From Bacteroidaceae bacterium (GTDB lineage Bacteria; Bacteroidota; Bacteroidia; Bacteroidales; Bacteroidaceae): DNA of 64,000 bases. The position numbers and the translations under genes are program-made. The stretch covers positions 1-64,000 of the forward strand of contig JAFXGV010000038.1 of the NCBI GenBank assembly GCA_017536765.1. The letters run 5' to 3'. This document shows, piece by piece, positions 1 to 64,000 of the stretch (the first letter of the stretch is position 1; each line of letters starts with the position of its first letter). The notes below the pieces were generated by a model. That model did not search any database, was not told the origin of the DNA, and saw only the letters and a program-made list of their open reading frames with translations.

Positions 1-61
1 AAAATGGGCCCTTTTTGACGAAATTTATTGCAAATATACTAAATTCTTAAAAGATTTAAGG

Positions 62-69
62 TAGCTTTG
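62..69 (+). promoter_or_regulatory. Bacteroidetes -7 promoter element of the RNA methyltransferase gene
   Basis: The octamer TAGCTTTG matches the TAnnTTTG -7 box and lies 33 nt before the ATG at 102. I see no clear TTTG -33 element at the usual distance. The first 61 bases are AT-rich and hold no gene. Confidence 0.6.
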
Positions 70-101
70 CAACACTTTAACGCGACGAAAAACCTTATAA
101 T

Positions 102-860
102 ATGTTAAGCAAGGCGCAACTAAAACTGATAAAATCGCTCGAACAGAAAAAATACAGAAAAGAGAGCGGACTCTTTGTTGCCGAGGGGGGCAAAACCGTG
201 GGCGACCTCATTGCCTGCGGGCTGCAATGCGAGCTTATAATTGCCACCAAAGAGTGGAAAGCCTGCCACACCCTTGCCACCCGCACCCCCATAACCGAGG
301 TGAGCGAGGATGATATGAAGCGTGCAAGTTTCCTGCGCACACCGCAAGGGATACTCGCCCTCTTTCGCTACCCCTGCGAGGAGCTGAACAACGAGCACCC
401 CACCCACACGCTCTGCCTTGCTCTCGATGGCGTGCAGGACCCGGGGAATATGGGCACCATAATACGCATTGCCGACTGGTTTGGAATAGAGCACATATAC
501 TGCTCGGCCGGTTGTGTCGATGCATACAGCCCCAAGACCGTGCAGGCCACAATGGGTGCCATAGGCCGCGTGAAGATACATTACACCAACCTGCCTGCAC
601 TCATAGCATCGCTCAAGGGGAAAGCCCCCGTGTATGGCACATTCCTCAATGGCGACAACATATACAACCGCGATTTGCAGCCCCACGGCCTCATAGTGAT
701 GGGCAACGAAGGCAACGGCATAAGCCGCGAATGCGAGGAGAACATAACCGAAAGGCTCTTTATTCCCAACTACCCCGTGGGGCGCGCCACATCGGAGTCG
801 TTGAACGTATCCACCGCCACTGCCATAATATGCAGCGAGTTCCGCCGCAGAGTAAAATAG
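102..860 (+). CDS. TrmH/SpoU-family RNA 2'-O-methyltransferase
   Basis: 252 residues. A protein that methylates the 2'-OH of a tRNA or rRNA ribose using S-adenosylmethionine; the exact nucleotide cannot be told from sequence. The N-terminal substrate-binding part (about 1-95) contains the segment FVAEGGKTV. The knotted SPOUT catalytic domain follows: motif 1 with NMGTIIR near residue 110, motif 2 IVMGNEGNG near 203, and motif 3 with the conserved SLNVSTA near 230. Length and motif order fit a single-copy TrmH-like enzyme. It is monocistronic and convergent with the next gene, with 6 bases between the two stops. Its terminator appears to lie inside the neighbour's coding region (919-952). The family is sure; the target is not. 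Confidence 0.93.
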   Translation: MLSKAQLKLIKSLEQKKYRKESGLFVAEGGKTVGDLIACGLQCELIIATKEWKACHTLATRTPITEVSEDDMKRASFLRTPQGILALFRYPCEELNNEHPTHTLCLALDGVQDPGNMGTIIRIADWFGIEHIYCSAGCVDAYSPKTVQATMGAIGRVKIHYTNLPALIASLKGKAPVYGTFLNGDNIYNRDLQPHGLIVMGNEGNGISRECEENITERLFIPNYPVGRATSESLNVSTATAIICSEFRRRVK

Positions 861-866
861 AGGGAA

Positions 867-1133
867 TCAACGTAGAAGAACGAGGCCGTCATTGCCATCG
901 CCCTGTAAATAGAGATAAAGGGGTTGTGCAGCCTGCGCAACCTCTTTTTTTATATCGGAGAGAAAGTGAGCCTGCGGGCAGTGCGACAGAAAGAGTTCAT
1001 CCACCCACACCATAGACTGCCGCTCGCCGTCGAAAGGGAAAAACGAAACCACTACCCCATTCTTCACCTCCACCACATACATTTTGAGAGGCTCGCGCTG
1101 CGGAAGATGCAATTTATGTGTAGCGTAGAACAT
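867..1133 (-). CDS. Small conserved hypothetical protein downstream of the DUF4296 lipoprotein
   Basis: 88 residues, beginning MFYATHKLHLPQ. I chose the ATG at 1133-1131 because it overlaps the TAA of the upstream gene as TAATG, an arrangement typical of translational coupling; the longer reading frame to 1196 would run into that gene. There is no signal peptide, membrane segment or cysteine pair. The central part (VYVVEVKNGVVVSFFPFDGE-like, strand-rich) suggests a small beta fold. I do not recognise a named domain. Similar short proteins follow DUF4296 genes in related genomes as I recall, so it is probably real. Function unknown. Confidence 0.7.
   Translation of the reverse strand: MFYATHKLHLPQREPLKMYVVEVKNGVVVSFFPFDGERQSMVWVDELFLSHCPQAHFLSDIKKEVAQAAQPLYLYLQGDGNDGLVLLR
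919..952 (+). terminator. Intrinsic terminator of the methyltransferase gene, inside the convergent gene
   Basis: GGTTG(T)GC-AGCCT-GC(G)CAACC forms a stem-loop followed by a T-rich tract on the plus strand. It lies about 60 nt past the stop at 860 and overlaps the 3' coding part of the minus-strand gene 867-1133. Confidence 0.6.
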
Positions 1134-1915
1134 TACTCCTCCTCGGGGTGAATGCGCTTGACCGAAATATCGCCAAGCAACAGTTTGGATGCACACAGCG
1201 TGTCGTTGTCGCTGTAGTAGAGAAAGCCGTGCAAAGATTTTATTTCAGCATCGTAGTTGCGCTCAACGCCAAGCACGTAGGTGCTGTCGCCCGATAGAGT
1301 GACACCCTTGCTTGCGTAGCTGTCATTGTCATACTCCACAACCAATGCCGCGTGGGCAAAGTGGTTCAAGCCACCCATCGCACCGGGCAGATGTTTGGCA
1401 CTGAAGAGGAAGCGCACGCTGTCGCCCTTTACATAAGTGGTATCGGCCGCATAATTGAATGTTATGCGGTTGTTGAGCGGCGACGATGAGAGCAAGCGCA
1501 CGTGCGAGCCGTTCCACAACTCCACGGTGTCGGCAAGCATTTTTTCGCTGTTCATCACATCGGCCACAGCCGCCGCGCCATCGCCCATAGCTTCGAGTTC
1601 CGCCTTTGTGCGCTCCTCGAGGTTGGCATAAATCTTTACCATCTTTTTGGGATAGCGTGTGTACCACACCAACGAAGAGTCGAACTGCTCCCTTGTCACG
1701 CCGTGCTTTTCGAACACATAGTTTATGTGCAACTTACGCTCGTAGCTTGTAGCCATCTGGTCGGTTGTAAGAACCTGAACAAGATGATAATCGTATATGA
1801 TATCCTCCATCTTGTCGGGCTTGATAACCCCCTCGGGCATCTCCACCTTGCAGGCCACAAAAAGCAGCAAAGAGAGAAGAAACAATGTTTTCGCAAAATA
1901 ACGTTTCATCGACAA
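1133..1915 (-). CDS. DUF4296 lipoprotein
   Basis: 260 residues. A lipoprotein signal peptide (MSMKRYFAKTLFLLSLLLFVAC) ends in the lipobox LFVAC, so the protein should be lipidated at Cys22 and sit in the envelope. The DUF4296 core follows directly (KPDKMEDIIYDYHL, about 32-110), the part conserved in Bacteroidetes and next to lspA in many of them. The C-terminal half is rich in beta strands and in D, S, T and N. It is 1 base from lspA and overlaps the next gene by one base, so ileS-dksA-lspA-DUF4296-88aa reads as one operon. Role unknown; the position beside the lipoprotein signal peptidase suggests envelope biogenesis, which is inference. Confidence 0.85.
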   Translation of the reverse strand: MSMKRYFAKTLFLLSLLLFVACKVEMPEGVIKPDKMEDIIYDYHLVQVLTTDQMATSYERKLHINYVFEKHGVTREQFDSSLVWYTRYPKKMVKIYANLEERTKAELEAMGDGAAAVADVMNSEKMLADTVELWNGSHVRLLSSSPLNNRITFNYAADTTYVKGDSVRFLFSAKHLPGAMGGLNHFAHAALVVEYDNDSYASKGVTLSGDSTYVLGVERNYDAEIKSLHGFLYYSDNDTLCASKLLLGDISVKRIHPEEE

Positions 1916-1916
1916 T

Positions 1917-2540
1917 CTATTTAAGCGGCTTGTTTATACAATTACGATAGAAAAGGAGTATCGACACTATGCTGCAACTTATGCAAGCATCGGCAAAATT
2001 GAATATGGGGCTGAAGAATATGAAATGCTCGCCACCCACAAAGGGCATCCACGCAGGCCAGTCGAATGAGAATAGCGGGAAATAGAACATATCCACCACC
2101 GCTCCATACAAGAAGTCGCCATACCCCTCGCCAAATGGCACGAGCGAAGCCACACGCCCCATACTGTGCGTGAAAATCTCGCCATAGAAGAGAGAATCTA
2201 TAATGTTGCCCATTGCACCGGCAAACACCAGTGCAATGGAAACAATATAGCCGACAGGGAATTTTGTATTGCGTATTATGCGATAGAGGTAATACCCGAG
2301 CAGCGAAACGGCAACCAGGCGAAAACAGGTGAGAAACAGCTTACCACCCAACTCCATACCAAACGCCATACCCTTGTTCTCGGTAAAATATATGTAAAAC
2401 CAATCGCCACACACCAAAAAACTCTCGTGCAGGTACATATTTAGTTTCACGGCCACCTTTATCACCTGGTCGATGGCAATGGCGCCCACAGCCACAAGCA
2501 CCGCAATCCACGAGCGAAATTTCACCCTGTTCTTCTTCAT
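1917..2540 (-). CDS. lspA: Lipoprotein signal peptidase II
   Basis: 207 residues. An inner-membrane aspartyl protease that removes the signal peptide from diacylglyceryl-prolipoproteins before the lipidated cysteine. Four hydrophobic segments are visible (about 11-31, 66-88, 96-112 and 180-200). The two catalytic aspartates can be placed: Asp115 in GNIIDSLFYG and Asp184 in FNFADACIS. The protein is longer than the E. coli enzyme (164 aa) because of an insertion around 120-175, usual for Bacteroidetes LspA. The many lipoproteins in this window would be its substrates. It lies 13 nt after the DksA-like gene. Confidence 0.95.
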   Translation of the reverse strand: MKKNRVKFRSWIAVLVAVGAIAIDQVIKVAVKLNMYLHESFLVCGDWFYIYFTENKGMAFGMELGGKLFLTCFRLVAVSLLGYYLYRIIRNTKFPVGYIVSIALVFAGAMGNIIDSLFYGEIFTHSMGRVASLVPFGEGYGDFLYGAVVDMFYFPLFSFDWPAWMPFVGGEHFIFFSPIFNFADACISCSIVSILLFYRNCINKPLK

Positions 2541-2553
2541 CTATTTATTTTTC

Positions 2554-2931
2554 TTATCTGTTTTTCTTCGCCTCGATGCTGAGCGTTGCGTGAGGAACAG
2601 CCATCAAGCGACCTTTTGATATGAGCTTGCCTGTTTCGCGGCAAATACCATAGGTTTTGTTCTCGATGCGCACAAGAGCAGCCTGCAAGCCCTGAATAAA
2701 CTTAGCCTGACGCTGCGCAAGCTGCATCTGCTCCTCGAGCGAACTTGCCGCGCTACCATCCTCGAGGCCTTTGTATGTGGGCGATGTATCGGCCACATCG
2801 TTTCCATCCTCGTGACGTATCGAGCGCATAATCTTGTCATAATCTCTTTTTGCAAGTTCCAACTTCTGGTTAATCACCGCGCGGAACTCCTCAAGTTCCT
2901 CATCGGAATAGCGAACTCTTTCTTCTGACAT
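2554..2931 (-). CDS. DksA/TraR-family protein with a degenerate zinc finger
   Basis: 125 residues. DksA-type proteins bind the RNA polymerase secondary channel through a coiled-coil hairpin with acidic tip residues. Here a helical hairpin spans about 8-90, with DVADTSPTYKG in the turn region. The C-terminal end (YGICRETGKLISKGRL...VPHATLSIEAK) keeps the TraR/DksA finger pattern, but only one cysteine (Cys97) remains, with His114. A classical Cys4 zinc site is therefore absent; Cys-poor versions exist in the family. It sits between ileS and lspA, the conserved Bacteroidetes order. Whether it acts with ppGpp like E. coli DksA cannot be told. Confidence 0.88.
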   Translation of the reverse strand: MSEERVRYSDEELEEFRAVINQKLELAKRDYDKIMRSIRHEDGNDVADTSPTYKGLEDGSAASSLEEQMQLAQRQAKFIQGLQAALVRIENKTYGICRETGKLISKGRLMAVPHATLSIEAKKNR

Positions 2932-2971
2932 AGCAATTGTTTTATTATGGTTAGTATATGTTTTTTTCTAT

Positions 2972-5900
2972 TTACAATTTTTCAATGGCAACATTGATTG
3001 AGAAGCCGTCGAGCTCCACAGCCTCGCCATCCACGCAGTCGCAAAGAGTGAGCGAGTCGGCAAGCACCTGGTTGCTTATATATTCGCCAAACTGCTCCAC
3101 AGCCTCGTTGCTGCCCGCGTTTCTTGAAACGGTAACGGCTATTCTGTCGGTAATCTCAAGACCGCTATCCTTGCGCATAGCCTGTATTTTCTTTATCACC
3201 TCGCGGGCAATACCCTCGCGGCGCAGTTCGTCTGTTACCTCCACATCGAGAGCCACGGTGAGAGCACCCTCGTTGGCCACAGTCCAGCCGGGAACATCCT
3301 CGCTGAAAATCTCCACATCGGCAAGTTCTATAAGCGCATCGGTGCCCTCCACTTGCAGAGTGATTGTGCCGTTCTTCTCCAGTTCGGCTATCTGCTCCTG
3401 CAACATTTCGGTAACAGCAGCGTTCACGCTCTTCATCAGTTTACCGAACTTTTTACCCAAAGTGCGGAAGTTACATTTAATCTTCTTCACTAAGATGCCG
3501 TCACCCTCTACAAACTCAAGCTCCTTCACATTCACCTCGCTCAATATAAGCGCCTTCACAGCCTCGATGCGTGCCTTCATCACCTCGTCGGTGGTGGGTA
3601 TTGCAATCTTCTGCAGGGGCTGGCGCACAATGAGCTGCTCCTTCTTGCGCAGGGCAAGCACCATAGACGAAATCTTCTGTGCAAGCTCCATACGATACTC
3701 AAGCTCGCTATCTACGCAGGCATCATCACACTCGGGATACTGTGCAAGGTGCACCGATGCTGTGGTAGCGCGCCCTGTAACCGAGGTAAGATCCTGATAG
3801 AGGCGGTCGGCATAGAAGGGTGCTATGGGCGCCATAAGGCGGGCAACGGTCTCCAGGCAGGTGTAGAGTGTCTGGTAGGCCGACAGTTTGTCGGCACTCA
3901 TATCCGAGCCCCAAAAACGCTTGCGGCTCAAGCGCACGAACCAGTTGCTCACGTTGTCAATAACAAACTCCTGAATAAGACGACCGGCCTTTGTGGGCTC
4001 GTAGTCGTTGAGACAGTTGTTCACATTCTTGCTTAGTGTGTTAAGCGCCGAAATTATCCAACGGTCGAGCTCGGGACGCTCGCTCACGGGTATTTCGGGC
4101 TCGGCAAATGTAAAGCCGTCAACGTTGGCATACATTGTGAAGAAACTGTATGTTTGATAGAGCTTGCCAAAGAACGAACGGGTAACCTCCTTCACGCCAT
4201 CTTCGTTGAAACGCAAGTTATCCCAGGGTGCCGAGTTGGTAATCATATACCAACGGAGCGCATCGCTGCCGTAGTTCTCTATTGTGCCAAAGGGGTCAAC
4301 GGCATTGCCCAGGCGTTTCGACATCTTGTCGCCGTTCTTGTCCAACACAAGACCGTTTGAGATAACCGTTTTGTATGCAACGCTGTCGAACACCATAGTA
4401 CCGATTGCGTGCAGTGTGTAGAACCAGCCGCGTGTCTGGTCCACACCCTCGGCAATGAAATCGGCAGGATAGATGGTGCGATTGTCAAGTGCCTCTTTAT
4501 TCTCAAAGGGATAGTGAATTTGCGCATAGGGCATAGCGCCGGAGTCGAACCACACGTCGATGAGGTCGAGTTCACGTGTCATCACCTTGCCGCTATCCGA
4601 TACCAACTTGATATCATCGACATAGGGGCGGTGAAGGTCTATCTTGTCATAGTTCTCGCGACTGTAGTCGCCGGGAATAAAGCCTTTATCTTTGTAGGGG
4701 TTGCTTGCCATAACACCGGCAGCAACAGCTTTCTCTATCTCATCGTAAAGCTCGGCAATAGAACCTATGCACTTGGCTTCACCGTCCTCGCTTGTCCAAA
4801 TGGGCAGAGGGGTACCCCAATAACGGCTACGGCTCAAGTTCCAGTCGTTCAAATTCTCCAGCCACTTGCCAAAACGGCCTGTACCTGTGGATTCGGGCTT
4901 CCAGGTAATGGTCTTGTTGAGCTCGCTCATGCGCTCTTTCATCTCCGATGCACGTACAAACCAGCTATCGAGAGGATAGTAAAGTACGGGCTTGTCGGTG
5001 CGCCAGCAGTGGGGATAGTTGTGAACGTGTTTTTCAATCTTGAACACCTTGTTCTGCTGTTTCAACGATATGCAAAGAACAACGTCCAATGTTTCGGCCT
5101 TTGCAGCCGCCTTCTCGTCGAAACGGCCATCAACGGTATATACGGGATCGTAGGCGTTTTTCACATAAGCGCCGGCATATTTCGAATACTCCTCAACGTT
5201 TACGCAATTCTTCACAAACTCCTCATCGAGTTCGTCTATTGCCCAGAATTTTCCTGTAAAATCTACCATAGGACGGGTTTCGCCCTTCTTGTTCACCATA
5301 AAGAGTGAAGGGATGCCTGCGGCCTTTGCCACAAAAGCATCGTCTGCACCGAATGTGGGAGCTATGTGAACAATACCTGTACCATCCTCGGTGGTCACAT
5401 AGTCGCCGGGGATTACGCGGAAGCCGTCGTTCGACACCTTTATCTCGTCACCCTCTTTCACAACGGGTTTCACCCAGGGGAACAACTGCTCGTAGTGCAT
5501 ACCTACAAGGTCGGTACCCTTGTACTCGGCAACAACCTCGTAAGGAACCACCTTGTCGCCCTGCTTGTAGCTGTCGAGGGGCAGTTCGGCACCCGCAGCG
5601 TTAAAGTGAGCATTCAAAAGCGCCTTTGCCACAACAACGGTAATGGGCTCGCCCGAGTAGCTGTTGTACGAACGCACAACAACGTAATCTATTTTTGGAC
5701 CCACACAAAGTGCGGTGTTCGAAGGCAAAGTCCAGGGAGTGGTTGTCCAAGCAAGGAAATAGGGAGTGCCCCACCCTGCCATTTCGGGCTTGGGATCGAG
5801 CATACGGAACTGCGCCACGGCTGTTGTATCCTTGACGTCGCGGTAGCAACCGGGCTGGTTAAGTTCGTGCGAGCTGAGGCCGGTACCTGCTGCGGGCGAA

Positions 5901-6448
5901 TAGGGCTGTATAGTGTAGCCTTTGTAAAGCAAGCCCTTGTTATACAGCTGCTTGAGCAACCACCACAGAGTTTCTATGTAGCTATTCTCGTATGTAATGT
6001 AGGGGTTATCCAAATCTACCCAGTAACCCATCTTGCGGGTGAGTTCGGTCCACTCCTTGGTATATTTCATAACCTCCTCGCGGCAGTTGCGGTTGTAGTC
6101 GTCAACCGAAATCTTCTTGCCTATATCCTCTTTTGTGATATTGAGTTTCTTTTCCACACCAAGCTCAACAGGCAGGCCGTGAGTGTCCCAACCCGCCTTG
6201 CGTTTCACCTGAAAGCCCTTCATTGTCTTAAAGCGGCAGAAGGTATCCTTGATGCTGCGCGCCATAACGTGATGAATACCGGGCATACCGTTGGCCGAGG
6301 GAGGTCCCTCGAAAAAGACAAACGAAGGCGCACCCTCACGCTCGGTCATACTCTTTGAGAACAAATCATTCTCTTCCCACTCATTCAAAACCTCTTTGTT
6401 TATTTGAGGCAGATTCAACTGATTATATACAGGAAATTTCTTTTTCAT
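2972..6448 (-). CDS. ileS: Isoleucyl-tRNA synthetase
   Basis: 1158 residues. Charges tRNA-Ile with isoleucine and edits valine. Class I signatures: HIGH-type motif GIHH at 57-60 within PSANGMPGIHH, and KMSKR near 708-712. The CP1 editing domain lies between them, followed by the anticodon-binding helical domain and the long C-terminal extension seen in this clade. I chose the ATG at 6448 (MKKKFPVYNQ), because the open frame to 6604 runs through the promoter and the preceding gene's terminator. First gene of the ileS-dksA-lspA-DUF4296 operon, with a TAACTTTG box at 6475-6482. Confidence 0.97.
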   Translation of the reverse strand: MKKKFPVYNQLNLPQINKEVLNEWEENDLFSKSMTEREGAPSFVFFEGPPSANGMPGIHHVMARSIKDTFCRFKTMKGFQVKRKAGWDTHGLPVELGVEKKLNITKEDIGKKISVDDYNRNCREEVMKYTKEWTELTRKMGYWVDLDNPYITYENSYIETLWWLLKQLYNKGLLYKGYTIQPYSPAAGTGLSSHELNQPGCYRDVKDTTAVAQFRMLDPKPEMAGWGTPYFLAWTTTPWTLPSNTALCVGPKIDYVVVRSYNSYSGEPITVVVAKALLNAHFNAAGAELPLDSYKQGDKVVPYEVVAEYKGTDLVGMHYEQLFPWVKPVVKEGDEIKVSNDGFRVIPGDYVTTEDGTGIVHIAPTFGADDAFVAKAAGIPSLFMVNKKGETRPMVDFTGKFWAIDELDEEFVKNCVNVEEYSKYAGAYVKNAYDPVYTVDGRFDEKAAAKAETLDVVLCISLKQQNKVFKIEKHVHNYPHCWRTDKPVLYYPLDSWFVRASEMKERMSELNKTITWKPESTGTGRFGKWLENLNDWNLSRSRYWGTPLPIWTSEDGEAKCIGSIAELYDEIEKAVAAGVMASNPYKDKGFIPGDYSRENYDKIDLHRPYVDDIKLVSDSGKVMTRELDLIDVWFDSGAMPYAQIHYPFENKEALDNRTIYPADFIAEGVDQTRGWFYTLHAIGTMVFDSVAYKTVISNGLVLDKNGDKMSKRLGNAVDPFGTIENYGSDALRWYMITNSAPWDNLRFNEDGVKEVTRSFFGKLYQTYSFFTMYANVDGFTFAEPEIPVSERPELDRWIISALNTLSKNVNNCLNDYEPTKAGRLIQEFVIDNVSNWFVRLSRKRFWGSDMSADKLSAYQTLYTCLETVARLMAPIAPFYADRLYQDLTSVTGRATTASVHLAQYPECDDACVDSELEYRMELAQKISSMVLALRKKEQLIVRQPLQKIAIPTTDEVMKARIEAVKALILSEVNVKELEFVEGDGILVKKIKCNFRTLGKKFGKLMKSVNAAVTEMLQEQIAELEKNGTITLQVEGTDALIELADVEIFSEDVPGWTVANEGALTVALDVEVTDELRREGIAREVIKKIQAMRKDSGLEITDRIAVTVSRNAGSNEAVEQFGEYISNQVLADSLTLCDCVDGEAVELDGFSINVAIEKL

Positions 6449-6474
6449 TTTTATATAAAAACTATAAAGTTGCG

Positions 6475-6482
6475 CAAAGTTA
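6475..6482 (-). promoter_or_regulatory. -7 promoter box of ileS operon
   Basis: On the minus strand the sequence is TAACTTTG, a perfect TAnnTTTG box. It lies 27 nt before the chosen ATG and supports that start over the longer open frame. Confidence 0.65.
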
Positions 6483-6556
6483 CAAAAAACAGAGCGAAAA
6501 AGGAAGAAAAAGAGAGGAATAAATTGAACCTTTTTAGCACTTAATGCACTAAAAAA

Positions 6557-6593
6557 CAAAACCCTTGCACCGGTAAAAAGCGCAAGGGTTTTG
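6557..6593 (-). terminator. Intrinsic terminator after the M18 peptidase gene
   Basis: Arms CAAAACCCTTGC and GCAAGGGTTTTG (12 bp) enclose a 13-nt loop. A TTTTTT tract follows in the minus direction. It ends the peptidase transcript 20-60 nt after its stop and separates it from ileS. Confidence 0.85.
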
Positions 6594-6615
6594 TCCAATG
6601 ACACAAAAACAGCCG

Positions 6616-7896
6616 TTAATCGGCATCGTAGAATGCGGTGAAGGCCTTTATAGCATACTCGGTATCAACGGCAGCCGATGTTTCGCGTGCCGAGTGCATT
6701 CCCCACATAGGGTTACCCATATCCACACCACGCATAGGCAGTTGTGTTGTCAAAGTATTTCCAAGTGTGGAACCGCCCGCAATGTCGCTGCGATTCACAA
6801 AATACTGGAACGGAACACCAGCCTTGCGGCACACCTCGGCGAACACTGCGGCCGACTCGGCATCGGTCACATACTTTTGGTTGGCATTGTATTTTATTAC
6901 CGGGCCGCCACCCATCACGGGGTGGTTTGTGGGGTCGTGTTTCTCCTGATAATTGGGGTGCAGGGCGTGTGCCATATCGGCCGAAACCATAAAGGAATTC
7001 TCCACCATAGCATACAAATCGCCCGCCTTACCGCCGCAATTCAATATAATAGCATCCAACAGGTTACGCAACATAGGAGAGGCCGAGCCCTGCTTTGTCA
7101 TGTTACCTGTTTCCTCGTTATCGAAAAGGGCAAGCACCTGTGTCATAGCTGCCGGTTTACTATCGGCCAACGCACGCAGGCCGGCATAGGCCATAAGCAG
7201 GTCGTCCTGGCGGCCACCCGACACAAATTCGTTGTTCAAGCCGCAAAGACAAGCAGGTGTAGCATCGTAGAGTGAGAGGTCGAAATCGAGGATATCCGCA
7301 GCCGGCACACCAAGTTCATCGGCAACCACATTAAGTAAAAGATTTTCTTTTTCAAAATGATTGTTTATAAAGCCCAGCACAGGCATCATATCTTTTTGAC
7401 GGTTTATCTTGTTGCCCTCGTTCACCTCGCGGTTAAAATGTATTGCAAGGTGGGGAATTATGAGCAAGGGGCGCTTTATGTGCAACAGGCGTGTAACGGG
7501 GCGCAAGGAGGAATCGCCACGCAGAATGACACGACCTGCAAGCGACAAGGGGCGGTCGAACCAGGTATAGAGGATGGGGCCGCCATAAACCTCGGTATTG
7601 AGGCGTATCATACCGCCCTCCGACACCATTTCGGGTGCAGGCTTCACACGGAAACAGGGCGAGTCGGTGTGAGCGCAGATAAGTTTCACACCATCGGTAA
7701 GCGCACCGCTACCCATACGGAAAGCAAAAAGCGCCGAACCATTCTTTGTGATATAGTATCCTTTACCGGCCTCAAGAGCAGGCAGATTGCCAAGCTCCAC
7801 TTTCACAAAACCGGCAGCCGAAAGAAAATCCTCGGCATATTTCACCGCCAAGAAATTCACCGGCGATGCATCGAGCATATTAAGTAATCTTTTCAT
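6616..7896 (-). CDS. M18-family aspartyl aminopeptidase
   Basis: 426 residues. A cytosolic metallopeptidase that removes N-terminal acidic residues from peptides, as a large tetrahedral oligomer in characterised members. Metal and catalytic motifs of the family are visible: LICAHTDSPCFRVKP (His ligand, near 92), GGRQDDLLMAYAG (Asp, near 232), LFDNEETGN (catalytic Glu pair, near 262), SADMAHALHPN (Asp) and the C-terminal MGNPMWGMHSARE. Full family length with no signal peptide. It follows the kinase-RapZ gene by 34 nt and probably shares its transcript; a strong terminator follows it. Confidence 0.94.
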   Translation of the reverse strand: MKRLLNMLDASPVNFLAVKYAEDFLSAAGFVKVELGNLPALEAGKGYYITKNGSALFAFRMGSGALTDGVKLICAHTDSPCFRVKPAPEMVSEGGMIRLNTEVYGGPILYTWFDRPLSLAGRVILRGDSSLRPVTRLLHIKRPLLIIPHLAIHFNREVNEGNKINRQKDMMPVLGFINNHFEKENLLLNVVADELGVPAADILDFDLSLYDATPACLCGLNNEFVSGGRQDDLLMAYAGLRALADSKPAAMTQVLALFDNEETGNMTKQGSASPMLRNLLDAIILNCGGKAGDLYAMVENSFMVSADMAHALHPNYQEKHDPTNHPVMGGGPVIKYNANQKYVTDAESAAVFAEVCRKAGVPFQYFVNRSDIAGGSTLGNTLTTQLPMRGVDMGNPMWGMHSARETSAAVDTEYAIKAFTAFYDAD

Positions 7897-7930
7897 AATA
7901 ATTTATTTACCATTTATATTTATCGTTTAA

Positions 7931-9355
7931 TCATTTTGCATCTATCACATATTTTTTATTGAGCATCTTATGCGTCACCACCACCCTCACACCAAATTTT
8001 TCGGCAACGTGGCGGGCTATATGTTCGGCACTATACACGGAACGATGCTGCCCACCCGTGCAACCGCAGCACACCTGTATATGAGTGAAGCCGCGCTTTT
8101 TGTAGGTATCCACCATATTATCCACAAGCGCATAGGCATTCTCAAGGAAGGCTGCAATATCGCTTTCGGTTTCCAGAAATTTTATCACCGGCTCGTCCAT
8201 ACCGCATAGTTTTTTATATGGTTCATAGCGTCCGGGGTTGTGTATTGCACGGCAATCGAACACAAATCCACCGCCATTGCCCGAATAATCGTCGGGTATT
8301 CCGCGACGATAAGAGAAACTCATAACATCAACCGTAAGGCCATCCTGCTGCTTTTTCACAAACATAGGCAACGCTGCAATCTCCGCCACCAAGCGGGCCA
8401 GATACGGGAACTCACCTTGTAAAAGGGTAAGTTGCTCCATCAACTGCGCAAGCGCACCGGGGATGGTTTCAACAAAGGCCTTTTTATGTTCATAGAGCCC
8501 CCTGAAACCATATGTTCCCAAATTCTGCAACAAACGGAACACACGGAACACCGTGAGCACACGCATAAAGGCAACACGGTCCACCAGGGTGTATTCATTC
8601 AGCGCACACAGGTATGCATCCACCATTTTATCCACAACCTGCGGTGTGTAGCAGGCACGCGCCTGCCCCACAAACGAAGCCACGTCGTAGTAAATGGGCC
8701 CCCTGCGCCCACCCTGGAAATCTATGAAGAAGGGGCGGCCGTCGTGTATCATCACATTGCGCGACTGGAAGTCCCTGTACATAAAGGTATTTCCGCAATC
8801 GCTCAACAGCAGGGCAGCCAGTTTCTCGAATTCATCCTCGAGCAGACTTTCGTTGAATTCCACGCCCACCCCTTTAAGGAAGCAATATTTGAAATAGTTA
8901 AGATCCCACATCACAGTGCGCCTGTCAAACTGCGCCACGGGGTAGCACTTTGAGAAATCGAAACCGGCAGCCACATCGAACTGAATACGCGGCAACACCG
9001 ACATTACCCTGCACAACATATCCACATCCTTATCTATGAAACAACCCGCTTCGCGCGACTCCTTCATATATGCAAAAAGCGACACATCGCCCAAATCCTC
9101 CTGCACATAACACAAACCGCAAGCCGACACAGCCAACACACGCGGAGCATCCACCCCGCAAGCAATGAACCGTTCACTCATAGAAACGAAGGCACTGTTC
9201 TCCTCAACGCAGGTGCCCACGGCACCAATGAGCGACACATCGCCCGCGCACATTCTATAATAGGAGCGGTTGGAGCCGTCGCCCGACAACTTCACAACCG
9301 ATGCAGCCCTGCGGCCGGTAACCTTTTCAAACAAATCATTCAGAGTAGCAATCAT
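7931..9355 (-). CDS. Phosphotransferase domain fused to RapZ C-terminal domain
   Basis: 474 residues in two parts. Residues 1-320 are an aminoglycoside/choline-kinase-like phosphotransferase: Brenner motif YRDFQSRN with Asp195, and IDFQGG with Asp212 as metal ligand, in a fold shared with AmgK-type sugar kinases. Residues 345-474 are the C-terminal domain of RapZ: FSYRRGIP, FDCRAIHNPGRY and GCTGGQHRSV (431-440). In gamma-proteobacteria that domain binds glucosamine-6-phosphate; here the usual RapZ N-terminal ATPase is replaced. I infer an amino-sugar kinase with a sensor domain. No substrate is proven. A TATCTTCG box lies 30 nt upstream. Domain assignments are firm and the function is not. 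Confidence 0.85.
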   Translation of the reverse strand: MIATLNDLFEKVTGRRAASVVKLSGDGSNRSYYRMCAGDVSLIGAVGTCVEENSAFVSMSERFIACGVDAPRVLAVSACGLCYVQEDLGDVSLFAYMKESREAGCFIDKDVDMLCRVMSVLPRIQFDVAAGFDFSKCYPVAQFDRRTVMWDLNYFKYCFLKGVGVEFNESLLEDEFEKLAALLLSDCGNTFMYRDFQSRNVMIHDGRPFFIDFQGGRRGPIYYDVASFVGQARACYTPQVVDKMVDAYLCALNEYTLVDRVAFMRVLTVFRVFRLLQNLGTYGFRGLYEHKKAFVETIPGALAQLMEQLTLLQGEFPYLARLVAEIAALPMFVKKQQDGLTVDVMSFSYRRGIPDDYSGNGGGFVFDCRAIHNPGRYEPYKKLCGMDEPVIKFLETESDIAAFLENAYALVDNMVDTYKKRGFTHIQVCCGCTGGQHRSVYSAEHIARHVAEKFGVRVVVTHKMLNKKYVIDAK

Positions 9356-9384
9356 ATTACCCTTATATTATATAGTCGTTTTTG

Positions 9385-9392
9385 CGAAGATA
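9385..9392 (-). promoter_or_regulatory. -7 promoter box of the kinase-RapZ gene
   Basis: Minus-strand TATCTTCG, 29 nt before the ATG at 9355. This is the common Bacteroidetes TATCTTCG variant. Confidence 0.6.
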
Positions 9393-9640
9393 CGTTAAGT
9401 TTGCCAAAAACTGAAGCCCTTTGCATTTTATTTAATGAATATTGACAATTAAACATCAATATGACAACTGCAGCTGCCATTTGGCACACATTTGTCAAAA
9501 CAAACAGCATTTTTAAGACAAATTGCTCTTTTTATCGCGTTTTATTGGAAAAACAGCCCGAAAACTCACGATAAAACAAACTTTTTTCTTGTTTTTTCAA
9601 AAAAACGCTTGCATTTCTTCATTTTTTCAAAATCATACAT
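9393..9640. promoter_or_regulatory. Upstream regulatory region of gdhA (no gene)
   Basis: The 407 bases between the divergent genes (9356-9762) hold no convincing gene; the 85-codon open frame at 9492 is AT-rich and unlike coding sequence. A dyad TGCCA-TT-TGGCA lies at 9475-9486, flanked by TGACA (9462-9466) and TGTCA (9493-9497), which are nearly symmetric about it. A further TTGACAA lies just upstream. This could be an operator cluster for nitrogen control of gdhA; that use is inference. Confidence 0.4.
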
Positions 9641-9675
9641 TAACTTTGCGCGACCACAAAAGAAAGAGTGGTCAT
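9641..9675 (+). promoter_or_regulatory. gdhA promoter and start-site hairpin
   Basis: TAACTTTG at 9641-9648 is a perfect -7 box. The expected start of transcription (near 9655) falls in an inverted repeat, GACCAC at about 9652 and GTGGTC at about 9669, leaving a leader of roughly 105 nt before the ATG. Confidence 0.6.
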
Positions 9676-9762
9676 TTGTGATAGAAATTTATACAATTAT
9701 TAACTTTTCCGACAGTTTGCAACGCGAGCTGCATACCACGAAGAAATAAAAAAAGCAATAAT

Positions 9763-11097
9763 ATGAAAGTAGAAACTACACTTGAGAACCTAAAAAAGAG
9801 ATTCCCCAACGAGCCTGAGTATTTTCAGGCAGTAGAAGAGGTGCTTAACTCCATTGAGGAGGAGTACAACAAACACCCCGAGTTTGAGGCAAACAACCTC
9901 ATAGAGCGCCTTTGCATCCCCGACAGAGTATTCACATTCCGTGTAACCTGGACCGACGACAAAGGCAACGTGCAGGTGAACACCGGCTACCGCGTGCAGC
10001 ACAACAACGCCATAGGCCCCTACAAAGGCGGCATCCGTTTCCACCCCTCGGTAAACGTTGGTATTCTCAAATACCTCGCTTTTGAGCAGACATTCAAAAA
10101 CTCACTCACCACCCTTCCTATGGGTGGCGCCAAGGGAGGTTCCGACTTCGACCCCAAAGGCAAGAGCGATGCCGAGGTTATGCGTTTCTGCCAAGCCTTC
10201 ATCACCGAGTTGTGGCGTAACATAGGTCCCGATATGGACGTTCCCGCAGGCGACATAGGCGTTGGCGGCCGCGAGGTTGGTTATATGTTCGGTATGTACA
10301 AGAAACTCACACGCCAGTTCAACGGTGTATTCACCGGCAAGGGCTTGGAGTTCGGTGGTTCACTCATACGCCCCGAAGCAACAGGCTACGGCAACATCTA
10401 CTTCTTGCAGGAGATGTTAAAGACACGCGGCCTGGACATAAAGGACAAAGTATGCCTTGTATCAGGTTCGGGTAACGTGGCACAGTACACTGTGGAGAAA
10501 ATCATCCAGCTCGGTGGTAAGGTTGTTACAATGAGCGACTCCAACGGTTACATCTACGACCCCGATGGCATCACACGCGAGAAGCTCGACTTTATTATGG
10601 AGCTGAAGAACGTGCGCCGTGGCCGCATCAAGGAGTATGCCGACAAGTATGGTTGCAAATATGTAGCCGATGCCAAACCTTGGGGCGAGAAGGGCGACAT
10701 AGCACTCCCCTCGGCAACACAGAACGAGATAAACGGCGAGCACGCCAAGACACTTGTTGCAAACGGTGTCATTGCGGTATCGGAAGGTGCCAATATGCCC
10801 TCAACACCCGCCGCTATCCACACATTCCAAGAGGCAAAAATACTTTATGCTCCCGGCAAGGCATCCAACGCAGGTGGTGTATCGGTATCGGGCCTCGAGA
10901 TGAGCCAGAACTCAGGAAAAATCAACTGGAGCAGCGCCAAGGTTGACGAAATGCTTCACGAGATTATGTACAACATACACCAGGCTTGTGTAAAGTATGG
11001 TACACGCGAGGATGGCTACATCGACTATGTAAAGGGCGCCAACGTAGCCGGCTTCCTTAAAGTAGCCAAAGCAATGATGGCACAAGGTATCGTATAA
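9763..11097 (+). CDS. gdhA: NADP-type glutamate dehydrogenase
   Basis: 444 residues, the normal length of hexameric bacterial GdhA (about 445-450). Aminates 2-oxoglutarate with ammonium to form glutamate in the cytosol. The catalytic region is intact: GYRVQHNNAIGPYKGGIRFHP (glutamate binding), PMGGAKGGSDFDPKG with the catalytic lysine near 126, and PAGDIGVGGREVGYMFG with the catalytic aspartate. The nucleotide-binding loop is VSGSGNVAQY. It is monocistronic with a long regulated leader. Codons are those of a highly expressed gene. The last 33 bases of the gene and about 26 bases after it are repeated at 11207-11264. Confidence 0.97.
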   Translation: MKVETTLENLKKRFPNEPEYFQAVEEVLNSIEEEYNKHPEFEANNLIERLCIPDRVFTFRVTWTDDKGNVQVNTGYRVQHNNAIGPYKGGIRFHPSVNVGILKYLAFEQTFKNSLTTLPMGGAKGGSDFDPKGKSDAEVMRFCQAFITELWRNIGPDMDVPAGDIGVGGREVGYMFGMYKKLTRQFNGVFTGKGLEFGGSLIRPEATGYGNIYFLQEMLKTRGLDIKDKVCLVSGSGNVAQYTVEKIIQLGGKVVTMSDSNGYIYDPDGITREKLDFIMELKNVRRGRIKEYADKYGCKYVADAKPWGEKGDIALPSATQNEINGEHAKTLVANGVIAVSEGANMPSTPAAIHTFQEAKILYAPGKASNAGGVSVSGLEMSQNSGKINWSSAKVDEMLHEIMYNIHQACVKYGTREDGYIDYVKGANVAGFLKVAKAMMAQGIV

Positions 11098-11123
11098 TTA
11101 CAAATACAAATACTGCCTAACTT
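11065..11123 (+). repeat. Copy A of a 59-bp direct repeat covering the 3' end of gdhA
   Basis: Begins in the last codons of gdhA and runs 26 bases past its stop. Copy B is at 11207-11264 with a few substitutions and one indel. The two flank a palindromic element. Confidence 0.9.
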
Positions 11124-11127
11124 AGGG

Positions 11128-11198
11128 AACTATCGCAGCAATAAGTCGCACGAAGCGCGGGATTTATCGCGCCGTGCGGGTTGCGAATAGCGATAGTT
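11128..11198. repeat. 71-bp palindromic element (locus 1 of three)
   Basis: The outer arms AACTATCGC (11128-11136) and GCGATAGTT (11190-11198) are perfectly complementary. Inside are AGCAATAAGTCGCACG, an inner GCGCG/CGCGC hairpin, CGTGCGG and GGTTGCGAA. The same plan, with different but self-complementary outer and inner stems, occurs at 21107-21172 and 45511-45588. No reading frame or transposase is present. It resembles REP- or MITE-like elements; no known family could be assigned without a search. Confidence 0.75.
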
Positions 11199-11206
11199 GC
11201 CAAATT

Positions 11207-11264
11207 GCCAAAGCAATGATGGCACAAGGTATTGTATAATGTAAATACAAGAACTACCTAACTT
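11207..11264 (+). repeat. Copy B of the gdhA 3'-end repeat (broken gene fragment)
   Basis: Repeats the last 11 codons of gdhA, including its stop, and the following bases, at an offset of 142 bp from copy A. The sequence beyond gdhA to 11452 otherwise contains only the palindromic element and a terminator, with no gene. Confidence 0.9.
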
Positions 11265-11290
11265 TGTAAATCTTCGCTTAAAAGCGATTA

Positions 11291-11334
11291 AATAAAACGA
11301 GATGCGGTGATTAATCACCGCATCTCGTTTTATT
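11291..11334. terminator. Perfect 44-bp palindrome, terminator of gdhA
   Basis: The two 22-base halves are exact reverse complements with no spacer (centre TTAA). The flanks AATAAAA and TTTTATT give T-rich tails in both directions. It probably ends gdhA transcription; as RNA the central bases form the loop. Confidence 0.8.
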
Positions 11335-11452
11335 ATCAAGAGGTTGGAAATTTACTTTCACCACATTTTAACACTTGAAAATAGTTTTTGCTACTTTTTT
11401 GACTTATTTTTGTTGAAATCGCATATAACATTAACCATAAATATTAAATACT

Positions 11453-14440
11453 ATGAAAAAAATCTACATCAGGCAACTACTAACGGCCATATTACTGCTA
11501 TGCAGCACTATGGCACAAGCCGTAAATTTTCAAGTTGATGATATCGACTACACCATCATCGACGAAACAAACCTGACTGTCGAAGTAAGGAGCGTTCATA
11601 AACAGGTAGTGGAGGTAATAATACCCTCTTCCATCACTTATGAAGGAATAACATACACTGTTACAAAAATCAAAAAAAGTGGTTTCAACAACTGCAGTGA
11701 ACTCGTAAAAGTTACCATACCCGGAAGTGTAACCACCATAGGCGAGAAAGCATTCTACAATTGTAGCGCACTTACAGATGTTGTAATACCCGAAGGAACT
11801 ATAGACATTGGCACAAATGCATTCTACGGTTGCAGTGCATTGACAACCGTAACAATCCCTAAAAGCCTGAAGACCGTTGGTAGTGGAGCATTCTTGGAGT
11901 GTACAGCCATCACAACGGTAAACATCAGCGATTTGAAGGCTTGGTGCGAAATAAATTTCGGTGGCGCACTCAACTATTTCAACTCCATTCTTATCGACCT
12001 TTCGGCCAACCCGCTATTTAACTGGGTTAGCTCCCCTGCAGATGACATCTACGGTGGTTGGGCTACAGAATTTTCAGAGCCAAGAGATTTAGTACTCAAT
12101 GGCGAAATAATCAAAGACCTCGTAATTCCGGCAAACGTATATAGCATAGCCGGACATTTCATTGGCTGCTCTGCCGAAAGTGTATCGTTTGAACACCCCG
12201 ACGAGAATATGCCCGCAGACATCGAGTACCGCATAGGAGAATATTCATTCGGAGGAATGAAGAACCTGAAAAAGGTCGTTCTGCCCGATTTCTACGCAGC
12301 CATTGGTTGCGCGGCGTTCTATGAGTGCACCAGTCTCGAAGAACTTGTGATAAACAAAAATTACCTATGGGGATTCGAAGAGAACATAAGCTCTTGGGCA
12401 GACCTACCTCAAGAAATAGAAACATTCCAAGGCTGCACACACCTTAAAAAACTCATCATAAAAGAGGGAGTAAACACGCTTGAGGACATCTTCGGTACAC
12501 AATTCTCATATAGTCCTCCCGGCACAAGATACGAGACGCTGGAGATAGATTCATTATGTATTCCCAACCTTTCAACCATCGAGCCCATCATTAAAGCCAA
12601 TACCATCGACTACACCACCGAGGCTGCTTGGTACAACTCCACGCTCGATTTATATGGCGATTGCAAAGTACTCATTGCAGGAAAACCCGTGAAAGAAAAG
12701 AGCGGGGAACTCATTATTCCCGATGGAGTAACAGCCATTTATGGAGAAAAGATAAATGGTGCCAACATCACTAAAGTAATGTTACCGGGAAGCGTTACAC
12801 ATATACATAACAACGCTTTCGCGGATTGCACGGAATTGAGCGAAATAAACATACCCGAAAGCGTAACATACATAGGTAAAGGAGCCTTCGACAACACGGC
12901 AATATACAACAACTGCACCGACAACCTTTTATACATAGACAATTGGTTGGTAGCTTACAAAGGCGACAAATTGGGAGATATCACCATAAAAGAGGGAACA
13001 AAAAATATTGCCGACGAGACCTTCACGTCGTGCACCCACCTCACAAGTATAAAACTCCCCAACAGCATTACACATATAAATGACAAAACATTCAGAGGTT
13101 GCACAGCGCTTGCCAACTTCAATTTTAGCCCCAACATCACCAAAATAGGTTTCTCTGCTTTTGAAGGCTGCGCTGCACTTACAAGCATAACAATCCCCGA
13201 GAGTATCACAACAATACCTCATCGTGCATTTTATGGCTGCACATCACTTGCCAAAATTGAGTTTCACCCGGGCATTGCTAAAATTGAAAGCGAAGCATTC
13301 CATAACACAGCCTGGTACAACAACAATGCCGACGGATTGCTCTATCTGAACAACTGGCTCATAGGCTGTAAAGGAGAGTTTGCACAAGACAGCCTTATCA
13401 TAGAGGAGGGAACCATTGGCATTGCCGACGGAGCCGATTTTAGAAATCCAAGCACCATAGTTATGCCAAAAAGCCTTGCATACATAGGAGCAAACGTATT
13501 CGTTAGCCAACACAGAGATTGCGATGTCATAACGTACGCAACCACACCACCCACATTGGAAGAAAACTCCTTCTATAACAAATACCAATTCTGCATTATT
13601 GTGAACATAGGAAAAGGCATCATAAATGCATACCAAGAGGCTAAATACTGGAACGAATTTGGCGAGATAGTTGCGAGTAGCACTCTCAACAACATAAACT
13701 ATGTACCCGTGTCGGAAGATGAAAGAACCGTTGCCATAAGCGAATATTATGGCAACGACACCACCCTTGCCATTCCCGCAACAGTAGAGTTTTATGGAGA
13801 GGAGTACGATGTAATAGAAATCAACTCATCGGCATTCAAAGGGAACGCCACGCTAACAAACATTACAATCCCCAATAGCATTACAAACATCGGAGCTTCG
13901 GCATTCAGCGGATGCACTGCACTCGCAAGCATCAACCTGCCCATCGGTTTAGAAACAATTGAAAGAAATACATTCAACGGATGCACTGCACTCACAAACA
14001 TCGATATTCCGGGTAGCGTTACCACCATTGGAACTTCGGCATTTGAGGGATGCTCTGCACTCACAAGAATTTATATACCCGAAAGTGTAATAAAAATAGA
14101 ATCGGCATTCGCAGGTTGTAACAACATCAAAGAGATTTTCTCAAACAGCGCAACACCCGCATCTATATCATCAAGCACCTTCGACAAAGCCACGCAAACC
14201 GATGCCACCCTGTATATCCCCGCCGGAACCCTCAGCAAATACACACATATACGTTTGGGACGATTTTGGCGCAACTTCTCAAATATTGTGGAAATGGACT
14301 TCACCGGCATCAACGACATTGAAGCCGAGGAATCTTTCCAAGGCATAAAAGATGTATATTACGACCTCAACGGCCGCATTGCCACAAATCCCACAAAGGG
14401 CATTTACATACGCAACGGCAAGAAAATAGTTGTTGAGTAA
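11453..14440 (+). CDS. BspA-like leucine-rich repeat surface protein
   Basis: 995 residues. A signal peptide (MKKIYIRQLLTAILLLCSTMAQA) precedes many LRR_5-type repeats of about 23 residues with the pattern FxGCxxLTxITIPxSVTxIGxxAF, visible from about 60 to 260 and from 430 to 960, separated by less regular segments. The end (YDLNGRIATNPTKGIYIRNGKK) is the tail often found on secreted Bacteroidales proteins and may be a sorting signal. It should be exported and shown on the surface; BspA relatives bind host proteins or other bacteria, but no ligand can be named here. It is monocistronic between two terminators. Its AT-richer codon use, relative to neighbouring housekeeping genes, fits an accessory gene. 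Confidence 0.9.
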   Translation: MKKIYIRQLLTAILLLCSTMAQAVNFQVDDIDYTIIDETNLTVEVRSVHKQVVEVIIPSSITYEGITYTVTKIKKSGFNNCSELVKVTIPGSVTTIGEKAFYNCSALTDVVIPEGTIDIGTNAFYGCSALTTVTIPKSLKTVGSGAFLECTAITTVNISDLKAWCEINFGGALNYFNSILIDLSANPLFNWVSSPADDIYGGWATEFSEPRDLVLNGEIIKDLVIPANVYSIAGHFIGCSAESVSFEHPDENMPADIEYRIGEYSFGGMKNLKKVVLPDFYAAIGCAAFYECTSLEELVINKNYLWGFEENISSWADLPQEIETFQGCTHLKKLIIKEGVNTLEDIFGTQFSYSPPGTRYETLEIDSLCIPNLSTIEPIIKANTIDYTTEAAWYNSTLDLYGDCKVLIAGKPVKEKSGELIIPDGVTAIYGEKINGANITKVMLPGSVTHIHNNAFADCTELSEINIPESVTYIGKGAFDNTAIYNNCTDNLLYIDNWLVAYKGDKLGDITIKEGTKNIADETFTSCTHLTSIKLPNSITHINDKTFRGCTALANFNFSPNITKIGFSAFEGCAALTSITIPESITTIPHRAFYGCTSLAKIEFHPGIAKIESEAFHNTAWYNNNADGLLYLNNWLIGCKGEFAQDSLIIEEGTIGIADGADFRNPSTIVMPKSLAYIGANVFVSQHRDCDVITYATTPPTLEENSFYNKYQFCIIVNIGKGIINAYQEAKYWNEFGEIVASSTLNNINYVPVSEDERTVAISEYYGNDTTLAIPATVEFYGEEYDVIEINSSAFKGNATLTNITIPNSITNIGASAFSGCTALASINLPIGLETIERNTFNGCTALTNIDIPGSVTTIGTSAFEGCSALTRIYIPESVIKIESAFAGCNNIKEIFSNSATPASISSSTFDKATQTDATLYIPAGTLSKYTHIRLGRFWRNFSNIVEMDFTGINDIEAEESFQGIKDVYYDLNGRIATNPTKGIYIRNGKKIVVE

Positions 14441-14462
14441 TCAATGGTATATAACCATTACA

Positions 14463-14499
14463 CAAAAAGCAGGTTTCCGTGCGGGAACCTGCTTTTTGT
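14463..14499 (+). terminator. Intrinsic terminator after the LRR gene
   Basis: CAAAAAGCAGGTT and AACCTGCTTTTTG pair around a short centre, with a T-run in the 3' arm. It lies 23-60 nt after the stop at 14440. Confidence 0.9.
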
Positions 14500-14567
14500 C
14501 TTATAAATAGTTGCTACACGAATGGAAAAAAGTTACCTTCGCAAAAGAATTTTCACAAACACACACT

Positions 14568-15758
14568 ATGCAACAAAAGAAAAGCGGCTGGAGCTGGATA
14601 CCCACACTCTATTTTGCCGAAGGACTCCCCTACTTTGCCGTAACCGCGATATCGGTTATACTATACAAACGTATGGGTGTGAGCAACACCGACATTGCCC
14701 TATACACAAGCTGGCTCTACCTGCCTTGGGTGATAAAACCATTCTGGAGCCCCATTGTGGAGATGCTGAAAACACGCCGCGTGTGGATTGTGGGCACGCA
14801 GCTCATTATAGGTGCAATGCTTGCCGCCGTGGCATTCACACTGCCGTTGAACGATTTTTTCCGCTGGTCGCTTGCCATATTCTGGTTAATGGCATTCAGT
14901 TCAGCCACGCACGACATTGCAGCCGACGGCTTTTATATGTTGGGGCTCACAGGCGAGCAGCAATCCTTCTTTTCGGGAATACGCAGCATCTTCTACCGCA
15001 TAGCAACCATATTCGGGCAAGGGGTGCTCATCATAGTCGCAGGCCTGCTGGAGAAAAAGACAGGCTCCACCGTTACCGCCTGGAGCATAACATTTGCAGC
15101 CACAGCAGCCATTATGCTGCTGCTTGGAGGCTACCACGCCAAGGCACTGCCCACACCGGCCAACGACGTATCGCGCAGCATAAGCGGGTTGAAGGATGCC
15201 ATGGCCAACTTCAAGGAGATACTTGTAACCTATTTCAAGAAGCCAGGCATAGTAACAGCCGTGCTCTTTATGCTGCTGTTCCGTCTGCCCGAGGCACAGC
15301 TCGTGAAACTGCTGAACCCATTCCTGCTCGACAGCCGCGAGGCAGGCGGTTTGGGGTTATCTACCGAGCAGATAGGCATCACATACGGCACCATAGGCGT
15401 AATAGGCCTCATAATAGGTGGCATAGCCGGCGGCATAGCAATATCAAAGAAAGGACTTAAATATTGGCTATGGCCTATGGTTGTGGCAATTTCACTGCCC
15501 GACCTTGTGTATGTATATCTGAGTATGGCGCAACCGAGCAGCCAAGCGATAATAGACCTTTGCATATTCATAGAACAGATGGGTTACGGGTTCGGCTTCA
15601 CCGCCTATATGCTATACCTAATCTATTTTGCACAAGGCAAATACCCCACAGCACACTACGCAATATCCACCGCATTTATGGCACTTGGTATGATGCTCCC
15701 GGGAATGGTAAGCGGCTACATACAGCAGATTTTGGGGTATGAGCTCTTCTTCTGGTAG
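14568..15758 (+). CDS. AmpG/MurT-like MFS permease, cut short by an in-frame amber codon
   Basis: 396 residues to the TAG at 15756-15758. I use the ATG at 14568 (MQQKKSGWSWIPTLYFAEGLPYF); the open frame before it lacks family similarity. The start WIPTLYFAEGLPY and the following YKRMGVSNTDIALYTSWL are AmpG-like, so it probably imports a muropeptide or amino sugar through the inner membrane. About eleven hydrophobic segments are visible. After the amber codon the frame stays open for 24 codons (to TAA 15831-15833) and encodes a hydrophobic stretch and a charged end, KIDADFGKK, usual at the end of such permeases. The preceding codon is TGG, so a Trp-to-stop change is likely. The BadF kinase follows, as in the MurT-MurK pair of Tannerella. 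Confidence 0.88.
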   Translation: MQQKKSGWSWIPTLYFAEGLPYFAVTAISVILYKRMGVSNTDIALYTSWLYLPWVIKPFWSPIVEMLKTRRVWIVGTQLIIGAMLAAVAFTLPLNDFFRWSLAIFWLMAFSSATHDIAADGFYMLGLTGEQQSFFSGIRSIFYRIATIFGQGVLIIVAGLLEKKTGSTVTAWSITFAATAAIMLLLGGYHAKALPTPANDVSRSISGLKDAMANFKEILVTYFKKPGIVTAVLFMLLFRLPEAQLVKLLNPFLLDSREAGGLGLSTEQIGITYGTIGVIGLIIGGIAGGIAISKKGLKYWLWPMVVAISLPDLVYVYLSMAQPSSQAIIDLCIFIEQMGYGFGFTAYMLYLIYFAQGKYPTAHYAISTAFMALGMMLPGMVSGYIQQILGYELFFW

Positions 15759-15833
15759 GTGATGGTGTGCTGTTTAGCCACTTTTGCGGTATCAGCAATG
15801 CTAAAAATCGATGCCGACTTTGGAAAGAAATAA
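15759..15833 (+). pseudogene. Cut-off 3' part of the permease gene beyond the amber stop
   Basis: Twenty-four sense codons in the same frame as the permease, then TAA. They read as a membrane segment (VMVCCLATFAVSAML) followed by a hydrophilic tail. There is no start codon or gap at the boundary, so this is the original end of the gene and not a new one. Confidence 0.8.
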
Positions 15834-15875
15834 AAATAGACGTATCTTCGCGGAAAATTACAGGAGACAGATAAT

Positions 15876-16712
15876 ATGATATTGATAGCAGACTGCGGCT
15901 CTACTAAAACCGATTGGGTACTGTTCGATGGGGATAGCATAATCACCCGAGTGAAGACACAAGGGTTCAACCCCACCCTGCAGAGTGCCGACGACATTTA
16001 CAACACACTTTCAAAGGAACTTGAAGGCAACATAGACACCACAGCACCCAAAACCATCTATTTCTATGGCGCGGGCTGTGCCTATGAGAATGCCATCAAG
16101 CGGATGCAAACCGCCCTTGAAAGTATATTCACCACACGCAACATACACATACACAGCGACCTGCTTGCGGCAGCCCGGGCACTTTGCGGGCACGACGAAG
16201 GCATAGCCTGCATTTTGGGCACCGGTTCAAACTCCTGCCTCTACGACGGAAAGAACATTACCGACAACACCCCGTCGCTCGGTTACATATTGGGCGACGA
16301 AGGCAGCGGTGCACACTTAGGCCGCCAATTGGTGAGCGACTGCATAAAGAAACAACTGTCGGCCAAACTTCGCGAAAAGTTCCTGAAACAGTACAACCTC
16401 ACCGTTGCAAACATATTGGAGCGCGTATATCACGAGCCCCTGCCAAACCGTTTCCTGGCAAGTTTTGCTCCCTTCCTCTACGAGAACCGCAGCAACGCCG
16501 AAATACACAACCTGCTGGTGCACTGCTTCACACAATTCTTCCAGCGCAACACAATGGTATATCGCCGTGCTTGGTTGCCCATACACATAATAGGCAGCAT
16601 CGGCGTGAATTTTGCACAGGAGATAAAGGAAACAGCCGAAAGCTTGGGATTGTCCATAGGCAACATTGTGGAGAGCCCCATAAACGGACTTATAGAGTAT
16701 CATAAAAACTAA
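15876..16712 (+). CDS. BadF/BadG-family ATPase, probable N-acetylglucosamine or N-acetylmuramic acid kinase
   Basis: 278 residues of the ASKHA fold. The phosphate-1 loop is DCGSTKTDW near residue 6, the adenosine/phosphate-2 region GTGSNSCLYDG near 116, and GDEGSGAHLGRQL near 140 carries the sugar/nucleotide site of the GlcNAc-kinase subgroup. Members of this family phosphorylate GlcNAc or MurNAc at C6; Tannerella MurK is one. The gene directly follows an AmpG/MurT-like permease, which fits uptake and phosphorylation of a cell-wall sugar. No MurQ etherase is in the window. A TATCTTCG box lies near 15844. The stop overlaps the next possible ATG. Confidence 0.85.
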   Translation: MILIADCGSTKTDWVLFDGDSIITRVKTQGFNPTLQSADDIYNTLSKELEGNIDTTAPKTIYFYGAGCAYENAIKRMQTALESIFTTRNIHIHSDLLAAARALCGHDEGIACILGTGSNSCLYDGKNITDNTPSLGYILGDEGSGAHLGRQLVSDCIKKQLSAKLREKFLKQYNLTVANILERVYHEPLPNRFLASFAPFLYENRSNAEIHNLLVHCFTQFFQRNTMVYRRAWLPIHIIGSIGVNFAQEIKETAESLGLSIGNIVESPINGLIEYHKN

Positions 16713-16723
16713 TGAGAATAAAA

Positions 16724-17695
16724 ATGAAAAAAGCACTATTCACAATTGCCGCAGCCGCAATGGCAGTGGCAGCAATCTCTTGCAGCAGCAACGAGAGCAC
16801 AGCTACCATCACTAAAGGTAGCCTTAACAAGATGGACAGCCTCTCCTATGTATATGGTATGGCAATAGGCCACCAACTGTTCATAGACAAAGGCATAGTA
16901 AATGAACTCAAGCTCGATGCCGATTGCATCATCTCCACCCTCTCAAGCATTGCATTGGGCGAGGAGGTTGTCGTAGGCACCGACACCATTAAAGAGGAGA
17001 ATATGCAGGCCATCTATATGAAGGTATTCGGCCGTGAGCGCCAGCAGCAGATACAAGCTGCCAAGACCGACTCCACAGGCAATACTCCCCTCTACACCGA
17101 CGAACACACCCGCCTGCTTACATCGGCATTCGTTGGTGCTGATGCCGGTTTGGGCATTGCAAGAAACAACATCCCCTTGCAGATGGTGTGGATTGAAAAG
17201 GGTATCAACGAGGTGCGCGAGGGCAAAGCGCCTATGAGCAACATAGAGGCCGACAGATATATGAGAGAATATTTCACCGTAAAAATACCCGCACAGAACA
17301 AAAAGGCATCTGAAGAGTGGCTTGCAAAGATAGAGAAAAAGAGCGGTGTTAAAAAGACCGAAAGCGGCCTTCTCTACAAGATAGAGAAAGAGGGTGATAT
17401 GAGCGCAAAACCCACATCTATCGAGGATGTAGTAAAGGTACACTACGAGGGAACTACCCGCACAGGTAAGGTATTCGACAGCAGCTACAAGCGCAACGCT
17501 CCCATCGATTTCCCCCTCAACAGAGTAATCAAAGGCTGGGGCGAGGGATTGCAGCTCGTAGGTAAAGGCGGCAAAATCACATTGTGGATACCCTCAGAGC
17601 TTGCATACGGAGAGAGAGGCGCAGGTGCCGACATAGGCCCCAACGAGGCCCTCTGCTTTGTAGTTGAGCTTCTCGATGTGAACCCCGGCAAATAA
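16724..17695 (+). CDS. FKBP-type peptidyl-prolyl isomerase lipoprotein
   Basis: 323 residues from the ATG at 16724 (MKKALFTIAAAAMAV); the ATG at 16712 would add MRIK before the signal peptide and is less likely. The lipobox AISC gives a lipidated Cys at about 20. Residues 30-210 are an FKBP N-terminal, helix-rich dimerisation region, as in Mip/FkpA. Residues 220-323 are the isomerase domain, with VKVHYEGTTRTGKVFDSS, GWGEGLQLVGKGGK and IPSELAYGERGAGADIGPNE. It speeds prolyl cis-trans turnover of envelope proteins. It sits 11 nt after the kinase gene, probably cotranscribed. Confidence 0.93.
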   Translation: MKKALFTIAAAAMAVAAISCSSNESTATITKGSLNKMDSLSYVYGMAIGHQLFIDKGIVNELKLDADCIISTLSSIALGEEVVVGTDTIKEENMQAIYMKVFGRERQQQIQAAKTDSTGNTPLYTDEHTRLLTSAFVGADAGLGIARNNIPLQMVWIEKGINEVREGKAPMSNIEADRYMREYFTVKIPAQNKKASEEWLAKIEKKSGVKKTESGLLYKIEKEGDMSAKPTSIEDVVKVHYEGTTRTGKVFDSSYKRNAPIDFPLNRVIKGWGEGLQLVGKGGKITLWIPSELAYGERGAGADIGPNEALCFVVELLDVNPGK

Positions 17696-17709
17696 CTGCC
17701 GCACGCACA

Positions 17710-17750
17710 TAAACACAAAAAACCACCCGATCGGGTGGTTTTTTGTGTAT
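17710..17750 (+). terminator. Intrinsic terminator after the FKBP gene
   Basis: CACAAAAAACCACCCGA and TCGGGTGGTTTTTTGTG are complementary with no spacer (palindrome of 34 bases), with a strong T-run in the 3' arm. It can act in both directions, also serving sstT on the other strand. Confidence 0.9.
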
Positions 17751-17770
17751 AGGATTTTTATTTATACCAA

Positions 17771-19015
17771 TTATTTCTTGTCGCTGCTTGCCAAGCGGTT
17801 ATGCATATCGGTGGCAATGGTGAACATAGCATCGCCACTGGAATTGAGAGCAGTTTCCACCGAATCCTGCACCACCCCGATGATAAAGCCCACAGCCACC
17901 ACCTGCATTGCCACATCGTTGCTTATGCCAAAGAGCGAACAAGCCATAGGGATGAGCAACAACGAACCGCCGGCCACACCCGAAGCGCCACAGGCAGCCA
18001 AGGTGGCCACAATACTTAGCAACAAGGCACTGCCCAAGGAGACCTCTACCCCCATAGTGCTGCAAGTGGCCAAGGTCATAACAGTGATTGTTACAGCCGC
18101 ACCGTTCATATTTATGGTACTGCCAAGTGGAATGCTCACCGAATAGAAATCCTCGTCAACCCCCATACGTTTGCACAGCGCCATATTCACAGGTATATTG
18201 GCTGCCGACGAACGAGTGAAGAATGCACTCACGGCACTCTCCTTAAGACACTGCCACAGCAAAGGATAGGGGTTACGCCTTATAAGCATCCACACAATGG
18301 CAGGGTTGAGAACAACCGACACCACACACATACTGCCCACAAGCAGCAACAGCAGCTTGCCGTATGTGGTAAATATCTCCAAACCGCTTGCCGACACCGA
18401 ACTATACACCAAACCCAATATGCCGAACGGTGCGCACTGAATAACCCAACGCACAACCTGCGAAACAGCCTCGGCACAGTCGTGAATAATATTTATGGTG
18501 GCAGCGGTAGCAAGTTTTTTCAGCGCCAGGCCAAACACTATCGCCCAGAACAGGATGCTCAAATAGTTGGCCTTCATAACCGCCGTCACAGGGTTGCTCA
18601 TTATATCGGTTACAATATTGTGGAACACATCGCTCAATGCACCCGGGGCCGCGCTACCCACACTCTCCACATTGGTAAGCACAATGTTTACAGGGAAAAG
18701 TTCACTCACCAGCACCGCAAGAACAGCCGCCATAAGCGTGGTAAGAATATAAAGCGAAATAACCATTCTGAACCTGCTGCCCAACCCCTCACGCGCCTTT
18801 GATACCGAGGATGTAACCTGCACAAACACTAAAATGGGAGCTACGGCCTTGAGCGCACCCACAAACAGGTCGCCAAGAATAGCTATGCCATTTTGCTCGG
18901 GGAGCAGCAATGCCAAAATGGCACCTACAACTATGCCCATTGATATGCGCAGCATAAGATTGGTTCTCTGCCACGCTCTCACAGCTATTCTAAAGGGAGT
19001 AAACAGTTTTGCCAC
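17771..19015 (-). CDS. sstT: Serine/threonine:sodium symporter
   Basis: 414 residues, the normal length of SstT in the dicarboxylate/amino acid:cation symporter family. Imports serine and threonine with sodium across the inner membrane. Eight membrane segments and two re-entrant loops are expected. The signature serine-rich hairpin is TRSSAANIPVNMALCKRMG near 270, and the substrate/sodium site is SIPLGSTINMNGAAVTITVM near 300. No operon partner is on its strand except the unlinked YigZ-type gene 37 bases upstream. Its place beside the serine-synthesis operon makes functional sense, although the proximity may be chance. Confidence 0.94.
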   Translation of the reverse strand: MAKLFTPFRIAVRAWQRTNLMLRISMGIVVGAILALLLPEQNGIAILGDLFVGALKAVAPILVFVQVTSSVSKAREGLGSRFRMVISLYILTTLMAAVLAVLVSELFPVNIVLTNVESVGSAAPGALSDVFHNIVTDIMSNPVTAVMKANYLSILFWAIVFGLALKKLATAATINIIHDCAEAVSQVVRWVIQCAPFGILGLVYSSVSASGLEIFTTYGKLLLLLVGSMCVVSVVLNPAIVWMLIRRNPYPLLWQCLKESAVSAFFTRSSAANIPVNMALCKRMGVDEDFYSVSIPLGSTINMNGAAVTITVMTLATCSTMGVEVSLGSALLLSIVATLAACGASGVAGGSLLLIPMACSLFGISNDVAMQVVAVGFIIGVVQDSVETALNSSGDAMFTIATDMHNRLASSDKK

Positions 19016-19051
19016 AATGTGATAATTTATTAAAACCTATTTATGCACCCG

Positions 19052-19681
19052 TCATTCGGGCTGCTCCATCTTCAAATCGCCTTTGCTGGCTATGGATAGT
19101 TTCTCGTAGCGCTCCACAAGGCGCGGCATACGCGACAGGCGCATCGACAAGCGCACCACGCACTCGTTATCGAACACCTGCTCCACCACCTTGGGGCCCT
19201 CCTCCTTTACTATGCGCAACACATCATTTAGCAGAGGATAGGAGAAGCGCAGGGTAATTTCCGAATTTATTGTTTTCTCTATGTGGGGAACAGCCTCCAA
19301 TGCCTCGGCTGCAGCCAGGCGATAGGCCACTATGAGGCCGCTTGTACCTAACTTCACGCCACCGAAATAACGCACCACGATTACAAGCACGTTGGTAAGT
19401 TCCTTGCTATGTATCTGCCCAAGAATAGGCTTGCCCGCTGTGCCCGACGGCTCACCGTTATCGTTGGAACGTTCCTGCTCGCCACGCTCGCCCAAGCGAT
19501 AGGCGTAGCACACGTGGCGGGCATCGTAGTACTTCTTCTGGTAGGCATCTACCTGCTCCTTCACCTGCTCAATGGTGGTCACAGGAATAGCAAAGGCGAG
19601 GAATTTACTCCTTTTTTCGGTGTAAATTCCCTCGCCTTGCTCCTCTATTGTCTTGTATGTATCGTCGGTTATCTGCATCAA
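19052..19681 (-). CDS. IMPACT/YigZ-family protein
   Basis: 209 residues. The N-terminal UPF0029 domain (about 1-125) carries the family signature: KKYYDARHVCYAYRLG, NDNGEPSGTAGKPIL, and VVRYFGGVKLGTSGL. The C-terminal part (about 140-209) is the DUF1949 ferredoxin-like domain. Yeast and animal IMPACT regulate Gcn1/Gcn2; the bacterial role is unclear. It follows the DUF1015 gene with a 1-base gap, so it is translationally linked to the serA operon. Confidence 0.92.
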   Translation of the reverse strand: MMQITDDTYKTIEEQGEGIYTEKRSKFLAFAIPVTTIEQVKEQVDAYQKKYYDARHVCYAYRLGERGEQERSNDNGEPSGTAGKPILGQIHSKELTNVLVIVVRYFGGVKLGTSGLIVAYRLAAAEALEAVPHIEKTINSEITLRFSYPLLNDVLRIVKEEGPKVVEQVFDNECVVRLSMRLSRMPRLVERYEKLSIASKGDLKMEQPE

Positions 19682-19682
19682 A

Positions 19683-20930
19683 CTATGACAATTCGTGAAT
19701 TACTAACCCCGAACGTAATTTAGGCTCGAACCAGGTTGTTTTGGGCGGCATTATATTGCCGGTGTCGGCAATGTCGGTGAGCTGTTTCATAGAAACAGGA
19801 TAGAGGGCAAGCGCCATCTTCATTTCGCCGCTATCTACACGGCGTTTAAGCTCGCCCAAGCCGCGTATGCCACCTACAAAATCTATTCTCTTGTCGGTGC
19901 GCAGGTCGGTAATGCCCAAGATATCCCTCAATATGAGGTTCGATGATATTGTAACATCGAGCACGCCTATGGGATCGCCATCGTCATACACTCCCTCTTT
20001 GGCGGTGAGTTTATACCAGCAACCATCGAGATAGAGCGAGAATGTGTGCAATGCAGCGGGCTTGAATATCTCCTCGCCCATCTTCTCAACCACAAAGTTC
20101 AGCTCCAATGCTTTTAAGAAATCGGCCGACGAAAGGCCGTTGAGATCCTTGACCACACGGTTGTAGTCAATGATGGTTAGCTGCCCTGCGGGGAAGCACA
20201 CAGCCATAAAATAGTTGTACTCCTCGTCGCCGCGATGTGCAGGGTTATTGTCTGCCTTCTCCTTGCCCACAAGCGCCGCTGCGGCCGAGCGGTGATGCCC
20301 GTCGGCAATGTAGAGCGCCGGCATAGAGGCGAATTCCTTTGTTATGGCAGCAATGTCGGCATCGTCGTTCACCACCCATAGTTGGTGGCGGAACCCATCG
20401 AGCTGTGCAGTGAAATCATATTCCGGTTCACAGGCTGTGTAACGCGCCACAATAGCATCGAGCACGCTATTATCGGGATAGGCAAAAAATACCGGTTCTA
20501 TATTGGCATTGTTCACACGCACGTGGCGCATACGATCCTCCTCCTTATCCTTGCGGGTGAGTTCGTGCTTTTTAATGACACCGTTGAGATAGTCGTTCAC
20601 ATATGCACACACCACCAAACCATACTGTGTGTGGCCGTTCATAGTCTGCGCATATATGTAATACTGCTCCTTGCCATCCTGCACAAGCCACCCCTGCTGC
20701 TTGAATTTCGCAAAATTCTCCGCAGCCTTGGCATACACCTCGGGGGCGTGCTCGTCGGTGCCCACGGGGAAATCAATCTCGGGGCGTATTATGTGATACA
20801 GCGACTTTTCATTGTCGCCGGCCTCGGCACGGGCCTCATCGGAATTGAGTACATCATATGGGCGGCTCTGCACCTGCTCCACAAACTCGCGTGGCGGGCG
20901 CACACCTTTGAATGGTTTTACTACTGCCAT
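19683..20930 (-). CDS. DUF1015 family protein
   Basis: 415 residues, full length for the family. Begins AVVKPFKGVRPPREFVEQVQS, the conserved DUF1015 start. The most conserved motif, YIADGHHRSAAAAL, lies near 200 and looks like a nucleotide- or metal-binding loop; the C-terminal part has DKRIDFVGGIRGLGEL. It was renamed a kinase-like family in some databases, but no reaction is proven to my knowledge. The order serC-serA-DUF1015 is common in Bacteroidales, implying a link to serine metabolism. Here the operon is interrupted before this gene by a 450-base repeat region. Confidence 0.92.
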   Translation of the reverse strand: MAVVKPFKGVRPPREFVEQVQSRPYDVLNSDEARAEAGDNEKSLYHIIRPEIDFPVGTDEHAPEVYAKAAENFAKFKQQGWLVQDGKEQYYIYAQTMNGHTQYGLVVCAYVNDYLNGVIKKHELTRKDKEEDRMRHVRVNNANIEPVFFAYPDNSVLDAIVARYTACEPEYDFTAQLDGFRHQLWVVNDDADIAAITKEFASMPALYIADGHHRSAAAALVGKEKADNNPAHRGDEEYNYFMAVCFPAGQLTIIDYNRVVKDLNGLSSADFLKALELNFVVEKMGEEIFKPAALHTFSLYLDGCWYKLTAKEGVYDDGDPIGVLDVTISSNLILRDILGITDLRTDKRIDFVGGIRGLGELKRRVDSGEMKMALALYPVSMKQLTDIADTGNIMPPKTTWFEPKLRSGLVIHELS

Positions 20931-20964
20931 AGTTTATTAGTTGTTATAATAATCTGACAACAAA

Positions 20965-21033
20965 TTGTCATTTCGACGGAGCGAAGCGACGAGAAATCTA
21001 AAAAAGATTCCTCACATTCGTTCGGAATGACAA
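20965..21033. repeat. REP-like hairpin of the GTCATTTCGAC type
   Basis: TTGTCATT at 20965 and AATGACAA at 21026-21033 pair. Inside, GAGAAATCT and AGATTCCTC pair almost fully around AAAA. Elements with GTCATTTCGA plus a GAGAAATCT core recur in many Bacteroidetes genomes between genes. It lies between DUF1015 and the 97-bp array and differs in sequence from the palindromes described at 21107. Confidence 0.8.
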
Positions 21034-21106
21034 AACAACGTTTTGTTATCGGCGACCATTGCGAAAAAGCAATGCGAGCCAATGACATCGAAAATATTAT
21101 CGGCGA

Positions 21107-21172
21107 GCATTGCAGCAATGGTCGTGCGTAGTGCGGCAAAGTCGCACAGCACGGATTGCGAAAAAGCAATGC
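21107..21172. repeat. 66-bp palindromic element (locus 2, copy 1)
   Basis: Outer arms GCATTGC and GCAATGC. Between them: AGCAATGGTCGTGC, an inner GTGCG/CGCAC hairpin, GCACGGATTGCGAA. Further copies are at 21204-21269 and 21301-21366. It has the same layout as 11128-11198. Confidence 0.8.
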
Positions 21173-21203
21173 AAGCCAATGACATCGAAAATATTATCGG
21201 CGA

Positions 21204-21269
21204 GCATTGCAGCAATGGTCGTGCGTAGTGCGGCAAAGTCGCACAGCACGGATTGCGAAAAAGCAATGC
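21204..21269. repeat. 66-bp palindromic element (locus 2, copy 2)
   Basis: Identical to the copy at 21107-21172. Confidence 0.8.
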
Positions 21270-21300
21270 GAGCTAATGACATCGAAAATATTATCGGCGA

Positions 21301-21366
21301 GCATTGCAGCAATGGTCGTGCGTAGTGCGGCAAAGTCGCACAGCACGGATTGCGAAAAAGCAATGC
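21301..21366. repeat. 66-bp palindromic element (locus 2, copy 3)
   Basis: Identical to the copy at 21107-21172; it ends 17 bases before the serA stop codon. Confidence 0.8.
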
Positions 21367-21382
21367 AAGCCAATGACGCATT

Positions 21383-22303
21383 TTATTTATTTACGCGGAA
21401 ACGCTCGCAACCCTCCTCAAAGAAGGCTACAATCTGCTTGGCAGCCGCTATGCCGGCATTGATGTTTGCCTCGGCAGTCTGCGCACCCATCTTCTTGGGA
21501 GTGGCAAAGAAACGGCCCTCAAATTTAGAGAACTCCTCCAATGCCGCGGGAGCGATGTCGGTAACATACTTAATATCGGTGCGCTCTGCCATAAGCTCTA
21601 TGAGCTCGGGCTCGTTGATAACCTCCTTGCGGGCGGTGTTCACAAGCAACGCCTTTTTGGGCATAGAACCTACAAGCGCCTTGCCAATGGAGTTCTTTGT
21701 TTCGGGAGTGGCAGGAACGTGCAGCGATACCACATCGCACATTTTGTAAAGTTCCTCGGCCGAGTCCACACGCTTCACGCCATCGGCATCCACAATCTCC
21801 TGTGGTGTGAATATGTCGTAGATATAAATATCCATACCAAAGCCCTTGGCTATGCGGCCCACGTTGCGCCCCACATTACCATAGGCGTGAATACCCAGTT
21901 TTTTACCCTTCAGCTCCATACCCGATGTACCATTGTACATATTGCGGTAGGCATAAACCATCATACCAAAGGCAAGCTCGGCAACAGCGTTGGAGTTCTG
22001 GCCCGGGGTGTTCATCACACATATACCGCGCTCTGTGGCAGCAGCCAGGTCCACGTTATCGAAGCCGGCACCCGCGCGCACAACTATCTTGCACTGCTTG
22101 GCGGCATCCATAACCTCGGCATCAATCACGTCGCTGCGTATTATTATGGCATCAACATCGGCAACTGCAGCAAGAAGCGCTGCCTTGTCGGCATATTTCT
22201 CCAAAAGAACAACCTCGTATCCTGCCTTTTCGGCAACCTCTTTTATTCCATTCACAGCCACCGCAGCAAAAGGTTTCTCGGTGGCAACCAATATCTTTTT
22301 CAT
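21383..22303 (-). CDS. serA: D-3-phosphoglycerate dehydrogenase (short form)
   Basis: 306 residues. Oxidises 3-phosphoglycerate to 3-phosphohydroxypyruvate, the first step of serine synthesis. The NAD-binding loop is GIHAYGNVGRNVGRIAKGFG near 140. Catalytic-region motifs are VRAGAGFDNVDL (near 75) and LLVNTARKEVINE (near 225). The usual catalytic histidine of the family (TPHxGAxT) is replaced by lysine in ATPKKMGAQTAEA near 277. It lacks the C-terminal ACT domain, so serine feedback of the E. coli kind is not expected. It follows serC by 15 nt, which fixes the pathway assignment. Confidence 0.92.
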   Translation of the reverse strand: MKKILVATEKPFAAVAVNGIKEVAEKAGYEVVLLEKYADKAALLAAVADVDAIIIRSDVIDAEVMDAAKQCKIVVRAGAGFDNVDLAAATERGICVMNTPGQNSNAVAELAFGMMVYAYRNMYNGTSGMELKGKKLGIHAYGNVGRNVGRIAKGFGMDIYIYDIFTPQEIVDADGVKRVDSAEELYKMCDVVSLHVPATPETKNSIGKALVGSMPKKALLVNTARKEVINEPELIELMAERTDIKYVTDIAPAALEEFSKFEGRFFATPKKMGAQTAEANINAGIAAAKQIVAFFEEGCERFRVNK

Positions 22304-22318
22304 AATGTGAATTCCTAT

Positions 22319-23386
22319 TTATTTTGACTGTTCAAACTCCTTCATACAATCTACCAGGCGCTGCACACCCTCTACAGGCATTGCGTTGTAGCACGATGCG
22401 CGGAAACCGCCAATCGAACGGTGGCCCTTGATGTTGCAGATACCCTTTGAGGTGGCAAACTGCATAAAGTCTGCCTCAAGTTCCTTGTACTCATCGGCCA
22501 TAACAAAGTCGATGTTCATAACCGAACGGTCCTCAACGGCAGCTGTTCCCTTGAACATACGGTTGCGGTCAACCTCGTCATACAGCATTTGCGAACGCAA
22601 TTCGGCACGGCGCTGCATTTCGCACACACCACCCTGCGCCTTTATCCAACGCAAATTCTCCAAAGCCACATAGATGGGGAACACAGGAGGAGTGTTGTAC
22701 ATTGAACCGCCGTCAATATGTGTGCGGTAGTTGAGCATCGAAGGTATCTTGCGGTCCACCTGGCCCAGGGCATCCTCTTTTACAATGGCAAAAGCCACAC
22801 CGGCGGGGGCAAGATTCTTTTGCGCACCGCCGTAGATGCAGTTATACTTGCTCACGTCGATGGGACGAGAGAAGATATCCGACGACATATCGGCAATCAA
22901 GGGTACGGGAGAATCTATGTCGTGACGAATTTCGGTACCATAGATTGTATTGTTTGTGGTAATGTGGAAATAGTCGGCATCGGCAGGGATTACATAATCC
23001 TTGGGAATATAGCTGTATAGCTTATCCTTGGAAGATGCAACCTCAACGGCCTCACCAAGAATCTGCGCCTCCTTCAGCGCCTTCAGCGACCAGGTACCGG
23101 TGTTTAGATATGCAGCCTTTGTCTTGAGGAAGTTATAAGGCACCATACAGAACTGCATACTTGCACCACCGCCGAGGAAAAGGGTTGTATAACCATCGGG
23201 GATATCGAGAATCTCTTTGAAAAGCGCACGCGCTTCGTCAAGCACAGCTACGAAATCCTTTGAACGGTGGCTTATTTCCAATATAGAGAGGCCAATGCCA
23301 TTAAAATCAAGAACAGCCTTTGCAGCAGCATCAAATACCTCCTGAGACATAACAGAGGGCCCTGCATTAAAATTAATCTTTTTCAT
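22319..23386 (-). CDS. serC: Phosphoserine aminotransferase
   Basis: 355 residues, typical of SerC (about 360). A PLP enzyme converting 3-phosphohydroxypyruvate and glutamate to phosphoserine and 2-oxoglutarate. Starts with [18 protein letters not shown], the conserved family opening. The PLP lysine lies in [12 protein letters not shown] near 187. The C-terminal [15 protein letters not shown] binds the substrate phosphate. First gene of serC-serA-DUF1015-yigZ. gdhA elsewhere in the window would supply its glutamate. Confidence 0.96.
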
Positions 23387-23504
23387 ATCAAAAAAATCGT
23401 TATGTATTATAGTTTATTTTCTACCTTATAAAAATAAAACGAGACTGCTGTGGCAGCAAAGCGCACCGGCAGCCTTTCCTTGTGATATTCAACAAAGAAA
23501 GGTG

Positions 23505-23512
23505 CAAAGATA
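23505..23512 (-). promoter_or_regulatory. -7 promoter box of the serC operon
   Basis: Minus-strand TATCTTTG, a perfect box, followed by CACC. It predicts a leader of about 110 nt before the ATG at 23386, long enough for regulation; I see no clear terminator-antiterminator pair in it. The 290 bases between serC and the helicase gene hold no other feature. Confidence 0.65.
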
Positions 23513-23676
23513 GCTCTTTTTTTAAGAGAGAATAATCACAACAACATTTTTTTGCCTTTTTGCTAAAAAAAGTTATCAACAGGCTGACAAATATTCGTTT
23601 TTAATGCATAAAATTGCACAAAGCAGCACATTTAAGCGTCATTTGTGCAACAAATGGGTTAAAACAAAAAGGCACA

Positions 23677-25020
23677 TTACCCCCTCACAGGCTCGAATAT
23701 GGTTTTAATCCCCTTGATTTTTTCGCCTTGCACAGTTTTAAGCACATCGCGCATCCTGTTCATCTTCACAGCCACATAGGAGTAGCGGTCGAACACCATA
23801 ATGATGCCCACCTCGTCGGCACGAAGGCCACCCTTTTTCATAAAGAAGCCTGCAAGGTCGCCACGGCTTATCTTGTCGCGCTTGCCCTTGCCTACATATA
23901 TTGCCGCCCACTGCGTCGGCTGCGGCAACACTACCTTACGTGGCAATGCATACTCTTGCAGCACATCGGGAACATAATCGGGCAGTTCCTTGCCCTCGAA
24001 GGTAATTAAATAGACGGCGCCTTCGGCTTCCCAGCGCGCAGTGCGCCCGTTGCGGTGGGTGAAGATATCGGCACTCAGGGCACGCTGGTAGTGCACCACG
24101 TGTTTCACATCCTTTATGTCGAGCCCTCGTGCAGCTATGTCCGTGCTTACAAGGATATTGGTACAGGAGGCCGTGAAAAGGTATAGCGCGAGTTCTCTAT
24201 CCTTCTGCTCCATAGCACCGTGGTAGGCCGCACAACGCAGCCCGTTTTTGGCGAGGAAGGCCCGCACCTCATCGACACTCTCGCGAAAATTGCAAAATAC
24301 TATCGCAGGCTCGCCGTTGAACGAGCACAAAAGACGGAATAGCGATTGTAAACGTTCATCGGGGGTTGTAGTAACGCTGTAGAACGACGTGCGTGCAAGC
24401 GGCTGCGCTCCATCGGCACGGAAATCGAGTGGTTTACCATAGGCGGTTCCCGCAAATAGAGGTATTTCGGGTGCATCGGTAGCCGACAACAGATAGCGTG
24501 CCTGCACCGCGGGCATAAGAGCCAGCAGGCTCTCCATCTCGTCGCGAAAGCCCATTTCCAAACATTTGTCAAACTCGTCTATAACCACAAGCGAACAGGC
24601 ATCCACGGCGAATGTTCCTTTTTTAATGTGGTCGATAAGACGACCGGGCGTACCTACTACAACCACGGGCGATGCACCGGCAAACATAGCAGCCTCCTGC
24701 TCCACCGGGCGGCCGCCATAGAGCGCAACCATTTGGTGTGGCATTTTCATACCGCGCCACACCTCATTCACCTGCTTGGCAAGTTCGCGGGTGGGAACAA
24801 TTACCATTGCCTGCACATCTCGGGCGCGGCACTCGTCTATGCGCTCGAGCAATGGCAGCAGATAGGCCAATGTCTTTCCCGTACCCGTGGGCGACAGCAA
24901 TATCATACTGCCGCCACCGCGGCAATGCACAATGGCACTCTCCTGCATAGGATTTATAGCCTTTATCTTTAGATTGTCGAGCGCAGCGCTCTGCTCGCGT
25001 GTTATTATGCTGTCCATCAC
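23677..25020 (-). CDS. DbpA-like DEAD-box RNA helicase
   Basis: 447 residues. ATP-dependent RNA helicase, probably for ribosome assembly. Visible motifs: Q-like N-terminus (NLKIKAINPMQESAI), Walker A SPTGTGKT near 40, PTREL, motif II as DEFD (not DEAD) near 148, SATDA motif III, ARGLDIKDV, and HRNGRTAR motif VI. Residues 375-447 form a DbpA-type RNA-binding domain (AIYVGKGKRDKISRGDLAGFF), which in DbpA recognises 23S rRNA hairpin 92. Phe in place of Ala in motif II also occurs in related Bacteroidetes proteins as I recall. Ends 4 bases from the sulfatase start side; the two are codirectional with a 4-base gap. Confidence 0.9.
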   Translation of the reverse strand: MMDSIITREQSAALDNLKIKAINPMQESAIVHCRGGGSMILLSPTGTGKTLAYLLPLLERIDECRARDVQAMVIVPTRELAKQVNEVWRGMKMPHQMVALYGGRPVEQEAAMFAGASPVVVVGTPGRLIDHIKKGTFAVDACSLVVIDEFDKCLEMGFRDEMESLLALMPAVQARYLLSATDAPEIPLFAGTAYGKPLDFRADGAQPLARTSFYSVTTTPDERLQSLFRLLCSFNGEPAIVFCNFRESVDEVRAFLAKNGLRCAAYHGAMEQKDRELALYLFTASCTNILVSTDIAARGLDIKDVKHVVHYQRALSADIFTHRNGRTARWEAEGAVYLITFEGKELPDYVPDVLQEYALPRKVVLPQPTQWAAIYVGKGKRDKISRGDLAGFFMKKGGLRADEVGIIMVFDRYSYVAVKMNRMRDVLKTVQGEKIKGIKTIFEPVRG

Positions 25021-25024
25021 TTTG

Positions 25025-26557
25025 CTATTCTGTTTTCTTATCCTTTTCGGCTTGCAGAAGCTGTTTCATTTCATTCACCACGGCAGGGAAACTGCCGGCC
25101 ACATTATTATATTCGTACCCGCGCATATCATACAATTGCGGTTCGAGTGAATATCCGGTTTCTATCTGCGGGCCCCAAGGCACCATTGCAGGGCCGCCTT
25201 TGGGTTCTATGTATTTCCACATAGCCGTGCGCAGCGTCAATGTGTGATTAGACGCTTGAGTAATGACATACTCGCGCGATGAATTTTCGTCGCCAAGCCA
25301 GGCAGCAAGAGAATTTTTTCCATCTATAAACGAATCGGCAGGAGCCTCAACGCCCACAAGTGCCGCCATTGTGGGTAGAAAATCGACCTGCGACACCAGG
25401 CTGCCACACTCACCACCGCAAGGCAGCACAGCCGGCCACGACACAATGAAAGGCACGCGGGCACCACCCTCAAAGGCACTGTATTTGCCACCGCGCAACC
25501 CACCTGTGGGTTTGTGACTACCCAAAAGTTCATCGGCATTGTCGGCATATCCGTCATCGGTTACAGGGCCGTTGTCGCTGGTGAGAATAATGAGCGTGTT
25601 ATCCAAGATGCCACACTCGCGCAAGGCCGCCACAAGCCGGCCCACCGACCAGTCGAACTGCACTATGGCATCGCCACGCAGCCCCATACCGCTTGTACCT
25701 CTGAAACGCGGATGCGGGAAGCGGGGCACGTGCACATCGTTGGCGGCAAAATAGACAAAAAACGGTTCATCGGCATTGGAACGTATGAAATCGACCGCAC
25801 GGGCGGTTATGGAGTCGGCTATATTCTCATCCTTCCAAAGCGCGCTGCCCCCGCCTTTCATATAACCAATGCGACCTATTCCGTTGACAATGGACATATT
25901 GTGTCCGTGGCTCGACTTTAAGTTATACAACAGTTCGGGATTCTCCCTGCCTGTGGGCTCACCCGCAAAATTCGTTTTATAGCTCACCTCTATGGGCGCC
26001 GTGGAATCGTAGCCTGCCACCACCCCGTTTTCTATAAAGACACAAGGCACACGGTCGGCCGTGGCAGCCATAATATAGTGCTCGTCGAAGCCCAAATCGG
26101 CGGGCGAAGGTGACACCCTTTCATTCCAATTCTGCTCGCCGGTCACGGCCCCCAATCCCAGGTGCCACTTACCGAAAACAGCTGTGCGATAGCCCGATTT
26201 CTTGAACACGTCGGCCACCGTTGTATTTTGGTGGTTTATAATCATAGCTGCATCGCCTGCCGCCACATCGGTACCCTCTCTGCGCCAAGCATATACGCCC
26301 GTGAGCAACGAGTAGCGCGAAGGGGTGCTTGTAGATGCCGTGGCATAGGCATTCGTGAACAAAATTCCCTGCCTGCGAAGGGAATCTATATTGGGCGTGG
26401 GAACAGTTGGTGCCCCGTAACAACCCACATCGCCATATCCCAAATCGTCGGCGTAGATAAGCAAAACATTGGGTTTCTCGGTTTCATCGGCCAGCGCCTG
26501 CGAAGGGAGCAGCGACATAAATGCCAAAGAGAAAAAAGCAGTCTTTTCAATATTCAT
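25025..26557 (-). CDS. Secreted serine-type sulfatase (arylsulfatase family, S1)
   Basis: 510 residues with signal peptide MNIEKTAFFSLAFMSLLPSQALA, so periplasmic. Hydrolyses a sulfate ester. The metal-binding start is YADDLGYGDVGCYG (Asp37, Asp38). The signature is STPSR at 77-81, with Ser77 to be converted to formylglycine; serine-type enzymes need an anaerobic maturase (anSME), which is not in the window. GKWHLG near 135 and TSDNGP near 330 are also typical. Natural substrates of S1 sulfatases in gut Bacteroidales include host mucin and glycosaminoglycan sulfates, but the subfamily cannot be told here. No glycosidase or SusCD pair is next to it. The downstream helicase gene starts 4 bases after its stop. 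Confidence 0.93.
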   Translation of the reverse strand: MNIEKTAFFSLAFMSLLPSQALADETEKPNVLLIYADDLGYGDVGCYGAPTVPTPNIDSLRRQGILFTNAYATASTSTPSRYSLLTGVYAWRREGTDVAAGDAAMIINHQNTTVADVFKKSGYRTAVFGKWHLGLGAVTGEQNWNERVSPSPADLGFDEHYIMAATADRVPCVFIENGVVAGYDSTAPIEVSYKTNFAGEPTGRENPELLYNLKSSHGHNMSIVNGIGRIGYMKGGGSALWKDENIADSITARAVDFIRSNADEPFFVYFAANDVHVPRFPHPRFRGTSGMGLRGDAIVQFDWSVGRLVAALRECGILDNTLIILTSDNGPVTDDGYADNADELLGSHKPTGGLRGGKYSAFEGGARVPFIVSWPAVLPCGGECGSLVSQVDFLPTMAALVGVEAPADSFIDGKNSLAAWLGDENSSREYVITQASNHTLTLRTAMWKYIEPKGGPAMVPWGPQIETGYSLEPQLYDMRGYEYNNVAGSFPAVVNEMKQLLQAEKDKKTE

Positions 26558-26581
26558 AAAATAAGTGTTATATATTTACCC

Positions 26582-26590
26582 GCAAAGATA
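26582..26590 (-). promoter_or_regulatory. -7 promoter box of the sulfatase gene
   Basis: Minus-strand TATCTTTGC about 25 nt before the ATG at 26557. Confidence 0.6.
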
Positions 26591-26650
26591 GCAATTACCC
26601 GTTAAATTATGACACGAACTGCCACCAAAGAGAACGAAAAAAGAGAAAAG

Positions 26651-26725
26651 ATGCCAAAATGGCATATTTATTTATATAAAAAAGAGTAACTTTGCCGAAA
26701 AGTTATGCCAAAAACCCTTTTGGCA
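26651..26725 (+). promoter_or_regulatory. grpE promoter with two TGCCA dyads
   Basis: TAACTTTG at 26687-26694 is a perfect -7 box. A dyad ATGCCA-AAA-TGGCAT (26651-26665) covers the -33 region. A second, TGCCAAAA-ACCC-TTTTGGCA (26706-26725), starts just past the expected transcription start. They share the half-site TGCCA and bracket the promoter, so they may be operators of the grpE-dnaJ operon; the second could also fold in RNA. Confidence 0.55.
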
Positions 26726-26767
26726 AGCTATTTGTTATACCTCAAATGTACAAAACAAGAAACAGTT

Positions 26768-27349
26768 ATGAGTGAAAAAGAAATGAATAACGAGTTGGAG
26801 AACGAGAAGATAGACGAAACAAACAACACAGCCGAGCCCGCACAGGAGCAGGCTGCAACAGAAGAAACCACCGAGCTCACAGGCGAGGAATTGCTACAAA
26901 AACAGCTCGACGAGGCAAACGAGAAGGTAGCCTCGCTGGAGGATAAATACTTGCGACAGGTTGCCGAGTTCGACAACTACCGCAAACGCACCATAAAGGA
27001 GAAAGCCGAACTCATAAAGAACGGCGGCGAGAGGGCAATAGAATCCATTCTGCCCGTGCTCGACGACTTTGAGCGCGCAATACAGAATATGTCGAAAGAC
27101 GAAAGTGCAGCCGATATGCTCACAGGCGTAGAGCTCATATATAACAAATTCATTGGTATATTAAAGCAGAACGGCTTGCAGAAGATTGAAACCGAGGGTA
27201 AGGATTTCGACACCGACTACCACGAAGCAATTGCTATGATACCCGCCCCCGAGGAGAGCCTCAAGGGCAAGGTATTGGATTGTGTTCAAACAGGTTATAT
27301 ACTAAACGATAAAGTAATACGCCACGCAAAAGTTGCTGTGGGCGAATAA
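26768..27349 (+). CDS. grpE: Nucleotide exchange factor GrpE
   Basis: 193 residues from the ATG at 26768 (MSEKEMNNELENEK); the longer frame from 26705 would start inside the promoter region. Releases ADP from DnaK. An acidic, disordered N-terminus (1-50) is followed by the long dimerising coiled coil (about 50-100, with RQVAEFDNYRKRT) and the C-terminal beta domain (GKVLDCVQTGYILNDKVIRHAKVAV). dnaJ begins 9 bases after the stop. dnaK itself is not in the window. Confidence 0.95.
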   Translation: MSEKEMNNELENEKIDETNNTAEPAQEQAATEETTELTGEELLQKQLDEANEKVASLEDKYLRQVAEFDNYRKRTIKEKAELIKNGGERAIESILPVLDDFERAIQNMSKDESAADMLTGVELIYNKFIGILKQNGLQKIETEGKDFDTDYHEAIAMIPAPEESLKGKVLDCVQTGYILNDKVIRHAKVAVGE

Positions 27350-27358
27350 CATAAGAAT

Positions 27359-28510
27359 ATGGCAAAACGAGACTACTATGAAGTGCTTGGCGTTGACAGG
27401 AATGCATCGGCAAGCGACATAAAGAAAGCCTACCGCAAAAAGGCTATAGAGTACCACCCCGACAAGAACCCCGGCAACAAAGAGGCCGAGGAGAAGTTCA
27501 AGGAGGCAGCCGAGGCGTACAGCGTGCTGAGCGACCCCGACAAGAAGGCACGTTACGACCAGTTCGGTTTCGAGGGTGTGAGCGGTGCCGGTGGCGCAGG
27601 TGGTTTCGGACAGGGAATGGATATAAACGATATCTTCTCTATGTTCGGCGACATCTTCGGCGGTGGCGGAGGATTCGGCGGCTTCAGCGGTTTTGGCGGC
27701 GGTCGCAGTTCGGGCCCTGCAAAATTCCGCGGCAGCGACCTTCGTGTAAAGGTTAAACTCACACTGCAAGAGATTGCCAACGGCGTAACCAAGAAGTTCA
27801 AGCTGAAGAAGAACGTTGCCTGCCAGCATTGCGGCGGCAGCGGCGCCGAGGGCAATGCAATGGAAACCTGCCCCGAGTGCGGCGGCACAGGCCGCGTAGT
27901 GCGCACCCAACAGAGTTTCTTTGGAATGATGCGCACCGAGGTTGCCTGCACCAATTGTAACGGAACAGGTAAAATAATAAAGAACAAGTGCAAGCACTGT
28001 AACGGCGAGGGCGTTGTTATGGGCGAAGAGGTTGTGGAGGTGCAGATACCCGCAGGCGTTGCAGGCGGAATGCAGCTGTCTATGCGTGGCAAGGGAAATG
28101 CAGGCAAGCACAACGGCATACCCGGCGACCTGCTTATACAGGTGGAGGAAGAGAAGCACCCGCAACTTGTACGTGATGAAAACGACCTCATATACAGCCT
28201 GTTGCTCGACATACCCACAGCCACCTTGGGCGGTGTGGCCGAGATACCCACAATTGAGGGCAAGGCCAAAGTAACCATAGATGCCGGCACACAGCCCGGC
28301 AAGGTATTGCGCCTGCGCGGCAAGGGTTTGCCGTCGCTCAACGGTTATGGCCGTGGCGACATCGTGGTGAACGTGAGTGTCTATATCCCCGAATCGCTCT
28401 CACGCGACGAGAAAAAGGCAATGGAGAACTTCAAGGAATCGGATAACTTCCGCCCCAGCGAAAGCATCAAGGAGCAGATATTCCGCCGCTTCAAGAATTT
28501 CTTCGACTAA
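27359..28510 (+). CDS. dnaJ: Chaperone DnaJ
   Basis: 383 residues, canonical type I. The J domain (1-70) carries HPD at about 33-35 ([10 protein letters not shown]). A Gly/Phe-rich linker covers about 75-125. The zinc-binding domain has four CxxCxGxG modules ([32 protein letters not shown]) between about 155 and 225. Two C-terminal substrate-binding domains follow. It delivers unfolded clients to DnaK and triggers its ATPase. It is coexpressed with grpE. Confidence 0.97.
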
Positions 28511-28529
28511 TATAAAACATTTAACCGCT

Positions 28530-29834
28530 ATGACATACGACGAAACAGTCGATTATCTCTTTAACTGCGCACCGCCCTTCCAGCAAGTAGGCGGTGCTGC
28601 TTACAAAGAGGGGCTTACAAATACCATTGCAATAGACAACCACTTAGGTAACCCGCATCACAAGTTCCGCACAATACACGTTGCGGGCACCAACGGAAAA
28701 GGTTCCTCGTCGCACACCCTTGCTGCCATATTGCAAGCAGCAGGCTACAAGGTGGGGCTCTACACATCGCCTCACCTCATAGATTTTCGCGAGCGCATAA
28801 GGGTAAACGGCACGCCCGCAAGCAAGCAGTTTGTCATAGATTTCGTAGAGAGAGAAAGAGCCTTCTTCGAACCGTTGTCACCATCGTTTTTCGAACTCAC
28901 AACAGCTATGGCATTTACCTATTTTGCACAGGAACAGGTAGATGTGGCAATCATCGAGGTGGGGCTTGGCGGCAGGCTCGACTGCACAAACATCATAGCC
29001 CCCGACCTGTGCATAATCACCAACATAAGCCTCGACCACACACAATTCCTCGGCAGCACCCCCACGGCCATAGCCGCCGAGAAGGCAGGCATCATAAAGC
29101 CCGGAATACCCGTGATAATTGGCGAGGCCACGCCCGAAACAAGAAAAATATTTACAGAAAAGGCAGCCGGTGAGGGAGCGCCCATCGTTTTTGCACAGGA
29201 CGAGGACACCCTAATATCAGCCAACCCCACGCAAGAAGGCATCGAGTACACCACTGCCGATTATGGCATAATCAATGGTGAACTTGCCGGGGAATACCAG
29301 ATAAAAAACACCCGTACCATACTCACCGCCCTGCGCGAACTTTTGAAAAAAGGCTACAAAATCACTGCCGACAACGTGCGAGAAGGATTTGCAAACGTAT
29401 GCAGCCTCACCGGTTTTATGGGCCGTTGGCAGAAAATAGGCGACAACCCGCTCACCGTGTGCGATGCAGGGCACAACATCGGCGGCATAGAGTATGTAAC
29501 CCACCAGCTTGCACGGCAGGAGTGTGACACATTGCGCATAGTTTTCGGTATGGTGAGCGACAAGGACATTACAGCCGTGCTCTCAATGATGCCACGCAAC
29601 GCTGTATATTACTTTACACAAGCAAGCATAAAGCGTGCTATGCCTGCCGAGGAGCTATGCCGCAAAGCGGCAGAACACGGGCTGCGAGGCAACAGCTACC
29701 CCACCGTGGGCACCGCGTTGGAGGCTACACGCAAAGAGGCTGCGGAAAAAGATTTCATTTTCATCGGCGGCAGTTGCTTCATTGTGGCCGACCTGCTTGC
29801 CCACATAACAGCCCAAAAAGAGAACAACGCTTGA
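28530..29834 (+). CDS. folC: Folylpolyglutamate synthase / dihydrofolate synthase
   Basis: 434 residues from the ATG at 28530 (MTYDETVDYLF); the frame upstream overlaps dnaJ and does not resemble the family. A Mur-ligase-type ATP enzyme that joins glutamate to dihydropteroate and folates. ATP loop GTNGKGSSSH near 54, then GLYTSPHLIDFRERIRVNG (substrate loop), VEVGLGGRLDCTN, and ISLDHTQFLGSTPTAIAAEKAGI. Full length for the family. It follows dnaJ by 19 nt and could be read through from the grpE promoter. Confidence 0.95.
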   Translation: MTYDETVDYLFNCAPPFQQVGGAAYKEGLTNTIAIDNHLGNPHHKFRTIHVAGTNGKGSSSHTLAAILQAAGYKVGLYTSPHLIDFRERIRVNGTPASKQFVIDFVERERAFFEPLSPSFFELTTAMAFTYFAQEQVDVAIIEVGLGGRLDCTNIIAPDLCIITNISLDHTQFLGSTPTAIAAEKAGIIKPGIPVIIGEATPETRKIFTEKAAGEGAPIVFAQDEDTLISANPTQEGIEYTTADYGIINGELAGEYQIKNTRTILTALRELLKKGYKITADNVREGFANVCSLTGFMGRWQKIGDNPLTVCDAGHNIGGIEYVTHQLARQECDTLRIVFGMVSDKDITAVLSMMPRNAVYYFTQASIKRAMPAEELCRKAAEHGLRGNSYPTVGTALEATRKEAAEKDFIFIGGSCFIVADLLAHITAQKENNA

Positions 29835-29892
29835 GAGCAAACAACTTTTTCAAAATAAATTCATTCAACATCTAAAAATTCCACCACATTTT

Positions 29893-29977
29893 TTTGCGGT
29901 AAAACATATTTTTATTTTATTTGCAATATTATTGGCACAAAATAGGGTGCAACTGCACAGGCAATGGCTTTTGCACC
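29893..29977 (+). promoter_or_regulatory. Putative promoter and leader dyad of the galactose operon
   Basis: TTTG at 29893-29896 and TTTATTTG at 29916-29923 (one mismatch to TAnnTTTG) are 19 nt apart, the normal spacing. Downstream, GGTGCAA (29946-29952) and TTGCACC (29971-29977) form an inverted repeat with an 18-nt spacer that would lie 15-50 nt into the transcript. It could be an operator for galactose control or an RNA hairpin. Confidence 0.5.
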
Positions 29978-30016
29978 ATTTTACACCCCTGCAATTTTTA
30001 AGCAAATAAAAAAAAT

Positions 30017-31099
30017 ATGAGCTGTACAGAAAACTTATCGCAATTGAAAGCTGCCGATTTCAAAAAGAACGTAGGCGGCAAAGAGACAGCGCTGTTCATT
30101 CTTAAAAACAAGCAAGGCAGCGAAGTTGCAATAACCAATTATGGCGGAGCCATTTGTACCATTATGGTACCCGACAGGAATGGCAATTACGCCAACGTCA
30201 TCCAAGGGCACGACAGCATCGACAACCTTCTTGCAAGCCCCGAACCCTTCTTGAGCACATTGGTAGGCCGCTACGGCAACCGCATCTGCAAAGGCAAGTT
30301 CACAATCGAGGGCAAGGAGTACCGGCTTGCAATAAACAACGGCCCCAACCACCTGCACGGTGGCCCCACCGGCTTCCACGCCCGTGTTTGGGATGCAGAG
30401 CAGATAGATGCACAAACACTTAAACTACACTACGTTTCTGCCGATATGGAAGAGGGCTTCCCCGGCGAACTCGACATCACCGTAGTATATTCCTGGAGCG
30501 ATGACAACGAGCTCAAAATCACATACAAAGCTACAACCGACAAAACAACCATTGTGAACCTCACAAGCCACGGTTTCTTCTCATTGTCGGGCATTGCAAA
30601 TTCCACAGCTACAATAGACAATCTTATATGCGAGATAAACGCCGATTTCTTTGTTCCCATCGACGACACATCGGTACCCTACGGCACCATCGTACCCGTC
30701 AAAGGCACAGCATTCGATTTCACCACCCCCACCGAGGTTGGTGCACGCATTGATGCCGACGAAGAGCAGATTAAGCACGGCGCAGGCTACGACCACTGCT
30801 ACGTATTAAATAAAAAAGAGGTGGGCGAGCTTAGTTTCGCAGCCAAAGTTACCGAGCCCGTGAGCGGCCGCACAATGGAGGTTTACACCACCGAGCCCGG
30901 TGTTCAGGTATATACATCGAACTGGCACAGCGGTTTCGCAGGCTGGCAGGGCGCCACATTCCCCAAGCGTAGCGCCATCTGCTTCGAGGCACAGCACTTC
31001 CCCGACTCACCCAACCGCGCACACTTCCCCAGCGTAGTTCTCAAACCCGGCGAGGAGTACTCACAGGTAACCGTTTACAAGTTTGGCGTTGAGAAATAG
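30017..31099 (+). CDS. galM: Aldose 1-epimerase (galactose mutarotase)
   Basis: 360 residues, no signal peptide, so cytosolic. Interconverts beta- and alpha-D-galactose so that galactokinase can use it. The catalytic pieces of the family are present: NGPNHLHGGPTGFHARVW with the first histidine (near 113), NLTSHGFFSLSG with the acid histidine (near 186), and CFEAQHFPDSPN with the catalytic glutamate (near 322). First gene of galM-MFS-galK, which encodes entry of galactose into metabolism. No galT or galE is in the window. Confidence 0.95.
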   Translation: MSCTENLSQLKAADFKKNVGGKETALFILKNKQGSEVAITNYGGAICTIMVPDRNGNYANVIQGHDSIDNLLASPEPFLSTLVGRYGNRICKGKFTIEGKEYRLAINNGPNHLHGGPTGFHARVWDAEQIDAQTLKLHYVSADMEEGFPGELDITVVYSWSDDNELKITYKATTDKTTIVNLTSHGFFSLSGIANSTATIDNLICEINADFFVPIDDTSVPYGTIVPVKGTAFDFTTPTEVGARIDADEEQIKHGAGYDHCYVLNKKEVGELSFAAKVTEPVSGRTMEVYTTEPGVQVYTSNWHSGFAGWQGATFPKRSAICFEAQHFPDSPNRAHFPSVVLKPGEEYSQVTVYKFGVEK

Positions 31100-31147
31100 A
31101 GGAAAGGACATTATTAACAAACCTAAATAAATAAAAATTAAAACATT

Positions 31148-32410
31148 ATGAGTAATCAAAAGAAACAATGGGGAGCCATCATCGTTATGATTGCGCTCTT
31201 CGCAATGATTGCCTTTGTGACAAACTTGTGTACACCTATGGCAACCATTATCAAGAACCAAGGTCCTATCTCTAACGTGCTTGCACAGATTGGTAACTAT
31301 GGTAACTTTGTTGCTTACTTGGTAATGGGTATCCCCGCAGGTATGCTCATCTCAAAGTTCGGTTACAAAAAGACCGCCCTCATTGGTCTTGCAGTAGGTG
31401 CAGCAGGTATTCTCATTCAGTGGGTGAGCGGTTTGCTCGACGTTGAGCAGAACCTGGGCCTCGTATTCGGTGTTTACCTCGTTGGTGCATTCATCGCAGG
31501 TCTTTGTATGTGTATCCTCAACTGCGTTGTAAACCCAATGCTCAACCTCTTGGGTGGTGGCGGTAACAGCGGTAACCAGCTCATTCAGATTGGTGGTGTG
31601 TTCAACTCATCTGCTGCTGTAGCTTGCTACATCCTTATGGGTGCCCTCATCTCCGATGCTACAAAGGCTAAGATTGCCGATGCTACTCCCGCGCTTATGA
31701 TTGCCCTCGCAATCTTCGTTATCGCGTTCATCGTTATCTCTTTCACAAAGATTGAAGAGCCCGAGCAGGCTCCCGTTGAGCTCAGCCTCATCAAGGGCGC
31801 TATGAGCTACCGTCACTTTGCACTCGGTGCATTGGCTATCTTCCTGTATATGGGTATCGAGGTAGGTGTGCCTAACTTCGTTCAGCAGTACCTTATTGCC
31901 GACGGTATCCCCGCAGGTACAGTGGGTATGCTTGTAGCCGTTTACTGGTTTATGATGCTCATCGGCCGTTTCGTTGGTGCAGGTATCGGTAACAAGGTAT
32001 CGAGCCGCGCTATGATTACTACAGTATCTATCGCAACACTCGTTCTCGTACTGTTCGGTATGTATGCTCCCACCGATGTAATCGTATCGTTCCCCGGTGT
32101 AGATTGGGGCCAGTTGATTCTCATATGGCAGCCCATCCCCGTTGGTATCTTCGCATTCCTGCTTGTAGGTCTCTGCACATCGGTTATGTGGGGCGCAATC
32201 TTCAATATGGCAGTTGAGGGCCTTGGCAAGTACACCGCTATCGCTTCGGGTATCTTTATGACAATGGTATTCGGTTGCGCCGTGATGATGGCCATCCAGG
32301 CAGCCGTTGCCGATGCTACCAACTACATCACCAGCTTCTGGGTTGTTGTGTTCTGCGCAGCATACCTCTTGTTCTATGCACTTGTTGGTTCAAAACCCGT
32401 AAAGAAGTAA
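31148..32410 (+). CDS. Galactose/glucose MFS transporter (FucP/GluP group)
   Basis: 420 residues with twelve predicted membrane segments. A proton-coupled hexose importer of the FHS group, judging by length and by segments such as GNYGNFVAYLVMGIPAGML and GGGGNSGNQLIQIGG. The position between galM and galK points to galactose as substrate; glucose cannot be excluded. Codons are strongly biased to GGT, ATC, GTT and CTC, unlike the surrounding genes, which suggests very high expression. Spacing to galM is 48 nt and to galK 51 nt. Confidence 0.92.
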   Translation: MSNQKKQWGAIIVMIALFAMIAFVTNLCTPMATIIKNQGPISNVLAQIGNYGNFVAYLVMGIPAGMLISKFGYKKTALIGLAVGAAGILIQWVSGLLDVEQNLGLVFGVYLVGAFIAGLCMCILNCVVNPMLNLLGGGGNSGNQLIQIGGVFNSSAAVACYILMGALISDATKAKIADATPALMIALAIFVIAFIVISFTKIEEPEQAPVELSLIKGAMSYRHFALGALAIFLYMGIEVGVPNFVQQYLIADGIPAGTVGMLVAVYWFMMLIGRFVGAGIGNKVSSRAMITTVSIATLVLVLFGMYAPTDVIVSFPGVDWGQLILIWQPIPVGIFAFLLVGLCTSVMWGAIFNMAVEGLGKYTAIASGIFMTMVFGCAVMMAIQAAVADATNYITSFWVVVFCAAYLLFYALVGSKPVKK

Positions 32411-32461
32411 CAAACACAGATTATAAACTTTCAATAACTAACCTATAAAATTATAAAAGCT

Positions 32462-33616
32462 ATGGATATAGATTTCGTAAGAAGTAGATTCATCAAACAT
32501 TTCGATGGTACAACAGGAAGCATCTACGCCTCTCCCGGCCGCATCAACCTCATTGGCGAGCACACCGACTACAACAACGGTTTTGTATTCCCCGGTGCAG
32601 TGAACAAAGGTATTATGGCCGAGATTAAGGCTAACGGCACAGACAAGGTATGCGCATACTCTATCGACGAGAAGGACTATGTAGAGTTCGGTCTTAACGA
32701 GGAGGATGCACCCCGCGCATCTTGGGCACGTTACATCTTCGGTGTATGCCGCGAGATGATTAAACGTGGCGTTGACGTTAAGGGCTTCAACACTGCATTT
32801 GCAGGTGATGTACCCCTCGGCGCAGGTATGTCTTCATCGGCAGCTTTGGAGAGTACATTCGCTTTCGCTTTGAACGATATGTTCGGCGACAACAAGGTTG
32901 ACAAATTCGAGCTTGCAAAGGTGGGCCAGGCTACAGAGCACAACTACATTGGCGTTAAGTGCGGTATTATGGACCAGTTTGCCAGCGTATTCGGCAAGGC
33001 AGGCAGCCTCATCCGCCTCGACTGCCGCAACCTTGAGTACCAGTACTTCCCCTTCAAACCCACAGGTTACAGATTGGTTCTTGTTAACACTTGCGTTAAG
33101 CACGAGTTGGCAGGTTCGCCCTACAACGAGCGTCGTTTGAGCTGCGAGCACGTAGCAGAGCTTATCAAGGCTAAACACCCCGAGGTAGAGTCTTTGCGTG
33201 ATGCTAACTTCGAGATGCTTGAGGAGGTTAAGGCCGAGTTGAAGCCCGAGGATTACAGCCGTGCAAAATATGTTATCGGCGAGGTTGTCCGCGTGCTCGA
33301 CGTTTGTGCCGCTTTGGAGGCAGGCGACTACGAGACCGTAGGTAAGAAGATGTACGAGACACACTTTGGTTTGAGCAAGGATTACGATGTAAGCTGCGAG
33401 GAGCTCGACTTCCTGGTAGATATTGCTATCGACTGCGGTGTTACCGGTTCCCGTATGATGGGTGGCGGCTTTGGCGGTTGCACCATCAACCTTGTAAAAG
33501 AGGAACTCTACGATATCTTCATTGAGAAAGCCAACGAGCGTTACAACGAGAAATATGGCAAGCAGCCTAAAGTTTACGACGTTGTTATCGGCGACGGTTC
33601 TCGCAAGATTTGCTAA
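32462..33616 (+). CDS. galK: Galactokinase
   Basis: 384 residues, canonical length. Phosphorylates alpha-D-galactose at C1 with ATP. GHMP-kinase motifs in order: SPGRINLIGEHTDYNNGFVFPGA near 23 (galactose binding), VPLGAGMSSSAALES near 118 (ATP loop), GIMDQFASVFG near 170 (catalytic Asp), and GSRMMGGGFGGCTINL near 330. Last gene of the operon, followed by a strong palindromic terminator. Codon bias is high, as in the transporter. Confidence 0.97.
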   Translation: MDIDFVRSRFIKHFDGTTGSIYASPGRINLIGEHTDYNNGFVFPGAVNKGIMAEIKANGTDKVCAYSIDEKDYVEFGLNEEDAPRASWARYIFGVCREMIKRGVDVKGFNTAFAGDVPLGAGMSSSAALESTFAFALNDMFGDNKVDKFELAKVGQATEHNYIGVKCGIMDQFASVFGKAGSLIRLDCRNLEYQYFPFKPTGYRLVLVNTCVKHELAGSPYNERRLSCEHVAELIKAKHPEVESLRDANFEMLEEVKAELKPEDYSRAKYVIGEVVRVLDVCAALEAGDYETVGKKMYETHFGLSKDYDVSCEELDFLVDIAIDCGVTGSRMMGGGFGGCTINLVKEELYDIFIEKANERYNEKYGKQPKVYDVVIGDGSRKIC

Positions 33617-33634
33617 AAATCCATTTAGCATAAA

Positions 33635-33674
33635 CAAAAAAAATCGAGGTGCAGCTGCACCTCGATTTTTTTTG
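33635..33674. terminator. Perfect 40-bp palindromic terminator of the gal operon
   Basis: The two 20-base halves (CAAAAAAAATCGAGGTGCAG and its reverse complement) meet without a spacer. The 3' arm ends in eight T residues. It lies 19 nt after the galK stop and faces the minus-strand tex gene on its other side. The next 138 bases (33675-33812) hold nothing I can name. Confidence 0.9.
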
Positions 33675-33812
33675 TTTATCTATATTTAATGCTATTTGCA
33701 CAATGAAACATAACGATTTTCATTCAAAACAAATACATATGTAAAAGGGAAGTCCTACAAACCAATTTGCAACATTCCATCTTTTGCAGATTTAATTACG
33801 TTGTTAAAGGTT

Positions 33813-35924
33813 CTATACCCCCTTCATACTAAGACTTATACGGCGGCGCTTCAAATCGACCTCCACCACACGCACCATCACCTGCTGCCCCAGCTTCACC
33901 ACATCGGCAGGGGAGGATACATAGCGGTCGGCAAGCTGTGATATATGCACAAGCCCATCCTGGTGCACACCTATGTTGACAAAAGCACCAAAAGCAGTGA
34001 TATTGCTCACAAGGCCCGGCAGCACCATACCCTCGCGCAGGTCCTCAATTTCGTGCACGTTGGCATCGAAGGCAAAGGCACGCGCCTTTTCACGCGGGTC
34101 GAGCCCTCGCTTGTTGAGCGCATCCATAATATCGTTGAGCGTGGGCATACCTACCTTGTCGGTTGTATAGTTCTTAAGCACCACACGTTTGCGCAACTCG
34201 CCATCGGTGATAAAATCCTCGAGGCTCACACCAAGGTCTGCCGCCATCTTCTCCACTATGCCATACGATTCGGGGTGTACGGCCGTATTGTCGAGCAACT
34301 CCTTGCCACCAACCACACGCAAAAAGCCGGCCGCCTGTTCAAACGCCTTGCTGCCCAGTCGCGGCACCTTCAACAACGCTTTGCGCGAGCGAAAATCGCC
34401 ATTCTCGGCACGATATTTCACAATATTCTCGGCAAGCGCAGGGCCCAAACCCGATATGTGAGTGAGTATCTGCTTGGTGGCTGTGTTCAGGTTCACACCC
34501 ACAAGGTTCACACAACTTTCAACCACCACATTCAGCCTATCCTTCAGCTTGCCCTGGTCCACACTGTGTTGGTACTGCCCCACCCCAATGGAGCGCGGCT
34601 CTATCTTCACAAGTTCCGACAGCGGGTCAATCAAGCGACGACCGATTGATACCGCGCCACGCACCGTCACATCCTCGTCGGGGAACTCCTCGCGTGCCAC
34701 AGCCGATGCCGAATAGACCGATGCGCCATCCTCATTCACCACGAATATTTCTGGAGCAAGTCCCAAGCGGCGCACAAAATCCTCGGTTTCGCGCCCTGCC
34801 GTGCCGTTACCTATTGCATACGCCTCTATGTCGTAACGCTCAACAAGTGAGGCTATTGTATCGGCAGCCCCCTCGCGGTCGTTATGCGGCGGATGCGGGT
34901 ATATCACGGTGTGGTGCAGCAGATTGCCCTGCTTGTCAAGCGCCACCACCTTGCAGCCCGTGCGGAAACCCGGGTCTATGGCAAGCACCGCCTTTTGGCC
35001 CAGAGGCGATGACAAAAGCAGCTGGCGCAGATTATCGGCAAACACAGCAATAGCCTCGTCGTCGGCCTTCTGTTTTATGTTGGCGCGCGTTTCATTCTCC
35101 ATAGAGGGTGCAAGCAGGCGTTTGAAGCCATCGGCCACAGCTGCCTCCATTATGTTCCTCACGGGTGAGCCGCGTCTGACGAATCGACGGAACAGCTGTT
35201 CCTGTGCCTCGTCGCCGTCAACTGCAATGCTCATACGCAAGAAGCCCTCCTCCTCGCCACGCATTATGGCAAGCAGGCGATGCGATGTTATACGTGTTAC
35301 AGGCTCCTGCCACTCATAATAATCGGAGTATTTGATACCGTCGGGCTCCTTACCCTTCACCACACGCGACGACAACACGCCGCGGCGTGCAAACAGACGG
35401 CGCATTGCAGTGCGCGCCCCCTCATCCTCGGACACACGCTCGGCAATAATGTCCGATGCGCCGGCAATGGCATCGTCCACGGTTGGCACGTCTTTATTTA
35501 TATATGTACGTGCCCTGCCTGCAATATCACCTGACTGCTGCAACCATATGAGGTCGGCAAGCGGCTCCAGGCCACGTTCACGGGCTATGGTGGCGCGGGT
35601 GCGGCGCTTGGGTTTGTATGGCAGGTATATATCCTCCAGCTCCACGGCATCGAAACATCCGTCTATGCGTCGTTTAAGTTCCTCGGTGAGTTTGCCTTGC
35701 TCCTCGATTGTGGCCACTATGGTTGCCTTGCGCTGCATAAGCGCCTGCAACCTCTCATACATATCCTTCACGTTGCCCACGGCAACCTCGTCCATCGAGC
35801 CGGTGGCCTCCTTGCGGTAACGCGCTATAAAAGGCACTGTGGCACCACCATCAAGCAGTTCCACCGTGTTGCGCACATTCGCGGGTGCAAGCCCCAGCTC
35901 TTTTGCTATTATATTTACAAGCAT
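33813..35924 (-). CDS. tex: Tex-family S1 RNA-binding protein
   Basis: 703 residues from the ATG at 35924 (MLVNIIAKELGLAPANVRNTVELL); the frame before it is AT-rich and passes through the promoter (TATCTTCG at 35944-35951). The order of domains fits Tex: N-terminal helical domains with FIARYRKEATGSMDE, a YqgF/RNase H-like domain (ALVAIDPGFRTGCKVVALD near 350), helix-hairpin-helix (LNTATKQILTHISGLGPALAENIV), and a C-terminal S1 domain (PGLVSNITAFGAFVNIGVHQDGLVHIS). A transcription/RNA-associated nucleic-acid binding protein, related to eukaryotic Spt6. Monocistronic. Confidence 0.94.
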   Translation of the reverse strand: MLVNIIAKELGLAPANVRNTVELLDGGATVPFIARYRKEATGSMDEVAVGNVKDMYERLQALMQRKATIVATIEEQGKLTEELKRRIDGCFDAVELEDIYLPYKPKRRTRATIARERGLEPLADLIWLQQSGDIAGRARTYINKDVPTVDDAIAGASDIIAERVSEDEGARTAMRRLFARRGVLSSRVVKGKEPDGIKYSDYYEWQEPVTRITSHRLLAIMRGEEEGFLRMSIAVDGDEAQEQLFRRFVRRGSPVRNIMEAAVADGFKRLLAPSMENETRANIKQKADDEAIAVFADNLRQLLLSSPLGQKAVLAIDPGFRTGCKVVALDKQGNLLHHTVIYPHPPHNDREGAADTIASLVERYDIEAYAIGNGTAGRETEDFVRRLGLAPEIFVVNEDGASVYSASAVAREEFPDEDVTVRGAVSIGRRLIDPLSELVKIEPRSIGVGQYQHSVDQGKLKDRLNVVVESCVNLVGVNLNTATKQILTHISGLGPALAENIVKYRAENGDFRSRKALLKVPRLGSKAFEQAAGFLRVVGGKELLDNTAVHPESYGIVEKMAADLGVSLEDFITDGELRKRVVLKNYTTDKVGMPTLNDIMDALNKRGLDPREKARAFAFDANVHEIEDLREGMVLPGLVSNITAFGAFVNIGVHQDGLVHISQLADRYVSSPADVVKLGQQVMVRVVEVDLKRRRISLSMKGV

Positions 35925-36078
35925 TTTACTAAAATTTATAAAGCGAAGATAACATAAAAGAGAGCAAATAAAAATTCTAAAGAGTGAAAAGCTCTTAAAA
36001 AACAATATTGTCAAAATATAAAGTATAAATAATGGAAAATCGTTGCTCAATTATGCTCCACTTTCAAACAAAAAGTAC

Positions 36079-36086
36079 TATTTTTG
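36079..36086 (+). promoter_or_regulatory. -7 promoter box of tkt
   Basis: TATTTTTG matches TAnnTTTG and lies 77 nt before the tkt ATG. The intergenic region 35925-36163 is a divergent promoter region for tex and tkt and holds no gene. Confidence 0.5.
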
Positions 36087-36163
36087 CAGTTAAATTATAA
36101 GTAACATAATAAGCGCAACAGAGCTACAAAAAAGCAGCGCGCTTTACAAATAAAATAAAAGAT

Positions 36164-38176
36164 ATGAACAGCAAGCAACTGATGAACAAAGCTGCGGACA
36201 ACATCCGTATTCTTTCTGCGGCAATGGTAGAGAAAGCTAAATCGGGACACCCCGGCGGTGCAATGGGCGGTGCCGATTTCATAAACGTTCTCTATTCCGA
36301 GTTTATGGTTTTCGACCCCGAGAATCCATTGTGGGAAGGCCGCGACCGTTTCTTCCTCGATCCCGGCCATATGTCGCCTATGCTCTATTCGGTACTTGCG
36401 CTCTGCGACAAATATACGATGGACGAACTCAAGGAGCTTCGTCAATGGGGCAGCGCAACACCCGGACACCCCGAGGTGAACTTTGCCCGTGGTATCGAGA
36501 ATACATCGGGCCCCTTGGGCCAGGGCCACACCTATGCAGTGGGTGCAGCCATAGCAGCCAAGTTCCTCGAAGCACGCTTGGGCAAGGAGGTTATGGGCCA
36601 GACAATATACGCCTTCATTTCGGACGGTGGTGTGCAGGAGGAGATTTCACAGGGCGCAGGCCGTATGGCAGGCTTCCTGAAGCTAAACAACCTCGTTATG
36701 TTCTACGATGCCAACCAAATTCAGCTATCTACACGTTGCGACCAGGTAATGTGGGAAGATACCGCAAAGAAATACGAGGCTTGGGGCTGGAAGGTGATAA
36801 CCATCGATGGCAACGATTGCGATGCCATACGTGCAGCCCTCACCGAGGCCAAGGCCGAGCAGGAGCGCCCCACCCTCATCATCGGTAACACCGTGATGGG
36901 CAAGGGAGCACGCCGCGCCGATGGCACAAGCTACGAATTCGACTGTGCAACCCACGGAGCACCCCTCGGTGGCGATGCATATGTAAATACCATAAAGAAC
37001 CTGGGTGGTGATGTGGAGAACCCCTTCGTATTCTTCCCCGAGGTGAAAGCAATGTACGACAACCGCCTTGCCGAGCTGCGCAACATAGTAGCAGAGCGCA
37101 AGCAGCAGAAGGCTGCGTGGGCGGCAGCCAACCCCGACAAGGCTGTAAAACTTGCCGAGTGGTTCGGCGGCGTACACCCCACAATAGACTGGGATGCCAT
37201 CGAGCAGAAGGCCGATGCACCCACCCGTAACGCTTCGGCAACGGTGCTTGGCATCCTTGCCGAAAAATACGAGAATATGATTGTTTCGTCGGCCGACCTA
37301 AGTAACAGCGACAAGACCGACGGCTTCCTTAAAAAGACACACGCCTTCACCCCCGGTGACTTTACAGGAGCATTCCTGCACGCCGGTGTTTCGGAGCTCA
37401 CAATGGCCTGTCTCTGCATAGGTATGGCACTGCACGGCGGTGTAATAGCAGCCTGCGGCACATTCTTTGTGTTCAGCGACTATATGAAACCCGCAATACG
37501 TATGGCAGCCCTTATGGAGCTTCCCGTCAAGTTCATCTGGTCGCACGATGCATTCCGCGTGGGTGAGGATGGCCCCACACACGAGCCCGTGGAGCAGGAG
37601 GCACAGGTGCGCCTTATGGAAAAGGTAAAAAACCACCACGGCCGTAACTCAATGCTGGTACTGCGCCCCGCCGATGTGAACGAGGCCACACAAGCCTGGA
37701 AACTGGCTATGGAGAACGACTGCACTCCCACAGGCCTCATCTTCTCGCGCCAGAATGTAAACAACCTGCCCGAAGGAACAAACTATGCCGATGCCGACAA
37801 GGGCGCATACATCATAGCAGGCTCCGACGAGGATTACGACATAATACTCCTTGCATCAGGTTCCGAGGTATCAACACTTGTTGAGGGCGCCAAACTCCTT
37901 AAAGAAGACGGAATAAAGACACGTATAGTATCGGTACCCTCGGAGGGATTGTTCCGCTCACAGCCCACACAGTACCAGGAGAGCATACTGCCCCGCGATG
38001 CCAAGATATTCGGCCTCACAGCCGGCCTCCCCTGCAACCTGCAAGGTCTTGTAGGCCCCTGTGGCAAGGTATATGGCTTGGAGTCGTTCGGTTACTCGGC
38101 ACCCTTCAAAGTGCTCGACGAGAAGCTCGGTTTCACTGCGCAGAACGTTTATGAGCAGGTAAAGGCAATGATGTAA
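36164..38176 (+). CDS. tkt: Transketolase
   Basis: 670 residues, full length. A thiamine-diphosphate enzyme of the non-oxidative pentose phosphate pathway that moves two-carbon units between ketoses and aldoses. N-terminal SGHPGGAMGGADF near 26; ThDP region GPLGQGHTYAVGAAIAAK near 117 and the GDGxxN-type motif as SDGGVQEEIS near 153; pyrimidine-domain DVAFFVFSDYMKP-like region near 440 and SHDAFRVGEDGPTHEPVEQ near 465. rpiB follows by 19 nt, giving a two-gene pentose phosphate operon. Confidence 0.97.
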   Translation: MNSKQLMNKAADNIRILSAAMVEKAKSGHPGGAMGGADFINVLYSEFMVFDPENPLWEGRDRFFLDPGHMSPMLYSVLALCDKYTMDELKELRQWGSATPGHPEVNFARGIENTSGPLGQGHTYAVGAAIAAKFLEARLGKEVMGQTIYAFISDGGVQEEISQGAGRMAGFLKLNNLVMFYDANQIQLSTRCDQVMWEDTAKKYEAWGWKVITIDGNDCDAIRAALTEAKAEQERPTLIIGNTVMGKGARRADGTSYEFDCATHGAPLGGDAYVNTIKNLGGDVENPFVFFPEVKAMYDNRLAELRNIVAERKQQKAAWAAANPDKAVKLAEWFGGVHPTIDWDAIEQKADAPTRNASATVLGILAEKYENMIVSSADLSNSDKTDGFLKKTHAFTPGDFTGAFLHAGVSELTMACLCIGMALHGGVIAACGTFFVFSDYMKPAIRMAALMELPVKFIWSHDAFRVGEDGPTHEPVEQEAQVRLMEKVKNHHGRNSMLVLRPADVNEATQAWKLAMENDCTPTGLIFSRQNVNNLPEGTNYADADKGAYIIAGSDEDYDIILLASGSEVSTLVEGAKLLKEDGIKTRIVSVPSEGLFRSQPTQYQESILPRDAKIFGLTAGLPCNLQGLVGPCGKVYGLESFGYSAPFKVLDEKLGFTAQNVYEQVKAMM

Positions 38177-38195
38177 TATTTCAGCACAAAAGGAT

Positions 38196-38633
38196 ATGAG
38201 CAAAATAATAGGATTGGCAAGCGACCACGCAGGCTACCCGCTTAAAGAGACCGTGAAACAGTGGCTCACCGAGTGGGGTTACAGCTACAAGGACTTTGGA
38301 ACAAACAGCACCGACAGTTGCAACTACCCCGAATTCGGCCACGCCCTTGCAAATGCAGTAGAGAGCGGAGAGCTTGAAACCGGTATTGCTATATGCGGCA
38401 CAGGCAACGGCATAAATATGTCGGTAAACCACCACGCAGGTATTCGCGGTGCCCTCTGCTGGCAGCCACAGATTGCCGAGCTGGCGCGTCAGCACAACGA
38501 TGCCAACATTCTTGTAATGCCCGGGCGTTTCATAGACGAGGACACAGCCAGGCGGTGTGTGGAAAAATTCCTGAGCACGCCCTTTGAGGGCGGCAGGCAC
38601 CAAGCAAGAATAGATGCCATTCCGGTGAAATAG
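38196..38633 (+). CDS. rpiB: Ribose 5-phosphate isomerase B
   Basis: 145 residues. Interconverts ribulose-5-phosphate and ribose-5-phosphate. Family motifs: GLASDHAGYPLKETV at the N-terminus, DFGTNSTDSCNYPE near 33, the nucleophile loop GIAICGTGNGINMSVN near 65 with its cysteine, and the phosphate-binding RGALCW. It is the metal-free RpiB type, unrelated to RpiA. Cotranscribed with tkt, which makes the product's substrate. Confidence 0.95.
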   Translation: MSKIIGLASDHAGYPLKETVKQWLTEWGYSYKDFGTNSTDSCNYPEFGHALANAVESGELETGIAICGTGNGINMSVNHHAGIRGALCWQPQIAELARQHNDANILVMPGRFIDEDTARRCVEKFLSTPFEGGRHQARIDAIPVK

Positions 38634-38643
38634 AGATAACACA

Positions 38644-38673
38644 CAAAAAGCCTGCCGCAAGCAGGCTTTTTTG
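38644..38673 (+). terminator. Intrinsic terminator after rpiB
   Basis: CAAAAAAGCCTGC-type arms: AAAAAGCCTGC and GCAGGCTTTTTT around CGCAA. Ends the tkt-rpiB transcript 10 nt past the stop. Confidence 0.9.
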
Positions 38674-38740
38674 TAAACATAACTCACGTGCTACCCGTTA
38701 TACAAAAGATACACACAGCAGAAATACGCAAAAGCGAATT

Positions 38741-40081
38741 ATGAGCAATATTATCCAACGATACAGCAAGCACTACTCCACCATCATACGCTTGGGCACG
38801 CCCATTGTGCTTGGACAGCTTGGCAACGTAATATTGGGATTCATCGACACCATAATGGTGGGGCAATACAGCGGCGAAGCCCTCTCGGCAGCCGGTTTCG
38901 TAAACAACATATTCAACCTGGGAATATTCGCAATGCTTGGTTTCAGCTACGGAGCCACCCCCATCATAGGCGCATTCTATGGCCGCCGCGAAGATGACAA
39001 CGTGGGACACTCGTTCCGCGACAGCATATGGGCAAACATCCTTTTCGGCACTATGGTAATTGCCGCCTACAGCCTGCTATACTTAAACATAGGTAACCTG
39101 AACCAACCCGAGGAGTTGCTGCCGCTTATGCGCCCCTATTTCCTCACCCTGCTCGCTTCGCTCCCGTTTGTAATACTCTTCAACAGCTTCAAGCAGTTCA
39201 CCGACACCGTAGCCGCTACAAAAACCGCATTGTGGGTTATTATAATAGGCAACATAACCAATATGGTAATGAACTACCTGCTCATATTCGGTGTATGCGG
39301 TTTCCCCGAAATGGGACTGAAAGGCGCAGGTATAGCCACATTGCTGTCGCGCGTGCTTATGGCAGTGCTCTTTGTAATGTTCATCATAGGGCAAAAGAGA
39401 TTCAGCAGCTACAAAAGCGGTTTCAAGGCACGCCGCAGCAGGCGGAGCGATGTTACAAAACTGTTCAAGGTAGGTACACCGCTTGCAGTGCAGATGGGGA
39501 TGGAAACCGCATCGTTCTCCCTTGCCTCATTGCTTATGGGCTGGATTGGCGCCGTGGAGCTTGCAGCCTTCCAGGTGATGTGCACAACAGGCTCGCTCTG
39601 TTTCCTTGTCTATTACGGCATTGCAGCCGCATCCTGCATACGCATAAGCCACTACCGTGGCCGTGGCGAGTGGGAGAAGGTAAATGAAACAGCCACCGCC
39701 AGCCTGCACATTATCCTTGCCGTGGCAGCTGTGCTTTCAACAGGAATCATAATATTCAAGAGCCAACTTGCGGCAGCATTCACAGCCGATGTCGCAATAC
39801 AGAGTATGTTCATAGCAATGCTCATACCAATGCTTGCTTACCAGGTGAGTGACGGCATACAAATAAACTACGCAAATGCACTGCGTGGCATTGCAGTAAC
39901 AAAACCAATGAGCATCTACGCACTTATATCATACATACTGCTTGCACTGCCCGTGAGCTATATATTCGGCTTTATATTCAACTTAGGAGGCATAGGCATT
40001 GCCTACGGCCTGCCCGTGGGGCTCACAAGCGCAGCTATTCTTTACTACGGCAGGTTCCGCAAAGAGATAGCAAAAAGATAA
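38741..40081 (+). CDS. MATE-family efflux transporter
   Basis: 446 residues with twelve hydrophobic segments in two homologous halves. The N-terminal start IRLGTPIVLGQLGNVILGFIDTIMVGQYSGEAL is the conserved MatE opening, and the second half begins TKLFKVGTPLAVQMGMETASFSLASLLMGWIG. Exports cations such as drugs against a sodium or proton gradient in the inner membrane; the substrate is unknown. Monocistronic between a T-tailed terminator and a long GC-rich palindrome. Confidence 0.93.
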   Translation: MSNIIQRYSKHYSTIIRLGTPIVLGQLGNVILGFIDTIMVGQYSGEALSAAGFVNNIFNLGIFAMLGFSYGATPIIGAFYGRREDDNVGHSFRDSIWANILFGTMVIAAYSLLYLNIGNLNQPEELLPLMRPYFLTLLASLPFVILFNSFKQFTDTVAATKTALWVIIIGNITNMVMNYLLIFGVCGFPEMGLKGAGIATLLSRVLMAVLFVMFIIGQKRFSSYKSGFKARRSRRSDVTKLFKVGTPLAVQMGMETASFSLASLLMGWIGAVELAAFQVMCTTGSLCFLVYYGIAAASCIRISHYRGRGEWEKVNETATASLHIILAVAAVLSTGIIIFKSQLAAAFTADVAIQSMFIAMLIPMLAYQVSDGIQINYANALRGIAVTKPMSIYALISYILLALPVSYIFGFIFNLGGIGIAYGLPVGLTSAAILYYGRFRKEIAKR

Positions 40082-40083
40082 GC

Positions 40084-40131
40084 AGATATACGACAGCGGC
40101 TCCCCACGGGGAGCCGCTGTCGTATATCTGT
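40084..40131. terminator. 48-bp palindrome between convergent genes
   Basis: Two exact 23-bp complementary arms with only AC between them (starting CAGATATACGACAGCGG). No T-tract on either side, so it is either a factor-independent stop of unusual form or a cruciform. It begins 3 bases after the MATE stop and ends 17 bases before the DUF5723 stop, so it serves both convergent genes. Confidence 0.65.
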
Positions 40132-40147
40132 GTAATTAGGCTACCTG

Positions 40148-41602
40148 TTATTCTACCGCAGCAGAAGTCTTCTTTTTATAATTGCCAAAAGCCACGTTGA
40201 TACCGAAGGATACGCTTGCATTCATATTTTCAAGAGGAACAAACTGCTTGTTTACCTTGCTCAAGAAACAATCGCTACCGATGAAGAAATTGAAGCCGGG
40301 GCAATGAATATTGGCCATAGCACCAAAGCCGGCACCAAAGGTAGATGCTGTTCCACTCAATGCAAAATCAAGCACATTGTTGGGCGAGAGGTTAAGAACA
40401 AGCGAAGCCTGGTCATAAGAGAATACATCGTCGAAACAGTGTGTGTACAGGAAACCGGCCGACAACTTATTGTAGAAAGGCATTTTATACTCTGCACCGA
40501 TATTGAACTTCGCACCGATACCGGAACTTACGCTACCCTCGCCCTTATCCTCAAGAGCAAAGAAATCCTCGAGATCGTCGCGCATTGTACTCCATTGGTC
40601 GTCAAGGGTTTTGCTATCACCACCATCTTCGGGGCTGTGAATGCTCATATCTCTAAAACCTTCGAACTTATATGTATCTTCGGGTGCAATGGCAGCCTGT
40701 GCAGCCTTGCTCCAAGAGATATAGCCCAAATCGGTTATAGAGGCCGAAACTGAAAGGCCTTCGAGTAACACATTGCTGAGGTCGTATGTAGCACCTAAGT
40801 CGATACCCATACCAAAACCGTGCAAACCGGCAGCAACATCCTCGTAACCATCAATGACGGTTTTACCGGTATTCGTAAGTTCGTCGGAATAAGTGTAAGC
40901 ACCGCCAAGAGCAATGTTAGCCTCACCACGCGCAGCAATCTCCCAACGCGACGCGCTCGTATGAATATCCATCTGGTCGAACTTCACATCGGCATAACCC
41001 AAACCAAAGAGGAACTTAAGACGAGCACCTACGGTAAGGTCCTCTGTTATCTTGCGAGAGTGACCGAGAGAGAGGTCGGCAAAATTACGTGTCTGCATTG
41101 TGAGGTCGCTGAACGAATAGTCGTTATTGCCCATCTCCTTCATAAACTGGAACATACCAAAAGGAATATTCATAGCTGTGTTAGAACGCAATGTCAGGTC
41201 AATGGTATTGAAACCGCCAAAAGCATTAAAAGCAACAGATGCAATGGTAAAATCGAGGTCGAATCTCATTATATTCTCATCCTCCAATTCGCCGAGGAAA
41301 TCGGCTGCATCAACCGAATGGTGCATAAATGTAACCAACTCATCGTTGTTATAGGGCGATTCATAGAGGAAGCTGCCTACACCCACATTACCCATTGTGG
41401 TAACCTGAATACCACCCAACAAAGGCGAAGACACGTGACCGCGAGTACTGCTCAACGCCGGGTTCAAACGATGACGATAGATGTTACCGTCCATAAAATA
41501 TCCTGTTCTCAGAGCCTGTGCTCCCATAGTTGTTGCCAATGCAAACAGAACCACAGAGAATAGCGCTCTTTTTATGTTTGATATCATATTTTTCATAATC
41601 AT
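40148..41602 (-). CDS. DUF5723 outer-membrane beta-barrel protein
   Basis: 484 residues. Signal peptide through about residue 30 (ending ATTMGAQA), then alternating short strands with aromatic ends, as in outer-membrane barrels. The start ALRTGYFMDGNIYRHRLNPALSS fits the DUF5723 family of PorV/FadL-like barrels. The C-terminus ends VSFGINVAFGN before a basic tail. No substrate can be named. It follows a large lipoprotein gene by 45 nt on the same strand, so the two are probably one operon. Confidence 0.82.
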   Translation of the reverse strand: MIMKNMISNIKRALFSVVLFALATTMGAQALRTGYFMDGNIYRHRLNPALSSTRGHVSSPLLGGIQVTTMGNVGVGSFLYESPYNNDELVTFMHHSVDAADFLGELEDENIMRFDLDFTIASVAFNAFGGFNTIDLTLRSNTAMNIPFGMFQFMKEMGNNDYSFSDLTMQTRNFADLSLGHSRKITEDLTVGARLKFLFGLGYADVKFDQMDIHTSASRWEIAARGEANIALGGAYTYSDELTNTGKTVIDGYEDVAAGLHGFGMGIDLGATYDLSNVLLEGLSVSASITDLGYISWSKAAQAAIAPEDTYKFEGFRDMSIHSPEDGGDSKTLDDQWSTMRDDLEDFFALEDKGEGSVSSGIGAKFNIGAEYKMPFYNKLSAGFLYTHCFDDVFSYDQASLVLNLSPNNVLDFALSGTASTFGAGFGAMANIHCPGFNFFIGSDCFLSKVNKQFVPLENMNASVSFGINVAFGNYKKKTSAAVE

Positions 41603-41647
41603 ATAATTTTACTTAAATTATTTCTCATTTATGCGTTAATAGCTCTA

Positions 41648-43717
41648 TTAGTTCATATCAACTATGATAGGCTCGTCTATTGTTACTGCGATGTCCTTCA
41701 AAATGATAGAAGCTCTCTCGCTCAAAGTAACGTTTTGTCCCTTTCCGTTGAGTTTTATGTCAAGGTTACACAATTTCTCTATATCGCCCTCGGCTACGCT
41801 CAATTTAACCGTAACCTTTGTTGCTACAGGAGCCTCATTGTGGCCTTTACCTGCTTTAATTGTAATGGGCTTGCCATTCTCATCAACCAACTTGGCAACA
41901 ATACCCTTGATAGCTCTGTTATACGCATCGAGGGCCACAATTTCAACATTAAAATCGGCAGGAACTGTGTTCAAGGCTTCGAACTCAACAGATACCGATT
42001 CAATCTCAGATACATAGTCGGTAACCTCTGTGGGGTCCTCACCCAAAACATCTTCCACAGTCTCGGTGTAAGTAAGGTTCACATCATTGAATATCATAGG
42101 AATGTTGATGTCGTATGAACCTTTTATCACCATATTATCGCCAAGTGTAACCTCCTGCACCTGCGCAGCCACCTTAGGTTTGATATTGTCAATCTTCACC
42201 TTGTGAGGTACTTTTGCAAGCAAAGAGCTAATGCTGCCACTTGTAATGTATTTAGACTCATTTGTTATTTCATATACATTTGCGCCTTTTTTGATATCAG
42301 AAAGATGTATAGTAACAGGAGCATATTTTTCATCTTGTATCTCTTTACCATACTCGTCAAGACCGTGCATAACGATTGTAGCCTCTGCAGCAAGGTCCAC
42401 CTCACTATTGATAGTAAGTGTAATCGAAGGATTTGCAAAATCGAACACAGCACCGTTCTCATAAACGAAATCCATATCCTCGCCCAAATCCAAATCAACT
42501 ATATCCACCTTAATAGGATCGATATCGGGGTTGAATACACCCTTAATTCTATTCAAAACAAACGAGTATTTACCATTTTGGTCCTTTTCACCTATTGAAA
42601 CAACAGCATCGAAGGTTACATTTTCAATAGTGAACATAGTTTCCATAGTTATATCAATGGCGCTGGCAGAGATACGGCCCTCGGCAGCATACTCTTTTGT
42701 GCCATCTACGGTTATTTTGCCGTTTTCTGTCACAGCATCACCTTTTGTAAAGTCAAAACCTATAATCTTATATGCGTTGGTAAGGTGCTTTATGTTTTTA
42801 TCGTCGATGTGTGTAGCACCACCCTCAATATAGAGCTTGTTACAATCCTCGGTTTCAACAACATCTGTTCCTTCCTCAAATACGATGAATTTAGGAACCT
42901 GAATATAGAACTTCTCGTCCTCTTGGTTACCATACAAGTGAATAGTTTCTACGAGGTCGCTAAACACCTTATTACCACCCTCTACGGCAATAGCCACGTC
43001 GATTGTAAGGTCGGTGGGTTCATCGAGCCAAACAGCCTCAACCTCCTCAACACCTTCGGGAATTTCTACAGAAAGGTCGTAATTGATTCTCGAAGACTCA
43101 CCTGTAATATCGTGGTTGATTTCTCCAAGTTCCACATTAGACTGCAAAGCCTCTTCATACTTGGCAATAACCTCGGCATACTGCTCCTCAATTTCATTAA
43201 GAGCGTTGTTTCTTTCTGTTTCAGCCTTTGCTATAGCCTCCTGTTTAGCAGTAGCGCTAAGCAGAGGATTACTGTTTATCTCATCTACAGCCTCGACATA
43301 CGCTTTCTCAACAGCAGCAATAGCATCAGCCCTTTTGGTCTTAGCCTCTTGCAACAAAGCCTCGATATCATCTTCTGTTTGCTTAATAATCTTAAGATCA
43401 AATTTTTCACTGTGGCTTATAGGCTCCACTTCAACCTCTACCGCGTCTATTGTTACTGTTGTTTCATCAATAACATCGCTTTTTGTTATCACGTAATTAC
43501 CATCGGCATCGGTTTTCAGCACATCACCGGTTGTTATCATTTCAGTGAGGAAAATCTCCTCGGTAGAACCAAGTGGCAGCGAAATGCCATTACCCACAGC
43601 TACAGTCGCATCAATATCCTTTGACAAATCGAGTGCATCTTCTACACTGCACGCTGTCAAAAAAGACAACAGCACTAAAGATGCTGCTTTAACAGACATA
43701 ATACTTTTTAACTTCAT
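41648..43717 (-). CDS. Large envelope lipoprotein of unknown function
   Basis: 689 residues. Lipobox LTAC with lipidated Cys at about 22 after MKLKSIMSVKAASLVLLSFLTAC. Residues 110-200 hold an Ala/Glu/Lys-rich coiled-coil insertion (EALLQEAKTKRADAIAAVEK...). The rest is beta-rich with many repeated IxVDG and DxxxE stretches. I do not recognise a named domain. It lies directly before the DUF5723 barrel gene in the same direction, so the two may act together at the outer membrane; that is inference from position only. Promoter TATTTTTG at 43765-43772. Confidence 0.75.
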   Translation of the reverse strand: MKLKSIMSVKAASLVLLSFLTACSVEDALDLSKDIDATVAVGNGISLPLGSTEEIFLTEMITTGDVLKTDADGNYVITKSDVIDETTVTIDAVEVEVEPISHSEKFDLKIIKQTEDDIEALLQEAKTKRADAIAAVEKAYVEAVDEINSNPLLSATAKQEAIAKAETERNNALNEIEEQYAEVIAKYEEALQSNVELGEINHDITGESSRINYDLSVEIPEGVEEVEAVWLDEPTDLTIDVAIAVEGGNKVFSDLVETIHLYGNQEDEKFYIQVPKFIVFEEGTDVVETEDCNKLYIEGGATHIDDKNIKHLTNAYKIIGFDFTKGDAVTENGKITVDGTKEYAAEGRISASAIDITMETMFTIENVTFDAVVSIGEKDQNGKYSFVLNRIKGVFNPDIDPIKVDIVDLDLGEDMDFVYENGAVFDFANPSITLTINSEVDLAAEATIVMHGLDEYGKEIQDEKYAPVTIHLSDIKKGANVYEITNESKYITSGSISSLLAKVPHKVKIDNIKPKVAAQVQEVTLGDNMVIKGSYDINIPMIFNDVNLTYTETVEDVLGEDPTEVTDYVSEIESVSVEFEALNTVPADFNVEIVALDAYNRAIKGIVAKLVDENGKPITIKAGKGHNEAPVATKVTVKLSVAEGDIEKLCNLDIKLNGKGQNVTLSERASIILKDIAVTIDEPIIVDMN

Positions 43718-43764
43718 AACAATATAATTTAATTAAATTTAATTTACAAAACAGGCTCGACAGG

Positions 43765-43772
43765 CAAAAATA
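43765..43772 (-). promoter_or_regulatory. -7 promoter box of the lipoprotein-DUF5723 operon
   Basis: Minus-strand TATTTTTG, followed by CC, 47 nt before the ATG at 43717. Confidence 0.5.
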
Positions 43773-43872
43773 GTCAAAAATTTGTTAATATACACAATAA
43801 TGCAAATAAAATTTTACTTTAGCGAATGTTAATGTGGAAATAGAAAATTTGTGACACAACGAATATATAAAA

Positions 43873-43905
43873 AAAGCGCCTTGCAGACGTGTCTGCAAGG
43901 CGCAT
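43873..43905 (-). terminator. Intrinsic terminator after the FadL-type gene
   Basis: Arms GCGCCTTGCAGAC and GTCTGCAAGGCGC with GT between them, followed on the minus strand by TTTTTTT. It ends transcription 25-55 nt after the stop at 43930. Confidence 0.9.
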
Positions 43906-43929
43906 ATTGATTGTAGATTATATTCTTAA

Positions 43930-45282
43930 TTAGAAACGGAAGTCAACACCGACTGCTACGTTGTAAGTCTTGCGCAAGTAGTGCGAGCCTGTTGCACCTG
44001 CACCGTGAGCATAGTTGGCATAGCAAGCACCGAAGTTCAAATCCCAGTTCTCGTTGAAGCTGTACTTACCACCGGCACCAACAATAAATGAGTCGTCGAT
44101 GAAAGAAATATCGCTCAAATAGCTCTCATTCACGCCAAAATCACTAAACTGCACACCGGTAGAGAGAAGGAGTTTGTCGGTAACCTTAACCTCTACACCT
44201 GCGAGCAACTCGTATGTGTTGCGACTCAAAGTCTTCATTGTGTTAGCCTTGCTCATCAAAGATTCAATTGTGGCGTCCTTGTCAAAGTAATATGTTGTAG
44301 CACCCATAACCTTCACGCGGTCGCAGATATCATACGAAGCACCTACTGAAAGTTTTGCGGGAGCATCGTTGCGGAACTTTACACCATCACTCAATGTGGG
44401 TAGAGCAGCCAACAATTTCTCCGATGTAGTACTCTTTGTATCGTTCTCTATAATGTTAATTGCACGGAATTCATACTTAACACCCAAGTTAAAACCACCC
44501 ACTTTGTAATCAACACCTACAATGGGAGCAAAAGCAACACCTGTTTGAGTCAATTCAAGCTCATAGTTGGGAGCAGCACCTGCCACAACAGCCTCATAAG
44601 GAGCAAGTTGAGGAATTGCACTCATAGGAACCTCTGCCACACCTGTATTATACATAACACCGTTGGGGAAAGATGTCAAAATAGTTCCCTCATATGTAAG
44701 GCTTGTATAATTGGCACGAAGACCACCGTAAACCGAGAAATTATCATTTACCTTATAGGCTGCACCAAGCTGCAAGCTGAAAAGATACTGTGTAGATGTA
44801 AAAGTAGAAGAGGTGCTGTAGCCTGTAACATCGGCAAGAGCGGGATTCACAGCAGCCAATCCTTGAGCAAACAAGCCGTTAACCATATTATTGAAAACAG
44901 GGAGACCATTATCAAAATTAGCCTCGCCGCCACCACCGGGCATACCAAAGAAAGCACTGAAAGCCCAATCGCCAGTCTTATATGTAGCGTGGAAAGTAGG
45001 CATAATGGGAACATAAACCTCACCCTTATACTCTTTACCATTGTTTACAACATCGCGGTCCTGCCAAATCATCTGCCAGTTGGCTGAAACAGTCCAGCCC
45101 TCCTTCAAGAAAGCTGTACCTGCGGGGTTGAAGTAAACAGCATCGGCATCCAATGAAGCGTAACGAGCAGGGTTACGAACAAAAGCCGCACTCTGGTTTG
45201 TGTTTGTCAAAAGACCACCTGCAAACGATGCTATTGCAAGCGATGCAAAAACAATACTTGAAAAAATTCTTTTCATAATCAT
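43930..45282 (-). CDS. OmpP1/FadL-family outer-membrane transport protein
   Basis: 450 residues with signal peptide MIMKRIFSSIVFASLAIASFAGG. The mature start GGLLTNTNQSAAFVRNPARYASLDADAVYFNPAGTAFL carries the NPA motif of FadL, whose N-terminal hatch plugs the barrel. The C-terminus ends in YNVAVGVDFRF with a final Phe, as outer-membrane barrels do. Members import long-chain fatty acids or other hydrophobic compounds; the exact cargo is unknown. A promoter with an overlapping dyad lies upstream. It is monocistronic. Confidence 0.9.
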   Translation of the reverse strand: MIMKRIFSSIVFASLAIASFAGGLLTNTNQSAAFVRNPARYASLDADAVYFNPAGTAFLKEGWTVSANWQMIWQDRDVVNNGKEYKGEVYVPIMPTFHATYKTGDWAFSAFFGMPGGGGEANFDNGLPVFNNMVNGLFAQGLAAVNPALADVTGYSTSSTFTSTQYLFSLQLGAAYKVNDNFSVYGGLRANYTSLTYEGTILTSFPNGVMYNTGVAEVPMSAIPQLAPYEAVVAGAAPNYELELTQTGVAFAPIVGVDYKVGGFNLGVKYEFRAINIIENDTKSTTSEKLLAALPTLSDGVKFRNDAPAKLSVGASYDICDRVKVMGATTYYFDKDATIESLMSKANTMKTLSRNTYELLAGVEVKVTDKLLLSTGVQFSDFGVNESYLSDISFIDDSFIVGAGGKYSFNENWDLNFGACYANYAHGAGATGSHYLRKTYNVAVGVDFRF

Positions 45283-45341
45283 ATAAATTTAAAAAGTTAT
45301 TGATTCGTTTTTAGTAATTACTGTTATGTCTCAAATTTTTC

Positions 45342-45370
45342 GTTGCACAAAGGTACGGCTTTTGTGCAAC
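45342..45370 (-). promoter_or_regulatory. Promoter of the FadL-type gene with a dyad over the -7 box
   Basis: Minus-strand TACCTTTG (45348-45355) is a perfect -7 box. It overlaps one arm of an exact inverted repeat: GTTGCACAAA (45342-45351) and TTTGTGCAAC (45361-45370), 9-nt spacer. A protein bound here would cover the promoter. Confidence 0.55.
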
Positions 45371-45493
45371 AGGCGTTAAAAAACAGCCCTTTTTAACGTA
45401 AAAAATGCACATATTGGTTACTCTTTGTTCATTTTACACCACGTAGATGCACAAAACAGGACATTAAAAGGTGTAATTGCAAGAAAAGAGAGA

Positions 45494-45653
45494 GGAAAGC
45501 CATAGGCTTCGACAATGTGAGCAGCCAATGGTCACGTGCTGCACAGACGAAGTTTGTGCAACGTGGGTGGCGCTAAGCGAGCATTGTCAATCGAACCTGC
45601 GACCACCCGGGCACAAACACAAAAGATGATGAGCGATACAGGAATGCGATACT
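45494..45653 (-). pseudogene. tRNA-Pro-like pseudogene, unit 1 (3' end missing)
   Basis: Broken tRNA body like that in unit 2, but the array ends inside the T-loop insertion, so the 3' acceptor part is absent. The anticodon region no longer forms the tRNA-Pro stem. Confidence 0.65.
45511..45588. repeat. 78-bp palindromic element (locus 3, copy 1)
   Basis: Outer arms GACAATG (45511-45517) and CATTGTC (45582-45588); inside, CCAATGGTCACG, an inner TGCACA/TGTGCA hairpin, CGTGGGTGG. Layout as at 11128 and 21107. It is inserted in the T-loop of the degenerate tRNA. A second copy is at 45728-45805. Confidence 0.75.
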
Positions 45654-45696
45654 ATAAAAAAAACAGCAAGAGTAATTAAGAAACCACTCTTGCTTT

Positions 45697-45870
45697 TGGT
45701 CGGGGCGACAGGAAAGCCATAGGCTTCGACAATGTGAGCAGCCAATGGTCACGTGCTGCACAGACGAAGTTTGTGCAACGTGGGTGGCGCTAAGCGAGCA
45801 TTGTCAATCGAACCTGCGACCACCCGGGCACAAACGCAAAAGATGATGAGCGATACAGGAATGCGATACT
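45697..45870 (-). pseudogene. tRNA-Pro-like pseudogene, unit 2, interrupted in the T-loop
   Basis: Reading minus: a D-arm region GTATCGCATTCCTGTATCGC matches the true tRNA at 16 of 20 positions, all four changes being G-to-T. A changed anticodon region follows, then GGTGGTCGCAGGTTCGA intact, a 90-bp insertion carrying the palindrome, then the intact 3' end TCCTGTCGCCCCGACCA. The 5' acceptor strand is missing, so it cannot make a tRNA. Confidence 0.7.
45728..45805. repeat. 78-bp palindromic element (locus 3, copy 2)
   Basis: Identical to the copy at 45511-45588, offset 217 bases. Confidence 0.75.
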
Positions 45871-45875
45871 ATAAA

Positions 45876-45913
45876 AAAAACAGCAAGAGTAATTAAGAAA
45901 CCACTCTTGCTTT
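45876..45913 (-). terminator. Intrinsic terminator of tRNA-Pro
   Basis: Minus: GCAAGAGT, 12-nt loop, ACTCTTGC, then TGTTTTTTTT. It directly follows the encoded CCA. A copy is present in unit 1 near 45659-45696. Confidence 0.9.
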
Positions 45914-45990
45914 TGGTCGGGGCGACAGGATTCGAACCTGCGACCACCTGGTCCCAAACCAGGTGCGCTACCGGACTGCGCTACGCCCCG
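45914..45990 (-). tRNA. tRNA-Pro (anticodon UGG)
   Basis: 77 bases including an encoded CCA. Acceptor CGGGGCG pairs with CGCCCCG and the discriminator is A. The D-arm is GCGCAGTCCGGTAGCGC, the anticodon arm CCTGG-TTTGGGA-CCAGG with TGG, and the T-arm is GCAGG-TTCGAAT-CCTGT. All stems pair, so it is a functional tRNA. It lies 24 bases before the stop side of the spt gene, on the same strand. Confidence 0.97.
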
Positions 45991-46013
45991 AAACCGAAAT
46001 TATTTATATACCT

Positions 46014-47201
46014 TTATTTAATAATATCCAACTGCTTGAAGATAGGCACCATAACATCAAGAGCACGGTCTATCTGCTCCTTGGTGTGAGTAGCCATCAG
46101 CGAGAAACGGATAAGTGTATCCTGGGGGGAACAAGCCGGTGGCACCACAGGATTCACAAACACACCGGCTTCCCACAACATCTTTGTAACCATAAATGTC
46201 TTGTCGGTATCACGGATATACAAAGGAATAATAGGAGTAGAAGTATTTCCAATCTCAAAACCGAGGTCACGGAAATTCTTCAATGTATAGTTTGTTATCT
46301 TCCAAAGGTTCTCCAAACGCTCAGGCTCTTCCTGTATGATGTGCAACGCCTCCAATGCTGCCGCAGTAGCTGCGGGAGTATTACTTGCGCTGAATATATA
46401 TGAACGCGAATTGTGACGTATATAGTTTATCACCTCTTTATCGGCAGCAATGAAACCACCAATGGTAGCCAAGGATTTACTGAATGTACCCATAATGAGG
46501 TCTACATCTTTTGTGAGCCCAAAGTGGTCGCAAGTACCACGTCCCTGATTGCCAAGAACACCCAAACCGTGAGCCTCGTCAACCATTATGCTTGCATTGT
46601 ACTTGTCCTTCAGACGCACAATCTCGGGCAAGTTGGCTAAGTCGCCCTCCATACTGAACACACCATCCACAACAATGAGTTTTATGGTGTCGGGATCACA
46701 AGCCTGCAACTCTTTCTCCAAGTTCTCCATATTATTATGGCGGAACTTACGCACTGTAGAGAATGACAAACGACGGCCATCTACAATAGATGCGTGGTCA
46801 AGTTCATCGCAGATGATGGTATCGCGGCGGCCGGTTATGCAAGAGAGCACACCCAAGTTCACTTGGAAACCCGTAGAATATACCAACGCCTCATCTTTTC
46901 CAACGAACTGGGCAAGCTCGTTCTCAAGCTGCAGGTGAATATCCACGGTACCATTGAGAAAACGTGAACCGGCACAGCCCGTACCATACTTACGTGTGGC
47001 AGCTATGGCAGCCTCTTTGATGCGCGGGTGGTTTGTAAGGCCCATATAAGAGTTTGAACCAAACATAAGCACTTTTTTACCACTCATCAACACCTCGGTA
47101 TCCTGTTCGCTCTCTATGCAGCGAAAATAGGGATACACACCCATAGCCATAAAACGCTGCGGGAGGTCGTATTTCGCATATTTCTCTTTTAGTAAACCCA
47201 T
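46014..47201 (-). CDS. spt: Serine palmitoyltransferase (alpha-oxoamine synthase family)
   Basis: 395 residues, the same length as Bacteroides Spt. A PLP enzyme that condenses serine with an acyl-CoA to start sphingolipid synthesis, an uncommon trait in bacteria and typical of Bacteroidetes. Motifs: [13 protein letters not shown] near 48, [13 protein letters not shown] (73-85), His136 (DELDHASI) that stacks on PLP, Asp208 in MVDEAHGLG, and the PLP lysine Lys242 in [13 protein letters not shown]. It could be read as KBL or BioF, but the match to [13 protein letters not shown] and the long N-terminus fit Spt. Monocistronic; a tRNA follows. The 143-bp upstream gap holds only its promoter region. 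Confidence 0.87.
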
Positions 47202-47344
47202 CTTATTATACTTGGTTTATAGGCCTATGCCTTAACGGAGTGCAAAGGTAAACATTTTTTTTGAAAACACTTACCTTTTTACAAACTTATTCGTAAAAAC
47301 ATCTATAAAAACATAGAACAGCCGGCTGGCTGTTCTATGAATAT

Positions 47345-49771
47345 TTATTTTTTCTTCTTACGTGGTTTATCAATGTCGGAAGAATAGTACTCATAGCTTG
47401 TATAGCCTGTGGAATATTTATTTCCATAACCATAACCACGCTTGCGCTTAGCCATATCCTCGCCATTGACTACAATAGATACATTGCGCAATTTCTCCTC
47501 CTTAACAAGCGAGTTAAGGAATTCGAACGCCGACTTATCTGTGTAATCTACGCGCGATACATAAACTACCGCATCGGCCACCCTACTTAGGATAAGAGAA
47601 TCGGTAACAAGCCCCACAGGAGCTGTATCCATTACCACATAGTCGAACTTCTTGGAGAGATAGTTCAAAGCCATATCAAGGTTGGAACCCGATAGTAATT
47701 CGGCAGGGTTTGGAGGCACTATACCGGCCGGCAACAGATAAAGGTTGTGAACCTCGGCTGAAGGAATGATAAAGTTGTCAAGCATAGCAATATCCTTCTC
47801 ATCGGCACACAGATAGCTTGTAATACCCTCCGCTTTGGGATCTATATTAAAGACCTCGGCCAAACGCGGACGACGTATATCCACACCCATCATAAGCACC
47901 TTTTTACCGAGCACAGCCAAACTCACTGCAAAGTTTGTTGATACAAACGTTTTACCCTCGCCAGACATTGTAGAGGTAAACATTATCACCTTGCCGTCGT
48001 TTTTTTTCATAAGGAACTGCAGGTTGGTACGCAATGTTCTAAAGGCCTCGGCCATAACATCGTTCTGATTAGCACGAACCACAATTGCCTTACTACGAGA
48101 AGTAACACTTGGTGCAGCAGGCACAGTGGCAACCAAAGGCAACGTCGTAAATTCCTGTATCTCCTCGGGATTCGCAATCTTTGTACGCAGCAACTCCTTT
48201 ATATATATATATGCCGAAGGAAGCAACAAACTAATAAAGAATGCAGCAATGAAAATAATTTTTTTGCGAGGAGCTATTGGAGCTGCAGAACACATAGCGG
48301 GGTCTATGCAACGCAAGTTATTTGCAGTAACAGCAAGCGAGAGGGCTGTTTCCTCGTACTTCTGCAACAACATCACATATAGTTGCGACTTAGTGTCACG
48401 TTCACGGGTAATCTCAATAAGAGAACGTTCCATATCGGGCGACATACGCAAGCGCGATGTATACTCATTGGTTATCTTCTTCAACATATCGTACTGCGCA
48501 GCAAGTGATGCATCGTAAGCTTTAAGCGCCTCACGAATATCGGCCTGCAAGCCACGTACCGTTTCTGTTTGCAATTTCAAAGCGGGGTTTTCAGATGTTG
48601 CAGTGAGCAACAACTGGTTGCGCACTGCAACCTCGGCATTGTATTTTGTTATGAGCGTCGACAAAGAGACATCGCTTGTGAGTCCCATTGTAGACGGAAT
48701 CATCTGCAAATCATTCTTGGAATTATTCACAAAAGCTATCAAGAACTTGGAATTTTCCATTACAAGTTCCATACTCTCCATCTTCTTCACATACTCATCC
48801 TTGTTTCTAAGCACTTGGGGAGCATCTACTTCGGGCGATAGGAGCAGATTATCCTTCTTATAATTGGCAAGATTTCTCTCTTTTTCAGAAAGTTCGCCAC
48901 TGATAACCTCTATACGCTGCTGTATAAAGTCCTTGGTATCCTGCGACACCTGGCGTTTATCTTCATTTGTTACATTGTTGTAACTAACTATAAGTGCATC
49001 AATAAAGTCTATTCCATTGGCAGGTACCGTAGTATTCGCAGCCACAAAAGCCACTGACGCTGTTTTGGAAATTGGCGCAATACCCAAAGATGATTTGTAT
49101 GCAGCAGCGGCCGCCATCAGCGGAGCTATTGCTATATTTACATCACTCACAGTCTCAACGTCTTCGTTACGTGTGAGCAACACATCGCCCTTAATGGTAT
49201 GCAATAAATATGGGAATGTCTCAATGATTTCAGGCTCCGTTTCTATCTCCAGGCCTTCGGCAATATTTTCATAAATATATGAAACCTCGTAAACAGAATC
49301 GCTGTTCAAACTCAATGATATGTACAACGAAGATTTCAGATTCTCCAAGTCACTCTCTTTAATAACCGCATTCACAGGGCTGCTCATTTTATAAATGGGA
49401 GTAGTACCTATGAGTTTGGGTTTTGAATACGAGATATAAAGACCTGCATCGAGCACAGCACCACGAACAACCGAGAACGAGTTGATAACCTCAATCTCAT
49501 TTTCCACATTCGATGTATTGCCCTGGAAACCAAAATCGCTAAGCACATCCATTTGTGATGCGAACGAACCCTTTTCGTCATCCTGCAAAAGAATCTTGGC
49601 CGAAACCTGATATACCTTTGTGGAATTATAAATATAAAATACAGCTACACACAAACAAACAACAACTGAAATCGCAAAGAGTTTCCAGTTTAGCAAAAAA
49701 TGGTGCAATAGCAGGCCTAAATTAAACTCGTTTGAGTTTTCTTCCTGGTTTACATTACGTTCTATATCCAT
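47345..49771 (-). CDS. Polysaccharide co-polymerase / tyrosine autokinase (Wzc-like)
   Basis: 808 residues. Residues 1-40 are cytosolic, followed by a membrane segment (LFAISVVVCLCVAVFYIYNS), a large periplasmic part with coiled coils (about 280-500), and a second membrane segment near 517 (IIFIAAFFISLLLPSAYIYI). The cytosolic BY-kinase domain has Walker A TMSGEGKTFVSTN near 602, Walker A' VLMMGVDIRRP near 635, and Walker B DYVVMDTAPVG near 712. The end is a tyrosine cluster (GYGYGNKYSTGYTSYEYYSS) for autophosphorylation. It controls chain length and export of an exopolysaccharide. Wza-like partner directly upstream. Confidence 0.93.
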   Translation of the reverse strand: MDIERNVNQEENSNEFNLGLLLHHFLLNWKLFAISVVVCLCVAVFYIYNSTKVYQVSAKILLQDDEKGSFASQMDVLSDFGFQGNTSNVENEIEVINSFSVVRGAVLDAGLYISYSKPKLIGTTPIYKMSSPVNAVIKESDLENLKSSLYISLSLNSDSVYEVSYIYENIAEGLEIETEPEIIETFPYLLHTIKGDVLLTRNEDVETVSDVNIAIAPLMAAAAAYKSSLGIAPISKTASVAFVAANTTVPANGIDFIDALIVSYNNVTNEDKRQVSQDTKDFIQQRIEVISGELSEKERNLANYKKDNLLLSPEVDAPQVLRNKDEYVKKMESMELVMENSKFLIAFVNNSKNDLQMIPSTMGLTSDVSLSTLITKYNAEVAVRNQLLLTATSENPALKLQTETVRGLQADIREALKAYDASLAAQYDMLKKITNEYTSRLRMSPDMERSLIEITRERDTKSQLYVMLLQKYEETALSLAVTANNLRCIDPAMCSAAPIAPRKKIIFIAAFFISLLLPSAYIYIKELLRTKIANPEEIQEFTTLPLVATVPAAPSVTSRSKAIVVRANQNDVMAEAFRTLRTNLQFLMKKNDGKVIMFTSTMSGEGKTFVSTNFAVSLAVLGKKVLMMGVDIRRPRLAEVFNIDPKAEGITSYLCADEKDIAMLDNFIIPSAEVHNLYLLPAGIVPPNPAELLSGSNLDMALNYLSKKFDYVVMDTAPVGLVTDSLILSRVADAVVYVSRVDYTDKSAFEFLNSLVKEEKLRNVSIVVNGEDMAKRKRGYGYGNKYSTGYTSYEYYSSDIDKPRKKKK

Positions 49772-49779
49772 AATCCTTA

Positions 49780-50583
49780 TTACTTTAATATATTATACAA
49801 GAGTGATGTCAAAGACACAAGAATAGATGTAGCCGAGAACCACAACGATGTGGTACTTCCCACATCGGAGCCCTTAGCTTTGGCTTTGTTGGGGGTAACA
49901 TACACAACATCGTTTTGCTGCAGATGATAATAGGGAGATGCAACGATTGAAGCATCGGTAAGATTGAGTTCGTGTACCGAAGTGCGTCCGTTTACATCTT
50001 CGCGTATAATTTTCACATTCTCACGCATACCATATATTGTCATATCACGTGCAAGTGCAAGCGCCTGGAATATATTCACTTTATCATCTTTTATAACAAA
50101 AGTTCCCGGTTGTGCCACCTCACCAAGCACCGATATTTTGAAATCGGCAAAACGAACCGTAACAATAGGTGGTATTGCAAATGCACCTTTGATTTTAGCA
50201 AGAATAAGTTGCTCTGCCTCCCGTTTGGAGAGACCTGCAACGTGCAAAGTACCCACTACCGGAAACTCAATATTTCCATCACCATCTACAAGATAATCCT
50301 GATATGAAGGTTGCGATGCGATGACAGACCTCTCGTTATAAGATTGAGCAACTACCAGATTATACGGTGTTGCAGCCACAGGATCGTTTGGCGACACCAC
50401 TATAATGCTCAACAAATCGCGGGGTTGAATCTTTGCCTCATAAACAGTATCTGCCTGATGCAAACTATCAATAGCGCTACTGTTCTGCATATAAGGAACC
50501 TGCTTGTACGATGTACAAGATGTTGCGAAAAAGAGGGCAAGCAAAAAAGCTGCGCCTAAAAATCCAAATTTGTTTAGTTTCAT
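49780..50583 (-). CDS. Polysaccharide export lipoprotein (Wza-like)
   Basis: 267 residues from the ATG at 50583 (MKLNKFGFLGAAFLLALFFATSC); the frame upstream has no signal peptide. Lipobox FATSC, lipidated Cys at about 23. Two SLBB/Poly_export stretches: QPRDLLSIIVVSPNDPVAATPYN (Poly_export) and VTVRFADFKISVLGEVAQPGTFVI (SLBB). A C-terminal hydrophobic stretch (SLWFSATSILVSLTSLLYNIL) may cross the outer membrane. It makes the outer-membrane channel for the polysaccharide handled by the next gene, 8 bases downstream. No glycosyltransferases follow. Confidence 0.92.
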   Translation of the reverse strand: MKLNKFGFLGAAFLLALFFATSCTSYKQVPYMQNSSAIDSLHQADTVYEAKIQPRDLLSIIVVSPNDPVAATPYNLVVAQSYNERSVIASQPSYQDYLVDGDGNIEFPVVGTLHVAGLSKREAEQLILAKIKGAFAIPPIVTVRFADFKISVLGEVAQPGTFVIKDDKVNIFQALALARDMTIYGMRENVKIIREDVNGRTSVHELNLTDASIVASPYYHLQQNDVVYVTPNKAKAKGSDVGSTTSLWFSATSILVSLTSLLYNILK

Positions 50584-50791
50584 ATATCTTATATTTTTTC
50601 TTTCACTATCATCTGTTAGCGCAAAGCGCGTAAATATCCTATTATTTTGCAAATATAATCAAACAAATAAGAATTTACATCTTTTTATGTAAAAAAAACA
50701 TTTACATCAGGAAATATATATCAAATTGTAGCAGGCATACATTTTGCAAGCATAGGAGAAAAATCAAAAATTCAAGAAAAGTACAAAGCAA

Positions 50792-50823
50792 TTTGCCCAA
50801 TTACACATATTGGATTATCTTCG
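50792..50823 (+). promoter_or_regulatory. Textbook Bacteroidetes promoter of mltG
   Basis: TTTG (50792-50795), 20 nt, TATCTTCG (50816-50823), then the ATG at 50850. It contradicts the longer open frame that begins at 50793, since that would start inside the promoter. Confidence 0.8.
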
Positions 50824-50849
50824 CAAGAAAAGCAAATAAATATAAAATA

Positions 50850-51875
50850 ATGAAGCGGAAAATTATCATTGCCATAACGATATTGGCAATAGCAACTATG
50901 GGTGCGGCAGCACTGGGGCACTACATATTAAAAGGGGCACAAGTGAATATCGATGACACAGTATATATTTACATATACCCATCGGACACTGCAGAAAGCA
51001 TCATAAGAAAAATAGAAGAAGCAGCCAACCCCCACACAATGCTTGGCTTTAAGATTTTAGCAAAGCACAACAACCTGAACAAGCAAAAACGTACAGGCCG
51101 TTTTGCCATATATGACGGCGACGATATGCACAGCCTCTATCGCCGCATCGTGAGCAACCAGCAAACACCCATTATGGTAACAATACCTGCCACCCGCACC
51201 GTGGAACAATTGGTTGCCACCGTAAGCAAGCAGTTAATGATAGATTCGGCATCCATAGCCCACTTTGCATTGAACCATCTATACTACCAACGCGTGGGAT
51301 ACACAACCGCCACCCTCCCCGGCCTGTTCATCCCCAACACATACGAACTATATTGGAATATCGCCCCCGAGCGTTTTATGGCAAGAATGTTGCGTGAGCA
51401 CGATATCTTCTGGAACGACAGCCGCCGCGCAAAGGCAAAAGCCATAGGGCTAAGCATCGACGAGGTGGCCACGCTGGCATCTATAGTAGACGAAGAGACC
51501 AACAACGACAAAGAGAAGCCCATAGTTGCCGGGCTGTACATCAACCGTTTGAAACGCGGTATTCCCCTGCAAGCCGACCCCACCGTAAAATACGCATTGG
51601 GCGATTTCACACGCAAGCGCATCCTTAAAAAAGACCTGGAGATTGATTCCCCCTATAACACATATAAATATAAAGGCCTGCCCCCGGGCCCCATACGCAT
51701 ACCCACCATACAGGCAATAGAGAGTGTGCTTAACCACGCAAAGCATAATTATATATATATGTGTGCAAAAGAGGATTTTTCGGGCACGCACAATTTTGCC
51801 ACCACACTTGCACAGCACAATGCCAACGCACAACGTTACCAACAAGCCCTAAACAAACTAAACATAAAGAAATGA
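50850..51875 (+). CDS. mltG: Endolytic murein transglycosylase MltG
   Basis: 341 residues. Cuts nascent peptidoglycan strands, limiting their length. N-terminal membrane anchor (IIIAITILAIATMGAAAL), LysM-like part, then the YceG catalytic domain with ASIVDEETNNDKEKPIVAGLYINRL near 212; the glutamate in VDEET corresponds to the catalytic Glu of E. coli MltG. LQADPTVKYALG and SPYNTYKYKGLPPGPI follow, both family hallmarks. It overlaps the hexosaminidase gene by ATGA, so the two are translationally coupled. Confidence 0.95.
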   Translation: MKRKIIIAITILAIATMGAAALGHYILKGAQVNIDDTVYIYIYPSDTAESIIRKIEEAANPHTMLGFKILAKHNNLNKQKRTGRFAIYDGDDMHSLYRRIVSNQQTPIMVTIPATRTVEQLVATVSKQLMIDSASIAHFALNHLYYQRVGYTTATLPGLFIPNTYELYWNIAPERFMARMLREHDIFWNDSRRAKAKAIGLSIDEVATLASIVDEETNNDKEKPIVAGLYINRLKRGIPLQADPTVKYALGDFTRKRILKKDLEIDSPYNTYKYKGLPPGPIRIPTIQAIESVLNHAKHNYIYMCAKEDFSGTHNFATTLAQHNANAQRYQQALNKLNIKK

Positions 51876-53485
51876 GAACGGTTTTACTGACACTATTCAT
51901 AGCACTATTTGCAGCAAGCGCAACGGCGCAAGGTCCATTGGATGCACTCATCCCCATACCCAACAAGGTTGAAGTATGCAGCAAAGGCCGCACATACAGC
52001 ATCGACAAGAAAAGCGCCATTAAAACAACGCTGGCACACGATTCGCACTGCATCAAAGAACTGCAAAAAAGCATCGAGAAACACACCGGCGCCGCAGTAC
52101 CCGTTTCCGAAAAGGGCGACATCATTTTTGAAACCGACACCACACTGCAGGGCGGCGAACACTACACAATAGAAATCACCCCCAAAGGCATACACATAAA
52201 GGGTAGCACCGAAACCGCATTACTGCGCGCAGTGCAAACAATGGAACAAATTATGCTTGGCGACTACATAAACAGCGCAAGCAAAAAGATAGCCTGCCTC
52301 TCGATAGACGACTATCCACGCTATCACCACCGCGCAATAATGATAGACCCTGCACGACACTTCATCCCTGTAAACGATGTAAAGTTCTTCATAGACCGGA
52401 TAGCAAAATACAAATACAACATACTGCAGCTGCACCTCACCGACGACCAAGGCTGGCGCGTAGAGATAAAAAGCCACCCGCAACTCACAGCCAAAGGGGC
52501 CTTCCGCAACGCCAAAGGAGGAGCACAAGGCCCCGACAACGGCTTTTACACACAGGAAGAACTTAAAGAGATTGTGGAATATGCAGCCACACGCGGCATA
52601 GAAGTAATCCCCGAGCTCGATATCCCGGGGCACTCGGCCGCTTTCCTTGCAGCCTACCCCCACGCAGGGTGCCCCTTCCTGCACAACAGCGTAATAGACC
52701 TTGGCGAAACCACAAACAGAATGTTATGCGCCTGCAACGAAAGCACATACACCATATACGCCGACATATTCAAGGAACTTGCCGAAATATTCCCATCGCA
52801 GTACATACATTTAGGTGGCGACGAGGCAGCCATAGAGGCCAACTGGGCAAAGTGCGACAACTGCATCGCCCTGATGAAAAAGAGCGGATACAGCAGCCCC
52901 GAGCAGTTGATGAACATATTCTTCGGCAAGATGCTTGCCATTGTTCGCCAAAACGGCAAAAAGCCCATACTCTGGTGCGAACTCGACAACATATACCCAC
53001 CGGCAAACGACTACCTATTCCCCTACCCCGCCGATGTAACGCTCGTTACCTGGCGCAACGCGCTCACACCAAAATGCATAGAGCTCACCCGCAAACACGG
53101 GCACAGCCTCATTATGGCACCGGGAGAACACGCATACCTCGACTACCCGCAATACAAGGGCGACCTACCCGAATTCGGCAATTGGGGAATGCCGGTCACC
53201 ACCCTTGAGCAGACCTACGCACTCGAGCCCGGATACAACCTACCGGCAGGAGAACAGAGCCATATAATAGGCATAATGGGTACCCTGTGGGCCGAAGCCA
53301 TACGCGATATAAACCGCCTGACTTATATGGCATTCCCTCGTGCCCTTGCCCTTGCCGAAGCAGGTTGGAGCGAAGCGCCCCGTCGCAGTTGGGAGAGTTT
53401 CAAGCAACGCCTGCTACCCAATATCAACGACCTTATCAAAAGCGGAGTATCACTGCGCGTACCATTTGAAATATTCCAAAGATAA
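51872..53485 (+). CDS. GH20 beta-N-acetylhexosaminidase
   Basis: 537 residues from the ATG at 51872, which overlaps the mltG stop as ATGA; the earlier frame would overlap mltG by 111 bases. Signal peptide MRTVLLTLFIALFAASATAQ, so periplasmic or surface. GH20b domain about 25-145, then the GH20 barrel with DDYPRYHHRAIMIDPARHF, QLHLTDDQGWRVEI, and the catalytic pair in HLGGDEA (Asp316-Glu317). Releases terminal GlcNAc or GalNAc from glycans, mucin, or cell-wall fragments. Coupling to mltG suggests peptidoglycan turnover, but host glycans cannot be excluded. No lipobox. Confidence 0.94.
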   Translation: MRTVLLTLFIALFAASATAQGPLDALIPIPNKVEVCSKGRTYSIDKKSAIKTTLAHDSHCIKELQKSIEKHTGAAVPVSEKGDIIFETDTTLQGGEHYTIEITPKGIHIKGSTETALLRAVQTMEQIMLGDYINSASKKIACLSIDDYPRYHHRAIMIDPARHFIPVNDVKFFIDRIAKYKYNILQLHLTDDQGWRVEIKSHPQLTAKGAFRNAKGGAQGPDNGFYTQEELKEIVEYAATRGIEVIPELDIPGHSAAFLAAYPHAGCPFLHNSVIDLGETTNRMLCACNESTYTIYADIFKELAEIFPSQYIHLGGDEAAIEANWAKCDNCIALMKKSGYSSPEQLMNIFFGKMLAIVRQNGKKPILWCELDNIYPPANDYLFPYPADVTLVTWRNALTPKCIELTRKHGHSLIMAPGEHAYLDYPQYKGDLPEFGNWGMPVTTLEQTYALEPGYNLPAGEQSHIIGIMGTLWAEAIRDINRLTYMAFPRALALAEAGWSEAPRRSWESFKQRLLPNINDLIKSGVSLRVPFEIFQR

Positions 53486-53500
53486 ATACAAGCATCCACC

Positions 53501-53540
53501 CACACAACAGGAGCACCCCGCGGGGTGCTCCTGTTGTGTG
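53501..53540. terminator. Perfect 40-bp palindrome after the GH20 gene
   Basis: Two exact 20-base complementary halves (starting CACACAACAGGAGCACCCCG) with no spacer and no long T-tract. It is 15 nt past the hexosaminidase stop, the probable end of the mltG transcript, and 9 bases from the end of the structured RNA on the other strand. Confidence 0.7.
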
Positions 53541-53548
53541 TATAAAAC

Positions 53549-53735
53549 AAAAAAGTTTTGCTGCACGACGAGAACGATGAAACTCCGAGAAAAAATGATT
53601 TGAGTGCCCTTATCCTTTGTAATCCACCGGCTCTCGAAAGCTACCCGAAGGTTGTGGCCCGCCATTGGAAACAGAAGCTTGTCTCGGTTTCTTTTGTAAA
53701 ATTGATGAGTTTCCCAGTCGTTCGTACAGCAAAAC
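53549..53735 (-). ncRNA. Structured small RNA, probably 6S-like
   Basis: About 187 nt on the minus strand. A long closing stem pairs GTTTTGCTGTACGA (5' end, 53735) with TCGTGCAGCAAAAC (3' end, 53555) over 14 bp, then ACGA/TCGT and GAAACTC/GAGTTTC. A 20-nt asymmetric bulge on the 5' strand follows, then CCGAG/CTCGG and an inner hairpin region. Six T residues follow the stem. The -7 box TATATTTG sits 6 bases upstream of the predicted start. Length and closing-stem/bulge layout fit 6S RNA, which inhibits RNA polymerase; I could not confirm the family. Reading frames here are not gene-like. It shares no features with tmRNA or RNase P. Confidence 0.6.
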
Positions 53736-53741
53736 CTATTA

Positions 53742-53749
53742 CAAATATA
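53742..53749 (-). promoter_or_regulatory. -7 promoter box of the structured RNA
   Basis: Minus-strand TATATTTG (TAnnTTTG), 6 bases before the predicted RNA start. A TTTG-type -33 element lies upstream near 53766 with shorter than usual spacing. Confidence 0.55.
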
Positions 53750-53849
53750 TATTACTTTTTATATACAAACAATCATTCGCACCTTTTTTTTCGCATTTTA
53801 ATATCTTATCACAATTATTACGGCAAATAAACAGGCTTATGGGTATAAA

Positions 53850-53887
53850 AACACAAAACCAACCAAGTCATTGGTTGGTTTTGTGTT
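53850..53887 (-). terminator. Intrinsic terminator of the infC-rpmI-rplT operon
   Basis: AACACAAAACCAACCAA and TTGGTTGGTTTTGTGTT pair exactly around GTCA. It begins 15 bases past the rplT stop. The 53750-53849 gap below it is AT-rich and carries the structured RNA's promoter. Confidence 0.85.
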
Positions 53888-53902
53888 CTATGAAAGGTTA
53901 AA

Positions 53903-54250
53903 TTACTTCTTCACCTTATCCACGATAGCTTTGAAAGCTGCTGGATTGTTCATAGCGAGGTCGGCAAGAACCTTACGGTTAATCTCGATACCGGCCTTGT
54001 GAAGAGCACCCATCAACTGTGAGTATGAAAGGCCCTCCAAACGAGCGGCTGCGTTGATACGCTGAATCCACAATGCGCGGAACTCGCGTTTCTTGTTACG
54101 ACGGTCGCGGAATGCATAAGTAAGACCTTTCTCCCAAGTATTCTTGGCAACTGTCCACACATTTTTTCTTGCACCAAAGTAACCTCTGGTCAAACCTAAA
54201 ATTTTCTTTCTTCTTGCTCTTGAAGCAACGTGATTTACTGATCTTGGCAT
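53903..54250 (-). CDS. rplT: Ribosomal protein bL20
   Basis: 115 residues, canonical. Binds 23S rRNA early in large-subunit assembly. [69 protein letters not shown] is the whole conserved basic helical start in order; the C-terminal globular part ends IVDKVKK. Last gene of infC-rpmI-rplT, the usual order in bacteria. Confidence 0.98.
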
Positions 54251-54329
54251 AGTTTTAAATCTTTTGAATGTTAGCGCCGTTCATTTTAACGAGCTTGGTA
54301 GCTAATACATTCGGTTAATAATACAATAC

Positions 54330-54527
54330 TTAACGCAATGACAACAATTCCTTAACACTCTTAACATTGGCAGAATCGAGGGTTGTAAAGTGTACAAGGT
54401 TTCTCTTCTGCTTCTTTGTCTTCTTAGTCAGGATGTGACTGTGATAAGCATGTTTTCTTTTAATTTTACCTGTTCCGGTAAGAGCGAATCTTTTTTTGGC
54501 ACCGGAGTTAGTTTTAACTTTTGGCAT
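54330..54527 (-). CDS. rpmI: Ribosomal protein bL35
   Basis: 65 residues, very basic: begins [21 protein letters not shown] and contains [21 protein letters not shown], both conserved in bL35. It lies 79 bases before rplT and 60 bases after infC. Confidence 0.97.
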
Positions 54528-54587
54528 TTTATAAAAAATTTATAGTTAATAATCATCGGTAGCGTACTATCCAACACTACTCGCTTT

Positions 54588-55166
54588 TTATTCTTCTGTT
54601 TTAGGCGCTTCGGGCTTGGCGGGTTTCTCCTTCTTTGCAGGAGTTGCCTTTTTGGGCGACACCATAATTGTCATACGCTTTCCCTCGAGCACGGGCATCA
54701 TATCGAGCTTGCCATAATCCTCTAAATCCTTTGCAAATCGAAGCAAGAGAATTTCGCCCTGCTCCTTGAAAAGTATCGAGCGACCTTTGAAAAAGACATA
54801 TGCCTTAACCTTGTCGCCGTCCTGCAGGAAGCTGATGGCGTGCTTCAGTTTGAAATTATAGTCGTGGTCGTCGGTCTGGGGGCCGAAACGAATCTCCTTG
54901 ACATCAATCTTCACCTGTTTCGCCTTTTGCTCTTTCTGGCGTTTTTTCAACTGATAAAGGAACTTTGAGTACTCAATCAAACGGCACACCGGAGGATTTG
55001 CTGTGGGAGAAATCTCCACCAAATCGAGACCTTTTTCATCGGCGAGGTCGAGCGCCTTGCTCAATGGGAGCACCATAGATTCTACATCATCGCCCACGAT
55101 GCGCACCTCGTTTGCACGAATCTGCTCGTTTATACGATATTGATTCTTAATGTTGTCGTTCTTCAT
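54588..55166 (-). CDS. infC: Translation initiation factor IF-3
   Basis: 192 residues. Binds the 30S subunit and checks start-codon pairing. N-domain with [15 protein letters not shown], linker, then C-domain with [22 protein letters not shown] and MTIMVSPKK. The C-terminal tail ([17 protein letters not shown]) is low-complexity, typical of Bacteroidetes. It starts with ATG instead of the AUU used for autoregulation in E. coli. It has its own promoter (55229-55236) and so is not dependent on thrS. Confidence 0.97.
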
Positions 55167-55228
55167 TAATTAGGTTTAGGTAAAGTACTTAATTTATTCT
55201 TTGTTCTTATTCTGCTGAAAAAACGTCG

Positions 55229-55236
55229 CAAATTTA
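55229..55236 (-). promoter_or_regulatory. -7 promoter box of infC operon
   Basis: Minus-strand TAAATTTG, a perfect TAnnTTTG box, 63 nt before the infC ATG. The 55167-55363 gap holds this promoter and the thrS terminator. Confidence 0.65.
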
Positions 55237-55320
55237 CGACTTATTTACCACATTACGAAGAGGTTTGCTCTTTTTTTTATAAAAAAACGAAAAAAAAATC
55301 CCTCTTACACGGGTAAAAAA

Positions 55321-55356
55321 GAGCAAAATCCAAACTCTATGGCTTGGATTTTGCTA
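55321..55356 (-). terminator. Intrinsic terminator after thrS
   Basis: AGCAAAATCCAA and TTGGATTTTGCT pair around a 12-nt loop; minus direction ends in CTTTTTTA. It separates thrS from infC. Confidence 0.85.
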
Positions 55357-55363
55357 TAAACGG

Positions 55364-57328
55364 TTAGTTGGCAGGTGCCACCTCTTTGCGAATTGTTCTG
55401 GTACGAATCTCCTCGGTAATGGCAGCAATGAACTCGGCAACAGGTTTCACACCCTCGTCACCGGCAAAACGGCTGCGCACTGCCACGGTGCCCATCTCCT
55501 CCTCCTGCTGGCCAAGCACAAGCATATAAGGAATACGATTGTTGCGGGCATCGCGAATCTTGTAACCAATCTTTTCGGAACGGTTGTCAACCGAGCAGAG
55601 GATGCCGTTCTTCTTAAGCTCGGCAGCCACCTTGTGGGCATAATCGCCATATTTCTCCGAGATGGGGAGCACGCGCACCTGTTCGGGGCACAACCAAGTG
55701 GGGAATTTGCCCTCATATTTCTCAATGAGCCAAGCGAGTGTACGCTCGTAGCAACCCATACTTGTGCGGTGGATGATGTAGGGGCGCACCTTCTCGCCGT
55801 TCTGGTCTATGTAGAACATATCGAACTGCGCAGCAAGCAGAGCATCCCACTGAACGGTAATCATTGTATCCTCCTTGCCATATACATTTTTGGCATTGAT
55901 ATCCACCTTGGGGCCATAGAAGGCAGCACCGCCGGTCTCCTCAACAAAGGGAATGTCGAGTTCCACGAGCATTTCGCGTATATGCTGCTGTGTAGCCTCC
56001 CACACATCGGCCTCGCCTATATATTTTGCACGGTTTTCGGGATCCCATTTTGCAAGCACATAAGTGACATCGTCCTGCAAGCCAAGTGTAACCATCACGT
56101 GCTTTGCAAGAGCAAGGCACTTTTTGAACTCCTCTACCATCTGGTCGGGGCGCACAATGAGGTGTCCCTCGCTGATGGTAAACTGGCGCACACGTGTGAG
56201 GCCGTGCATCTCGCCCGAATCCTCGTTGCGAAACAAGGTAGACGTCTCGCTGTAGCGCAAAGGCAGGTCGCGGTATGAGTGCTGAGTAGCCTTATACACA
56301 TAGTACTGGAAGGGGCAGGTCATTGGGCGCAGAGCAAAAACCTCTTTGTCGGTCTCTTCGTCGCCAAGCACAAACATACCATCCTTGTAGTGATCCCAGT
56401 GGCCCGAAATCTTGTACAAATCGCTTTTTGCCATAAGGGGAGTTTTGGTACGAATGTAGCCCCACTCGTTATCCTCCAAATCCTCTATCCAACGCTGCAG
56501 AGTCTGCACGATTTTGGCGCCCTTGGGCATAAGCAGTGGCAAGCCCTGGCCAATTACATCCACAGTTGTAAAGAGCTCCATCTCGCGGCCAATCTTGTTG
56601 TGGTCGATATTCTTTATATGCTCCAGATGGGCCAAGTGAGCCTCCAGGTCCTCTTTTGAGAAGAAGGCTGTTCCGTATATGCGGGCAAGCGAAGCGTTGT
56701 TCTTGTCGGCACGCCAGTATGCGGTGGATGTAGAGAGCAGTTTGAAGCCCTTTATAAGTTTTGTATTCAGCAAGTGAGGGCCCATACAAAGGTCCACAAA
56801 ATCATCTTGTGAATATATTGTAATATCCTCTCCCTCGGGGATAGCATCAATGAGTTCCAGCTTGTAAGGCTCGTTTTTAGCCTTCATAATCTCTATGGCC
56901 TCGGCACGGGATACGGTTTTTCTCTCAATGCGGGGGTTCGATTTTATAATCTTCTTCATCTCCTTCTCAATGTCAGCAAGGCTCTCCTTGCTGAAGGGAG
57001 GACAATCGAAATCGTAGAAGAAGCCATTATCTGTAGCAGGGCCTATGGTGAGCTTTGCCTCGGGGAAGAGGTGCAGCACAGCCTCTGCCATAATATGTGT
57101 GGCGGTGTGGCGCAACACGTGCAAAGCCTCCTTGCTCTCGATGCCCACAAGCTCCACATCGCTGCCATCGGCAACCACGTCACGCAGGTCAATAACCTTC
57201 TCATTCACTTTTGCAGCAACAACGCTGTTGAGGAGTTTGGGATCGACCGACGAGATAATCTCTATAAGAGATTTACCCTCGGCTGCAAACTCCATTACAT
57301 TTCCATCGGGAAAAGAAATTTTAATCAT
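55364..57328 (-). CDS. thrS: Threonyl-tRNA synthetase
   Basis: 654 residues, full length. Domains in order: TGS (1-62), editing N2 domain with HTATHIMAEAVLHLFP near 73 and the Cys-ligand LVCMGPH-type segment DLCMGPHLLN near 180, then the class II catalytic core with GHWDHYKDGMFVL, RPMTCPFQYYVYK (zinc cysteine), RYSETSTLFRNEDSGEMHGLTRVRQFT (motif 2) and PYIIHRTSMGCYERTLAWLIE (motif 3), and an anticodon-binding C-terminus. Charges tRNA-Thr and removes mischarged serine. It has its own promoter with two dyads upstream. Confidence 0.98.
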   Translation of the reverse strand: MIKISFPDGNVMEFAAEGKSLIEIISSVDPKLLNSVVAAKVNEKVIDLRDVVADGSDVELVGIESKEALHVLRHTATHIMAEAVLHLFPEAKLTIGPATDNGFFYDFDCPPFSKESLADIEKEMKKIIKSNPRIERKTVSRAEAIEIMKAKNEPYKLELIDAIPEGEDITIYSQDDFVDLCMGPHLLNTKLIKGFKLLSTSTAYWRADKNNASLARIYGTAFFSKEDLEAHLAHLEHIKNIDHNKIGREMELFTTVDVIGQGLPLLMPKGAKIVQTLQRWIEDLEDNEWGYIRTKTPLMAKSDLYKISGHWDHYKDGMFVLGDEETDKEVFALRPMTCPFQYYVYKATQHSYRDLPLRYSETSTLFRNEDSGEMHGLTRVRQFTISEGHLIVRPDQMVEEFKKCLALAKHVMVTLGLQDDVTYVLAKWDPENRAKYIGEADVWEATQQHIREMLVELDIPFVEETGGAAFYGPKVDINAKNVYGKEDTMITVQWDALLAAQFDMFYIDQNGEKVRPYIIHRTSMGCYERTLAWLIEKYEGKFPTWLCPEQVRVLPISEKYGDYAHKVAAELKKNGILCSVDNRSEKIGYKIRDARNNRIPYMLVLGQQEEEMGTVAVRSRFAGDEGVKPVAEFIAAITEEIRTRTIRKEVAPAN

Positions 57329-57383
57329 ATCTGTCTAAATTTTAATTATCAATACTTGGTGCAAGCAACAGGCTTTTCATACC

Positions 57384-57424
57384 GCGCATTAGCGCATCCT
57401 ATTTCGCACATTAGTGCAAAGATA
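57384..57424 (-). promoter_or_regulatory. thrS promoter with two spaced 12-bp dyads
   Basis: Minus-strand TATCTTTG (57417-57424) is the -7 box. Two 12-base dyads, GCACTAATGTGC (57406-57417) and GCGCTAATGCGC (57384-57395), lie 22 bp apart at and after the expected start, about two helical turns. The arms differ but both keep the symmetry and the CTAATG centre. This suggests a repressor-type operator; RNA hairpins with a TAAT loop are the other reading. Confidence 0.55.
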
Positions 57425-57496
57425 GTGAAAACGAAAGAATAATCTTCCATTTACAACTTTTTTTTGTTTTGTAAAGGAAAAATCACGAAAACAGGG

Positions 57497-59503
57497 CTAT
57501 TCATCACCCTCTTTATTACGCTTTATTGCGTTATATGCCGAATATATGCCAAGCTCGCCCGCCTTGCTCAAGTCGGCTGCACCCGCCTCGGTATTGCCCA
57601 TATACATATTGGCAAGCCCGCGGTTAAAATAAGCCTCGGCAAACTGCGGGTTTATCTCGATGGCCTCGGTATAATCGACAACAGCCCCTTTGAAATCGTT
57701 CAAATCCATAAGCAGATTGGCACGATTATAGTAGCCATATGCAAAATCGGGCATAAGTTCCACCACCTTGTCAAGGTCGCTCTTTATGAGCATATAGTTC
57801 ATATTGGGCAGGGCCGTTTCGCGTTTTACCGCCACCCCATTGCCGGTGGAATTCATTTTATCTAATTGCTCACTTTCCAGCAGTTTGTAGCGCACAAACG
57901 CACGGGTGAAATAGACTATCCACAAATCGCCCTGCAGCATAAATGCAGCATCAAGGTCGTCGATGGCAGCGGCAAGGTCTTGCACAAGATAGTAATCAAG
58001 TGCGCGCGACAGGCGGTAATACATATTGTCGGGGTTCTCGGCAATGCTCTTCGACAGATTGTCGATGTTGGTGAAATGCCTGTCCACCTCGTGCGCCGCC
58101 AATGCACGCTCGCAGTTGGTCAGCATTGCTTTGTAGGAGAGTAGCCCCTGCGAGTTCATATCCTCAAGCGGCTTGTAATAGGCCGGGGCACGCAACTCCT
58201 GCGCATCCTTGTAATATGTGAGCGCAAACATAGGCTCGGGTTCCACGGGAATATTCCTGTTCTGCACCTTGCCACGATACTCCGTTGCATAATTCTGCCC
58301 ATACTCCTCGTCGGCAACCATCATCTTGTTATAGTTGCTCACATTGCGGTCGCTGCGTTTGCGTGTTTTATCATCGCCAGCATCGGCATCCTGTTTCGTC
58401 TGCCCCGTCTGCACAGCCGTCATATGCTCCAGCAACCAAGCCTCGTCGGCCGTAGCCCCCTTAATGTCGCCGGCCTTGCGACGAGCAGCCGCACGGCACC
58501 TGTAGCCATACTCAAAATTGGGATAATCGGCAAGCACGCGGCTGTAATCGTCTATGGCACGGCGCAAATCACCTGTCTGGTCGTGCAGCAGGGCACGATT
58601 AAAACGGGCCATTGTATTGTCGGGGTCTACGCCCAACACAAAATCGAAATCCTCTATCGCACGGTTGTCGTCGCCCAGTTGCATACGTAGCAAGCCGCGG
58701 TTGTAGTGCGCAATGAAATCGGCCGGTTCTACATACAGAGCCATATCGTAATCCTCCATAGCGCCACGCAGATTATTCTGTCTGTATCGCATCAGAGCAC
58801 GGTTCACATAGCTGCCCACACGCCCCGGCAAAAGATTTATAGAGGTATCGAGGTCCTCCTCGGCCACGGCATAACGGCCATATTCGGCATTCACCATAGC
58901 CCTCATTTCATACACATCGCAAGAGTAGGCATCGGTTTTCACAGCTTCATCGGCCATACGGAAGGCTGTAATGCTGTCATCTAACTTCATCGCTATCTGC
59001 GCCCTCATAAGATAGGCCGTGGTGTAGCGCGGTGCAAAAAGCAAAAGAGAATCCACCACCTCGGCAGCCCTGCTCCACTGCTCACCCTGATAGGCGGTTG
59101 CAGCAAGGTTCTGCCACAGGATAGGATTCTGCGGGTCATACTTTATAGCCATACGGAAGTCGGCCTCGGCCGCCACAAGGCTATCGCTCTTGGCACGGCA
59201 CATACCACGCAGCTGATAGCTGCGCGACACATAAGGGTTCTTCTCTATCGCCTTGTCCAGGTCCTTCTCGGCACCCTTGTAGTCATCGAGATAAAATTTT
59301 GCAAGTCCGCGGAAGAAATAGGGTTCGTGCAGAAAGGGCTTTGCCTCCACCACCTTGTTGAAATATTGTATGGAGAGCACATAATCCTCGAAATAGAGCG
59401 CGTTGCGCCCTATCTCCATTATGCGCTCAGTGTTCAGCTGCGCCTTTGCAAAGGGCAGCATAGCAAGCAGCATATAGAGGATTACAAGCCCGCGACACAT
59501 CAT
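57497..59503 (-). CDS. Exported tetratricopeptide-repeat protein
   Basis: 668 residues with signal peptide MMCRGLVILYMLLAMLPFAKAQ. At least eleven TPR-type helical pairs of 34 residues are visible between about 25 and 350 (pattern AxxxYxxGLAxxYLDDYKGAExDLDKAIExNP) and again at about 470-660 (NFKGAVVDYTEAIEINPQFAEAYFNRGLAN). A middle stretch (about 365-450) is non-repetitive and charged. It is likely a periplasmic scaffold for an unknown partner. It overlaps def by ATGA, making ruvX-def-TPR one operon. No enzyme motif is present. Confidence 0.9.
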   Translation of the reverse strand: MMCRGLVILYMLLAMLPFAKAQLNTERIMEIGRNALYFEDYVLSIQYFNKVVEAKPFLHEPYFFRGLAKFYLDDYKGAEKDLDKAIEKNPYVSRSYQLRGMCRAKSDSLVAAEADFRMAIKYDPQNPILWQNLAATAYQGEQWSRAAEVVDSLLLFAPRYTTAYLMRAQIAMKLDDSITAFRMADEAVKTDAYSCDVYEMRAMVNAEYGRYAVAEEDLDTSINLLPGRVGSYVNRALMRYRQNNLRGAMEDYDMALYVEPADFIAHYNRGLLRMQLGDDNRAIEDFDFVLGVDPDNTMARFNRALLHDQTGDLRRAIDDYSRVLADYPNFEYGYRCRAAARRKAGDIKGATADEAWLLEHMTAVQTGQTKQDADAGDDKTRKRSDRNVSNYNKMMVADEEYGQNYATEYRGKVQNRNIPVEPEPMFALTYYKDAQELRAPAYYKPLEDMNSQGLLSYKAMLTNCERALAAHEVDRHFTNIDNLSKSIAENPDNMYYRLSRALDYYLVQDLAAAIDDLDAAFMLQGDLWIVYFTRAFVRYKLLESEQLDKMNSTGNGVAVKRETALPNMNYMLIKSDLDKVVELMPDFAYGYYNRANLLMDLNDFKGAVVDYTEAIEINPQFAEAYFNRGLANMYMGNTEAGAADLSKAGELGIYSAYNAIKRNKEGDE

Positions 59504-60057
59504 TTAAGCACCCTTTTGGTCTTGTATGTACAACGGGCATTGCCTTTGAGCAAGTTCATAAGCCCCTTCTTGTTCATCTGGCGGCGCAAAGGAGATAGCC
59601 TGTCAACAAAAACCTTGCCCTCGAGATGGTCGAACTCGTGCTGCATAACACGGGCGAGGTAGCCTTCAACCCACTCGTCGTGCTCCACAAAATTCTCATC
59701 GAGGTATTTCACGTGAACACGCGACGGGCGTGTAACCTTTTCGTGGATACCGGGTACACTGAGGCAACCCTCCTCCATAGAATCGGTTTCGGCCGAGCCC
59801 TCAATGACGTGAGCGTTTATAAAGACTTTGCGGAAATCCTTGAACTCGGGAAAATCATCAGAAAGGACATCCAGGTCAATCACCACCAGACGAATAGGAA
59901 GACCTATCTGTGGTGCAGCAAGGCCTATACCCTCGGCATTATGCATTGTTTCAAACATATTCTCAATGAGAGCATTAAGCTCGGGGTAGTCGGGGGTGAT
60001 ATCCTCGGCAACCTTTCTAAGCACGGCCTGGCCGTAAAGGTAAATAGGTAGTATCAT
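59500..60057 (-). CDS. def: Peptide deformylase
   Basis: 185 residues. Removes the formyl group from new N-terminal methionines using a metal. The three motifs are complete: GIGLAAPQIGLPIR (motif 1), EEGCLSVPG (motif 2, Cys ligand), and VMQHEFDHLEGKVFVD (motif 3, HExxH). A normal cytosolic type I enzyme. It follows ruvX by 33 nt and overlaps the TPR gene. Confidence 0.97.
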   Translation of the reverse strand: MILPIYLYGQAVLRKVAEDITPDYPELNALIENMFETMHNAEGIGLAAPQIGLPIRLVVIDLDVLSDDFPEFKDFRKVFINAHVIEGSAETDSMEEGCLSVPGIHEKVTRPSRVHVKYLDENFVEHDEWVEGYLARVMQHEFDHLEGKVFVDRLSPLRRQMNKKGLMNLLKGNARCTYKTKRVLK

Positions 60058-60090
60058 CTTATTTATTTTATTTATTTTGTTTATTCTAAT

Positions 60091-60513
60091 TCACTTATGC
60101 ATTCTGCGGCTCTCCATGTACGATTGCAGAATAATAGTGGCACTTATTTCATCGACAAGCGCCTTGTCGCGGCGCGCCATCTTCCCTATGCCCGATGCCA
60201 ATATAGCCTGATGGGCCAGCACCGAAGTAAATCTCTCGTCGTAGTACTCCACGGGAATGGTCGGCAGCAATTTTCGCAAGCGGTTCACAAAAGGGGTGAT
60301 GCGTCCCATATTTTCCGATGGCTGGTTGTTCATCTGTTTGGGAAGCCCCACCACTATCCTTTCCACCGGCTCGCGCTTCACATAATCGAGGATGTATTTT
60401 TCAAGTTCCACGGTTGCCACGGTAGTGAGGCCGTTGGCTATCAGCTGCAGTTCGTCGGTAACAGCCAACCCTGTGCGTTTTTTGCCATAATCTATTGCTA
60501 AAATTCGTGCCAT
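60091..60513 (-). CDS. ruvX: RuvX/YqgF-type Holliday junction resolvase family protein
   Basis: 140 residues from the ATG at 60513 (MARILAIDYGKKRTGLAVTD), the conserved opening with the first catalytic Asp. RNase H-like motifs: DYGKKRTGLA near 8, VERIVVGLPKQMNN near 55, and DERFTSVLAHQ near 100. In other bacteria it is needed for pre-16S rRNA processing. A -7 box ends 4 bases before the ATG, so the mRNA may be leaderless. First gene of ruvX-def-TPR. Confidence 0.92.
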   Translation of the reverse strand: MARILAIDYGKKRTGLAVTDELQLIANGLTTVATVELEKYILDYVKREPVERIVVGLPKQMNNQPSENMGRITPFVNRLRKLLPTIPVEYYDERFTSVLAHQAILASGIGKMARRDKALVDEISATIILQSYMESRRMHK

Positions 60514-60517
60514 AGTG

Positions 60518-60525
60518 CAAAGGTA
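60518..60525 (-). promoter_or_regulatory. -7 promoter box next to the ruvX start codon
   Basis: Minus-strand TACCTTTG with only 4 bases before the ATG, leaving no room for an ordinary leader. It supports the shorter start and a leaderless message. Confidence 0.6.
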
Positions 60526-60579
60526 ACGAAATTGCCCGAAAGGCACATCCCCGTAAAGGAAAAATATTATTTGTTAAGA

Positions 60580-60618
60580 AACATTTGCGGCTTGCCGGTG
60601 TGGCAAGCCGCAAATGTT
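60580..60618 (-). terminator. Stem-loop after the mutarotase gene
   Basis: AACATTTGCGGCTTGCC and GGCAAGCCGCAAATGTT pair exactly around GGTGT, about 18 bases past the stop at 60636. A T-tract is weak on either side. Confidence 0.7.
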
Positions 60619-60635
60619 TATCTATGCACAATACT

Positions 60636-61019
60636 TTAATACAGGTGGAAAATGCGCTCCATCAAACGCCACTTTTCGTTCGACGAGCTACCGAGGGCCG
60701 CCTGCTGAAAGCCGGACATATAATCCTCCCACTCCTGCTGGCGGGGAAGGGTTGCCAAGCGCGCCATAGCCGCATCCCAATCGAAATCGAGCGGAGCCTC
60801 CACAATCATAAACAAGCGATTGTCGAGCAGATAAATCTCCATCTCCAGAATGCCAACCTCGCGTATTCCGTCTATAATCTCCTGCCAAGCCTCGCCCTCG
60901 CTGTGGCGGCGGCGATATTCGGCAATGAGTTCGGGGTTGTCTTTGAGGTCGAGTGTCTGGCAATAACGCTTTACCGCGCCATTATACTCCTTTACCCTGT
61001 ATCCGAATATAGGTTCCAT
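60636..61019 (-). CDS. L-rhamnose mutarotase family protein
   Basis: 127 residues. The RhaM family interconverts alpha and beta anomers of L-rhamnose or L-fucose. Shared segments: CQTLDLKDNPELIAEYRRRHS near 20, EIYLLDNRLFMIVEAPLDFDWDAAM near 62 and EWEDYMSGFQ with the C-terminal W. Like RhaM it is small, cytosolic and dimeric. No rhamnose genes are nearby, so the sugar is unsure. It follows the SPOR gene by 8 nt. Confidence 0.85.
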   Translation of the reverse strand: MEPIFGYRVKEYNGAVKRYCQTLDLKDNPELIAEYRRRHSEGEAWQEIIDGIREVGILEMEIYLLDNRLFMIVEAPLDFDWDAAMARLATLPRQQEWEDYMSGFQQAALGSSSNEKWRLMERIFHLY

Positions 61020-61027
61020 AGAAGGAA

Positions 61028-61528
61028 TTACTTGTTATAGAGCAACCAAGCCTTCTGGAAATCGGCGTTGTCGGGGTTGTTGGCCTTGAACTGCTCGCGA
61101 TACTCAGCAGCCTGCTGTTTTGTATCGAACGATCCACAAACAACACGGTACATACCTGTTGCGGGGTTCTGCACAATTATAGCGTTGTAGCCCTGGGCAA
61201 CAAGAGCGGCTTTAACCGACTCGGCACCCTCCTTGCGGCCATAGCTGCCACACACTACGCTGAAGTCCTTCAAAGAACCCTCGGCACCCGATGCAAGAAC
61301 CACTTTCTCTGTGCGATACGATGTATCCAGTGAAGCAGCACTGCTCGATGTTGTTGTAGAAACAACAGGAGCTATCTCAATAGGCTCGCTTGCCTGGCCC
61401 TGGCCCTCGGCAAGTTCGCGCTGCTGCGCCTGGTCATATGCTTTCTTATACTCCGATTTAGTTGATTTACAAGATGTAAATGCCAACACTGAACAAAAGG
61501 CCAAGCCCAATACAAATAGTTTTTTCAT
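61028..61528 (-). CDS. SPOR-domain lipoprotein
   Basis: 166 residues. The N-terminus MKKLFVLGLAFCSVLAFTSC is a lipoprotein signal peptide (FTSC), and a charged linker (YKKAYDQAQQRELAEGQGQ) follows. Residues 88-166 are a SPOR domain (DFSVVCGSYGRKEGAESVKAALVAQGY..., VCGSFDTKQQAAEYREQFKA), which binds denuded glycan strands of peptidoglycan at the division site. It likely anchors at the cell envelope. First gene of a two-gene operon with the mutarotase; box TATCTTCG at 61604-61611. Confidence 0.9.
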   Translation of the reverse strand: MKKLFVLGLAFCSVLAFTSCKSTKSEYKKAYDQAQQRELAEGQGQASEPIEIAPVVSTTTSSSAASLDTSYRTEKVVLASGAEGSLKDFSVVCGSYGRKEGAESVKAALVAQGYNAIIVQNPATGMYRVVCGSFDTKQQAAEYREQFKANNPDNADFQKAWLLYNK

Positions 61529-61603
61529 TTTCTTAAGTTATAATTATTTTGTTAATACTCATAAAACACATAACCCGCAGTGCAGGCGAGTTGTTTTCGG
61601 TCG

Positions 61604-61611
61604 CGAAGATA
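61604..61611 (-). promoter_or_regulatory. -7 promoter box of the SPOR gene
   Basis: Minus-strand TATCTTCG, 75 nt before the ATG at 61528. Confidence 0.6.
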
Positions 61612-61674
61612 GCAATAATGCCACATAAGGGCAACTAAACCAAAAACAAATTTACCTCAACAAGCAAAAAACGG

Positions 61675-62592
61675 CTATTCAACATAAGTAATCTCGGTTA
61701 CACGGCCATCGGGAGCGGTATATTTCACCGGGCAGACCATCTCGTCGAACTCCCAAAGATCTGTTGCCGAAAAGTCATCGGCAAGCGAAGAATCGCACAA
61801 CGGCAGATAGTTGCCGCAAGAGCCAAAGAAGCCAAATGCCGCAAGCTGGTATGTAGCATAAGGCCACGACGAAAGAGCGCTTACGAATCGTTCGTGCTCC
61901 CAATAACCGAAATAGGCTGCAAAATCGAAATTCGTCTTGTTCTTTACAGCGGTATATTGGTAACGCCCCGCACGCGTGTTGGTGGAATCGTTACCCGCCT
62001 TATCGTAACCCGTGAATCTATGCCCGTTTACATTGCCGGCGGCATCACGCAGTATATCAAACAAATAACCGCCGTCGAAAGCGACACTGCGCAGATTGGT
62101 GAAATTATATTCACACTCAAAACCCTCATAAGGCGGCTGGCTGTAAGTTATTATATGGCCGTTATCGTTGAGCTTGCCACCGTCGGTGAAAGAACGTGAG
62201 TAGTCCCAAGAAGGTTTTTCAGGATATTTGCCTACAACCGAGCAGGCAACCTCAATAAACTCGCCCTTGTAATAATACTTGGCATTTGATGTAATGTTGC
62301 AAGGGGTATTTTGCAATCGCCCATCAACCGTATTCCACAAACGGTGGTGCTGTATTTCGGAATTCACCTCCTTTATTCTCCCCTGCTTGTCGTATGTGAA
62401 GTTATGCCTAAAGGAATACTCCCTGCCATCTATCACATTGGTTGTATAGATCGAAGCCACCTTGCGGCCACTCTGCGACGGAACATAATTTGAAACCGCG
62501 CTGTCGGCATCATAACCCTCACTATCGTCGCTGCAAGCCGTGAACACAACAGCCGCAGCCATCATAAAAATCCAAAAGAATTTCTTCATCAT
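61675..62592 (-). CDS. Lipoprotein with DUF4595-like region
   Basis: 305 residues. Lipobox FTAC, lipidated Cys near 20, after MMKKFFWIFMMAAAVVF. The following region repeats the pattern FTYDKQGRIKEVNSE, DAAGNVNGHRFTGYDKAGN, as in DUF4595 lipoproteins whose tyrosine-glycine strand repeats form a LolA-like sheet. Aromatic-rich C-terminal half. No catalytic motif. Single gene with a TATCTTCG promoter at 62622-62629. Role unknown. Confidence 0.72.
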   Translation of the reverse strand: MMKKFFWIFMMAAAVVFTACSDDSEGYDADSAVSNYVPSQSGRKVASIYTTNVIDGREYSFRHNFTYDKQGRIKEVNSEIQHHRLWNTVDGRLQNTPCNITSNAKYYYKGEFIEVACSVVGKYPEKPSWDYSRSFTDGGKLNDNGHIITYSQPPYEGFECEYNFTNLRSVAFDGGYLFDILRDAAGNVNGHRFTGYDKAGNDSTNTRAGRYQYTAVKNKTNFDFAAYFGYWEHERFVSALSSWPYATYQLAAFGFFGSCGNYLPLCDSSLADDFSATDLWEFDEMVCPVKYTAPDGRVTEITYVE

Positions 62593-62621
62593 TCAATATC
62601 AAAAATAAAATAATCCAAACG

Positions 62622-62629
62622 CGAAGATA
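62622..62629 (-). promoter_or_regulatory. -7 promoter box of the DUF4595-like lipoprotein gene
   Basis: Minus-strand TATCTTCG, 29 nt before the ATG at 62592. The 62630-62765 gap is AT-rich with a small dyad ATTGTT-ATATA-AACAAT at 62733-62749, 17 nt before the CbpA-like start. Confidence 0.6.
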
Positions 62630-62765
62630 GTTCTTTTAATCCACACAAAAACGCAAAAAAATATATTTTATCAATTATTAACCACAAAAAAGAGAAAAAC
62701 CACCACATCGGCAGCCCTCAGCAATGGCAAAATTGTTATATAAACAATAACAACATATTCATTCT

Positions 62766-63680
62766 ATGGCATTTATTGACTATTACAAAGTATTAGGCGT
62801 GGCACCCGACGCAAGCGAGGCCGACATAAGAAAAGCCTACCGCAAGCTCGCCAAAAAGTATCACCCCGACATAAACAAAGAGGACCCGCAGGCACAAGAA
62901 CGTTTCCAGGCCATAAACGAGGCCAACGAAGTGCTGAGCAACCCCGAAAAACGTAAAAAGTATGACGAGTATGGCGAGCATTGGAAACACGCCGACGAGT
63001 ACGAGGCACAGCGCCGCGAGTATGAGGCACGCAACAACAGCTATGGTGGCTTCAACTACGGCAACTACAACAGTTGGGGCGACTTCAGCGGCAGTGCAAG
63101 CAACGCCGGCGGCTTCAGTGATTTTTTCGAACAGTTGTTCGGCAGTATGAGCGGCAGGCAGGCTGCGCGGCAAAAGCCGCAGGACCTGCAAGCCACCCTC
63201 AGCATAAGCCTGCGCGAGGCCGCCACCACCCACAAACAAACATTCAGCATAAACGGCGAGAACATAAGGATAACCTTGCCGGCAGGCATAAGCGACGGGC
63301 AGCAGATATGCCTGCGCGGTCGTGGAGCAAAAGGAGCAAACGGCACACGCGGTGACCTCTACATCACCTTCAACATAGAGCCCGACACCGTTTTCGAGCG
63401 CCGCGGCAACGACCTCCTGCTCACCGCCACCGCCGACATATACACCTTGCTGCTTGGCGGCGAGGTAACCGTGCCCACCCTCAATGGTAATGTACGTATG
63501 AACATAAAAGCCGGCACCGCGCCCGACAGCAAACTGCGCCTCAAAGGCAAGGGATTTCCCATATATAAAAAAGAGGGAGAGGCGGGCGACCTCATAGTGA
63601 CGATTAAAATGGCAATGCCCACGCTTAACGAGCAACAGAAAGAGCTATTAAAAAAGATGAAGAGCCTCGCACAACAATAG
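62766..63680 (+). CDS. CbpA-like DnaJ-family protein
   Basis: 304 residues. J domain 1-66 with HPD at about 33-35 ([10 protein letters not shown]). A Gly/Asn/Phe-rich linker follows (about 85-125), then two C-terminal peptide-binding domains ([20 protein letters not shown] and [18 protein letters not shown]). The cysteine zinc modules of DnaJ are absent, so this is type II (CbpA-like), distinct from the canonical dnaJ at 27359. A second J protein for DnaK. The CbpM modulator often found after cbpA is not present. Confidence 0.93.
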
Positions 63681-63697
63681 CGAGGCTCCTTTGTTCA

Positions 63698-64000
63698 TCA
63701 ATTATACACAGCGATAAACCCATTCAGATAGGTAGCAAACAGCAGCCACGCCAAATATGGCACAAGCAACCACCCGCACAGCCTGCGCACCATAAAACTG
63801 CCCGCCACATACATAATGGCAATCATATCGAGCGCAAGTATAACCACCAGGCCCATAAGCGGCGATTGCATATAGAAGAAGCAGAAACTCCACAGCACGT
63901 TAAGCAGCAACTGAAGGGTGAAGAGCGTAACGAGAAGGCGTGAATAGATTGAGCGTATGCCCCACATAAGCCCTGCCGACACCCCCATAAGAATATACAA
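63698..64000 (-). CDS. TspO/MBR-family protein, 5' end outside the window
   Basis: The last 100 residues; the gene runs off the right edge, so its start is not visible. Hydrophobic segments and the LQLLLNVLWSFCFF and PYLAWLLFATYLNGFIAVYN elements fit the C-terminal three helices of the five-helix TspO family. TspO binds tetrapyrroles such as haem intermediates in the outer or inner membrane. Convergent with the CbpA-like gene, 17 bases apart. Confidence 0.85.
   Translation of the reverse strand: MYILMGVSAGLMWGIRSIYSRLLVTLFTLQLLLNVLWSFCFFYMQSPLMGLVVILALDMIAIMYVAGSFMVRRLCGWLLVPYLAWLLFATYLNGFIAVYN

Follow-up and report, generated by a model that had tools for sequence, protein, structure and literature searches.

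The minus strand of the window, which is the whole stretch of 64,000 nucleotides analysed here, very probably carries the 6S RNA gene of this ruminant-gut Bacteroidaceae genome, encoding an RNA that folds like an opened promoter. A scan with all Rfam models identified a match to the Bacteroidales-1 family (RF01693) at 53731-53553 (minus strand; 133.6 bits, E = 4.1e-22), which covers model positions 1-179 of 179 and lies above the gathering score of 60 bits. Rfam describes this family as "6S-Bacteroidales RNA suggested", and a search of the whole genome found a single copy. A sequence-only reading of the same DNA had guessed at a 6S RNA, and the end-to-end match to a Bacteroidales-specific family annotated in this way agrees with that guess; the raw sequence, read without tools, had yielded a real 6S RNA gene. 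The same reading had called the gene undeclared, and no gene is indeed marked at the locus, but any Rfam scan finds it. It had also proposed a check with two other Rfam models, neither of which reached its threshold in this genome, whereas RF01693 matched at full length. The general bacterial 6S model RF00013 (model score 46.4 bits) was without a match in this genome or in 24 congeners, and 6S-Flavo (RF01685, model score 85 bits) was without a match in this genome; both were therefore ruled out as the matching model.

Among 121 Bacteroidaceae genomes (30 genera sampled), RF01693 was found in 117, nearly always as one copy, and across the order it was found in 48 of 198 genomes. The close relatives whose 3' end matched were Bacteroidaceae metagenome assemblies, nearly all of them from the ruminant hindgut, and Bacteroides ihuae was the sole named control genome with a match. 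The full-length match, the single copy and the presence in 117 of the 121 genomes therefore make the window RNA an unexceptional example of a family already catalogued, a housekeeping regulator that nearly all members of the group should have. Reference strains of P. gingivalis have one annotated Bacteroidales-1 RNA each (PMC5771137).

Two side observations were made on this distribution. Only one genome of the 121 (G065) had three copies, on contigs C219, C214 and C107 (132.6, 123.5 and 96.7 bits, respectively), and because the scores differ, contigs mixed in from other species are the likely source. RF01693 had no match in 150 of the 198 order-level genomes, which leaves many families of the order unmatched, and few of these genomes match 6S-Flavo even weakly.

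The gene and its expression signals are located as follows.

53549..53735, minus strand: gene for the 6S RNA, of the Bacteroidales-1 family and about 187 nt long, from the RF01693 match, with a probable start placed from the promoter box and a probable end placed from the T run
53742..53749, minus strand: -7 promoter box TATATTTG, of the Bacteroides type TAnnTTTG, read directly, 6 nt before the RNA start
53773-53770, minus strand: ATTG, candidate -33 element, 20 nt upstream of the -7 box
53549..53554, minus strand: run of six T's, probable 3' end, read directly

The promoter box, the 6-nt spacing, the pairing of the ends over 14 bp, the terminal TTTTTT and the total of 187 nt had all been reported by the sequence-only reading, and each of them can be read in the sequence. 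TAnnTTTG is the Bacteroides -7 consensus, and ATTG is presumably the -33 element, by comparison with the consensus. A scan with the sigma-70 consensus found no promoter at the locus, which is expected for a Bacteroidetes promoter. A TAnnTTTG box was present 5-30 nt upstream of the start of the RF01693 match in 50 of 70 loci, in comparison with about 2% of random windows from the same loci, and at least five T's followed the 3' arm in 34 of the 70 loci against a background of 5%. A Bacteroides promoter with -7 and -33 elements is described in PMC7366714. The window RNA would be transcribed separately, over about 187 nt, from its own promoter.

The genes infC, rpmI and rplT were identified upstream of the 6S gene on the same strand by their open reading frames and by tblastn, and a further feature stands between them and the 6S gene.

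53848..53889, minus strand: hairpin of 19 bp and its T-rich tail, downstream of rplT (L20), fold -25.8 kcal/mol, separating infC-rpmI-rplT from the 6S gene

The 6S gene is immediately preceded by this operon, on the same strand, in the window and in about one third of the loci examined, an arrangement that would suit a cis-acting 3' element of infC-rpmI-rplT, serving ribosomal-protein regulation or termination, in place of a separate RNA. Such an element is highly improbable, however, given the terminator-like hairpin after rplT and the promoter box, which is kept, also in many loci where rplT is not nearby; rplT was not found within 1.5 kb in about two thirds of the loci. On the other side of the 6S gene, a perfect 40-bp palindrome that lacks a T run and occurs nowhere else in the genome is located at 53501-53540 (CACACAACAGGAGCACCCCG and its complement). 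It separates the 3' end of the 6S gene from that of a convergent open reading frame at 51761-53485 (plus strand), which looks like a putative beta-hexosaminidase gene. The palindrome is perhaps a shared bidirectional terminator or a stabiliser of transcript ends.

Matches to Thr_leader and microRNA models near the locus were below threshold, and because they were far below the gathering scores they were treated as chance products of A/T-rich sequence and of the nearby palindrome. A protein-coding function was also rejected: the lengths of the conserved RNA are spread over all three remainders modulo 3, and the length steps are not multiples of three.

The structural elements of the RNA are located as follows.

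53722..53735, minus strand: closing stem, 5' strand GUUUUGCUGUACGA, 14 bp with 53568-53555, supported by covariation
53555..53568, minus strand: closing stem, 3' strand UCGUGCAGCAAAAC, pairing with 53735-53722, supported by covariation
53707..53713, minus strand: lower helix, beneath the bubble, 5' strand GAAACUC, pairing with GAGUUUC at 53585-53579
53579..53585, minus strand: lower helix, beneath the bubble, 3' strand GAGUUUC, pairing with 53713-53707
53686..53706, minus strand: bubble, 5' strand AUCAAUUUUACAAAAGAAACC, 21 nt, presumed template side for product RNA
53586..53601, minus strand: bubble, 3' strand AAAUCAUUUUUUCUCG, 16 nt, unpaired in the covariation-supported model
53602..53685, minus strand: apical arm, a GAG/CUC base followed by an interrupted helix and two small hairpins, from the Rfam structure and covariation

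In an alignment of 53 sequences (A1), compensatory changes were found in 11 of the 12 aligned pairs of the closing stem, with 87% of the cells paired. The duplex energy of the stem averaged -21.7 kcal/mol for the sequences' own arms, in comparison with -13.1 kcal/mol when arms of different species were combined (0 of 2000 permutations), and the same arm swap in 35 order-level sequences outside the alignment gave -21.6 and -13.2 kcal/mol, respectively (0 of 5000), although the relatedness of the sequences means that neither permutation count is an exact probability. Covariation of the closing stem in relatives, whose absence would have counted against the sequence-only proposal, was looked for and is present in both the arm swap and the compensatory changes. 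The fold of the single sequence was moderately more stable than dinucleotide shuffles (z -2.12), 6 of 200 of which were equally good; this stability is weak by itself, but the RF01693 match and the covarying closing stem place the locus far beyond chance. At eight loci (L044, L046, L047, L048, L054, L059, L064 and L069), the closing stem is rewritten as AGC(C/G)GGG...AGGA / UCCUCCC(G/C)GCU and has a small bulge on its 5' side; the whole stem has been replaced, yet its pairing is kept.

The lower helix is mostly invariant, with 93% of its cells paired among the 53 sequences. Its six pairs AAACUC/GAGUUU were complete in 36 of 36 independent sequences, a set that leans toward conservation as it was located by motif patterns tolerating 1-2 mismatches, and a compensatory AAAUUC/GAAUUU was found at locus L127. 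The 5' strand of the bubble (columns 46-67 of the alignment) is 19-22 nt long in 53 of 53 sequences. RNAalifold analysis of the alignment paired GAG (53685-53683) with CUC (53604-53602) at the base of the apical arm, in which helices 5 and 6 covary.

The sequence-only reading had placed a 20-nt one-sided bulge at the position of the bubble. This form arises only in the single-sequence fold, in which CCGA is paired with UCGG, and the GAG/CUC and CCGA/UCGG pairings compete for the same 5' bases. The GAG/CUC pairing was complete in 53 of 53 aligned and in 35 of 36 independent, more distant sequences, whereas CCGA/UCGG was complete in 38 of 53 close relatives and in 15 of the 36 more distant ones. 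Compensatory changes were found for both, with GGG/CCC replacing GAG/CUC at L056 and L138 and CCGG/CCGG replacing CCGA/UCGG at L050 and L067. The one-sided bulge was ruled out as the conserved form because its pairing is less often complete, and the relatives support a two-sided bubble, with 21 nt on the 5' side and 16 nt on the 3' side, between the closing-stem side and the apical arm.

The predicted energy favours the one-sided form in 33 of the 53 sequences, and that form may therefore exist as an alternative state. A more speculative possibility, which we consider rather unlikely, is that the 5' segment CCGAG acts as a two-way switch, in which pairing with CUC, constant across the order, would leave the bubble open for polymerase and pairing with UCGG would close its 3' side to give the one-sided bulge of the minimum-energy fold. 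The UCGG-paired state would perhaps follow the synthesis of product RNA, as a Bacteroidales version of the rearrangement by which 6S RNA is released.

A copy of the exact -7 box inside the bubble was also considered and rejected: TAnnTTTG was found on the complement of the template strand of the bubble in 3 of 53 sequences, in comparison with 4% of shuffled ones, which is not above chance. The looser TA-n-TTG was enriched, largely since TTG is fixed. Promoter mimicry would thus rest more on the shape of the RNA than on a copied box.

A mode of action can be proposed for this RNA. A sigma-ABfr-type promoter would drive the independent transcript of about 187 nt, in which the long closing stem and the apical arm enclose the bubble of 21 + 16 nt, so that its shape is like that of a melted promoter. 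In place of DNA promoters, the holoenzyme of the housekeeping RNA polymerase would then bind 6S RNA and be held back by it. On the return of nucleotides, the 5' strand of the bubble could serve as the template for a short product RNA that would run into the lower GAAACUC/GAGUUUC helix, and this synthesis would refold the 6S RNA and free the polymerase. Transcription, polymerase binding, growth-phase regulation and the product RNAs with their start site are all proposed here by analogy with other 6S RNAs and with B. thetaiotaomicron. Product RNAs of Bacteroidetes are said to have been predicted in the 2014 survey of Wehner et al.

In comparison with known systems, the canonical 6S RNA (RF00013; E. 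coli and B. subtilis) has the same length, closing stem, central bubble and apical arm as the window RNA, but its sequence is too diverged for an RF00013 match. The canonical layout consists of a closing stem, a central bulge, an apical stem and a template for product RNA (PMC8414754). In Bacteroides thetaiotaomicron, which belongs to the same taxonomic order, a 6S RNA that may correspond to RF01693 and two classes of its product RNAs were detected experimentally (Ryan et al. 2020, PMC7366714).

The discovery paper gave Bacteroidales-1 no function, and this, along with the missing RF00013 matches in this genome and its 24 congeners, would fit an unrelated structured sRNA conserved in Bacteroidales, such as an antisense RNA or a regulator that pairs with mRNA, which would not be a ligand of RNA polymerase. 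We consider such an RNA improbable in view of the layout, which is of the 6S type and keeps an open bubble between two arms that covary, the cross-matches of 6S-Flavo at the same places, the near-universal single copy in the family, the 6S identity suggested in the Rfam annotation, and the 6S and product RNAs seen in Bacteroides.

The window RNA and Bacteroidales-1 (RF01693; Weinberg et al. 2010) have the blocks GGGAAACUCAUCA, ACCGAGACAAGC, AUGGCGGGCCAC, GGUGGAUUACAAAG, CACUCAAAUC and CGGAGUUUCAUC in common. In the Rfam structure of RF01693, the apical arm alone is paired and the closing stem is left unpaired; covariation or constancy supports three further helices here that are absent from that structure, namely the closing stem, the lower helix and GAG/CUC, which bounds the bubble. 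The comparison thus adds a modest structural refinement, while the gene and the family are themselves ordinary and already catalogued. The resulting structural model of the Bacteroidales 6S family, with its closing stem and two-sided bubble, is fuller than the Rfam entry and might find 6S RNAs in the unmatched families of the order.

6S-Flavo (RF01685) has the same layout as the window RNA, with AAACUCA-CA ... CGGAGUUU around the bubble, but its model has 108 positions only and finds no match in this genome. In other genomes (G315, G301, G294, G198 and G161), one locus matched both RF01693 and RF01685. Locus L091 scored 76.4 bits with RF01693 and 44.4 bits with RF01685, at coinciding positions. 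L098, a good 6S-Flavo RNA (96.8 bits), was matched by RF01693 at E = 0.0045 and has the bubble flanks AAACUCAACA ... CGGAGUUU, elements in common with the window RNA. Since these cross-matches fall at the same places, RF01693 and RF01685 look like one homologous family and would appear to belong in a single family or clan.
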